From Planctomycetaceae bacterium (GTDB lineage Bacteria > Planctomycetota > Planctomycetia > Planctomycetales > Planctomycetaceae): a stretch of 38,528 nt of DNA. The position numbers and the translations under genes were made by a program. The notes below the pieces were generated by a model that ran no database searches, had not been told where the DNA came from, and saw only the letters and a list, made by a program, of their open reading frames with translations. The stretch lies in NCBI GenBank assembly GCA_009691905.1, contig SIAF01000005.1:1-38528 (forward strand). The letters are read 5' to 3'. This document shows, piece after piece, positions 1 to 38,528 of this stretch. Each line of letters starts with the position of its first letter. Position 1 is the first letter of the stretch.

Positions 1-240
1 ATGCTTTTTGGTCTAGACAACGGGGTCCACCCCAACGCCCGGCTATTCCATGCCGCCCTCCGGGCTGAAATATGCATCGTCTGAAGTGATCTCGTAACAA
101 AGTACCGCATCTGTCGGGGCCGATCGAGCGGCGTTTCGTACAGCGATTGGACCTCATACGAACTTGTGAAACAGATCCGTTAGCAGCAATCCGGCGGAGT
201 TTTTGTTTGCGCCTGCGATGGTGCCGGGTAGAATCGGGGC
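1..240. other. Left-edge stretch without a supported gene
   Basis: No convincing coding region is seen in these 240 bases. A 27-codon reading frame starts at base 1 on the plus strand, but it has no visible ribosome binding site inside the window and resembles no family I know. The segment around 35-70 is a GC-rich, partly self-complementary stretch and may be the end of a dispersed repeat that continues outside the window. The start of the small gene at 241 follows directly. Confidence 0.4.
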
Positions 241-534
241 ATGGACGATGAACCAACGGCAATACGGTTAGTGAAATTGTTCCTGCCAGTTGGATGCTTG
301 GGAGTGCTGGCTTCTCCGATTGCCGTGTTACTTTGGCTGAACGCCGACTGGGTGCCAAATTCAGTCGCCTCTCGTCTCCCGAATGCGACGAAAGTCGAAG
401 TTCGTGAACTTCTCGGCAGTCCGAATAGTGCTGATGATCGAACATGGCGTTTCAGTCGTCGTACGAGATTTGCAGAGTTTCAGGTCCACTTTTCGGATGA
501 TGAACGAGTAAAAGATTTCAACTACGATCGGTAA
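241..534 (+). CDS. Small membrane-anchored hypothetical protein
   Basis: This 97-residue protein has one hydrophobic segment near the N-terminus (about residues 12-33, with the run LFLPVGCLGVLASPIAVLLW), followed by a short soluble part. The part after the helix (LPNATKVEVRELLGSPNSAD, then alternating charged and aromatic residues) has the general look of the small lipoprotein/BamE-like fold, where a short helix is followed by a beta hairpin, but I cannot assign it to that family. The ATG at 241 is the only good start. It stands alone, with a hairpin repeat about 80 bases downstream. It is probably a real gene because composition and hydrophobic layout are protein-like, but the function is unknown. 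Confidence 0.55.
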   Translation: MDDEPTAIRLVKLFLPVGCLGVLASPIAVLLWLNADWVPNSVASRLPNATKVEVRELLGSPNSADDRTWRFSRRTRFAEFQVHFSDDERVKDFNYDR

Positions 535-614
535 GCAATTGTCGCCAGCGTTGCATGCCCGATCCCGCGACGTCAATACAAATGACGACAATTTGTGTGG
601 GGCGATCTTGTTAT

Positions 615-653
615 CGGTTCATTCGCTCGAACGGACTAAGAGTCCGTTCTACG
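615..653 (+). repeat. REP-like hairpin, copy A of a 39-bp inverted pair
   Basis: A 39-base sequence that recurs exactly, in reverse orientation, at 8903-8941. It contains a perfect internal stem GAACGGACT / AGTCCGTTC with loop AAG (630-650). It lies between the small gene ending at 534 and the secreted protein starting at 755. It has no open frame of interest and looks like a dispersed extragenic palindrome. Confidence 0.85.
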
Positions 654-754
654 GCAGCGCTGCGTTGTGATCCGCTCCGCCCGGTGATTACACTCAAGGT
701 CTAAGCCGCGCTCGTCCCATTCCGCGGCGTACCTCTGTGTCGGGGGCACTTGAA

Positions 755-1480
755 ATGCCGATTGCTTCGCGATCCCTCACGCTGACCCTCTGCGGGGCTT
801 TGGCGCTGGCGTGTGCCTGTTTGGCCCATTCGCCCGGGCCGCTGTTCAGCCAGGACAAATCGAAGCCGGCCAAAAAGGTCATCAAACCGGGCAAGAACAA
901 GCCCCTCGCCAATACCAAAACGCTGGACGTGAAGTCCGAACAGGTTCAGGCGGCATTCATCAAAGAGACTGACGATCTGGCGACGCAGTACATCGATGCC
1001 GGGCAGTTCGACAAAGCCAAGGCGCTGCTCCAGGGGCTATTGGCAATGAATCCGAAATTGGCTGCGGTGAAAGAGAAATTGAAACAGATCGACGAAAGCA
1101 TTCTGGGGGCGAATGAATATGAGGTCGAAGTCATTTCGTCACACGGCTGGGAATCGTCGGGGGTCAATGTCTTCGAGAATCGGCCGCTGCGGCTGCATGC
1201 CGAGGGGAGCTACCGCTTTGATGTCGGGACGCCGATCGGCGCCGCAGGGTTCCCTGACAAGGACCCGCTCAAAGATCTGGTCGCCGGAATTCCCTGCGGG
1301 GCACTGATGGGGGTGATCGTGGTGAACGGCAAGCCTGGCAAGCCATTTCTGATTGGCGAGGGGGTCGATTTCACTCCGAAGGAATCGGGCCTTCTGGCGC
1401 TACGCGTCAATTCACCCGCCGGCAACAAGAACAACGGCAAACTGAAAGTCTCGATCAGCGGGTGGGTCAAATCGCCGTGA
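755..1480 (+). CDS. Secreted protein with TPR-like segment and LecA-like beta-sandwich domain
   Basis: This 241-residue protein begins with a clear signal peptide (basic start, hydrophobic core LTLTLCGALALACACLAH, about residues 1-27). A Lys/Pro-rich linker follows, then one helical TPR-like hairpin (about residues 65-110, with AGQFDKAKALLQGLLAMNP). The C-terminal half has the pattern SSHGWESSGVNVFENRPLRL ... GVDFTPKESGLLALRVNSP. That is the jelly-roll pattern of PA-I-type galactophilic lectins and related carbohydrate-binding domains, so a periplasmic or surface glycan-binding role is plausible. The ATG at 755 is preferred over the in-frame GTG at 737 because the signal peptide then starts correctly. 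The 3' end overlaps the next gene, which suggests co-transcription. The lectin assignment is from pattern only. Confidence 0.75.
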   Translation: MPIASRSLTLTLCGALALACACLAHSPGPLFSQDKSKPAKKVIKPGKNKPLANTKTLDVKSEQVQAAFIKETDDLATQYIDAGQFDKAKALLQGLLAMNPKLAAVKEKLKQIDESILGANEYEVEVISSHGWESSGVNVFENRPLRLHAEGSYRFDVGTPIGAAGFPDKDPLKDLVAGIPCGALMGVIVVNGKPGKPFLIGEGVDFTPKESGLLALRVNSPAGNKNNGKLKVSISGWVKSP

Positions 1481-2511
1481 CGGCAATTTCCCATTCAGTC
1501 CGCCTCGCCCCGCTGGGAATCGGTGTCGTGGGGTTGGGACACGCGGGAACGTATCACATCGAGCGGATCGGGCTGCGCGACGATTGCCAAGTCGTCGCCG
1601 CATTCGACGACTGCCCCGATGCCGCCCGTCAGGCGGCTGGATTGGTGCCCCGCGTTGCGACCAGTCGGGTCGAACTGCTCGATGACCCGTCGATCGAGCT
1701 GATCGTGCTGGCGACCCCCCCGGCCAGCCATGCCGCACTCGCGATCGAAGCCCTGGCGGCCCGCAAACACGTCCTGGTCGAAACGCCGCTGTGTCTGGGC
1801 ACGGTCGAAGCCGATGCCATTCTTGCGGCGGCGGCGCGGGCCGACCGGTCGGTCATCGTGGCGCAAACCCGCCGCTGGGAAAACGACTTTTACCTGGCGC
1901 GGCAATGCGTGGAACGGGGGATCTTCGGGCCACTCGAGACCATCAAGCACGTCAGTTGGCAATACGGCATCCCCAGCCGGCGTCCGGCGGGGCCTGGGCC
2001 GCAGTTAGCCGCGCATCGCTGGCGGGACGACCACTCGACCGGCGGCGGTGTTTTGTGGGAATTCGGCGTTCACGACTTCGATCAACTTTTACAACTGGCG
2101 GGCGAGCCGGCTCAAAGTGTGTTTGTCGAGCCCTGCGCCGGCTCGGGAACGGCGGGAATCATGGAGGGGTTTCTGGCGGTGGTGCGGTTTCCATCGGGGG
2201 TGCGAGCGCACATTGAGGTCAACCGCTCGGCGCCGGTCTCGATGCAGACCGGCTGGATCGTCGTCGGGCGGTTGGGAACTTATTCCGCAGGGACTCAGTT
2301 CACGGTGCACCCCGACGGCGAAGTGGTCGACGTCCCTTTGCCGCCGGCATTCTGCGACCCCGACGAATTCTATGCCGCGGTCGTCCGCCACGTTCGCGAA
2401 GGCGCCCCCAACCCGATCCCGGCCGGGGAAGCACGGCAGACGATCGCCGTCATTGAAGCGGCCTTGAGTTCGGCGCGCTGCGGCCAGGCGATGCCGGTCA
2501 CCCAAACGTAA
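1477..2511 (+). CDS. Gfo/Idh/MocA family NAD(P)-dependent oxidoreductase
   Basis: This protein of about 344 residues has the Rossmann dinucleotide-binding start LGIGVVGLGHAGTYHIERIG, then the family's conserved strand-turn IVLATPPASHAALAIEALAA and the ARKHVLVETPLCLG segment, which aligns with the usual EKP motif but has ETP instead. The C-terminal half (STGGGVLWEFGVHDFDQLLQ) carries the GG..x..GxHxxD motif that lines the substrate site. Such enzymes oxidise or epimerise sugars and inositols with NAD(P). Substrate cannot be deduced. A GTG at 1477 overlaps the previous stop codon (GTGA); an in-frame GTG at 1462 is an alternative. No gene downstream is clearly in the same operon. The Lys of the classical EKP motif, often catalytic, is replaced by Thr, which is worth noting. 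Confidence 0.9.
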   Translation: MTAISHSVRLAPLGIGVVGLGHAGTYHIERIGLRDDCQVVAAFDDCPDAARQAAGLVPRVATSRVELLDDPSIELIVLATPPASHAALAIEALAARKHVLVETPLCLGTVEADAILAAAARADRSVIVAQTRRWENDFYLARQCVERGIFGPLETIKHVSWQYGIPSRRPAGPGPQLAAHRWRDDHSTGGGVLWEFGVHDFDQLLQLAGEPAQSVFVEPCAGSGTAGIMEGFLAVVRFPSGVRAHIEVNRSAPVSMQTGWIVVGRLGTYSAGTQFTVHPDGEVVDVPLPPAFCDPDEFYAAVVRHVREGAPNPIPAGEARQTIAVIEAALSSARCGQAMPVTQT

Positions 2512-2560
2512 GGCACGGCGTGACTTGCGTGCGGATGCCAATCGAGGTCTGCGACCCCTG

Positions 2561-2658
2561 GCAGCCTGTTAAAAATGAGTCCGGCTTTGCCGAAAGACAT
2601 CAGATTTCCAAGTATTTATCTCTTCGCGTCGAAGGCAGTTTCCATTTTCACAGGCTGC
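2561..2658. repeat. Inverted-repeat element after the oxidoreductase gene
   Basis: The outer ends GCAGCCTGT (2561-2569) and ACAGGCTGC (2650-2658) are perfect inverted repeats, and the pairing continues imperfectly through the A/T-rich bases inside (AAAAAT against ATTTT). The spacer is about 65 bases and has no coding character. It begins about 50 bases after the stop at 2511. It is likely a small dispersed repeat and may form a long stem in the transcript. Confidence 0.6.
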
Positions 2659-2754
2659 TAGGTTTTGCCCCCCCGGATCGGTTAGACTGACGAGCCGGTG
2701 GTCGTCGATTCTTTCCTGTCAACCGGTTCCCGTCCTGTTTGCGGAGTCATTTGC

Positions 2755-3099
2755 ATGTCCCTCGATCACGACATCCTGCAGGTCTACCAGAGCGGTGAGT
2801 TGACGGTCGTAGGCTTCGGAGGCCGCGAGATTCTCGACCAAATCGACCTGACTCGCTGCCGATCAGAGATTGTCGCCCTCGTCGAAAAGAATCAGTGCAA
2901 AACGCTGGCGTTCGACCTGGCCGGCGTCAAGTTGATTCCCAGCGGCATGCTCGGTCTGTTGGCATCGCTCCGCCGGATGAACGTCGAAGTGCATCTGTAC
3001 AATCCCTCGTCCGACGTGGCCGAAGTTCTGCAAGTGACGCGGCTCACCGACGTCATGCCTATTCACTACATCGACGTCGATACACAACCGGAAGGTTGA
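2755..3099 (+). CDS. STAS-domain protein (anti-sigma-factor-antagonist-like)
   Basis: This 114-residue protein fits a single STAS domain. It has the first strand LTVVGFGGREI, the helix-strand core CKTLAFDLAGVKLIPSGMLG, and the following amphipathic helix LLASLRRMNVEVHLYNPSSDVAEVLQ. In SpoIIAA-like proteins the residue after the D of the D-S-S/T-G motif is phosphorylated by an anti-sigma kinase; here the equivalent segment is KLIPSGMLG, so Ser at about residue 66 is the candidate phosphosite. The ATG at 2755 is preferred over a GTG at 2698, since the domain starts right after it. No kinase or phosphatase partner lies beside it. It may work in a partner-switching signal system encoded elsewhere. 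Confidence 0.8.
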   Translation: MSLDHDILQVYQSGELTVVGFGGREILDQIDLTRCRSEIVALVEKNQCKTLAFDLAGVKLIPSGMLGLLASLRRMNVEVHLYNPSSDVAEVLQVTRLTDVMPIHYIDVDTQPEG

Positions 3100-3443
3100 G
3101 TTGCCCGAATTGCATCGCCTGTGCTGATTGCACCGTGCCGCATAGCCTGTGCTAATTGCACCGTGCCGCATAGCACGGGGGGCACTTGCGAAAGATTCGG
3201 TGTCATCGGCAAACCAGCGGCAGGATCGATCCCGCCCGACTGTCGCGCCGATAAATGGGATGTTTGACGAAACATCCTCTTGCATCTGCCTGAAGCGTGC
3301 GTCAAAATCGAGGCAGCAAATGGCTCAGCCTGGTCGCAGGCGATGCCGGGTTTTGAGCATCGCGGTGGTTCCGTCTCGATAATCCGCAGGTAGTGATTGT
3401 CCCGAGTTTTCGGTCGGCGCGTTTTTCCCGGAGTCTGGCACGC
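3100..3443. other. Gene-free stretch of 344 bases with tandem repeats and a hairpin
   Basis: Between the STAS gene and the HTH gene there is no supported gene. It holds two tandem 28-base units starting 18 bases after the STAS stop (3118-3173) and a perfect hairpin GGATGTTT-GACG-AAACATCC at 3258-3277. The remainder, up to the ATG at 3444, presumably contains the promoter of the HTH gene, but I cannot point to convincing -35/-10 boxes. Confidence 0.6.
3118..3173 (+). repeat. Two tandem 28-base direct repeats
   Basis: The unit starting CCTGTGCTGATTGCACC at 3118-3145 is followed directly by a second copy at 3146-3173 with one difference (G to A in the ninth base). A partial further match (CACGGGG...) follows. 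There are only two full units with no spacer, so this is not a CRISPR array. Confidence 0.85.
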
Positions 3444-4973
3444 ATGTCGAAGAAATACCTGACCATCGAAGAAGCCGCCAGCGCCATCGGCGTCAGCACG
3501 AGCGAACTGAATCGTCTTCGCGAGAAGGGCACGATCCGGGCCTTTGCCGACCGGGGCACGTGGAAGTTCAAAGAAGAAGACGTCGATGCGCTGGCCCGTA
3601 GTCGGCAGGCCGATTCGAACCCCGACGTGCCACTGCAGAAATTCGACGGCGGAAAAGACGATTCGGGTGCCGACCTCGTGTTCAGCGACGACGATGCTCT
3701 GGGCGACCAGCCGACGATCATCGGCAAAGCCTCGGACGAAGACAGCGGCTCCGACAGCGACGTCCGGCTGATTTTCGACGACGCGATGCACGTCCCGCAG
3801 GCCAAGGCCGGCGAGTCGCCCGACGATTCCGACAGCGATGTCAAACTGGCCGGCGCGGCGGGCTCGTCGGTGATCGGCGGATCGGACAGCGACGTCAAAC
3901 TGGTCACCGAAGGTGCGCCGACCGACGTGAGTGGAAGCGACAGCGACGTACGTCTGGTTTCCAGCGATTCGTCGGGCGAAGTCCAGTTGGCGGGGGGATC
4001 CGGTTCGGACGTTGAGTCGGGCGTCTCGGGAGGCAGCGATGTGATTCCTGGCGGCATCAAGCCCTCGGAATCGGGAATCTCTCTGGCCGGCGAGAAGGGT
4101 TCGGTCCTCGACGACGATGACGATAGCGGAATTTCGCTGGCCGAAGGCAGCGGTCTGGCGCTGGCGGGCGACAGTGGCATCTCGCTCGAACAGCCCAACG
4201 ACAGTGGGATTTCGCTGGCGGAAGAAAGCTCGATCGTGCTCTCCGACGACAGCGGGATTTCGCTGGCAGAGGACAGCGGGATTTCGCTGGCCGGTGAAGC
4301 CCCGGTGGTCAAAGGCAAAGGGGGCAAATCCAAGGGCAAACCTAAAAAAGGTTCCAAGTCGCCGTCCGATTCCGACGATTTGACGGGAACCATTCCCTTG
4401 ATGGATGAAGCGTCTGCCGAAAGCGACGACATTCTCGATACGCAGATGGAAGTTCCCCTGCTTGATGACAGCGGGGATGATTCGAGCGTGATCGGCGGTT
4501 CGGGGGGCTCGACCAGCGTCATCACCCTTGATGAAGACGAAGACCAGGACGAATATGCCGTCACCTCGATCAAAAACAAGAAAGCCGCGGCCGCCGACGT
4601 TGACGACGAAGTCTTCGACGAAGATGCCGTCCTCGAGGACGACGACGAAGCGCTCGACGTGGCCGACGACCTGATCGGAGAAGACGACGAACTCAGCGAA
4701 GACGTTTTCGGCTCCGAGGACGAAGATTTCGCAAGCGACGTCGAGTCGGGCGAAAGCAGCAGCGAACTGCCGATCAGCCCCCGGGGCGTCGTCGCCCTCG
4801 CCGAACAGGACTGGGGCGTCGGCACGTTCGCCGGGCTCACGATTTCGACGGTGCTGATGCTCGTTTGCGGCACCGTGATGTTCGATCTGGTCCGCAACAT
4901 GTGGTACACCTCGGCCGCCAAGCAAAACCCCCTCTCGAGCTTCATTCTCGACAGCCTCAAGGGGATGATGTAG
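3444..4973 (+). CDS. HTH-domain protein with acidic repeats and a C-terminal membrane helix
   Basis: This 509-residue protein starts with an excisionase/MerR-type helix-turn-helix (residues about 4-52: YLTIEEAASAIGVSTSELNR, then GTWKFKEEDVDALARSR). A very acidic, Ser/Gly-rich region of about 390 residues follows. It holds two repeated motifs: SDSDV(K/R)L (residues about 103, 129, 147, 165) and DSGISLA (about 208-283, six or seven copies). A Lys-rich patch lies at 290-305. One hydrophobic helix (about 460-482) sits near the C-terminus. The layout is a cytoplasmic DNA-binding head joined by a flexible acidic linker to the inner membrane. The ATG at 3444 is chosen because the HTH begins there; an in-frame ATT/ATG run upstream has no such support. 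The gene overlaps the convergent EamA gene by 17 bases. Function is unknown. Confidence 0.85.
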   Translation: MSKKYLTIEEAASAIGVSTSELNRLREKGTIRAFADRGTWKFKEEDVDALARSRQADSNPDVPLQKFDGGKDDSGADLVFSDDDALGDQPTIIGKASDEDSGSDSDVRLIFDDAMHVPQAKAGESPDDSDSDVKLAGAAGSSVIGGSDSDVKLVTEGAPTDVSGSDSDVRLVSSDSSGEVQLAGGSGSDVESGVSGGSDVIPGGIKPSESGISLAGEKGSVLDDDDDSGISLAEGSGLALAGDSGISLEQPNDSGISLAEESSIVLSDDSGISLAEDSGISLAGEAPVVKGKGGKSKGKPKKGSKSPSDSDDLTGTIPLMDEASAESDDILDTQMEVPLLDDSGDDSSVIGGSGGSTSVITLDEDEDQDEYAVTSIKNKKAAAADVDDEVFDEDAVLEDDDEALDVADDLIGEDDELSEDVFGSEDEDFASDVESGESSSELPISPRGVVALAEQDWGVGTFAGLTISTVLMLVCGTVMFDLVRNMWYTSAAKQNPLSSFILDSLKGMM

Positions 4974-5838
4974 TCGGGCGGCGGGCCGCTCCATATTGGA
5001 CCAGTGTCACCATCGCCACGAGGCCCGCCAGCGCTGCCAGTTGCAGCGAGGTGACCGGTTCGTGGTCGATCCAGGCCCACAAGAGGGCGCCGACGGGGAC
5101 TAGATTCGTGACCATGCCGGCAAACAGCGGCCCTTCGTCATGAATCAGTTTGTTGAACAGCACCGTCGTCAGTCCGGTCCCGACAACCCCCAGCACGGCC
5201 AGTGACAACCACCCCAACCAGAGTTCGGCCGACGACCGCCCGACCGGGCCAGCGGTCGCCACGACCAGGGGCAGCAAGATCGCACACGCGGCGGCGAGGG
5301 ATGCCAGCGTCAATTCCAGAGGGGGCACGTGCCGCAGCGAGCGCCTGACGACCGTATTCGTCACCGCATAACTCAGCGGCACCGTCATCGCCAGGAGCAG
5401 GTCGCGCAGCGGGATTTGCCGATTCGAGCCATCGAGCATCAGCAATCCCAGACAGATCAGGGCTCCGACGACCCCCGTCAACTGCCGCGGCGTAGGATAG
5501 ATCCCCAGGAGGGGCACCGACGCGACAATGGTCAACAGCGGCGTGAAGCTGACGGTCATGCCGACGAACGCGCTGCCGTGCTGCGCCACCAGTCGCGGTT
5601 GAATGGAAAACGGCCAGGCAAAACCGCAAACCACCACCAGGAATAGCGGGGCCGCATCGCTCCATTTCCAGGCGACCGTTTGCGAACGCCAGCACCACAA
5701 CCCAAGCAGAACGGCCGCCCCGCCCAGAACCCGTCCGAAACCGACCGAGACGGGCGAGAAACAGACGACCGCCTTCTTCATAAGAATGAAGCTGCTGCCC
5801 CACACGGCGCAGATCAGAGCGAACAAAACGTAGGGCAT
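4957..5838 (-). CDS. EamA-family (DMT superfamily) transporter
   Basis: This 293-residue protein is almost entirely hydrophobic, with about ten membrane helices in two halves, as in EamA/RhaT transporters. The first half opens with the family signature YVLFALICAVWGSSFILMKK, and the second half repeats it (PLSYAVTNTVVRRSLRHVPP; LAVLGVVGTGLTTVLFNKLI). These proteins export small metabolites; the substrate is not predictable. Its ATG shares the A of the upstream WD40 gene's TAA stop (TAATG), so translation is probably coupled to that gene, making it the last gene of the DUF1549-DUF1501-WD40 operon. Its 3' end overlaps the convergent HTH gene. Confidence 0.9.
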   Translation of the reverse strand: MPYVLFALICAVWGSSFILMKKAVVCFSPVSVGFGRVLGGAAVLLGLWCWRSQTVAWKWSDAAPLFLVVVCGFAWPFSIQPRLVAQHGSAFVGMTVSFTPLLTIVASVPLLGIYPTPRQLTGVVGALICLGLLMLDGSNRQIPLRDLLLAMTVPLSYAVTNTVVRRSLRHVPPLELTLASLAAACAILLPLVVATAGPVGRSSAELWLGWLSLAVLGVVGTGLTTVLFNKLIHDEGPLFAGMVTNLVPVGALLWAWIDHEPVTSLQLAALAGLVAMVTLVQYGAARRPTTSSP

Positions 5839-7586
5839 TACTTGGTCGCGGGCGGTGCCGACACTTGCACCGCCTCGAATTTGGGCGACAGATCGTAGAT
5901 GCGCAAGGTCTTGTCGAACAGCGCGACCGCCAGCCGCAGTCCGTCGGGGTGCAGGTCGAGATCGTAGGCAACGCTGGGCAGCCCGATGGCTTGAAACGAC
6001 TTCTCGTCGTCGAGTTTCCAGAACCACATTCCCCCGGCGCCACCGCCGCCGGCGCCGACCAGAAAATCTCCCGCCGGCGAAAAACGGACGCCGTAGATGC
6101 TTCCCTGAAACGCATCTTTGGGCTTCATGACCTTGAGTTGTTTGCCCGACTCCCAATCGAACAGCACCACGCACGGGGTGCCGATCCCGGCAAAGGCGTT
6201 CGAGACGTCGGTGATTCCCGCGGCTGCCAGATGTGTGCCGTCGGCGCTGAAAGCGAAGCTGCGAACGCCGCCGACGTCGGCCTTGAAGCCGGTGTCGTAT
6301 TTCCACAGAACTTTGCCGTCGAGTTCGCGGGTTTCGGTCCAGGGACCGACGGCCCACTGCTTGATGACACCCAGCAGATCGCCCGAGACCAGCGCCGTTC
6401 CCGACGGATGAAAGGCCACGTTGTAAACGTGTCGCGTGTGACCGGCCAGTTCTTTCACCAGCGTGCCGTCGGTCGCCGACCAGACTTTGACCAGATGATC
6501 GTTGCCGGCCGTGGCGACGAGCGTCCCGTCGGGGCTGACCGTCACGGCACGGATGTATCCCTTGTGCGCGTCGATTGTTCGCACCGCCGACAATGCCGAG
6601 TCGGCCGCAGTCCACCAGGTGAGCTTCCCTTCATGTCCGCCTGTGAGAACTGTCCCCGCCGGTCCCGGAAGACAGGCCATCGCCCCCAGCCAGCTCTTGT
6701 GAACTTGCGAGTGGATGCCGCTGGTCGTAAACAAGTCCCAGCGATGGAAGGCATTATCCTCGGCTCCCGCAAAGAGACCATCGCCGTTCGCGTCGAATCG
6801 GCAGGCCAACAGCGGGCGGTCGTGCGTGATGGTTTGCACCAGACGCGTCGCGGCGGGATCGGGCAGCGGCGGCGTTTTTTCGAACGCCGTGAGTCGCTCG
6901 CCCGAAAGCGTCAGAAACGGCTGCACGTCGGCGAGGGCCTTGTCGGCAGCCGCTTTGGCTTCGGTCGCCGGCTTGACGGCAGTCTCGACCTCAGCCGGCT
7001 TCTTGTCGATAGCGACCTTGTTGCTTTCGGCCTGCTTTCTGGCGTCGATCGCGTCGGCCAGTTGTTTAGTCGCCGCCTCGACGACTTTGGCAGCGGCATC
7101 GACGCCGGCGTTCGCGGCCGTCAGCGCCGCCTGATCCCCCTGTTTCTCGATCGCAGTTTTCTTGAGAACTTCGAGCGAATCGGCAACCGCTTTGGCGGCG
7201 CCGGCTTTCGCCTGTTCGGCGGCGGTTACGGCTGATGCCGCATCGGCCAGTGCCTTGTCGCCGACCGCCTGAGCGGCCTTGGCGTCGGCGACCCCCTTGT
7301 TCGCAGAATCGAGTGCGGCCGCGGCGACGGCGGCCGTCTCGCCCAGCCGTTTGACTTGCTCGGTCCAGCGGGCGAGGTCGTGCCGGGCAAATTTCAATGC
7401 GACGCTTTCGCCCGCCGCCTGAGTCACAGCCGCCTGAGGCGCTGCCGCGTCGTCAGAATGCAGCGGGCGCGAAACCGCCAGCGTCGCGGCAAACGCCACG
7501 AGACACAGGGCCGTCCCGCGGGCCGTCCTACGCCTGGCGGCGACACACGGGCCGGTTGCGACTGTAAGCTGCACTTGGTAATTCAC
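5838..7586 (-). CDS. Exported WD40 beta-propeller protein with an Ala-rich coiled coil
   Basis: This 582-residue protein has an N-terminal basic then hydrophobic signal (TARGTALCLVAFAATLAVSR, about residues 22-41). An Ala/Lys/Glu-rich region (about 60-225) follows that should form a long coiled coil. Then come seven WD40-type blades (about 245-570), for example HKGYIRAVTVSPDGTLVATA and HTRHVYNVAFHPSGTALVSG, enough for a full propeller. A scaffold role at or outside the inner membrane is likely. The start is a GTG that overlaps the stop of the DUF1501 gene (GTGA), and its stop overlaps the EamA start, so all three are probably translated together. WD40 proteins next to DUF1549/DUF1501 genes are common in planctomycetes; their role is not known. 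Confidence 0.9.
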   Translation of the reverse strand: MNYQVQLTVATGPCVAARRRTARGTALCLVAFAATLAVSRPLHSDDAAAPQAAVTQAAGESVALKFARHDLARWTEQVKRLGETAAVAAAALDSANKGVADAKAAQAVGDKALADAASAVTAAEQAKAGAAKAVADSLEVLKKTAIEKQGDQAALTAANAGVDAAAKVVEAATKQLADAIDARKQAESNKVAIDKKPAEVETAVKPATEAKAAADKALADVQPFLTLSGERLTAFEKTPPLPDPAATRLVQTITHDRPLLACRFDANGDGLFAGAEDNAFHRWDLFTTSGIHSQVHKSWLGAMACLPGPAGTVLTGGHEGKLTWWTAADSALSAVRTIDAHKGYIRAVTVSPDGTLVATAGNDHLVKVWSATDGTLVKELAGHTRHVYNVAFHPSGTALVSGDLLGVIKQWAVGPWTETRELDGKVLWKYDTGFKADVGGVRSFAFSADGTHLAAAGITDVSNAFAGIGTPCVVLFDWESGKQLKVMKPKDAFQGSIYGVRFSPAGDFLVGAGGGGAGGMWFWKLDDEKSFQAIGLPSVAYDLDLHPDGLRLAVALFDKTLRIYDLSPKFEAVQVSAPPATK

Positions 7587-8854
7587 GCCAGAATCTCCGT
7601 GATGGCGTCGGCTTTCGGGTCGGCCTTATGGAACGGCCGTCCCTCATGCCAGAAGGCCTTCGTCGGGTCGAGCCCGACCGCGCGATAGTACGTGTGGAAC
7701 AGGTGTCCGCCGTTGACCTCACGATCGACGACCGCGGTGCCGTTGTCGTTCGTCTTACCGACCACGGCCCCCCCTTGAATTCCTGCACCACCCACGGCAA
7801 TCGACCACGCTTTTCCCCAATGGTCGCGGCCGACGAGGTGATTGATCCGCGGCGTACGACCGAATTCGCACATCACAATCACGAGCGTGCTTGCCAGCAA
7901 ACCACGCTCGGCCAGATCGCTGATGAAGGTCGCGAACGGCCTGTCGAACTCGCCCAGTTGCTCGATGTGAAAATTGAAGTTCTCAGAGTGCGTGTCGTAG
8001 TTCGAGTGGGTCGTCTTGACAAACGTCACACCGTTCTCGATCAGCTTGCGGGCCATCAGGCACTGTTTGCCGAAATCGTGCTTGCCGTACCGTTCCTGCT
8101 CGGCGTCAGGAATCGAACTGAAATCGAAAATGTCTTTGCGGGCGATCAGCGCGGCGGCCTGGTCGTACGAGGCGCTGTACGCCTCGGTTTCGGCCTGACG
8201 ACGTCCCTGGGCGAATCGACCGCTGAGCTTCGAGCGCAGCGCCCGACGCCGCGAATCCTGCTCGGCCGAAAGTCCGCCCGGAAGGTTGATGTTGTTGGGA
8301 GGCGAGCCGGCCGCCAGGCCCACGGGGGCAAATCGCGGCCCCAGGAACGACGCCTCGCGGGCGCTGGCTCCATCGGCGACGTGAATGCAACCGGGAAGCG
8401 GGCTGTCGGCGGGCATCAGGTGCGAGGCCAGCGCCGGGCCGATGTACGGGTATTCGAACCCGGGCTGCGGCCGATGCCCGGTGAGCATGATGTAGGCGCC
8501 TTTTCCGTGATCGTCTTCGGCCGTGTTGATGCCCCGTACCAATGCCAGGTGGTGCATCTGCTGCGCCGTAAACGGCAGCAGTTCGGAAATGTGCACCCCG
8601 GGCACCGACGTGGGAATCGCCTGTAACGGCCCGCCGGTGTCAGTCCCGGGCTTGGGATCCCAGGTCTCGAGCTGACTGACCCCGCCGGAAAGCCAGAACA
8701 CAACCACGCGTTTCTGCGCCGACGTCAACTGCTGGGCGGCTTGTGCCGTGGTCATGCCGCCAAAACTGAGCGCGCCCAGCGCCCCCGCAGCCCCCTGCAG
8801 AAAGGTTCGCCGCGACAGATGCTCGGCCGTCCCGCAAGCGTAATTGCAACGCAT
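7583..8854 (-). CDS. DUF1501 family Tat-exported protein (first of three)
   Basis: This 423-residue protein carries a twin-arginine signal (LSRRTFLQGAAGALGALSFG), so it is probably exported folded. The DUF1501 motifs are present: VVFWLSGGVSQLETWDPKPG near the start and CEFGRTPRINHLVGRDHWG in the C-terminal third. DUF1501 belongs to the alkaline-phosphatase-like clan by fold, and the conserved Asp, Glu and His residues in these motifs could hold metal, but no activity is established. The ATG at 8854 is chosen because a GGGAG ribosome binding site lies eight bases upstream and the Tat signal follows. The stop overlaps the WD40 start. A DUF1549 gene lies upstream, 87 bases away. Confidence 0.92.
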   Translation of the reverse strand: MRCNYACGTAEHLSRRTFLQGAAGALGALSFGGMTTAQAAQQLTSAQKRVVVFWLSGGVSQLETWDPKPGTDTGGPLQAIPTSVPGVHISELLPFTAQQMHHLALVRGINTAEDDHGKGAYIMLTGHRPQPGFEYPYIGPALASHLMPADSPLPGCIHVADGASAREASFLGPRFAPVGLAAGSPPNNINLPGGLSAEQDSRRRALRSKLSGRFAQGRRQAETEAYSASYDQAAALIARKDIFDFSSIPDAEQERYGKHDFGKQCLMARKLIENGVTFVKTTHSNYDTHSENFNFHIEQLGEFDRPFATFISDLAERGLLASTLVIVMCEFGRTPRINHLVGRDHWGKAWSIAVGGAGIQGGAVVGKTNDNGTAVVDREVNGGHLFHTYYRAVGLDPTKAFWHEGRPFHKADPKADAITEILA

Positions 8855-8902
8855 CGTATGTTCTCCCTTTTGCACCGCGTCCGAATAGGTAGAGCAAGTT
8901 CG

Positions 8903-8941
8903 CGTAGAACGGACTCTTAGTCCGTTCGAGCGAATGAACCG
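8903..8941 (-). repeat. REP-like hairpin, copy B, abutting a stop codon
   Basis: An exact reverse-complement copy of the 39 bases at 615-653. It ends at 8941, and the stop codon of the DUF1549 gene is 8942-8944, so there is no space between stop codon and repeat. The internal stem is GAACGGACT-CTT-AGTCCGTTC. It separates the DUF1549 gene from the DUF1501 gene and could slow or partly stop transcription between them, or protect the upstream message. Confidence 0.9.
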
Positions 8942-10639
8942 TTAATGATTGAAACGAAATTCACTGGACGTCACAATCGCCCAGATCAATTCCTGCATGC
9001 AGGCCGTGCGGGGGTCGCCGGTCTGGCCGGCCAGGTAATTCTGAACATCCTGCACGTCTTCGGCGGTCGGCAGGCGGGTCAGAGTGCTCAAATACAATTC
9101 ATCGGCAATTGCCGGCGGGTTCTCTTCAGGAAGTTTCAACAACCGATCGCACAAATTGCCGTTTTTGCGCAGCAGAAAATTCATCATCGCCGGATCGTTG
9201 GCGAGAAACAGCACCTGGTCGGCCGTCGACTCGAAGCTCTCGGCAGGTCGCCCCGGCTCGCCGCCGAACAATTGCGTGAACCGCTGCTCGTAACCCTGCA
9301 GCGTTGTGAACAGCGTTTCTTCAGAGAACTTCTCGCCCAGCGCGATGCGGTGCGCTTCGGTTTCGCCGGTCGCCTGCATCACCGACCAGGCGAATTGTGC
9401 CGGGGTCAGACTTTTGAGCGGGGCGACGGCAAACTGGTCGTCTCGGGGCTCAGGCGCGCCGGCTAAGGCATTTCGCCGGCTCGCGCGCTGATACGTCTGG
9501 CTCAAAACGATCTCACGGATGACCGACTTCAAATCCATCTGGCGCGCCGCCAGTTCTTCGGTCAGCAGCGCCAACAGCAGCGGGTGCGACGGCGGGTTGC
9601 CGGTGTGATCGAGGTCGACCGGATGCACGATCCCCCGTCCCAGCAAGAGCGCCCACAGACGATTCGCCGTCGTGCGGCAGAAGCGCCTGTTGTCGCTCGA
9701 AGCGACCCATTCGGCAAACTTGACGCGGCGGCTGAAGCGCGGCACAGGCCGCAGCGTTTTGTCTTTGTCATCGGGCTTGACGGCATACGCATCGTCGACT
9801 TTGTCGAACTTCGGCTCCGAAATCGTCAGCCCTTCGAACAGCTTCATCCCGCTGCTGCGAGGTCCCTTCGAGACTTTGTCGCGAATCTCGAACACCGACT
9901 CAAACGTCGCCTCGCCGTCGGCTTTCTCGGCGAAAACGACCAGCTTCTCTTTGTCGGTCATCACGAAGCTGCGCACGAAGAATGCCGAAATGCCGTAAAA
10001 GTGCGACTGCAGGTAATCGTCGATGTTTGGATGATTGTGGCACTGGGCGCATTCGAGGTTGACCCCCAGAAACAGCTTGCCGATGTCGCGAGTGATCTGG
10101 TTGACGTCGCCGTCGCGATCGAGGTAGAACCGCGCCGGGCCGCGCTGCGCGGGATCGCTGCCGTCGGCCGTCAGAATCTCGCGGACAATCTGATCCCACG
10201 GTTTGTTTTGCGCGAACGACTCGCGGAGAAATTTCTCCCACTCGGCCAGCGGCACATTCTTTTGCGGCAAGCGCCGCATCAGCAGCACGTCGAATGTGCG
10301 CTGCATGTGCCGGGCGTACTCGGGGGTTGCCAGCAACCTGTCGACCAGCCTTTCGCGCTTGGCGGGGTCGGCATCGGCGAAGAAAGCCCGCGCATCGGCA
10401 GCGCTGGGAATGGTGCCGATCAGATCGAGCGTCACCCGCCGCATGAACTCGTCATCCAACGCCACCGGCGCCGCGAGGGCCTCGTAGCCAGGGGTCTGAA
10501 AGGAGATCAACCGATCAATCTGAACCCGCAACGGCTCGGCTGCATCGGCTCTCGATAGACCGGAACTCAATGCAATCGTTGCCAGTATGGCAACTTGCGA
10601 CAGCACGCCGGCGGCAACCCACGAACGGATCGGCTTCAC
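8942..10639 (-). CDS. DUF1549/DUF1553 protein with a CxxCH motif, without N-terminal cytochrome domain
   Basis: This 565-residue protein has a signal peptide (WVAAGVLSQVAILATIALSS), then a DUF1549 domain (about residues 38-250) with the typical FMRRVTLDLIGTIPSAADAR start and a possible haem-c motif CAQCH (C197, C200, H201). A DUF1553 domain (about 315-560) follows, with FCRTTANRLWALLLGRGIVH. It lacks the extra PSCyt1 domain found in the 802-residue relative at 29835. The GTG at 10639 is preferred to the ATG/TTG frame further upstream because GAGGA lies five bases before it and the signal peptide starts there. It is probably the first gene of an operon with DUF1501, WD40 and EamA. Electron transfer or polysaccharide breakdown has been proposed for such clusters, not shown. 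Confidence 0.9.
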   Translation of the reverse strand: MKPIRSWVAAGVLSQVAILATIALSSGLSRADAAEPLRVQIDRLISFQTPGYEALAAPVALDDEFMRRVTLDLIGTIPSAADARAFFADADPAKRERLVDRLLATPEYARHMQRTFDVLLMRRLPQKNVPLAEWEKFLRESFAQNKPWDQIVREILTADGSDPAQRGPARFYLDRDGDVNQITRDIGKLFLGVNLECAQCHNHPNIDDYLQSHFYGISAFFVRSFVMTDKEKLVVFAEKADGEATFESVFEIRDKVSKGPRSSGMKLFEGLTISEPKFDKVDDAYAVKPDDKDKTLRPVPRFSRRVKFAEWVASSDNRRFCRTTANRLWALLLGRGIVHPVDLDHTGNPPSHPLLLALLTEELAARQMDLKSVIREIVLSQTYQRASRRNALAGAPEPRDDQFAVAPLKSLTPAQFAWSVMQATGETEAHRIALGEKFSEETLFTTLQGYEQRFTQLFGGEPGRPAESFESTADQVLFLANDPAMMNFLLRKNGNLCDRLLKLPEENPPAIADELYLSTLTRLPTAEDVQDVQNYLAGQTGDPRTACMQELIWAIVTSSEFRFNH

Positions 10640-10885
10640 CGTGATCCTCGTGCGAGCGAAAAAACTCAACTCAGTGAAAAACAGACTTAGGCGTTTCCGA
10701 AGCAATCACTTCCCTGGCAGGCGGGTGGGTGGGAAACGATGGACGATGGCCAGTCGTCGACTGCGGAAAACACAAACAGGTAGGAATCTCTTTATCCGTT
10801 ATTCTGACCGATCCGGAAGGCTCCGTCAAGAACAGGGAACAAACGACGACGGCACTCCCGGTTCGGCGTTCAGGTACGCACTTGT

Positions 10886-10964
10886 CGACGCTCCGCGTCG
10901 CATAGAGGAAAGGCTGCAACCGGCGAGCAACTATCGCGAGAAACAGTCACGACGCGGAGCGTCG
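10886..10964. repeat. Pair of 15-base palindromes with the CGC-TCC-GCG core
   Basis: CGACGCTCCGCGTCG at 10886-10900 and its reverse complement CGACGCGGAGCGTCG at 10950-10964. Each is a stem of six with a three-base loop (TCC or GGA), and the two copies can also pair with one another. They belong to the same hairpin family as those at 14298, 14433, 16322, 19538 and 19566. Confidence 0.8.
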
Positions 10965-10975
10965 GAACGCGCGTC

Positions 10976-10993
10976 CCCACGGAGGACCGTGGG
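10976..10993. repeat. Short hairpin 21 bases after the EF-hand gene
   Basis: CCCACGG-AGGA-CCGTGGG, a perfect seven-base stem with a four-base loop, extended outward by a few more pairs after one mismatch. It lies 21 bases beyond the stop codon of the EF-hand gene (11015, minus strand). There is no U-run after it, so it is not a classical Rho-independent terminator. Confidence 0.75.
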
Positions 10994-11014
10994 AACGAGG
11001 ACTTCGGCGCACCA

Positions 11015-12070
11015 CTACGCTTTGACGCCGTCCTGTTTTTTAGCGGGCTTGATTTCTTGAATCGCTTTGCGGAGTTCGCCGCGATCGAGGTAGCCGTCGC
11101 CGTTAGCGTCGAATTTTCCGAAATTCTTCTGCAGGCGTTTGGGGGCTTCGTCACGAGAGATTTTTCCGTCGCCATTGCCGTCGACTTTGGCCAGCTTCTT
11201 GTTTCGGTCGGGTTTGGCTTTGGCCGCCTCGGGGGCGACTGCCGGGGGTTTCGCCGTCGTGTCGACTCCCTTTTCTGCCGGGGGCGCGGCCCGCTGGCCG
11301 CTGGCCGGTCGCATTTCGGGGCGGCCTCCGGGGGGACCGAACATCTCGCGCGGGCTGAGAGCACCATCCTGATCGGTATCCAGCTCGTCGAACAGGTCGG
11401 CGGCATGCTGCAGTTCTTCCTTACTGAGTTTTCCGTCGCGGTTTTTGTCGAGCCTGCGGAAGAACGCCGGACCGCCCCCCGCCCCCGGTAATCCGCCAGG
11501 CTGGCCGCCGCGCATCCGCTCGACCGATTGGATGTACTCGTCTTTGGTCAGCTCGGTCTTCCCGAGCCGCTCGAACGGCGATTTCATCCGCTCGCGCATC
11601 GCTTCAGGAAGTTCGCTTTGCTGAAGTTTGCCGTCTTTGTTGCGGTCCAGACGGTTAAACAGTTGCGTCGGGTCGGGCATACCGCCGGCCCCTTCCGGGC
11701 CGGGTCGTCCCTCGCCGGCGGGGGCCGGACGACGCTCGTCGGGCTTGAGCCCCGCCACGAACTCGGACTGCGTCAATTCGCCATCGCCGTCTTTATCGCC
11801 GACCCGCAGCAGATGTTCGAACGACGACCGCCGCGCTTCCGGAATCTCGTCGGCCGTGAGCTTGTCGTCGGAGTTCGTGTCCAACTCTTTGAAAAGCTGT
11901 TCCGGCGATTTTGCGTTGATGCCGGCCTCGGTGACGCCCGCTTGGGTCTTGGGGGCTTGGGGTTTGGCGGCTCCTTTGGTATCGGCCGGAGTCTCGCCGG
12001 CGAGTCCCGACAGCGGCAGCGTGAACGCCAGGGAATACACGACGAATTGAATCCAACGATAAGCAGTCAT
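11015..12070 (-). CDS. Secreted EF-hand protein with seven calcium-binding loops
   Basis: This 351-residue protein has a signal peptide (IQFVVYSLAFTLPLSGLAG) and seven EF-hand loops of the Dx(D/N)xDGxhxxxE type: DTNSDDKLTADE, DKDGDGELTQSE, DRNKDGKLQQSE, DKNRDGKLSKEE, DTDQDGALSPRE, DGNGDGKISRDE and DANGDGYLDRGE. They are separated by Pro/Gly/Ala-rich linkers. Calcium binding outside the cytoplasm is very likely; the partner is unknown. The ATG at 12070 is preferred to the longer upstream frame because a GGAG ribosome binding site lies about eight bases before it and the signal peptide starts there. Secreted EF-hand proteins of this kind are frequent in planctomycetes. folP lies upstream on the same strand, 131 bases away, so the two may or may not share a transcript. 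Confidence 0.9.
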   Translation of the reverse strand: MTAYRWIQFVVYSLAFTLPLSGLAGETPADTKGAAKPQAPKTQAGVTEAGINAKSPEQLFKELDTNSDDKLTADEIPEARRSSFEHLLRVGDKDGDGELTQSEFVAGLKPDERRPAPAGEGRPGPEGAGGMPDPTQLFNRLDRNKDGKLQQSELPEAMRERMKSPFERLGKTELTKDEYIQSVERMRGGQPGGLPGAGGGPAFFRRLDKNRDGKLSKEELQHAADLFDELDTDQDGALSPREMFGPPGGRPEMRPASGQRAAPPAEKGVDTTAKPPAVAPEAAKAKPDRNKKLAKVDGNGDGKISRDEAPKRLQKNFGKFDANGDGYLDRGELRKAIQEIKPAKKQDGVKA

Positions 12071-12201
12071 GACGCGAACTCCAGAAAAATCGGAATTGCC
12101 GATCCGGACGCAGCCTGAACAAATGATCTCTGCCGCCCAGATTATTCTCCAGACGAACACTGTAAATTGCCCTACCCCAATGAACAATGAACACCGGCCG
12201 G

Positions 12202-13146
12202 CTACCGATGTTCCGGCACATCCTGTGAAATAAGCGCCGCAGTCGGCCCCCCCAGGATCGCCTGGCATGCCAGAATCGCATCGCGACTGGCCGCCACGTC
12301 ATGCACCCGGATGATCTGGGCCCCCAGCAAGACTGCGGCGACCGATACGCCGACCGTCGCAAACAGCCGCTCGTCGACGGGACGCCCGAGCAACCGCTTC
12401 AAAAATCGCTTGCGGGAATGGCCGATGCACACCGGGCGGCCCAGTTCACGAAGTCGGCCGATGCTTGAGAGCAATTCCAGATTGTGCTCGGCGGTCTTGC
12501 CGAAGCCGATGCCGGGATCAATCGCGACCCGGTCGCGGGGAATCCCCTGCCGCTCGAGCGATTCCAGCCGCTGCTTCAGAAAGTCGCATACTTCAACCAC
12601 GACGTTGTCGTAGTGCGGGTCCTCCTGCATGGTTTGCGGCGTTCCGCGAATGTGCATGCAGACGACGCCGACCCCGGTCTCGGCACAAAGCCCGGGCATT
12701 TCCGCATCGAAGGCCAGGCCCGAGATATCGTTGACGATGTGCGCTCCGGCCGCGATCGCCTCGCGCGCGACGACGACCTTGGTCGTGTCGATCGAGATCA
12801 AAACGCGCGACAGATCGGCCATTCGCCTGACGATGGGTACGACACGATGCAGTTCTTCTTCGGGGGGGACGGGAGCGGCGCCGGGGCGCGTCGATTCTCC
12901 GCCGATGTCGATGATGTCGGCCCCCTCCTCGACGAGCCGCAGCGCCTGATCGACGGCCGCTTCGGTCTCAAGAAATCGACCGCCGTCCGAAAAGCTGTCG
13001 GGGGTCGTGTTCACGATTCCCATGAACAGCGGCGTGCGGCCGATCGCCAGCGTTCGACCGCGCACCTGCCAGCACCGAAACGCCGAATCGAGTCCGCCGA
13101 GAGGATTGCCAGTAGGGAGCATAAGCGTTGGGCTCAAGTCGATCAA
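12202..13146 (-). CDS. folP: Dihydropteroate synthase
   Basis: This 314-residue protein joins 6-hydroxymethyl-7,8-dihydropterin diphosphate to p-aminobenzoate in folate synthesis, in the cytoplasm. The family signatures are clear: FMGIVNTTPDSFSDGGRF (pterin and diphosphate loop), then ADIIDIGGESTRPGA, HIVNDISG, IDPGIGFGKTAEHNLELL and the C-terminal CIGHSRKRFLKRLLGRP. The length is slightly above the usual 270-290 because of an N-terminal extension. A TTG at 13146 is preceded by GAGG five bases upstream and is my choice. An ATG at 13122 is the alternative but lacks a ribosome binding site. The bases GTGAGGTATAAT just before also resemble a -10 box. Other folate genes are not nearby. Confidence 0.95.
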   Translation of the reverse strand: MIDLSPTLMLPTGNPLGGLDSAFRCWQVRGRTLAIGRTPLFMGIVNTTPDSFSDGGRFLETEAAVDQALRLVEEGADIIDIGGESTRPGAAPVPPEEELHRVVPIVRRMADLSRVLISIDTTKVVVAREAIAAGAHIVNDISGLAFDAEMPGLCAETGVGVVCMHIRGTPQTMQEDPHYDNVVVEVCDFLKQRLESLERQGIPRDRVAIDPGIGFGKTAEHNLELLSSIGRLRELGRPVCIGHSRKRFLKRLLGRPVDERLFATVGVSVAAVLLGAQIIRVHDVAASRDAILACQAILGGPTAALISQDVPEHR

Positions 13147-13301
13147 TTATACCTCACTCGGGCATCAGTGAGACGTTCTTGGCGAGCCGTGTGCCGTAAG
13201 GTCACGGGTTTCCGGGGACGATCAAGAACCCGCCGCCTTACCGTTTGATTTGCGTCCGGTTATCGAAAACAGGCGCTATCGTACTAACGGAAACCACGAA
13301 T

Positions 13302-13349
13302 CGGGTGCCACGGACAGTCCCGGCGCGCCGGGACTGTCCGTGGCACCCG
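13302..13349. repeat. Perfect 48-base palindrome with no loop
   Basis: The 48 bases read the same on both strands: each 24-base arm runs CGGGTGCCACGGACAGTCCC then GGCG, and the centre is between 13325 and 13326. The palindrome lies 62 bases after the stop of purQ (13412, minus strand) and about 155 bases before the start of folP. A degraded relative, with the same opening CGGGTGCCAC, is at about 15964-16012. Confidence 0.92.
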
Positions 13350-13411
13350 GCAAATCCGCCACTCTTTGACTCTTGAACCCTTGAACTCTTCCACCCGCGC
13401 GCAGCGCGCCC

Positions 13412-14182
13412 CTACCCGAAATACTCGACCGCGTTGCGAAACAGCTTCAGCCCGGCCCCTTCGTCGGTGGTCGGTCGGTTTCGCGTCCAGTGCGGGTGCT
13501 GGGTCGAAAAAATGTGCCGCTCGGGGTGAGGCATCAAACCCAGCACACGTCCCGAAGGGTCGCACAGCCCGGCAATATCGGCAATCGACCCATTGGGGTT
13601 GTCTTCCGGCAGGTACTGCAGGGCAATCTGCCGTCGATCATGCCAGCGCGCCAAAACCTGCTCGTCGCGGATGGCGATTTTCCCCTCGCCGTGCGCCATC
13701 GGCAGGTAAATGTCGTCTATGCCCTTGAGAAACACGCTCGAACTGCCGGCCGTGCGCATCCGCACCCATTTCGCGGTATAGCGGCCGTTGTCATTCCAGG
13801 TCAGCGTGGCGCCGGGCAGCGTCGCGGCGCGGCGCGGCCAGTTCTCGGGTCCGTCGGGAAGAATTCCGGCGCGCATCAATACCTGAAACCCGTTGCAGAT
13901 CCCCAGCACCAGGCGATCGGAGATGAGAAACCGGTGCAGTGCATCCCCGAGGCGATATTCGAGTTGTCCGCCGAAAATCGCACCCGCCCCCACATCATCG
14001 CCATAGCTGAACCCGCCGGGGATGCACAGAATCTGAAATTCGTCGAGTCGCGCAGGCTGCTCGAGCAGCCGAAACAGATGCATTCGTTCAGACCGCGCGC
14101 CACACGAGTCAAAAGCAAACGCCGTTTCGAAATCACAGTTGGTGCCGGGAGCTCGCAGAACCAGAACGCGCGGGGTGGGCAT
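13412..14182 (-). CDS. purQ: Phosphoribosylformylglycinamidine synthase, glutamine amidotransferase subunit
   Basis: This 256-residue class I glutamine amidotransferase releases ammonia from glutamine for the purine step FGAR to FGAM. The start VLVLRAPGTNCDFETAFAF and the segment CIPGGFSYGDDVGAGAIFGG are PurQ signatures. The catalytic triad is visible as Cys96 (LGICNGFQVL), His219 and Glu221 (LMPHPERH). It must work with PurL, whose gene is not in the window. The ATG at 14182 is chosen because the family start follows at once; upstream in-frame sequence runs into a repeat element and is not coding. No ribosome binding site is obvious. It stands alone between repeats, so it is probably its own transcript. 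Confidence 0.95.
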   Translation of the reverse strand: MPTPRVLVLRAPGTNCDFETAFAFDSCGARSERMHLFRLLEQPARLDEFQILCIPGGFSYGDDVGAGAIFGGQLEYRLGDALHRFLISDRLVLGICNGFQVLMRAGILPDGPENWPRRAATLPGATLTWNDNGRYTAKWVRMRTAGSSSVFLKGIDDIYLPMAHGEGKIAIRDEQVLARWHDRRQIALQYLPEDNPNGSIADIAGLCDPSGRVLGLMPHPERHIFSTQHPHWTRNRPTTDEGAGLKLFRNAVEYFG

Positions 14183-14297
14183 CGGACGCCATTCGTGGGT
14201 GTCAAAGTCGGGCCGGGACGATTGAGCCGGTATTCTAGAAAACGGGGCGGCGGCTGGCGACGGAGCGCGGTGAGGTCGGACGAGACTTTCAAAGAAA

Positions 14298-14460
14298 GTA
14301 GTCTTCATCGCTCCGCGTGAAGAGTGCGAACGCCAGCAACAACCAACCGGGTAATCGCACAAACACGTGATTGCCGGAGGCCATGTGGAGAAATCTTTGC
14401 GAGTGCCCGCGATCAAAGTGCCGCGTCCCGAGACTCTTCACGCGGAGCGATGAAGACTAC
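14298..14460. repeat. 163-base element with perfect 28-base inverted ends, copy 1
   Basis: The left end (14298-14325) and the right end (14433-14460) are perfect 28-base reverse complements beginning GTAGTCTTCATCGCTCCGCG. Each arm can also fold on itself (TTCA-T-CGC-TCC-GCG-TGAA). The 107-base middle has no gene. It contains a 26-base run (GAACGCCAGCAACAACCAAC then CGGGTA) that recurs with two changes at 16191-16216. The right end lies 15 bases beyond the stop codon of the DUF1501 gene at 14476. The size and ends look like a MITE or paired REP; no target-site duplication was recognised. Confidence 0.85.
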
Positions 14461-14475
14461 ATTAAATCCGCTGCC

Positions 14476-15927
14476 TCACGCCTCGCCGAAGAGGCGGCGG
14501 AGCGGTTCGCCTTCGGCCACGCGGTAGGGGCGGCCGAGCGTGTCGTGAATTTCGCTGTGCGGGTCGATGCCGAACCGCCAGAAAATCGTCGCGGCCAGAT
14601 CGGCCGGTGTGACCGGGTCGACCGCCGGAAAGGCCCCCAACTTGTCGCTGGCGCCATACACCGCACCGCCGCTGACCCCTCCGCCGGCGATCAGCAGGCT
14701 GTAGCAATCGGGCCAGTGGTCGCGGCCCGCGTTGCCGTTGATGCGCGGGGTCCGCCCGAATTCGCCGGTGGCGACCACCAGCGTCGAATCGAGCAAGCCC
14801 CGTTCGTCGAGGTCGGTAATCAGCGCCGCCAGTGCGCGGTCGGCCGGCGGCAGCAGGTGATCTTTGTGATTCGCGAAGTTCTTGGTATGCGCGGCATCCC
14901 AATTAAGTCCCTGCTGCAGAAAATCGTGGACGTTGATGAAGGGAACCCCCGCTTCCACCATGCGCCGCGCCACCAAGAGGCTTTGTCCGCGCATTGGAGC
15001 GGCAAACGCATCCTGCGGCCCGCGCGGGGTCGCGGGAACCTGGGCCGACGCGCTGATGCCGTACCGCGCCCGGGTGCGCGGATCTTCCTCGGTCAGGTCG
15101 ATCGCGCGGCGGACGGCGTCGGTCGCCAGCAGTTGAAACGCCTTGTCGTAGTATTTTTCCAGCGGTCCGGCGGTTTGGGCCTCAGGATCAATCGCGAGTC
15201 GCTCGAGCAGCCGGCGGCGATCTTCCAGCCGCGCGAGCGTCATCGTCTCGGGCATGACCAGCGACTCGGCGCGAAACCGATTGGCGGCCGGATCGGCGAA
15301 AACCCACAGTGGATCGTACGCCCCCCCCAGAAACCCCGCCCCCTGACAGGGAGTGTTGACCACGTTGTGAAACACAAAGGGAATGGCGGCCGAGGGGACC
15401 GCCAGTTGCCTCTCACGCTGCATGTAACCGACGATGCCGCCGTGGCTGGGAAAGAATTGCGGCGTGGGGGCGAACAGCTCGCGATCGGGGCCGCCGATGG
15501 GCCGGCCTGTGTGTGTGATGATCGAGGCCGAGTCGTGCAGCCGATAGTCGTGAGACATGCTGCGGACGATCGCCGCTTTGTGCATGACCTGCGCCAGATG
15601 CGGCAGATGCTCGGAAACGTGCAACCCGGGAACCGTCGTCGGAATCGACTGAAACTCACCGCGAACCTCAGCCGGCGCGTCGGGCTTGGGGTCGAGTGTG
15701 TCGAGGTGACTGGGACCGCCGTAATAGAAGATGAAAATGCACGAGCGGATCTTGCCCCTCTCCGGCAGCACATCATCGGTGGCCCGCGCCTCCTGAGCGC
15801 GATACAGCCCCGGCAAACTCAAGCCCGGAAGGGTCAGCCCCAAACCCGCCCCGGCGGCCGCCTGCAGCAGCGATCGACGATCGATCGGAGCCGCAACGAA
15901 TGCGGTGTTGTGTGGCTTGTGTGCCAT
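14476..15927 (-). CDS. DUF1501 family Tat-exported protein (second, without a DUF1549 partner)
   Basis: This 483-residue protein starts with a twin-arginine-like signal (IDRRSLLQAAAGAGLGLTLP) and carries the DUF1501 motifs FIFYYGGPSHLDTLDPKPD near the start and TGEFGRTPRINGNAGRDHW late. It resembles the long subgroup in which conserved His and Asp residues line up with metal ligands of the alkaline-phosphatase-like clan; activity is unknown. The ATG at 15927 is the natural start for the signal peptide. Unlike the other two DUF1501 genes here, it has no DUF1549 neighbour and lies between two copies of the repeat element. Its stop codon (GCGTGA) is inside sequence shared with the other repeat copy. 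Confidence 0.9.
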   Translation of the reverse strand: MAHKPHNTAFVAAPIDRRSLLQAAAGAGLGLTLPGLSLPGLYRAQEARATDDVLPERGKIRSCIFIFYYGGPSHLDTLDPKPDAPAEVRGEFQSIPTTVPGLHVSEHLPHLAQVMHKAAIVRSMSHDYRLHDSASIITHTGRPIGGPDRELFAPTPQFFPSHGGIVGYMQRERQLAVPSAAIPFVFHNVVNTPCQGAGFLGGAYDPLWVFADPAANRFRAESLVMPETMTLARLEDRRRLLERLAIDPEAQTAGPLEKYYDKAFQLLATDAVRRAIDLTEEDPRTRARYGISASAQVPATPRGPQDAFAAPMRGQSLLVARRMVEAGVPFINVHDFLQQGLNWDAAHTKNFANHKDHLLPPADRALAALITDLDERGLLDSTLVVATGEFGRTPRINGNAGRDHWPDCYSLLIAGGGVSGGAVYGASDKLGAFPAVDPVTPADLAATIFWRFGIDPHSEIHDTLGRPYRVAEGEPLRRLFGEA

Positions 15928-15963
15928 GCGGCAACCCTGGTGCCTGTCGGCTGGAAAAAATTG

Positions 15964-16012
15964 TCGGGTGCCACAGACAGCGATCCCGGCGTGCCGGGAG
16001 AGTCGTCCGTGT
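15964..16012. repeat. Degraded palindrome related to 13302-13349
   Basis: Begins with CGGGTGCCAC as the perfect palindrome does, keeps a central CCCGGCGTGCCGGG stem (ten of its bases paired around GCGTGC) and ends with an imperfect GTCCGTGTG. Several substitutions and small insertions break the outer stem. It lies 37 to 85 bases before the start of the DUF1501 gene. Confidence 0.6.
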
Positions 16013-16170
16013 GCGCGTCTCGTTGCGCGACATCAATCACCAAACGATACATCAGCGACTATGGATACGTCAACCAGCCCAACCCTCCCGCCCTGAATCC
16101 AATCGATACGGTTTACTCAAGCTGACCCACAAACCACGAAGGCGGGATGAAATTCCACAAAGACAAGGAG

Positions 16171-16350
16171 TCATCATCGCTTGATGAGTCCGAACGCCGG
16201 CAACAACCAACCGGGTCATCGCACAAACTCGACCATTGGAATCTGGTGCCATCCGCGATGGCCGGGGCCAAGTGGCTTAACATGTACGAGTGCCCGCGAT
16301 CACAACGCGACGTCGCGAGACGCCTCACGCGGAGCGATGAGGCCTACATT
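16171..16350. repeat. Divergent copy 2 of the 163-base element
   Basis: Matches the element at 14298-14460 in its left inner part (GAACGCCGGCAACAACCAAC then CGGGTCATCGCACAAAC), in TGCCCGCGATCA, and in the right end (GCGGAGCGATGA, then CTACATTAA). The middle is longer. The right arm 16322-16343 folds as GCCTCA-CGC-GGA-GCG-A-TGAGGC, with base pairs different from copy 1 but still paired. The left arm (16171-16187) is TCATCA-TCGCT-TGATGA. The right arm ends 14 bases before the ABC ATPase stop at 16358. Confidence 0.75.
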
Positions 16351-16357
16351 AAGCGCC

Positions 16358-17125
16358 TCACGCCGCCGCCGGCAGCGGAATCGTCGGCGAATTCATCGCC
16401 TCGGTGTATGCGGCGATGACATCCAGCGGCTTGCCGATCATCTGGATCTGGCCGTGATCGAGCCACAGGGCGCGGTTGCAGAATTTCAACAGCGACTGCA
16501 TGTCGTGGCTGACCATCACGATCAGCCGAGCCGTGGCGATCATGTCTTCCATTCGCTTGCGCGCCTTCTTCTGGAAGGCCATATCGCCGGCACTGAGAAC
16601 TTCGTCGACAAGCAGAATTTCGGGCTCAATCGCGGTGGCGACGGCGAACGCCAGCCGCACCAGCATGCCGTTCGAGTAGTGCCGCACCGGGCCGTTGAGA
16701 AAATCACCCAGTTCGCTGAACTCGGCGATATCGGCCATTTTGTCGCGCAGCGAATGTGGGGTTTCACCCTGCAGGTAGCCGCGGTAGGCGATATTTTCCC
16801 AGCCGCTGGCTTCGGGTTCGAATCCCAGCGACAAATCGAACAGCGAGCTGACGACGCCGCGGACCTTGAGTCGCCCCCCACTGGGCGGATAAATGCCCCC
16901 CAGCAGCTTGAGGAGCGTGCTTTTCCCGGCGCCGTTATGCCCGATGACTCCCAGCCGATCTCCCTCGCGAATCTGCAGGTTGATGTTCTGCAGCGCGCGA
17001 ATCTCCATGAAGGGATTCACCGACCTCAGAAACATGCGGTTGACGATGAAGTCTTTGAGTGCCACGCGACGATTCTGCCGCACGCGAAACACCAGACTGA
17101 CGTCGTTGAGATCAATGGAAGTCAT
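16358..17125 (-). CDS. ABC transporter ATP-binding protein for glycan export (Wzt/TagH-like)
   Basis: This 255-residue ATPase has a Walker A GHNGAGKST (about residues 62-70), a signature HYSNGMLVRLAFAVATA (variant of LSGGQ, typical of polysaccharide exporters), and Walker B EILLVDEVLSAGD. The N-terminal segment, with FIVNRMFLRSVNPFMEIRAL before the P-loop, is also typical of the Wzt/TagH/KpsT group. It lacks the C-terminal carbohydrate-binding domain of long Wzt proteins, so it may recognise its glycan without a terminal cap. It follows the permease gene by three bases, so the two form one operon and one transporter. The stop codon lies at the edge of repeat element copy 2. Confidence 0.93.
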   Translation of the reverse strand: MTSIDLNDVSLVFRVRQNRRVALKDFIVNRMFLRSVNPFMEIRALQNINLQIREGDRLGVIGHNGAGKSTLLKLLGGIYPPSGGRLKVRGVVSSLFDLSLGFEPEASGWENIAYRGYLQGETPHSLRDKMADIAEFSELGDFLNGPVRHYSNGMLVRLAFAVATAIEPEILLVDEVLSAGDMAFQKKARKRMEDMIATARLIVMVSHDMQSLLKFCNRALWLDHGQIQMIGKPLDVIAAYTEAMNSPTIPLPAAA

Positions 17126-17128
17126 AAC

Positions 17129-17911
17129 TCACAATTGGAAGATAATCCGTTTCTCGCAGCGCGCGAGCGTCAGCATGGCCGCACACGCCATGAACACGGT
17201 GCTCATCTCGGCGGTGAGAATCATATTGAACTCGGGCCAGTGCCCGGCGAGCAGCGGCTCGCGCAACAGGTGCAGATACGAAGCCAGCGGGTTGTAATCG
17301 ATGAGCCAGCCCAGCCCCCGCTGTTGCAGGACATTGGCCGGGTAGATGATCGGGGTGGCATAAAACAGAATCTGCAAGCCGACCTCAGACAGATGCAACA
17401 CGTCGGGAAAGTGGGCCGTGCTGAATGCGGCCAGTACCGCCAGCGACCAGCCCAGGACCAACAGCAGCATCAGCGTGGGGCCCAGGCTCAAGAGCGAGGC
17501 CAGCCCGCCGAAGCCCTTGAAACTGAACCGCAGCACCAGCACGACGAGCATCGCCACCAGAAAATGAAACGAGGCCCCGAGCACGGTTCTCAGGGGGTAA
17601 ATCGCCATCGGGGCCGGGAACTGGCGGATGTATTTTTCGCCCTGGAACAGACACTGACAGCCGTCTTTGGTCGACGTGGTGATGAAATTCCAGAAACACA
17701 GCCCGACCAACAGCGACGGCGCGTATTCGAACGGATCCTGGCCGAAAACCTTGCTGAAGACGGTACACAACACGGCCGTCATGGCAATCGGATGCAGCAG
17801 CGACCAGCCTAGACCCAACAGGCTGCGTCGATACCGATTGCGCAGATCCATCTGCACCAGCGAGATCCAGAAGTAGCGACACTTCCAGATCGACTTCAGG
17901 TAGCGTGACAT
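17129..17911 (-). CDS. ABC-2 type transporter permease for glycan export (Wzm/TagG-like)
   Basis: This 260-residue membrane protein has the ABC-2 polysaccharide exporter layout: a cytoplasmic start (KSIWKCRYFWISLVQMDLRN then RYRRSLLGLGWSLLHP), then about six membrane helices and the late motif LFYATPIIYPANVLQQRGLG followed by YNPLASYLHLLREPLL. It pairs with the ATPase that starts three bases after its stop. Together they should move a lipid-linked glycan across the inner membrane. The ATG at 17911 is chosen over an upstream in-frame start because AAGGACAAGGA lies directly before it and homologous proteins begin at this point. The glycosyltransferase gene ends 89 bases upstream. Confidence 0.92.
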   Translation of the reverse strand: MSRYLKSIWKCRYFWISLVQMDLRNRYRRSLLGLGWSLLHPIAMTAVLCTVFSKVFGQDPFEYAPSLLVGLCFWNFITTSTKDGCQCLFQGEKYIRQFPAPMAIYPLRTVLGASFHFLVAMLVVLVLRFSFKGFGGLASLLSLGPTLMLLLVLGWSLAVLAAFSTAHFPDVLHLSEVGLQILFYATPIIYPANVLQQRGLGWLIDYNPLASYLHLLREPLLAGHWPEFNMILTAEMSTVFMACAAMLTLARCEKRIIFQL

Positions 17912-18000
17912 TCCTTGTCCTTGTTCCGAGCTGCGTTCGGACGACTGTCCCACCCCAAAGCTGCCGGTCCGACCGCAGATCATGCCCTTCAACGCGGCGG

Positions 18001-19446
18001 TTACGTACCAGATGCCGCCTGCGGCCGCAAGACGAAATGCGGCGACGCAATCAACGAGTGCTCCTGCAACAGCGACACCAGCCTCGCCGGCGAATGCCGT
18101 TGCGACCAGCGCGACGCAAACGCTGTTGCGGTCGACTGGTAGTGCTCAAAATGTGCCGCAATTTCCCGCACGGCGTCGGCCATGCCCGCCGGGCCGTCGG
18201 GATAGATCACCCCGATGCTGCTGCGCGGCTCGATCGCGACCAGACCCTGGATCGTGACCGGTGTTGCGCTTGGGGCCGGTGTTGCGCTTGGGGACAGGGC
18301 GGTGCGTACTGAACGGCTGTGCCGAATCGCCGAGGCCAGTTGCCGGGCCATCCAGGTTCCGTCAGGCACGATCACCGGCTTTCCCGCGGCCAGCGCCTCT
18401 GACAGAATTCCCGAGCTACGGGCCTCATACGCCGCCGGATCGTAGGGCAGAAGCAGCACATCGGAGTCGAGAACAAGCTGCCGATACTCGTCGGTCCCCA
18501 GGGGTTCGGTCAACAGTCGCACCTGCGGCTCGGGCAAGGCCTTTAGCGCATTTCTTGCCGACAGTGCCGCCTGTTCGCTGCGCGACGCGCGGCAATTCGA
18601 TTGAATCGAGAATTGCACCCGCCCGGTGGCGACCAGTTCGCTCCAGATGCGGCGGATCATTTCAGGCAACTGGGGATACCCCTTTTCACCGCGGGCATCC
18701 CCCACGTAGGCCAGTTTCAACGGTGTGGTCGACACTCGATCGACCGCCGGCAAGCAGCGATAGACCCGATCGACGGGAATCGGCAGCGTAAAGAACGCCC
18801 CGGCCTGCAAGGCGTTGTACTGCAAGGTCAGTTCGTCGGTGTCGGTGTAGAGAAACAGTCGCGAGTCGGCAGCAGCGCTGCGCAAGCCACGCAACCCTTT
18901 CTGCAGCGATCGAGTGGCCCGCCAGTCTTCGGGGCGATGGGGCGCGCTCCGGGGAAACACATTGAAATGAAATTCGAGATGCCATGAGGCACGTCGTGCC
19001 GCCGGAAACGCCCGCAGCAGGCGTGTCACCCCCACAACTTCAGTCCAGGTCGCGTTCGGAACGAACACGAGATCGTCGGTCGTGACCGATAACTCTTCGA
19101 GCAGGCGCTGCGTGTCTGCGGCGAAACGCCGGGCACGCCAGCGGTCGCGTCCCTGTTCGAACACCGCCTGCAGCGGTTCGCCGCGCGGCCCGACGCGGCG
19201 CAGGGCCGAAACCGCGTAGCTCAACAGCCGCAAACCCGGGTTGCCGGCTTGATGCGTCCACAGTCCGTCGCGGTACTGCGCGCGAACCGGCCAGCCCCCG
19301 CACCAGGTCACCTGACACTGCCGATGTCCCGCCAGAACGCCTTCGAAGCCGATCTCGGCCGCGGCCCGCAGGACGTTGTGCGCAAACTCGTGGTGGTGTC
19401 CCACGGTGCTGACCAGCGGTGGATCGATCAGAATGAAACGGCGCAT
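18001..19446 (-). CDS. Glycosyltransferase, GT-B fold (GT4-like)
   Basis: This 481-residue protein looks like a GT-B glycosyltransferase. The N-terminal half has an MRRFILIDPPLVSTVGHHHE start and a HEFAHNVLRAAAEIGF helix. The C-terminal half has KLAYVGDARGEKGYPQLPEM and the donor-site region LLLPYDPAAYEARSSGILSE followed by ALAAGKPVIVP, which matches the nucleotide-sugar-binding E-x7-E pattern of GT4 enzymes. A Pro/Ser/Ala insertion (SATPAPSATP, encoded by a repeated 18-base unit at about 18260-18296) interrupts the second domain. Donor and acceptor sugars are not predictable. The ATG at 19446 fits the conserved start; the longer frame upstream crosses a hairpin repeat and is not coding. Confidence 0.85.
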   Translation of the reverse strand: MRRFILIDPPLVSTVGHHHEFAHNVLRAAAEIGFEGVLAGHRQCQVTWCGGWPVRAQYRDGLWTHQAGNPGLRLLSYAVSALRRVGPRGEPLQAVFEQGRDRWRARRFAADTQRLLEELSVTTDDLVFVPNATWTEVVGVTRLLRAFPAARRASWHLEFHFNVFPRSAPHRPEDWRATRSLQKGLRGLRSAAADSRLFLYTDTDELTLQYNALQAGAFFTLPIPVDRVYRCLPAVDRVSTTPLKLAYVGDARGEKGYPQLPEMIRRIWSELVATGRVQFSIQSNCRASRSEQAALSARNALKALPEPQVRLLTEPLGTDEYRQLVLDSDVLLLPYDPAAYEARSSGILSEALAAGKPVIVPDGTWMARQLASAIRHSRSVRTALSPSATPAPSATPVTIQGLVAIEPRSSIGVIYPDGPAGMADAVREIAAHFEHYQSTATAFASRWSQRHSPARLVSLLQEHSLIASPHFVLRPQAASGT

Positions 19447-19537
19447 GCTCACGGAAACACGAGGATGAGATTGATCAAGTTCGAATAGGAACCGTAGAGC
19501 AATTACTGGATGATACGCGCCAGGAGGTCTTTCGATC

Positions 19538-19587
19538 GTCGCCTTTCGCTCCGCGAAAGGAAGTGCTTTCGCGGAGCGAAAGGCGAC
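19538..19587. repeat. Perfect 22-base inverted repeat 13 bases after a stop codon
   Basis: Arms 19538-19559 (GTCGCCTTTCGCTCCGCGAA, then AG) and 19566-19587 are exact reverse complements with a six-base loop GAAGTG. Each arm is itself a hairpin CTTTCGC-TCC-GCGAAAG. A shorter related hairpin, CCTTTCCC-GGA-GGGAAGG, sits at 19632-19649 inside the end of the epimerase gene. There are no following U residues, so this is a REP-type structure rather than a standard terminator. Confidence 0.9.
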
Positions 19588-19600
19588 ATTCATTTCGTTC

Positions 19601-20449
19601 TCAGGGTGCCACGCCGATCGGCGTTTCAATTCCTTTCCCGGAGGGAAGGAACGAAGTGCCGACTCCTGGCGTATCGATATTTTGAACGACAAAGTTGCGC
19701 ACGAATTCGAGGACCGTGCTGCGAGTTTCCGGCACGTCGAGCCGGGCATGCAGCGCGCGCAGATCGACCTCACAGTGCATACGGGGGCTGCCCGGCTGGA
19801 CCGCGACGCTCGTCCCCATTTGCTGCTGCACTTCCTGCAGCGAGATCGTCCCGCGACCGCAGACGTTGAAGGTTTCATGAGTGACCTGGGCGTCGACCAG
19901 GCTCAGCACGAGCCGCGCGGCTGCCTCGGTTTCGAGAAACTGCAGCCGGCTTTCGGGGTCGAGCCACAAGGGTCCGCCGCTGAGGATGTCGTAAATCGCG
20001 TTCTTCTTCAGCCCCGGGCCGACGGCGCCCCCCAGGCGGGCAATGAGCCAGCGTTTCGCGGTGTGCCGCACGCACTGTTCGGCCAGCGCCTTGTGAAATC
20101 CGTAGGGACTTTGCGTGGCCGGATCGAGCAGCGTCGCTTCGGCCGTCGGGCTGCCGGGCGAGCAGTCGGGGTAGACGTCGATGCTCGACAGATAGACATA
20201 GCTGCCGTATTCGAAATCGACGAGGCTGCTGCGGACGCTGCGGACCGAGGCGTCGAAATCGTCCAGGGGCGATCGACGTGCCAGGAGCTTGCTGGAGTTG
20301 CCGTTGGCGTTGATGAACAGGTCACACCGGCGGCCGCGAAATTCGGAGTAATTGTCGCGGGTAATGATCTGGAACTCGCGCCCCTGTTGCGCCAGGGCGC
20401 GGGCAAACCCCGAACCGTAGAAGCCGCGTCCACCCATCAGGAAAATCAT
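19601..20449 (-). CDS. NAD-dependent epimerase/dehydratase (extended SDR)
   Basis: This 282-residue protein starts with the dinucleotide loop MIFLMGGRGFYGSGFARALA and keeps the SDR pattern of strand YGSYVYLSSIDVYPD and catalytic YGFHK (Tyr-x3-Lys). Near the end it has the cofactor and substrate region TFNVCGRGTISLQEVQQQMG. It is shorter than sugar-nucleotide 4-epimerases (about 310-340) and lacks their C-terminal tail, so the sugar substrate is open. The ATG at 20449 is preferred to a TTG at 20476. Its neighbours are a GDP-fucose-synthase-like enzyme upstream and a glycosyltransferase downstream, which place it in surface glycan synthesis. The 22-base inverted repeat lies 13 bases after its stop. 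Confidence 0.88.
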   Translation of the reverse strand: MIFLMGGRGFYGSGFARALAQQGREFQIITRDNYSEFRGRRCDLFINANGNSSKLLARRSPLDDFDASVRSVRSSLVDFEYGSYVYLSSIDVYPDCSPGSPTAEATLLDPATQSPYGFHKALAEQCVRHTAKRWLIARLGGAVGPGLKKNAIYDILSGGPLWLDPESRLQFLETEAAARLVLSLVDAQVTHETFNVCGRGTISLQEVQQQMGTSVAVQPGSPRMHCEVDLRALHARLDVPETRSTVLEFVRNFVVQNIDTPGVGTSFLPSGKGIETPIGVAP

Positions 20450-20561
20450 AAGTTTTGACTCGTGATCATGTTTCAATCCGCAGGCGACTGCATTGCAAAT
20501 TGTCCGATGGGTCTGCGGGCGGTGGTTAGGACCGAAGGCGCGGTGGGTGGTACCAAAACGT

Positions 20562-20647
20562 AGTGTGGACTTTAGTCGACACGAAGAACTCCATTATTTC
20601 GGGTTTGACGACACGATACGATTTTTCGTGTGGACTAAAGTCTACAA
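20562..20647. repeat. Inverted pair of GTGTGGACTTTAGTC hairpins, one overlapping a stop codon
   Basis: The arm at about 20564-20583 (TGTGGACTTTAGTCGACACG) and the arm at 20628-20647 (CGTGTGGACTAAAGTCTACA) are inverted copies with 18 of 20 matching. Each is also a weak hairpin by itself. The stop codon TAG of the GDP-fucose-synthase-like gene (20642-20644) is inside the second arm. The A/T-rich spacer carries no gene. Confidence 0.8.
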
Positions 20648-21595
20648 ACGAATTCCCTCACCGCGGTGGGAATAGTTCCGCGACAGCCAGGTGATTGTTT
20701 TTTCAAGTCCGGCCCGCAGCGGCGTAGGACACTCGAGACCCAGGCCGTGCATCCGTTTGACGTCAAAGATCTTGACCATCTGCCCGTCGGGCTTGTTTGC
20801 ATCCCAGACGATGTCGCCGCGATAGCCGGTCAAGTCGCGAATCGTCTCGGCCAGCTCGCGAATCGGAGTCGCCGTGCCGGATGAAAGGTTCACCGGTTCG
20901 CTCGAATCGTAATTCTCGATGAACCAGGGGATGGCGCGGGCCACGTCGCCGGCATACACGAAATCGCGCTGCGGTTTGCCGGTGCCCCACATTTCGACGA
21001 CCGGCAGGCCGCTCAGGCCGGCTTCGAAATAGCGCCGCACCATCGCCGGCACGACGTGCGATTCACTCGTGCGGAAATTGTCGTACTCGCCATACATGTT
21101 GCCGGGAACGACGACGACCGAGTTGAGGCCGTACTGCCGGCGATAGGCCCAGCTCGCCACCAGCCCCATCTTCTTGGCGCTCGAGTAACCGGCACTCTCG
21201 GGCTGAGGAAACCCCTGCCACATCTGGTCTTCGCTGATCGGCGATTTCGACGTGGCAGGGTAGCTGCAGCCCCCCATCGGATAAATCAATTTCCCGATCT
21301 TGTTCCGCGCGGCCTCTTCGAACATCAGCGTCGTCAATAGCGTGTTCTGATAGTAAAAGTCGGCGGGAAATTCGCGGTTGGCTCCGATTCCGCCCGAGTA
21401 CGCCGCCAGGTGTACGACGACATCGGGCCGGCGCTCGCCGAACATTCGCCGCACGGCGACCGGGTCGATCAGGTCGTAATCGCGGCGCGAGAGTCCCGCC
21501 ACCTGATCGGGACCGTACCTCTCGATCAGGATCGGCAACAGATGCCGCCCCAGAAAGCCGGTCGATCCCGTGACGACAATCCGCTTGGCACTCAT
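20642..21595 (-). CDS. GDP-L-fucose synthase-like NAD(P)-dependent epimerase/reductase
   Basis: This 317-residue extended SDR has the Rossmann loop IVVTGSTGFLGRHLLP and the GDP-fucose synthase (WcaG/Fcl) hallmarks VVHLAAYSGGIGANREFPAD, KLIYPMGGCSYPA and AGYSSAKKMGLVASWAYRRQ (Tyr-x3-Lys). Such enzymes epimerise C3/C5 and reduce C4 of a GDP-4-keto-6-deoxy sugar. Close relatives also act on GDP-heptose in Campylobacter- and Yersinia-type clusters. The HddA-like kinase next to it points the same way. The ATG at 21595 has GAGG seven bases upstream and is better than the TTG at 21616. The stop codon lies within a repeat. Substrate is inference. Confidence 0.9.
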   Translation of the reverse strand: MSAKRIVVTGSTGFLGRHLLPILIERYGPDQVAGLSRRDYDLIDPVAVRRMFGERRPDVVVHLAAYSGGIGANREFPADFYYQNTLLTTLMFEEAARNKIGKLIYPMGGCSYPATSKSPISEDQMWQGFPQPESAGYSSAKKMGLVASWAYRRQYGLNSVVVVPGNMYGEYDNFRTSESHVVPAMVRRYFEAGLSGLPVVEMWGTGKPQRDFVYAGDVARAIPWFIENYDSSEPVNLSSGTATPIRELAETIRDLTGYRGDIVWDANKPDGQMVKIFDVKRMHGLGLECPTPLRAGLEKTITWLSRNYSHRGEGIRL

Positions 21596-21624
21596 CGAAA
21601 ACCTCACCTTGTGCAAAGACCCAG

Positions 21625-21679
21625 GCGAGCCGTGGGGGTTTATCCCCCCGGACCCACCGGGGTAAACCCGGTGGCTCGC
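21625..21679. repeat. Imperfect inverted repeat with GCGAGCC / GGCTCGC ends
   Basis: Left end GCGAGCC (21625-21631), right end GGCTCGC (21673-21679). The inside is GGGTTTATCCCC against GGGGTAAACCC with two mismatches. It lies nine bases after the stop of the HddA-like gene (21689, minus strand) and 30 bases before the start of the next gene. It is a REP-like element. Confidence 0.75.
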
Positions 21680-21688
21680 TGGCTCGGC

Positions 21689-22756
21689 TTATGCGGCCCG
21701 CGGGATAGGCATTTCACGAAAGGCGGCGATCGAACGGCCGGCCCGCTCGGCCTCGAGTGCCGCGTAGTCTTCACCCGCTTCGTAAAAGATGATCTGCGTT
21801 CCCGCCGACTCGAACTGAAATGGCACATGCACCAGTCCCTGCAACTTGTCTTTGACGGTCTGCTGCCGATCAGGGGGCACAAACAGCAAGAGGAAGCCTC
21901 CGCCGCCGGCTCCGGTGAGTTTTCCGCCAAGCGCGCCCGCCGCGCGGGCCGCGTCGTACAAAGCGTCGACCTGCGGGTTCGAGACGTGTGCGCCGAGGCT
22001 GCGTTTGGCGGTCCAGGCTTCGTGCAGCAGTTCGCCGAACGCCGACAGATCGCGCTCGCCGGCGAGAATTTCGGTCCCTTCGTCGACGAGATCGCGCATC
22101 AGTCGCATTTGCCGGCGTTTGGACTGCAAGTCGGTGACGTAGGTTCTCGCGATGTCGGACGACGTTCGCGCAATGCCGGTGAAAAACAGCATCAAATGGC
22201 TGTTGAGATCGTGGATCCGCTCGCGAGCGATCGTCAGCGGGACCACCGAGATTTCGCCATCGGCATGAAAGATGACCTGCCGCAGGCCTCCGTGGGCCGC
22301 CAGCACCTGGTCCTGGCAGCCGACCGTTTCCTGGAGCAGGGTCTGTTCGACGTAGATCCCTTCGCGGGCGAGTTGGTGCTTGCTGGGCATCTGCCCCAAC
22401 AGCGCATACAGCGCATGCAGCAACCCTACTGTGAATGACGAACTCGAACCCATCCCGCTTCGCGCGGGAAGGTCGTTGTCGCAGTGAATTTCGAGGCCGC
22501 GCTCGATGCGCAGGTACTTGAGAATCTCGCGAACCGCCGGGTGGCCGATTTCGTCGATGGTGCGGCAGTTCTCGATTTTCGAGTACACGATCCGCATGCG
22601 GTGTTCGAAAAACGGCGGCAGATAGCGGCACGTCAGGTAGCAATACTTGTCGATCGTCGTCGCCAGCACTGCCCCGCCATGCTCGCGGAACCAGGCGGGG
22701 TAGTCGGTCCCCCCCCCGAAAAACGAAATGCGAAATGGCGTACGACTGATGATCAT
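21689..22756 (-). CDS. GHMP kinase, HddA-like heptose 7-phosphate kinase
   Basis: This 355-residue GHMP-family kinase begins IISRTPFRISFFGGGTDYPA, the usual opening of D-glycero-D-manno-heptose 7-phosphate kinases (HddA) and related GDP-sugar pathway kinases. The ATP loop LPARSGMGSSSSFTVG and the late motif GKLTGAGGGGFLLLFVPP complete the GHMP pattern. HddA makes heptose-1,7-bisphosphate for GDP-heptose, used in S-layer or capsule glycans. The nearby GDP-fucose-synthase-like gene supports the GDP-sugar branch, but GmhA, GmhB and HddC are not in the window, so the heptose assignment is a good guess, not proof. The ATG at 22756 is the natural start. Confidence 0.88.
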   Translation of the reverse strand: MIISRTPFRISFFGGGTDYPAWFREHGGAVLATTIDKYCYLTCRYLPPFFEHRMRIVYSKIENCRTIDEIGHPAVREILKYLRIERGLEIHCDNDLPARSGMGSSSSFTVGLLHALYALLGQMPSKHQLAREGIYVEQTLLQETVGCQDQVLAAHGGLRQVIFHADGEISVVPLTIARERIHDLNSHLMLFFTGIARTSSDIARTYVTDLQSKRRQMRLMRDLVDEGTEILAGERDLSAFGELLHEAWTAKRSLGAHVSNPQVDALYDAARAAGALGGKLTGAGGGGFLLLFVPPDRQQTVKDKLQGLVHVPFQFESAGTQIIFYEAGEDYAALEAERAGRSIAAFREMPIPRAA

Positions 22757-22882
22757 CCGTGATCCCCCCCTGGTTTTCGCGGCCCGCTACGAGCGTACAA
22801 TCCCGCTCGCGGCGAACCGTATCGCAGCCGGAAATCTCTGTCAATACGTGGTTTGGGACGCGGCGCACGGGCGACACCCGGA

Positions 22883-22899
22883 CTCTGCAGAACGCAGAG
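22883..22899. repeat. Small hairpin in the HddA upstream region
   Basis: CTCTGC-AGAAC-GCAGAG, a six-base stem with a five-base loop, about 127 bases before the HddA-like start and about 125 bases after the MFS stop (23025). It could be a weak terminator for the MFS gene, but no U-run follows. Confidence 0.4.
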
Positions 22900-23024
22900 G
22901 GATTCGGCAGGGTGAAGAATCGGATTAGTGCAACGGGGAATAAACTCATCCACGAAGCCGAGCGAGAGATGTGCCTGTGTGAGGTGGTGGTCGATCGCGA
23001 TTTCGTGCGTTCACGATTGCGCCG

Positions 23025-24206
23025 TCATTTGAGGTGCGATATTATCGGCGGACCTGCCGGCGGCAAAGCCAGTGCTCCTGCGGCAGCGAGAATCAGGCTG
23101 GGGATCAATGTCGCGAATAGCATCGCCGGGCTGGAGGCATGGTCGATCGTCCAGCTCACAAGTCCGGCGACGATCAGGCCGCTGGTTCCCCACGACAACC
23201 CCATCGTCAGGGCCGACGCCATGCCGGCATCTTGCGGAAAGATCTGATGCGCGTACGACACCATCGCCGGCGTGGTACCGACCAGAACGACGCCGGTGGG
23301 AATCAGCAACAGTACCATCAGCCAGGTTGGGCATCCTGGAATGCTCAACCCTGCCATCAGCGGGATCGCCCCCAGGGCGCTCCAGATCATCACCGATCGC
23401 TCGGTGCCGTGGCGGAATCTCGTCCCGACGAGCAGCATTCCCAGGCTGCCGCTGGCCAGAAACAGGCTCTGCATGTTGCCGATGACGCTGGTCTCGAACC
23501 CGCGGGCCTCGAGCGTAAAGGCCAGCGCCTTGGTCAGCCCGGCGTTGGGGACGACCCGCAATGAGCACACCGTCAACAGGAGCAGCGCAAGTTTCCAGCG
23601 GCTGCCAAGCTGCGGAGCATGCAGTGCGTGAGCCGGGGGCGCCGCGGCTTCCGCACCCGTCGCAGTACGCCGCAAAATCCAATGCACCGCTCCCAGCAGA
23701 GCGATGGCCGGGAGGGCCAGCCAGATCAGCGAGGTCAACCCCCAGGCTTCGGTCAGGTTGCCGCTGAGCATCGGCCCCAAAGCCAGTCCGGCCGTTCCGC
23801 CCACCATGAACAGCGACAGTCCGCGGGTCCGCTGCCCGGGAAGGGCCAGTGACGACGTGACGGCAGCCTCAGGGTGAAACGATCCCACAGCGATATATCC
23901 CACCGTCAACAGGAGCCCCAGCATCGCCGGAGTTCCAGCGAAACCCAGCGCACACAGCGTTGCCGCGGCGACCATCGGACCCAGCCAAAGCAAGTACCGC
24001 GACCCCCAGCGATCCTGCACGAAACCAAACAGAAGCTGGCTGAAGTTTGGAGCCACCTGCGTCAGCGATACCAGGGCAAAGAACTGCCACTGGGTCAGGT
24101 GCAGAGAATGTCGCAATTCGGGCCACAGCGGTTCGATGAACATCGCGACGGCATCGACCAGCGCATGGGTCATTGCCAGGCAGAAAATGGGCAAATAACG
24201 ATTCAT
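23025..24206 (-). CDS. MFS transporter, FSR-like
   Basis: This 393-residue protein has about twelve hydrophobic helices and the MFS loop between helices 2 and 3 (FGFVQDRWGSRYLLWLGPMV). The motif GYIAVGSFHPEAAVTSSLAL resembles the fosmidomycin-resistance (FSR) subgroup, which has SxxHPE in the same place. A long cytoplasmic loop (about residues 180-205) is in the middle, as usual for MFS. The export substrate is unknown. The ATG at 24206 lies 17 bases after the MATE stop. A TTG at 24227 that overlaps the MATE stop (TTGA) is the alternative. The two efflux genes are probably in one operon. Confidence 0.9.
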   Translation of the reverse strand: MNRYLPIFCLAMTHALVDAVAMFIEPLWPELRHSLHLTQWQFFALVSLTQVAPNFSQLLFGFVQDRWGSRYLLWLGPMVAAATLCALGFAGTPAMLGLLLTVGYIAVGSFHPEAAVTSSLALPGQRTRGLSLFMVGGTAGLALGPMLSGNLTEAWGLTSLIWLALPAIALLGAVHWILRRTATGAEAAAPPAHALHAPQLGSRWKLALLLLTVCSLRVVPNAGLTKALAFTLEARGFETSVIGNMQSLFLASGSLGMLLVGTRFRHGTERSVMIWSALGAIPLMAGLSIPGCPTWLMVLLLIPTGVVLVGTTPAMVSYAHQIFPQDAGMASALTMGLSWGTSGLIVAGLVSWTIDHASSPAMLFATLIPSLILAAAGALALPPAGPPIISHLK

Positions 24207-24223
24207 GCCGTAAATAGAGCCTC

Positions 24224-25633
24224 TCAAACTTGAACCTGCGCCCAGCGACCGCGGGCAAAATAAATCGACGCGACAATTGCACGCACCGTAACATCAGCGC
24301 ACATCCCGGCCCAGGCGCCGATCAACCCCAATTGACAGACGATTCCCAGCAGGTAGGCCAGCGGCAGGCGGACCACGAAAATTCCCACCAGGTTCAGCAC
24401 CAGCACCGACCGGGTGTCGCCCGACCCGCGAATCCCGTGGATGTAGACGATCATCAACGCCAGAGGAATCTGATACCATGACAAAAACCGCAAAGCCGGC
24501 GTGCCGATCTGCCGCACGACCGCCTCTTTGGACATGATGGCATAGATCCAGTCGGCGGCCAGCAGGTACACCGCCGCCCCCAGAAGCGCCACGAACAAGG
24601 CCTGGCGCGCCGCTTCGTTTCCCAGTCGTCGGGCACGATCGGGCCGACCCGCCCCCAGGCTTTGCCCGATCAGGGTTGCCGCCGCGTAGCCCCAGGCGGT
24701 CGCCGGCAGATACGTGAGCGCCTCGGCCTCCATCCCGATCATGTGGGCGGCGGTGTAGGCCTTGCCGGCCGCATCGTCTCCCAGTCGCGCAATGATCATC
24801 AGAAACAGCCACTGCCCCGACCACATCAGCACCCCATCGAGCGCCGCGGGTGCACCGATCCGCAAGATCCGCCGCACATCGTCAGCGTGGGGCATCAACA
24901 GGGCTTTTTGCAAGCGCAGCCCGCTGACGCCGCGCGCGAGTACTGCGAGCATCAGCAAGCCGCCGCAAAGCCGTGCGACGACCGTTCCTCTCACGATGCC
25001 GTCGATTCCCCAGGGCTCAATCGGACCCAGGCCGAACACCAGCGTGCTGGAGACGATGATGTTCAGCACATTGACGACCCCGAGAATCAGCATCGGCGAA
25101 CGCATGTCGCCTACGCCGCGCAGCGCCGCCGACCCGATCAGGCAAAAACCATACAGCAACTGCCCCCAGGCGTCGGTTCGCAGGTAGTCGACGGCAACGC
25201 GCGCCGATTCTCCGTCGAGCCGCTGCATCACGGCATAGGCGGGCGCCAGGGTATACAGCAGCAGAAAGATCAGGATCCCCAGGAACCCCGCCAGCGTCAT
25301 CGAGCGGCAGGCGTAACGATTGGCTTGATCGAAGTCACCGGCCCCGTGCGAACGGGCGACGAGAACGGTCGTCCCGGTCCCGACCAGCAGAAAAATCAGG
25401 GTCGCCAGCCAACTGACGTACGAGGCGATACCGACCGTCGTCGTGTACAGACCCGCTTCATGCGAAGGGTTGCTGACCTGCCCGGCCAGCCAGACGTCAA
25501 ACAGCCCGACGCAATAGTTGAGAAACTGCTCGCCCAGGGCGGGCAGTGCGAGGGTGAACACTTCGCGCCGCACGTCGCTGCGAGTCTTGCTTTCAGAATC
25601 GTTGCCCGTCGGCGCCGGCAGAGAGTCAGCCAT
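24224..25633 (-). CDS. MATE family efflux transporter
   Basis: This 469-residue protein has twelve predicted helices in two homologous halves, as in NorM/DinF transporters. The first half has TLALPALGEQFLNYCVGLFD and GTGTTVLVARSHGAGDFDQA, and the second half has the matching GYAAATLIGQSLGAGRPDRA. Such proteins use a sodium or proton gradient to export cations and drugs. It overlaps the MFS gene region downstream and lies directly after the zinc-ribbon gene, with a tiny frame in between whose stop overlaps this ATG. Confidence 0.93.
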   Translation of the reverse strand: MADSLPAPTGNDSESKTRSDVRREVFTLALPALGEQFLNYCVGLFDVWLAGQVSNPSHEAGLYTTTVGIASYVSWLATLIFLLVGTGTTVLVARSHGAGDFDQANRYACRSMTLAGFLGILIFLLLYTLAPAYAVMQRLDGESARVAVDYLRTDAWGQLLYGFCLIGSAALRGVGDMRSPMLILGVVNVLNIIVSSTLVFGLGPIEPWGIDGIVRGTVVARLCGGLLMLAVLARGVSGLRLQKALLMPHADDVRRILRIGAPAALDGVLMWSGQWLFLMIIARLGDDAAGKAYTAAHMIGMEAEALTYLPATAWGYAAATLIGQSLGAGRPDRARRLGNEAARQALFVALLGAAVYLLAADWIYAIMSKEAVVRQIGTPALRFLSWYQIPLALMIVYIHGIRGSGDTRSVLVLNLVGIFVVRLPLAYLLGIVCQLGLIGAWAGMCADVTVRAIVASIYFARGRWAQVQV

Positions 25634-25727
25634 TGCGCAACGGGTATCCCAGCTCGTCGAGCTTTGTTCGGATCAGTGACGCGACCTGGCGTGCGCACGA
25701 TTCATCCTGCATCAATAGCGCCATCAT
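25626..25727 (-). CDS. Possible 33-residue protein or frameshifted tail bridging two genes
   Basis: This frame reads MMALLMQDESCARQVASLIR then TKLDELGYPLRNG, which is amphipathic and looks like real coding sequence. It starts inside the last codons of the zinc-ribbon gene, with GGAG about ten bases before its ATG, and ends with a TGA overlapping the MATE start (ATGGCTGA). Either it is a small coupled protein, or the zinc-ribbon gene continues into this frame after a frameshift. I cannot choose without homologues. Confidence 0.35.
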   Translation of the reverse strand: MMALLMQDESCARQVASLIRTKLDELGYPLRNG

Positions 25728-26487
25728 CGACAGAGACTCCAAGAAATTCGTTGATCCGGTCGACCAGCCAGTTTTTTTCATCATCGCCCAGCGCCGTCCC
25801 GAATTTTGCGGCAGCCGGCGTCCCGCGGACTTCGATCCGATAAACCGGCGTGTCGTTCTGCTGATACGACTCGACGAGTTCGGCCCTTGAATCAGGACCG
25901 AGTACGGTTTCGTGCAGCCGCTTGCGATTGAAAAACTTCTTTTGCACGGCGACTCGCTCACGGTCGAGCAGCAGCAAGGTGCGCTCGTATTTCATTTTCA
26001 ACCACAGGTATTCCATTCCCAGTCCGACCGCCCAGAACAAAGACAAAAAGGAAATGACAAGCCAAAGCGACGGCGCGTCGCCCCCTTTGTCTTTCAAGAT
26101 TCCGACCAGCATTGCCGGCGTAATGAGGCCCATGAACCCATTCCAGATCAGGGCGAAGCAACCCACAACGCCCGACTGCTTTCCGCCGCCGGGGATGAAC
26201 AGCACCAGTCGATCGCCGCTCGATTCGACGACTCGAATCAAACTTTTCTCCGGTGGCTTCGGCAAAGTGTGTGGGTTGGCGTCGAGTTCAGGGCGCCGGC
26301 CGCTCTCGTCCGGTTCGCCGCCGTCAACTGCGGCAGCCGGCAGGTCGGGCACGTCGACAACCGCCGGTTCGGGCAGCCCGAGAGCCGAGAGATCGGTCCC
26401 GCAGAAGGGACATTCGGCCCGCCCGGTCTTTTCAATCAGGTCGGGCTCGATTTCAGCGCGACAGGTCGGGCAGGTGAATTCGGCCAT
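25702..26487 (-). CDS. Zinc-ribbon membrane protein of unknown function
   Basis: This 261-residue protein starts with two CxxC pairs (FTCPTCRAEIEP and AECPFCGTDL) that form a zinc ribbon (about residues 5-31). A Pro/Asp-rich linker follows, then two hydrophobic helices (about 106-130 and 139-160). The C-terminal half is soluble (FFNRKRLHETVLGPDSRAEL) with a strand-rich look. Such zinc-ribbon membrane proteins are common in planctomycetes, with unknown role. It is transcribed toward the MATE gene. The possible tail in another frame is described separately. Confidence 0.82.
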   Translation of the reverse strand: MAEFTCPTCRAEIEPDLIEKTGRAECPFCGTDLSALGLPEPAVVDVPDLPAAAVDGGEPDESGRRPELDANPHTLPKPPEKSLIRVVESSGDRLVLFIPGGGKQSGVVGCFALIWNGFMGLITPAMLVGILKDKGGDAPSLWLVISFLSLFWAVGLGMEYLWLKMKYERTLLLLDRERVAVQKKFFNRKRLHETVLGPDSRAELVESYQQNDTPVYRIEVRGTPAAAKFGTALGDDEKNWLVDRINEFLGVSVDDGAIDAG

Positions 26488-26591
26488 CGGTGTTGCGCCG
26501 CCGATCCGGTCAGGAATTGAGAAATCGCCAACAAGGCAGCGTGCGATTTCGCGAGCTGTACCGCTTTACCCTCAGCAACGCGGCGAATCGT

Positions 26592-27959
26592 CTACCGGAT
26601 CAACCCTTCATCCTGCAGCAGGTCGATCGCGTCGCCGACCGCGACCACGGTCTGGTCGATGTCGGCGGCTGCGTGGGCCCCCGACAGCATCGCCCGCCAG
26701 CCGAAGAAGTCGACGCCTCCCATCAGCAAGGCCACGCGGAAGGCGTGCGTCAGCTTCGAATCGATCTTGCTGTCGAGCTTGACGAGCGAGTTGTTATAAG
26801 GAATGAACGCGTCGGAATCGGGCCGCGGGCCTTCGTAGTTGGGAACGATTGTCGCCCCCGAGAATTCGCCGTACGCGATCCAATTGACGTTTTTGCGCTC
26901 GAATAACTCGTTCAGATCGGTTCGCAGCTTACGACCCATTTCATTGGCGACGCGGCACGGTTCGCCGGTGGCCACGACCCCGAGTGCTGCGACCCCCGCG
27001 GCGGCTGACAGCGGGTTGCCGTTGTACGTGCCGGGGTGCTTCATCTTCTTACCATAGGGATTGTCGAATTCGAGCGCGGCCATCAAATCGGCCCGACCCC
27101 CCAGGCACCCGCCGGGGAGACCGCCGGCGAGAATCTTGGCCATGGTGGTCATATCGGGGCAGATGCCATAGTGCCCCTGCGAACCACCGGGAGCCACGCG
27201 GAAGCCCGTGATCACCTCATCGAAAATCAGAATGACCTTTTTGCGGGTCGTGATCTCACGCAGCCCGCGCAAGAATTCGCCGCGCATCGGCACCAGCCCC
27301 CAGTGTCCGCCGGTGCCTTCGACGATGACGCAGGCGGGATCCTGCTCGTCGATCGCCCGTTCGAGCGCCGCGAGATCGTTGGGGGGGACGACCACGAGGT
27401 CGTCCAGCACGCCGCCGGTGATGCCCGGCATGCTGAAATCGCCCGTGTCGTACGGCGGGTCGGCGGCAGGAATCAGCAGGTCGTGCCAGCCGTGAAAGTG
27501 ACCGGCGAACTTCAGCACTTTGCGCTTGCCCGAAATGATTCGGCACAGGCGCAGCGCCATCAATGTGGCTTCGGTTCCGCTGTTGACGAACCGCATGCGT
27601 TCAACCGAAGGGATCAGCCGCTGGACCGCCTCGGCCCATTCAATTTCCTGTTCATGGCAGGCACCGGGGTGCGTGGCCCGCGCGGCCTGGGCCTGGACCG
27701 CCTCAACAACCGCGGGATGGCTGTGCCCCAGCAGCAGCGAGCCGTGACCCATCCAGTAGTCGATGATCTCATTATTGTCGGCGTCGTACTTCTTCGACCC
27801 GGCGGCGCTCTCGATGTAAACCGGAAAGGGTTGCAAAAATCGGCCGTCGTGCGTCACGCCGTTGGGAAACACACGCTTGCCGCGTTCGAATAGCTTTGCC
27901 GACGTTGGAAACTGATCACGATAGGCGGCCGTCAGCGAACGAGATGTCGTCTGAGACAT
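26592..27959 (-). CDS. Class III aminotransferase, glutamate-1-semialdehyde aminomutase-like
   Basis: This 455-residue PLP enzyme has the fold-type I class III layout: YDADNNEIIDYWMGHGSLLL (N-terminal), MRFVNSGTEATLMALRLCR (phosphate-binding Ser/Gly/Thr), KVLKFAGHFHGWHD, KVILIFDEVITGFR (Asp247, pyridine N) and the Schiff-base Lys275 in TTMAKILAGGLPGGCLGG. It resembles HemL more than other branches, but HemL normally has GGGLPVGA(Y/F)GG around the Lys, and the region here differs (LAGGLPGGCLGG). I therefore call it an aminomutase-like enzyme of unknown substrate, not hemL. No haem genes are nearby. Confidence 0.88.
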   Translation of the reverse strand: MSQTTSRSLTAAYRDQFPTSAKLFERGKRVFPNGVTHDGRFLQPFPVYIESAAGSKKYDADNNEIIDYWMGHGSLLLGHSHPAVVEAVQAQAARATHPGACHEQEIEWAEAVQRLIPSVERMRFVNSGTEATLMALRLCRIISGKRKVLKFAGHFHGWHDLLIPAADPPYDTGDFSMPGITGGVLDDLVVVPPNDLAALERAIDEQDPACVIVEGTGGHWGLVPMRGEFLRGLREITTRKKVILIFDEVITGFRVAPGGSQGHYGICPDMTTMAKILAGGLPGGCLGGRADLMAALEFDNPYGKKMKHPGTYNGNPLSAAAGVAALGVVATGEPCRVANEMGRKLRTDLNELFERKNVNWIAYGEFSGATIVPNYEGPRPDSDAFIPYNNSLVKLDSKIDSKLTHAFRVALLMGGVDFFGWRAMLSGAHAAADIDQTVVAVGDAIDLLQDEGLIR

Positions 27960-28036
27960 TTTGAGTCACCCGTTATCCACAAGTCATTGAACAAAAAAGA
28001 TACGCGGCCTTCGGCCGCAACCAAAATAAAGAAGGG

Positions 28037-28162
28037 AACCACGAATCTGACGAATGAAACGAATAAGGAATGGCCTTTGTGCCGGAGTCACCTTATGGAA
28101 TTTGATGCTGTTTAATTCGTTCGTCTTGTCCGTCATTCGTGTCCTTCGTCAGATTCGTGGTT
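28037..28162. repeat. 126-base MITE-like element with 18-base inverted ends
   Basis: The ends AACCACGAATCTGACGAA (28037-28054) and TTCGTCAGATTCGTGGTT (28145-28162) are perfect inverted repeats. The inside carries further inverted fragments (GACGAATGAAACGAAT against ATTCGTTCGTC and ATTCGTGTC). The sequence style is one I associate with dispersed elements in many environmental bacteria. It lies seven bases beyond the DUF3500 stop (28170, minus strand). Confidence 0.85.
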
Positions 28163-28169
28163 AACCTCG

Positions 28170-29216
28170 TCACTTTTTCACGGGAATCCCGAAGTCTCCC
28201 GCGAAGTCGCGCCAGAACGAATGCACGTGGTTGGCGTTGTTCTGGGTGTTGTTGTACTCGATGATAAACGTCGGTCCCTGAACGCGGTACTGGTGCCGCT
28301 TGTTGCGATCGACGTCGCCCCACCAGGCAAAATGAATCTTTTCGAACCCGGCCGCCGTGATCGCAGCGCGGCGCTGGCTGGACACGTCGAGGGGCATGTT
28401 CTTCAGGTATTCGTTGAGCAACTCGGCCAACAGCTTTTTCTGGTCGTCGCTCATCTTCGCCGCCGGAAGGCCGACGGGCGGGGTTGTTTCGGCCTGGGTC
28501 GTGTTCGGCCCGCCCTGCGCGTTGCCGCCGCGCAGGTCATCGGGGGCCTTCGGATCGACATGCACGACCTTCAACTGCTCGGGGGTGCATAGCTTGAGAA
28601 TCTGCCGCGCCAGGTCTTCTTCAGTCCCCAGGACACGAATCGAACGTTCGGGACCGGCATCAATGAAGGCCGGGTTCGCACCGAAGAATTCGGGGGTGGT
28701 GCCGATCACGACTCCCTTATCGAGCGTGTAGTTGAGTGAAATGTGATGCCCTTCCAGTCGCCAGCCCCAGGGGCCGGTGGCCGTCGGCGTGCCGAACACG
28801 CTCAGGTAGTATTTGCCGGGGTTGCGCCGCTCGCGACGCTCTTCCCGCTCGCCCCCTTCCAGAAGGTACAGCACTTCTTCGAGGCTCATGATGCTCATGG
28901 TCTGATCGTAGCCGGCTTTCGACAAGCCGCTTGCGATCAGTTCGTGTGCGGCTTTCAGGGCAGGCCCTTCGAGATCGCGCAGCGGCAGGCCTTTACGGAC
29001 GCGAGGGATGAAGTGCCAGTTCAATCGCTCGGGATCATCGTAGGGAAAAGTCGCCAGCGCCAGTTGCTCGCGAGGCACGGCATCGCGGAACCGCTGTGCC
29101 GCCTGAAACATCGCCTGGCCCGAAGCAGGAAGTTGCTCGCCCTGTGCCCAGAGCAGTGCTCCCATAGCGGCCAACACGATTGCCGAAACTACAAGCCGCG
29201 TCGAACGGGGTTTCAT
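28170..29216 (-). CDS. DUF3500 family secreted protein
   Basis: This 348-residue protein has a signal peptide (RLVVSAIVLAAMGALLWAQG) and matches the DUF3500 pattern: ATFPYDDPERLNWHFIPRVR then KGLPLRDLEGPALKAA near the start, GWRLEGHHISLNYTL in the middle and FAWWGDVDRNKRHQYRVQGP late, then FIIEYNNTQNNANHVHSFWR. The conserved Tyr, Trp, His and Asn residues are typical, but no activity is known. The ATG at 29216 fits the signal, with AGGA about nine bases upstream. It may be transcribed with the HIT gene, 59 bases upstream. Confidence 0.9.
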   Translation of the reverse strand: MKPRSTRLVVSAIVLAAMGALLWAQGEQLPASGQAMFQAAQRFRDAVPREQLALATFPYDDPERLNWHFIPRVRKGLPLRDLEGPALKAAHELIASGLSKAGYDQTMSIMSLEEVLYLLEGGEREERRERRNPGKYYLSVFGTPTATGPWGWRLEGHHISLNYTLDKGVVIGTTPEFFGANPAFIDAGPERSIRVLGTEEDLARQILKLCTPEQLKVVHVDPKAPDDLRGGNAQGGPNTTQAETTPPVGLPAAKMSDDQKKLLAELLNEYLKNMPLDVSSQRRAAITAAGFEKIHFAWWGDVDRNKRHQYRVQGPTFIIEYNNTQNNANHVHSFWRDFAGDFGIPVKK

Positions 29217-29275
29217 GACGGTTGATCCTGTCGTTCAAGTTGGGGTGGTTGATTGATTCCGAAGAAATCGTTGGG

Positions 29276-29620
29276 TTAGCCGGGGGGCCAGGCCAGTGCG
29301 CGGCCTCCCAATAGATGTACATGCAGGTGGTCGACCGATTGTCCGCCGTCGGGGCCGCAGTTGACGACGATTCGGTAACCGTTGGCCAGTCCCAGTGTCT
29401 GGGCCACCTGGCGGGCCGTTGTCAGCAAATGCCCCAGCAATGCCGAATCGTCATCGGCAGCGTCGGCCAGAGAAGGGATCTCCTTCCGCGGAATAACCAG
29501 CACGTGCGTCGGGGCCTGTGGGTTCACATCATGAAATGCCAGGCAGCGATCGTCTTCGAAAACGATCCTCGCCGGGATCTCCTTGTCGATGATGCGTTTG
29601 AAAATTGTTTTGCCGGCCAT
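29276..29620 (-). CDS. HIT family protein (HinT-like)
   Basis: This 114-residue protein is the usual size for a HIT nucleotide hydrolase or transferase. It opens with [20 protein letters not shown] and has the active-site triad HLHVHLLGG (His-phi-His-phi-His) near residues 99-104, with [20 protein letters not shown] in between. HinT-type enzymes hydrolyse adenosine phosphoramidates. The ATG at 29620 begins the family start; an in-frame longer version upstream has no support. It is divergent from the cytochrome-like gene at 29835. Confidence 0.92.
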
Positions 29621-29792
29621 AGCGGGAGGCTTTCTGTTGTTTGCGGCAGCATACCGCATCGGCGGGTGAATCTCAAACTCCGGCACCCAACATCGAAGTC
29701 TCCGGCACCCGCAGGCGTCGGCAACTGGCCCGCTCCTGTCGGTCGGCGTATACTGCACGGAGTCGATTGCCGAAATTGGAGGAATAACGAAC

Positions 29793-29808
29793 GGAGCGCC
29801 GACGCTCC
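29793..29808. repeat. Hairpin before the DUF1549/DUF1553 gene
   Basis: GGAGCG-CCGA-CGCTCC, a perfect six-base stem with a four-base loop, 26 bases before the start codon at 29835. It is in the likely 5' leader of that gene, so it could affect translation, or it may be another dispersed palindrome. It is not a known riboswitch form. Confidence 0.5.
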
Positions 29809-29834
29809 AAGGCGGGCCTCAGCGAGATTGGCCG

Positions 29835-32243
<2,409 letters not shown>

Positions 32244-32277
32244 CAATCGGGGTTCGATAACAGACGGGAAACAAGCG

Positions 32278-33723
32278 ATGCCTTTCGAGGGGTTTGGTTC
32301 GCACGGGCTTCACCTTCCCATCTCGCGCCGGCAGGCGTTGATGAAATCGGCCGCCGGATTCGGCTCGCTGGCGTTGGCCTCGCTGTTGACCGAGAGTCCG
32401 CGCGCGGCACCGGCCGCAGGTTCTGTCGACCCGCTGGCCCCCCGAGCGCCGCATCATCCCGCTCGTGCCAAACGGGTCATCTTTCTGTTCATGAGCGGCG
32501 GACCCTCGCAGGTCGATACATTCGACTTCAAGCCGCTGCTGACGCGCGACAACGGCAACCCGCTTCCTTTCGACAAGCCGAAGATCCAATTCAACAGCAC
32601 CGGGAATCTGTTGAAATCGCCGTGGGAGTTTCAGCAGCACGGCGCGAGCGGGCTGTGGGTCAGCGAACTGTTTCCGAACCTGGCCCGGCGCGTCGACGAC
32701 TTGTGCATGGTGCATTCGGTGTACGGCACCAACCCCGCGCATGGCGGCGCGGTAATGAAACTGCACACCGGCAGCGACAACTTCATTCGCCCCAGCCTGG
32801 GATCGTGGGTCAGCTACGGACTGGGAACCGAAAACGGCAATCTGCCGGCCTTCGTCACCATCTGCCCGACGCTCGCCTTTGGAGGGATCAACAACTGGAG
32901 TTCGGCGTTTCTGCCGGCCGCCTACCAGGGAACGCCGCTGGGCAACGCGAGCATCGCCTCGGATCAGGCCAGGGTGAAGTACATCGCCAATTCGCGACTG
33001 TCGCGGGAGATGCAACGCCTGCAGCTCGACCGGCTGTACGCGCTGAACCGCGAGCATCAGGCACGAACCGCGATCGAAGATTCTCTGGAGGCCCGCATCA
33101 ATTCGTTCGAACTGGCATTTCGCATGCAGTCCGAACTGCCAAAGATCGAAGACCTTTCGGGAGAGTCGGCGGCAACGCACGCGTTGTATGGTCTCGACAA
33201 CCCGGTCACGGCGAATTTCGGACGGATGTGCCTGATGGCCCGCCGCTTTGCCGAGTCAGGCGTACGATTCATTCAGGTAACGCACAACGACAACAAGGTC
33301 CAATGGGACCAGCACGCCGATCTCAAAGACGGTCACGAGAAAAACGCGAGGGAAGTCGATTTGCCGATCGCCGGGCTGCTGTACGATCTCAAAGCGCGCG
33401 GGCTGCTCGACGACACGCTCGTGTGGTGGGGGGGCGAATTCGGTCGCACGCCCACCGCCGAAGGCAACAACGGCCGCGACCACAACCCCGACGGGTTCAC
33501 GATGTGGCTGGCCGGCGGCGGCGCCAAAGGGGGGCTGCGGTATGGCAGTACCGACGATTACGGCTATTTTGCGGCTGAGAATAAAGTCCACATTCACGAC
33601 CTGCACGCCACGATTCTCGATCTGCTGGGCCTCGACCACGAACGGCTGACTTACCGCTATGCCGGCCGCGATTTTCGGCTGACCGACGTCGAAGGCAACG
33701 TCGTTCGGGAGTTGTATGCGTAA
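32278..33723 (+). CDS. DUF1501 family Tat-exported protein (third)
   Basis: This 481-residue protein has the twin-arginine signal ISRRQALMKSAAGFGSLALA and the DUF1501 motifs VIFLFMSGGPSQVDTFDFKP and VWWGGEFGRTPTAEGNNGRD. The C-terminal RYAGRDFRLTDVEGNVVREL is typical of the type paired with PSCyt1-DUF1549 genes. The ATG at 32278 is chosen over upstream in-frame starts because the Tat signal starts just after it. It is co-oriented with and close to the 802-residue protein, and together they form one planctomycete DUF1549/DUF1501 unit. Its 3' end lies 23 bases before the stop of a convergent small gene. Confidence 0.93.
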   Translation: MPFEGFGSHGLHLPISRRQALMKSAAGFGSLALASLLTESPRAAPAAGSVDPLAPRAPHHPARAKRVIFLFMSGGPSQVDTFDFKPLLTRDNGNPLPFDKPKIQFNSTGNLLKSPWEFQQHGASGLWVSELFPNLARRVDDLCMVHSVYGTNPAHGGAVMKLHTGSDNFIRPSLGSWVSYGLGTENGNLPAFVTICPTLAFGGINNWSSAFLPAAYQGTPLGNASIASDQARVKYIANSRLSREMQRLQLDRLYALNREHQARTAIEDSLEARINSFELAFRMQSELPKIEDLSGESAATHALYGLDNPVTANFGRMCLMARRFAESGVRFIQVTHNDNKVQWDQHADLKDGHEKNAREVDLPIAGLLYDLKARGLLDDTLVWWGGEFGRTPTAEGNNGRDHNPDGFTMWLAGGGAKGGLRYGSTDDYGYFAAENKVHIHDLHATILDLLGLDHERLTYRYAGRDFRLTDVEGNVVRELYA

Positions 33724-33746
33724 GGCCCATCGAAAAAGGTAGCGGG

Positions 33747-33971
33747 TCAGTTTGATTCAGACTTGCCATCTGGAAACCGGCCGGGAGGGTTGACGGGCAA
33801 TGGACGGGTCAGCCGGTAAGCCACGAAGAAGAGTATGGCATAAGCTGCGAATCCGCTGAGCCAATCTTCAACTGGCATCCTGCCGCCGGAGAACTCGACG
33901 ACTGCGCTGCACAGCAGCATTCCGAGGCTAGCGAAGCACAGGATCAGACTAATGCGACTGACGATTCCCAT
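33747..33971 (-). CDS. Small hypothetical membrane protein
   Basis: This 74-residue protein has two hydrophobic helices (RISLILCFASLGMLLCSAVV and WLSGFAAYAILFFVAYRL) joined by a short charged loop, and a polar C-terminus. Its composition is protein-like and it fits between the DUF1501 gene and the kinase-like gene without overlap. No ribosome binding site is clear and no family is recognised. Confidence 0.5.
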   Translation of the reverse strand: MGIVSRISLILCFASLGMLLCSAVVEFSGGRMPVEDWLSGFAAYAILFFVAYRLTRPLPVNPPGRFPDGKSESN

Positions 33972-34018
33972 CTTCAGATTGTACCGCGGCGGGGCGGGGT
34001 CGGCATGGGAAAATGGCG

Positions 34019-34519
34019 CTACGGCAATTCCGGTTCAGGAGCGAAACGAATGTTGTTGGCATTCACGTCACTGAGATAGATGCCGAGCGATCTCAACTCC
34101 GAAAGCAGACTCTTGACAACAGGCCATCGATTTTCGAATGTTTCCGCCCAGGTTTCTTCTTGCTCAATCCTTTGTTCCCGGTCATACTTCGCGAGAGGAT
34201 TGAAATCGACTCCGGCCGATGCAAAATCGACGATAAACGGCGGAGTCACGAACTCCATTTCGATGACCATCAGCTCATCGTGATGCCCAATAAGGCGCGG
34301 GACGTAAAATCCGCAGAGTTGCCCGATATCCTTTTCTTTTAGTCTCAGGTAGACCGCGAGTTCTTTTCGATAAAGGTTTTCGAATCTCAGCGCTTTTACG
34401 GCTGTGCCGGAGTGTGTGGCCAAAACGATGCCATCCTGGCCGAACCCGATGGTATCGCCAAGCTTCAAGCCCCGCCGTTTTGCGTATTCAGTGGCCCGTG
34501 ATATTCCATCGACATCCAT
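34019..34519 (-). CDS. Small kinase-like protein lacking the DFG segment
   Basis: This 166-residue protein looks like a minimal protein-kinase fold. A Gly-rich loop IGFGQDGIVLAT is at 24-35, then TAVKALRF with Lys42, a Glu in YRKELAVYLRL (Glu53), the hinge-like LMVIEMEFVTPP (83-94), and a catalytic-loop-like YLSDVNANNIRF with Asp151 and Asn156 spaced as in HxDxxxxN. The protein ends ten residues later, so the metal-binding DFG motif and the C-lobe after it are missing. It may be a degenerate kinase or a different nucleotide-binding protein. Its ATG is back to back with that of the next gene (CATATG), and no ribosome binding site precedes it. Confidence 0.7.
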   Translation of the reverse strand: MDVDGISRATEYAKRRGLKLGDTIGFGQDGIVLATHSGTAVKALRFENLYRKELAVYLRLKEKDIGQLCGFYVPRLIGHHDELMVIEMEFVTPPFIVDFASAGVDFNPLAKYDREQRIEQEETWAETFENRWPVVKSLLSELRSLGIYLSDVNANNIRFAPEPELP

Positions 34520-34849
34520 ATGCAGTGTGAACCGATTCAGGAACGATATTCGGCCGAAGTACGGCTGGAGTTGATTGCGGCCGGTCAGGTATTCGACTTA
34601 GCCAAGTCTGGTCCGGGGTATGCCTATTTGAGGAATCCTGCGGAAATACCTGCCGGGCACGCCGTTTTTGTAATGACAATTGACGGCCGCAGGCACAAAT
34701 GGGACGTCCGATTGACGCGGGATGTCGTACCAATCGGCGAAAAGATTGAATTTCAAGTCATTTCCGGCCCTGAATCAGACAAGCCGATTGAATTCGAAGC
34801 GCCAAACGTCAAGCAACTCTTGCTGTTCCCCGATTGTAAACCGGCTTGA
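34520..34849 (+). CDS. Hypothetical 109-residue protein divergent from the kinase-like gene
   Basis: This protein opens MQCEPIQERYSAEVRLELIA and is rich in beta strands (IPAGHAVFVMTIDGRRHKWD, then VRLTRDVVPIGEKIEFQVIS). I recall conserved small planctomycete proteins with a similar start, but cannot name a domain. The ATG at 34520 shares the CATATG with the divergent kinase-like gene, so no space remains for a promoter or ribosome binding site between the two starts. A conserved hypothetical protein is the safest call. Confidence 0.65.
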   Translation: MQCEPIQERYSAEVRLELIAAGQVFDLAKSGPGYAYLRNPAEIPAGHAVFVMTIDGRRHKWDVRLTRDVVPIGEKIEFQVISGPESDKPIEFEAPNVKQLLLFPDCKPA

Positions 34850-34909
34850 CGGGTCTGTCTCCGATCCCAATCGTCCGGCGGCAGTCTCCTCCACGATTTC
34901 CACGAGACG

Positions 34910-34931
34910 GATCGCTTCCCAGCGAGCGATC
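34910..34931. repeat. Small hairpin between two genes
   Basis: GATCGCT-TCCCAGCG-AGCGATC, seven-base stem with eight-base loop, 60 bases after the 109-residue gene. The loop contains CCCAGCG. No T-run follows, so a terminator role is uncertain. Confidence 0.4.
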
Positions 34932-35069
34932 GGCGACTGTTGATGTCTCTGGCGTGACCGTCCGCCGAAAAACCTCATATTGACCGGTGCCCGGCACCTG
35001 CGTAGGATTCCCGCCTCGGCGGCTTGAGGGGGCTTTCTGAAAGACCGTTCCGGTCGGAAGCGACGTGTC

Positions 35070-35843
35070 ATGCCTCGCAAGCGTGCGGTAATCGCCGTTG
35101 GGCTGCTGGCCGGTCTGGGCCTCCTGGGAGGCGGGGCGGCGTGGCTGCTGATGCACCAGCCTGGGTTTTATCGAGCCGCCCTGCAGAGCGAACTGCCCCC
35201 CGACGAGCGGCGCGAGCAGGCCCGGCAGTTCGAGAAATCCACGGTCGAACTGGTCAACGACATCCGCCATGAAGAGCGCTGGGCGCAGGAATTCAGCGAA
35301 CAGGCGGTCAATAGCTGGCTGGCTGATGAATTGCCGACGCGCTTTGCCGAGTGGCTTCCCGAAGGGGTCCAGTCGCCCCGCGTCAAGTTCGTGCCCGACG
35401 GCCTGTGGATCGCGTTTCGGACGCAGCACGGCGCGTGGTCGGGGGTGATCAGCAGCAAGGCGCGAGTCTGGGTGGCGAGCCCCAATTCGCTGGCGATCGA
35501 GATTCGCTCACTCAATGCCGGGATGCTGCCGATCCCGGTCGACGAGGCCGTGGGGGATTTCGTCGAGGGGCTGAATGCGAAAGGCTGGCGTGCCGAATGG
35601 AAGCGCTCGTCCCGGGGAGACGCCCTGCTGCTGTCGCTGGACGACGCGCTGTCGGACGATTCGTCCGAGCGGCCGGTGCTGGAAGCGATCGAATTGTCGG
35701 CGGGGCGGCTGCGAGTCTCCGGTCGTCGCCAGTCGCCCGTGCGCACGGCCCACAAGCCGACCGGCAGCCGGTCGGCCAACATGCCGACCGGCAGCCGGTC
35801 TCAGGATGACGTTTCGTCAGACCGCGAATCGTCGACGAAATGA
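35070..35843 (+). CDS. Membrane-anchored hypothetical protein with a repeat-derived C-terminus
   Basis: This 257-residue protein has one N-terminal membrane helix (AVIAVGLLAGLGLLGGGAAWLL) and then a soluble domain (about residues 40-225) with a long helix DERREQARQFEKSTVELVND followed by strands (VKFVPDGLWIAFRTQHGAWS). The family is not recognised; the layout suggests a periplasmic domain held at the inner membrane. The last 35 residues contain the peptide PTGSRS twice, made by two copies of a palindromic repeat at 35756-35800. The gene runs into the convergent LigD-phosphoesterase-like gene, overlapping it by 43 bases. Confidence 0.8.
   Translation: MPRKRAVIAVGLLAGLGLLGGGAAWLLMHQPGFYRAALQSELPPDERREQARQFEKSTVELVNDIRHEERWAQEFSEQAVNSWLADELPTRFAEWLPEGVQSPRVKFVPDGLWIAFRTQHGAWSGVISSKARVWVASPNSLAIEIRSLNAGMLPIPVDEAVGDFVEGLNAKGWRAEWKRSSRGDALLLSLDDALSDDSSERPVLEAIELSAGRLRVSGRRQSPVRTAHKPTGSRSANMPTGSRSQDDVSSDRESSTK
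35756..35800. repeat. Two palindromic repeats inside a gene end
   Basis: GCCGACCGG-CAG-CCGGTCGGC at 35756-35776 is a nine-base stem. A second copy of its left and central part is at 35783-35800, spaced by 27 bases, in the same reading frame, and both encode PTGSRS. They lie inside the coding sequence, about 45-90 bases before the stop. Confidence 0.85.
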
Positions 35844-36175
35844 TACAGCCAGCCCCCGCCGGTGCCGTTTTGCCGTAATACAGCGCGGCCGGCGATTTTG
35901 CGTCCCCTCAGCTCGACCTCAAGCCGGTCCGGGCTTTCGGCCAGGGGCAGGTATTCGCCGCAGTCCCAGCGCGTGACGCGGCCCCGGTTGCCGCTGACGG
36001 GTCCTTCGTAGTCCAGGTAGGCCGGACGATGGTCGGGCAGCGGCAGGGCCTCGATTTCGGACGGGGTGTCGGCAGGCTGCATCAAGCGCCATGTGCGCAG
36101 GGCTGCCTCCTTTTCAAGCATGAAATCCCAATGAAGAGTGGGCCAATCGTGCGTCAGGATTACGAATTGTGGCAT
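35801..36175 (-). CDS. LigD-type 3'-phosphoesterase domain protein
   Basis: This 124-residue protein resembles the phosphoesterase domain of bacterial DNA ligase D. MPQFVILTHDWPTLHWDFML has His9, His15 and Asp17 with the spacing seen in the LigD metal site, and LPDHRPAYLDYEGPVSGNRG and RVTRWDCGEY follow as in that family. LigD phosphoesterases trim 3' ends in non-homologous end joining. A stand-alone protein could act in end repair, but no ligase, polymerase or Ku gene is nearby. The ATG at 36175 is the natural start. The 3' end overlaps the convergent gene by 43 bases. Confidence 0.85.
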   Translation of the reverse strand: MPQFVILTHDWPTLHWDFMLEKEAALRTWRLMQPADTPSEIEALPLPDHRPAYLDYEGPVSGNRGRVTRWDCGEYLPLAESPDRLEVELRGRKIAGRAVLRQNGTGGGWLYHFVDDSRSDETSS

Positions 36176-36391
36176 TGTTGCCGTGATTTAAGGCAAGTCA
36201 AAAATTTTCAACGCCGAGGCGCAGAGTTCGCTGAGAGATCATATAGTGTGCCGTGGATCGGCGAAAAGTCTGGTCGAACGTGTTTTGTAATCCGAGTTCC
36301 GTAACGACGTGAGGGTAAAAACGCAGTCTGCAAGACGCCATTGCCCATCCCTGGGCCTGATCCTTCCCAACAGTCTCTGGCAGCGCTCGCC

Positions 36392-37804
36392 ATGACTCCT
36401 GCTCGTGTTCTCGCCTTGTGCCGCGAGAGAGAAATCAAAGCCGTCGATCTGCGGTTCATGGATTTCCCCGGCACACAGAAGCATTTTACCATTCCGTTGC
36501 AGGCCCTGACCGAAGACTGCTTCGAAGACGGTCTGGGATTCAACGGTTCGTCGATTCGCGGCTGGAAGTCGATCAATGAGAGCGACATGCTCGTTGTTCC
36601 GCAGTCCGAAACGGCGATCATCGATCCGTTCATGAAAAACACGCTGGCGATCACCTGTAACATCCAGGATCCGGTGACGCGGGCCGACTATCCCAAAGAC
36701 CCGCGCAACGTCGCGCGCAAGGCCGAGAATTATATGAAGTCGACGGGGCTGGCCGATGCCGCCCAGATTGGGGCCGAGGCCGAGTTTTTCGTGTTCGACG
36801 ACGTGCGGTTCGACCAGAACGAGCACGAATGTTACTACCACGTCGACAGTCTCGAAGGCGAATGGAACCGCGGTCGTCGCGAGCCGCAGGGTAACTCGGG
36901 CTACAAGATCCGGCATAAAGAGGGGTACTTTCCGGTCCCGCCCGCCGATACGCTGCAGGATCTGCGGACCGAGATCATGTTGATCTTGATCGAGTGCGGG
37001 GTCGACATCGAATCGCAGCACCACGAGATCGCCTCGGGGGGGCAATGCGAAATCGACATGAAGTATCAGCCGCTGCTGCGGATGGCCGATCATCTTTGCC
37101 TTTACAAATACGTCGTGAAAAACGTCGCTGCGCGGTACGGCAAAACGGCGACGTTCATGCCCAAGCCGCTGTGGAACGACAACGGTTCGGGGCTGCACAT
37201 TCACCTGTCGCTGTGGAAGCAGGGCGAGCCGCTGTTCTCGGGCACCGGGTACGCCGGCCTGAGTCAAATGGCGCTGTTCGCGATCGGCGGGGTGCTCAAG
37301 CACGCGCCGGCGCTGATGGCCTTCTGCTGCCCGACCACGAACAGTTACAAGCGGCTCGTGCCGGGGTTCGAGGCGCCGGTCAATTTGACGTACAGCAGTC
37401 GCAATCGGTCGGCGGCGATCCGTATTCCCGTGTATAGCCCCAGTCCGGCGGGCAAGCGGTTCGAATTCCGCCTGCCCGATGCATCGTCGAACGGGTACCT
37501 GGCCTTCGCGGCCCTGTTGATGGCGGCGATCGACGGCATTCAAAATCGCATCGATCCCGGGCCGCCGCTCGATAAGGACATGTACGACCTCGTCCCCGAA
37601 GAACTGGCGCGTTACAAGCAGCCGCCGACGTCGCTCGAGGCCGCGCTGGCCGCGCTGCGCGATGACCACGAATTTCTGCTGCGCGGCGACGTGTTCACCG
37701 AAGACGTGATCGACACCTGGGTCTGGTACAAGACCGAACACGAAGTCGAATCGCTCAGGCAGCGTCCGCACCCGTATGAATTCGCGATGTACTATGACAT
37801 CTGA
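36392..37804 (+). CDS. glnA: Glutamine synthetase, type I (beta-like)
   Basis: This 470-residue enzyme makes glutamine from glutamate, ammonia and ATP. Signature segments are FNGSSIRGWKSINESDMLVV, GAEAEFFVFDDVRF (metal site), NGSGLHIHLSLWKQGEPLFS, PTTNSYKRLVPGFEAPVNLT then YSSRNRSAAIRIP, and RFEFRLPDASSNGYLAFAAL. Tyr398 in KDMYDLVPEE matches the Tyr adenylylated by GlnE in beta-type enzymes, so it may be regulated that way. The ATG at 36392 gives the usual family length; an in-frame TTG at 36341 would add 17 residues with no support. The upstream 200 bases lack an obvious sigma-54 promoter. It is convergent with the CBS gene, four bases apart. Confidence 0.95.
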   Translation: MTPARVLALCREREIKAVDLRFMDFPGTQKHFTIPLQALTEDCFEDGLGFNGSSIRGWKSINESDMLVVPQSETAIIDPFMKNTLAITCNIQDPVTRADYPKDPRNVARKAENYMKSTGLADAAQIGAEAEFFVFDDVRFDQNEHECYYHVDSLEGEWNRGRREPQGNSGYKIRHKEGYFPVPPADTLQDLRTEIMLILIECGVDIESQHHEIASGGQCEIDMKYQPLLRMADHLCLYKYVVKNVAARYGKTATFMPKPLWNDNGSGLHIHLSLWKQGEPLFSGTGYAGLSQMALFAIGGVLKHAPALMAFCCPTTNSYKRLVPGFEAPVNLTYSSRNRSAAIRIPVYSPSPAGKRFEFRLPDASSNGYLAFAALLMAAIDGIQNRIDPGPPLDKDMYDLVPEELARYKQPPTSLEAALAALRDDHEFLLRGDVFTEDVIDTWVWYKTEHEVESLRQRPHPYEFAMYYDI

Positions 37805-37808
37805 ATGA

Positions 37809-38249
37809 TTAAACCCTGCCGTGCAGGTATTCCTGCAGGTAGTGGATCTGGACTTCCTGGTTGGAGGCCAGATGGGCGTTCAGGTCGCCGATCGAGATCA
37901 GGCCTGCGACCTGCCCCTCGGCATCGAGGACCGGCAGGTGCCGGACGCGGCGGTCCTTCATCATCGTTCGCGCGTCTTCGATCGTCGTCGCCGGCGTGCA
38001 GCACACGACCCGCGTCGTCATGACATCGGCCACACGGACCGCGGCGGGGTTCTGATCGGCGCCGACCACGCGGCGGAGCACGTCGCGCTCGGTGAAGATC
38101 CCCGTCATTTGCCCCTCGCGGGTGACGATCAGCGCGCCGATCGAATGCTCGTTCATCAAGTGGACGGCCTCGAGGGCCGTGCAGCCTTCGTCGACCGTGT
38201 GTAGCGGCGAGTCGATTTTCCGTTGCAGGATTTCGGCGAGTGTGTCCAC
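37809..38249 (-). CDS. CBS-domain pair protein
   Basis: This protein of about 146 residues has two CBS domains. The first is LHTVDEGCTALEAVHLMNEH then SIGALIVTREGQMTGIFTER, and the second is VVCCTPATTIEDARTMMKDR then RVRHLPVLDAEGQVAGLISI. Such Bateman pairs bind adenine nucleotides and usually regulate partners. It stands alone, so it may act as a free nucleotide sensor. A GTG at 38249 with GGAG upstream is my choice; the GTG at 38294 is possible. It ends four bases from glnA. There is no evidence that it regulates glnA. Confidence 0.88.
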   Translation of the reverse strand: MDTLAEILQRKIDSPLHTVDEGCTALEAVHLMNEHSIGALIVTREGQMTGIFTERDVLRRVVGADQNPAAVRVADVMTTRVVCCTPATTIEDARTMMKDRRVRHLPVLDAEGQVAGLISIGDLNAHLASNQEVQIHYLQEYLHGRV

Positions 38250-38294
38250 GATGCGGTCGCTCCGGTGAAGCCGGTTTCCAGAAACGCTTCCCAC

Positions 38295-38528
38295 GAGTCT
38301 ACGCCCGTTACGCCGTGGAATGCAAACGTTTTCCGGTGTTCGCCGGCCGGATTGTGCCTAGTTTAGCGGATCACGGGCTGGGTGGCACGCAACGCCGTTC
38401 AGCATAAGATTCGAACTAGGAACTCAAGTTGTTTTGTCTTCTGGATTTCCGCCGGAGTTGCCAGTCGTAGATTGGGCGGCTGAGGCGGATGGTCGTTTTT
38501 CTTTCGAGGCCAGTTTCGCGTGGCCTTG
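38295..38528. other. Right-edge stretch without a supported gene
   Basis: The 234 bases after the CBS gene hold no convincing reading frame. CCTAGTT (38357-38363) and AACTAGG (38414-38420) are a weak inverted pair. The region TTCGAAC at 38410-38416 resembles a tRNA T-loop by chance, but no cloverleaf is found. The right part may be a promoter region for genes beyond the window. Confidence 0.4.

What the first reader, a model, noticed from the sequence alone, without database searches (positions are those of the whole stretch)
34019..34849. Divergent gene pair with start codons joined in one CATATG
The kinase-like gene and the 109-residue gene start at adjacent bases in opposite directions, with no space for a promoter or ribosome binding site between them. 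Each promoter would have to lie inside the other gene, or one start is wrong. If correct, transcription of one reads antisense through the 5' end of the other. A linked toggle or leaderless messages are possible.
Basis: seen in the sequence. Interest (0 to 1): 0.52.

Follow-up and report, generated by a model that had tools for sequence, protein, structure and literature searches.

The report
Back-to-back genes sharing start codons
Two small genes that run in opposite directions begin on touching start codons, and relatives across planctomycete bacteria usually go further and overlap the two start codons, so each gene appears to carry the other's control signals inside it; the pair recurs next to CRISPR immune genes.

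Summary
Confirmed: K (166 aa, kinase-like, 34519..34019 -) and S (109 aa, 34520..34849 +) start on abutting ATGs in CATATG. This is not an annotation error or chance but a conserved two-gene family. Of 103 distinct head-to-head K/S pairs, nearly all from Planctomycetota, 86 have the two ATGs overlapping in one CATG; the window's CATATG is a variant. None of 75 divergent control pairs has starts within 10 nt. Ribosome-binding motifs of each gene are enriched inside the partner's first codons (S 27/83, null 12.6; K 19/83, null 11.6). K folds like a kinase that stops after the catalytic loop; S resembles a PilZ barrel without PilZ motifs. K matches PADLOC 'ST_Kinase', and some pairs sit beside type I-G or other cas genes; the window's genome has no Cas1 or Csb1 hit. 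K decays often while S persists; K without S is almost never seen. Best reading: a start-overlapping, antisense-coupled module, toxin/partner-like or regulatory. Promoters and function are inferred, not shown, and the window pair itself has no Shine-Dalgarno motif.

The parts
34019..34519 (-). K: 166-aa kinase-like protein (PADLOC ST_Kinase family), invariant K42, E53, D151, N156 in alignment A3; ends after the catalytic loop
34520..34849 (+). S: 109-aa partner, PilZ-like beta-barrel core (residues ~11-90), no family hit in Pfam, NCBIfam or PADLOC for the window protein
34517..34522 (.). CATATG: abutting start codons of K (34519-34517, - strand) and S (34520-34522); family norm is CATG with the codons overlapping by 2 bp
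34523..34560 (+). first S codons = upstream region of K; in relatives this segment carries K's Shine-Dalgarno (e.g. CCCTCC in L024); no core motif in the window
34480..34516 (-). first K codons = upstream region of S; in relatives this segment carries S's Shine-Dalgarno (e.g. GGAGGAG in L015); no core motif in the window

Best explanation
K and S form one co-inherited module whose two genes are initiated from mutually embedded signals: S's ribosome-binding site (and probably its promoter) lies in the first codons of K, and K's in the first codons of S. Shown: both genes are real, conserved, under purifying selection; the overlapping start is the family norm; SD motifs are enriched inside the partner; K is found broken more often than S. 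Inferred: the two mRNAs have leaders, so their 5' ends are complementary over a few tens of nucleotides that include both start codons, and the two promoters face each other. Making one message therefore interferes with the other in transcription and/or translation, which ties the K:S ratio. The likeliest use is to keep a potentially harmful kinase-like protein (K) from being made without its partner (S), or to switch between them, in a defence-linked context (cas operons in some relatives). K as toxin-like and S as restraining partner is an inference from loss pattern and context. In the window the starts are apart by what looks like one AT duplication (CATG to CATATG) and no SD is visible, so the last step may work differently there.
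For: Head-to-head layout with overlapping ATGs in 86 of 103 distinct pairs; 92 of 100 keep the frame phase; control 0 of 75. K present in 47 of 170 genomes of the order, 78 of 397 of the class sample, 13 of 392 of the phylum sample. On a K tree of 92 rows, 16 non-CATG rows need at least 14 changes, so departures are scattered tips. Mantel r 0.54 between K and S distances, 0 of 1000 permutations. SD core motif inside partner: S 27 of 83 vs 12.6+-3.0 under synonymous recoding (0 of 500 reach); K 19 of 83 vs 11.6+-2.9 (5 of 500). dN/dS 0.05-0.44 for both genes where dS was computable, 25 close pairs listed. S intact with K broken or a remnant 18; K intact without S 1, plus one contig edge and one locus with an uncertain S start. 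The one S-less intact K (L025/L142) has its own GGAGGGGG leader. cas neighbours.
Against: No expression data. The window pair has no core SD on either side, and its genome has no Cas1 or Csb1 match. A sigma-70-like promoter score is only slightly raised for S inside K (3 of 200 recodings reach it) and is below the null for K inside S (200 of 200 reach it) (matrix recalled, E. coli). 33 of 83 CATG pairs have no SD of the wide set on either side. 17 of 103 pairs do not have CATG. Most pairs are not beside cas genes. K is about 1.8 times longer than S, so more decay of K is partly expected (the excess has a probability of about 1% by a binomial of mine, ignoring kinship). S also exists without K.
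Confidence: 0.6

Rival explanations
1. Historical packing: a compact gene pair became locked by the overlap long ago; there is no regulatory use, and the CATG stays only because both start codons must stay.
For: Overlap protects itself: any change of the shared AT damages both starts. The two genes sit as a compact unit in unrelated places.
Against: N-termini vary in length (distance from conserved core to ATG differs among pairs in both genes), so starts could drift, yet departures are scattered tips. SD motifs are enriched beyond what the amino-acid sequence gives.
Confidence: 0.22
2. Leaderless messages: both mRNAs begin at their ATG, with a -10 element inside the partner; no antisense overlap.
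For: A comparative study reports leaderless/RPS1-like signals in Planctomycetes, one genome (PMC5397173, passages seen). The window pair has no SD; 33 of 83 pairs have none of the wide set on either side.
Against: SD enrichment at 5-12 nt before both starts needs leaders. AT content at -22 to -10 is only modestly raised (0.44-0.53).
Confidence: 0.12
3. A CRISPR-associated regulatory or accessory pair: S and K tune cas expression or adaptation, and copies away from cas genes are leftovers or act on their own.
For: PADLOC ST_Kinase description; cas genes near K/S or S in the 16 loci laid out, with S upstream of and on the strand of the cas genes in 14; at least 10 changes of the cas label on the K tree, so the link arose or was lost repeatedly.
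Against: Only 8 K/S modules lie within 15 kb of a Cas1 or Csb1 hit in the 80 genomes searched, although about 0.3 are expected by my arithmetic. The window genome lacks both.
Confidence: 0.25
4. One of the two start codons is misplaced or one ORF is not a gene.
For: Divergent overlaps longer than 60 bp were all judged misannotations in one survey, with Rhodopirellula baltica the genome with most of them (PMC2478687, passages seen).
Against: Both proteins are conserved with purifying selection, good models and conserved start phase; the overlap here is 2 bp, not long.
Confidence: 0.03

Closest known systems
PADLOC PDLC01137 ST_Kinase
   Same: Same protein family as K: 162-position profile, window E 1.5e-34, 33 of 33 members of A3 match
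   Different: PADLOC describes only the kinase, by I-C systems in Rhodopirellula. The partner S, the overlapping starts and the spread beyond cas loci are not in that description; no PADLOC model for S
Divergent overlapping gene pairs of prokaryotes (PMC2174442, passages seen)
   Same: Head-to-head overlap with initiation signals inside the partner; that paper notes that SD and start codons would be constrained, and that reciprocal antisense is possible
   Different: Described there as strongly under-represented; no conserved family with overlapping start codons appears in the passages seen
Bidirectional promoters (PMC10268837, passages seen)
   Same: Two opposite transcripts from one short DNA stretch
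   Different: There the promoter lies between start sites usually 18 bp apart; here a promoter centred on CATG would start RNA downstream of the start codons, so two facing promoters inside the genes are needed
CreTA guards of CRISPR-Cas (abstracts seen)
   Same: A small two-part module tied to CRISPR-Cas; one part is a toxin
   Different: CreTA is RNA, repressed by the CRISPR effector with a CRISPR-like guide; K/S are two proteins and toxicity is untested
APH(2'')/RIO kinases and the small archaeal RNA kinase Ark1
   Same: Fold of K: VIA Z 8.7 to RIO in a pre-40S particle (6zxe_z; 4.1 A over 123), 8.4 to APH(2'')-IVa (4dfu_A; 3.0 A over 124), both borderline; Ark1 8yv5, 172 residues, Foldseek E 8.9e-4
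   Different: K ends just past the catalytic loop and lacks the DFG-like segment; 8-22% identity
PilZ domain
   Same: Six-stranded barrel; top VIA matches are PilZ domains (BcsA Z 8.0, 2.6 A over 71; MapZ 7.3; Alg44 6.3)
   Different: No Pfam PilZ hit in any of 39 members; RxxxR and D/NxSxxG motifs (recalled) absent from the consensus

Membership tests
PADLOC ST_Kinase | full-length profile match | tested here: met
   1-159 of K to 1-162/162, E 1.5e-34; 33 of 33 members
PADLOC ST_Kinase | neighbouring CRISPR adaptation module | tested here: not met
   no Cas1 or Csb1 match in the window genome (genome 93.7% complete); met in some relatives
active protein kinase | conserved Lys, C-helix Glu, catalytic Asp and Asn | tested here: met
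   K42, E53, D151, N156 invariant in 33 rows; assignment of roles recalled
active protein kinase | DFG-type metal-binding Asp and rest of C-lobe after the catalytic loop | tested here: not met
   proteins end a few to about 25 residues after the loop; invariant D98-F99 lies earlier
active protein kinase | Pfam Pkinase or APH match above the gathering score for the window protein | tested here: not met
   0 families; APH in 3 of 33 members, best E 8e-4
PilZ c-di-GMP receptor | PilZ barrel fold | tested here: inconclusive
   best Z 8.0, top rows PilZ, but borderline by the tool's own note; Foldseek E 0.17 or worse
PilZ c-di-GMP receptor | RxxxR and D/NxSxxG ligand motifs (recalled) | tested here: not met
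   consensus of 39 rows, 38 rows
toxin-antitoxin system | toxicity of one product neutralised by the other | not testable with these tools
   needs expression tests in a laboratory strain
toxin-antitoxin system | toxin-like gene not kept without its partner | tested here: inconclusive
   K without S 1 clear case versus S with broken K 18; length and MAG errors contribute
bidirectional promoter pair | one promoter between the two start sites | tested here: not met
   start codons abut or overlap; no sequence between them

The most novel reading that the evidence does not exclude
A two-protein defence or addiction module in which the toxin-like kinase gene and its restraining partner overlap their start codons in antiparallel, so that the 5' ends of the two messages are mutually antisense and hide each other's RBS and start codon; selection keeps the 4-bp CATG across a phylum, and the module is repeatedly attached to the head of CRISPR-Cas operons as a guard or switch.
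Probability: 0.2. Interest if true: 0.87.

Novelty: new variant of a known kind. Interest (0 to 1): 0.7.

Why it matters
Divergent gene overlaps are the rarest kind in prokaryotes and long ones were dismissed as annotation errors in one survey. Here is a family in which overlapping start codons are kept over large protein divergence (mean K identity 39%, S 28%), with ribosome-binding sites written inside the partner's codons. It gives a clean natural system to test reciprocal antisense control at start codons, and it names an overlooked partner (S) for a kinase already listed by CRISPR neighbourhood surveys.

Tried and rejected
Shared promoter between the genes: rejected by geometry. Hairpins around the junction: RNA folding of four 121-nt stretches (two of the window, two of L165) gave nothing unusual, z 0.97, 0.90, 1.30, -1.14. 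Sigma-70 promoters: weak for S, none for K. Conserved neighbours: besides K/S only small groups, at most 6 loci each, recur by BLAST among 99 loci (one large group also joined a Cas3 ORF to S-overlapping frames); cas genes were found later by profile and tblastn. Phage or plasmid carriage: none in viral contigs by the one short pattern used or in plasmids for the L002 copy of K. A first genome-contig scan with the window protein alone found no relative; the alignment found 44 loci. Empty site: in G064 the syntenic spacer of the L165 pair holds another small gene, so exact ends of the inserted unit were not obtained. Literature: searches gave no paper on this gene pair or on a conserved overlapping-start divergent family; papers were read only as passages or listings and abstracts. 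No PDB sequence relative above noise for S; for K best E 0.02.

Counting choices: 100 pairs are distinct by an 80-nt core at the S anchor; related genomes remain among them. A1 used 37 and A2 38 of the 49 pairs then known; A3 used 32 of the 44 genome-contig loci plus the window; A4 used 38 of 39 S references plus the window. The six 'S broken, K intact' flags: two (L066, L067) are a second short S piece beside an intact S, three (L189, L203, L214) have an intact S on inspection, one (L158, second pair) has no ATG at S. Seven S genes without any K and two at contig edges were not counted as K loss. Twelve of 92 K-bearing genomes, those with fragmentary K, were left out because of the 80-handle limit. 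Control genes come from a simple codon-usage caller of mine. The tree used 92 rows, those with long enough K and S.

Full report
1. The observation. The two ORFs and the CATATG at 34517-34522 are exactly as described. Neither gene has another in-frame start codon upstream within 140 nt. I call the - strand gene K and the + strand gene S.

2. The pair is a family. The own genome holds a second head-to-head pair on another contig (G000:C307), with CATG (row L002), and a third K at a contig edge (G000:C54). K occurs in 47 of 170 genomes of the order, 78 of 397 of the class sample and 13 of 392 of the phylum sample. A genome-contig scan with the alignment gave 44 loci, mostly Planctomycetota (Schlesneria, Thalassoglobus neptunius KOR42, Planctomycetales ZRK34, Phycisphaerales MAGs) and one Chthoniobacter-labelled MAG.

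3. Start geometry. Profiles of K and S placed on all loci then fetched gave 100 distinct head-to-head pairs; 92 have the frame phase expected for overlapping starts, and 83 have ATG/ATG overlapping in CATG. Three more with weak S N-termini were read by eye and also have CATG: 86 of 103. The window, L150 and L196 have CATATG, L152 has CATTATG; an AT duplication turns CATG into CATATG. On a tree of 92 K proteins the 16 rows without CATG need at least 14 changes, so losses are scattered. In 800 kb from five genomes of the order, 75 divergent pairs called by a simple codon model have no CATG pair and none with starts within 10 nt; the smallest gap is 23, the median 339.

4. Signals inside the partner. 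Aligned on CATG, G is enriched about 7-12 nt before the S start, and C about 8-10 nt before the K start, which is G on K's strand. Core SD motifs (GGAG, GAGG or AGGA, 4-12 nt from the ATG) occur before S in 27 of 83 pairs and before K in 19 of 83; synonymous recoding of the partner gives 12.6+-3.0 (0 of 500 reach) and 11.6+-2.9 (5 of 500 reach). 13 pairs have a motif of the wider set on both sides, 33 on neither. The window pair has no core motif on either side (read). A sigma-70-like score is slightly raised for S and lowered for K, so promoters remain undefined.

5. Natural deletions. In loci where K has decayed, S often stays intact behind K's first codons: residues 1-17 (L044), 1-18 (L083), 1-21 (L078, which then jumps to 145-161), 1-35 (L061), 1-38 (L079), 1-44 (L082), all with CATG kept. 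Over unique loci S is intact with K broken or a remnant in 18, while K is intact without S in one clear case, L025/L142; that K has its own GGAGGGGG leader. L093 is undecided because of a contig edge, and the second L158 pair has an uncertain S start. K is about 1.8 times longer than S, so the asymmetry is suggestive only.

6. Both genes are real. dN/dS is well below 1 for both in close pairs. K and S distances are correlated (Mantel r 0.54, 0 of 1000), so the genes travel together. The K model has mean pLDDT 96.4 and matches RIO and APH(2'') kinases at Z 8.7-8.0, ending just past the catalytic loop; K42, E53, D151 and N156 are invariant in A3. The S model has a confident core and its best matches are PilZ barrels, best Z 8.0, borderline by the tool's own note, without PilZ motifs or Pfam hits.

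7. Context. K matches PADLOC ST_Kinase, described as lying with a putative adaptation module next to I-C systems in Rhodopirellula, in 33 of 33 members. By profile or tblastn, cas genes lie near K/S or S in the 16 loci laid out (loci chosen because cas genes had been seen there). In 14 of them S is upstream of, and on the same strand as, the cas genes, in several directly before Cas3g or Csb1; in L299 cas1 lies on K's side, and in L302 K points toward cas1. In the 80 K-bearing genomes searched, 8 K/S modules lie within 15 kb of a Cas1 or Csb1 hit on the same contig (G064, G083, G105, G130, G133, G141:C37, G298, G317; positions); I estimate about 0.3 by chance. Most modules are not near cas genes, and the window genome has neither hit. 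In one genus the syntenic spacer holds K/S in G065-G067 but another small gene in G064.

8. Reading. The overlap is a maintained feature of a two-gene module whose initiation signals are mutually embedded. If the messages have leaders, as the SD data imply for many pairs, their 5' ends are complementary across both start codons, and the two promoters face each other. The loss pattern and the defence context favour K as the member that needs restraint and S as its partner; this is inference. Whether the window pair, with abutting starts and no SD, still works this way is open.

Noticed in passing
L165 about 4775-4885 (G066:C205): A palindromic repeat of about 110 bp occurs in dozens of places in G065, G066 and G067 and hardly in G064 or G068; homology with G064 stops at its edge.
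   Followed up: no
L152 2-4148; L158 1-4605: Two K copies beside type I-G Cas3 (L152) and two K/S modules in tandem, each next to a Cas3g piece (L158).
   Followed up: partly
L085, L086, L087, L091 (genome G060): Several stand-alone S paralogues; L086, L091 and the edge copy L085 share the start context CCATGACGAC, L086 and L091 behind AAAGGATTCG, a conventional leader without K.
   Followed up: partly
L305 5023-5769 (G090): A longer ORF (249 aa) with an S domain lies directly upstream of cas3g, csb1 and cas1 with no K.
   Followed up: partly
L283 (G064:C984): The spacer that holds K/S in sister genomes holds a roughly 125-residue ORF that looks like a GxxExxY protein (name recalled) and two copies of a roughly 200-bp repeat.
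   Followed up: no
window 33747-33971 (-): A 74-aa hydrophobic ORF downstream of K with a sub-threshold DUF5317 match, E 0.011.
   Followed up: no
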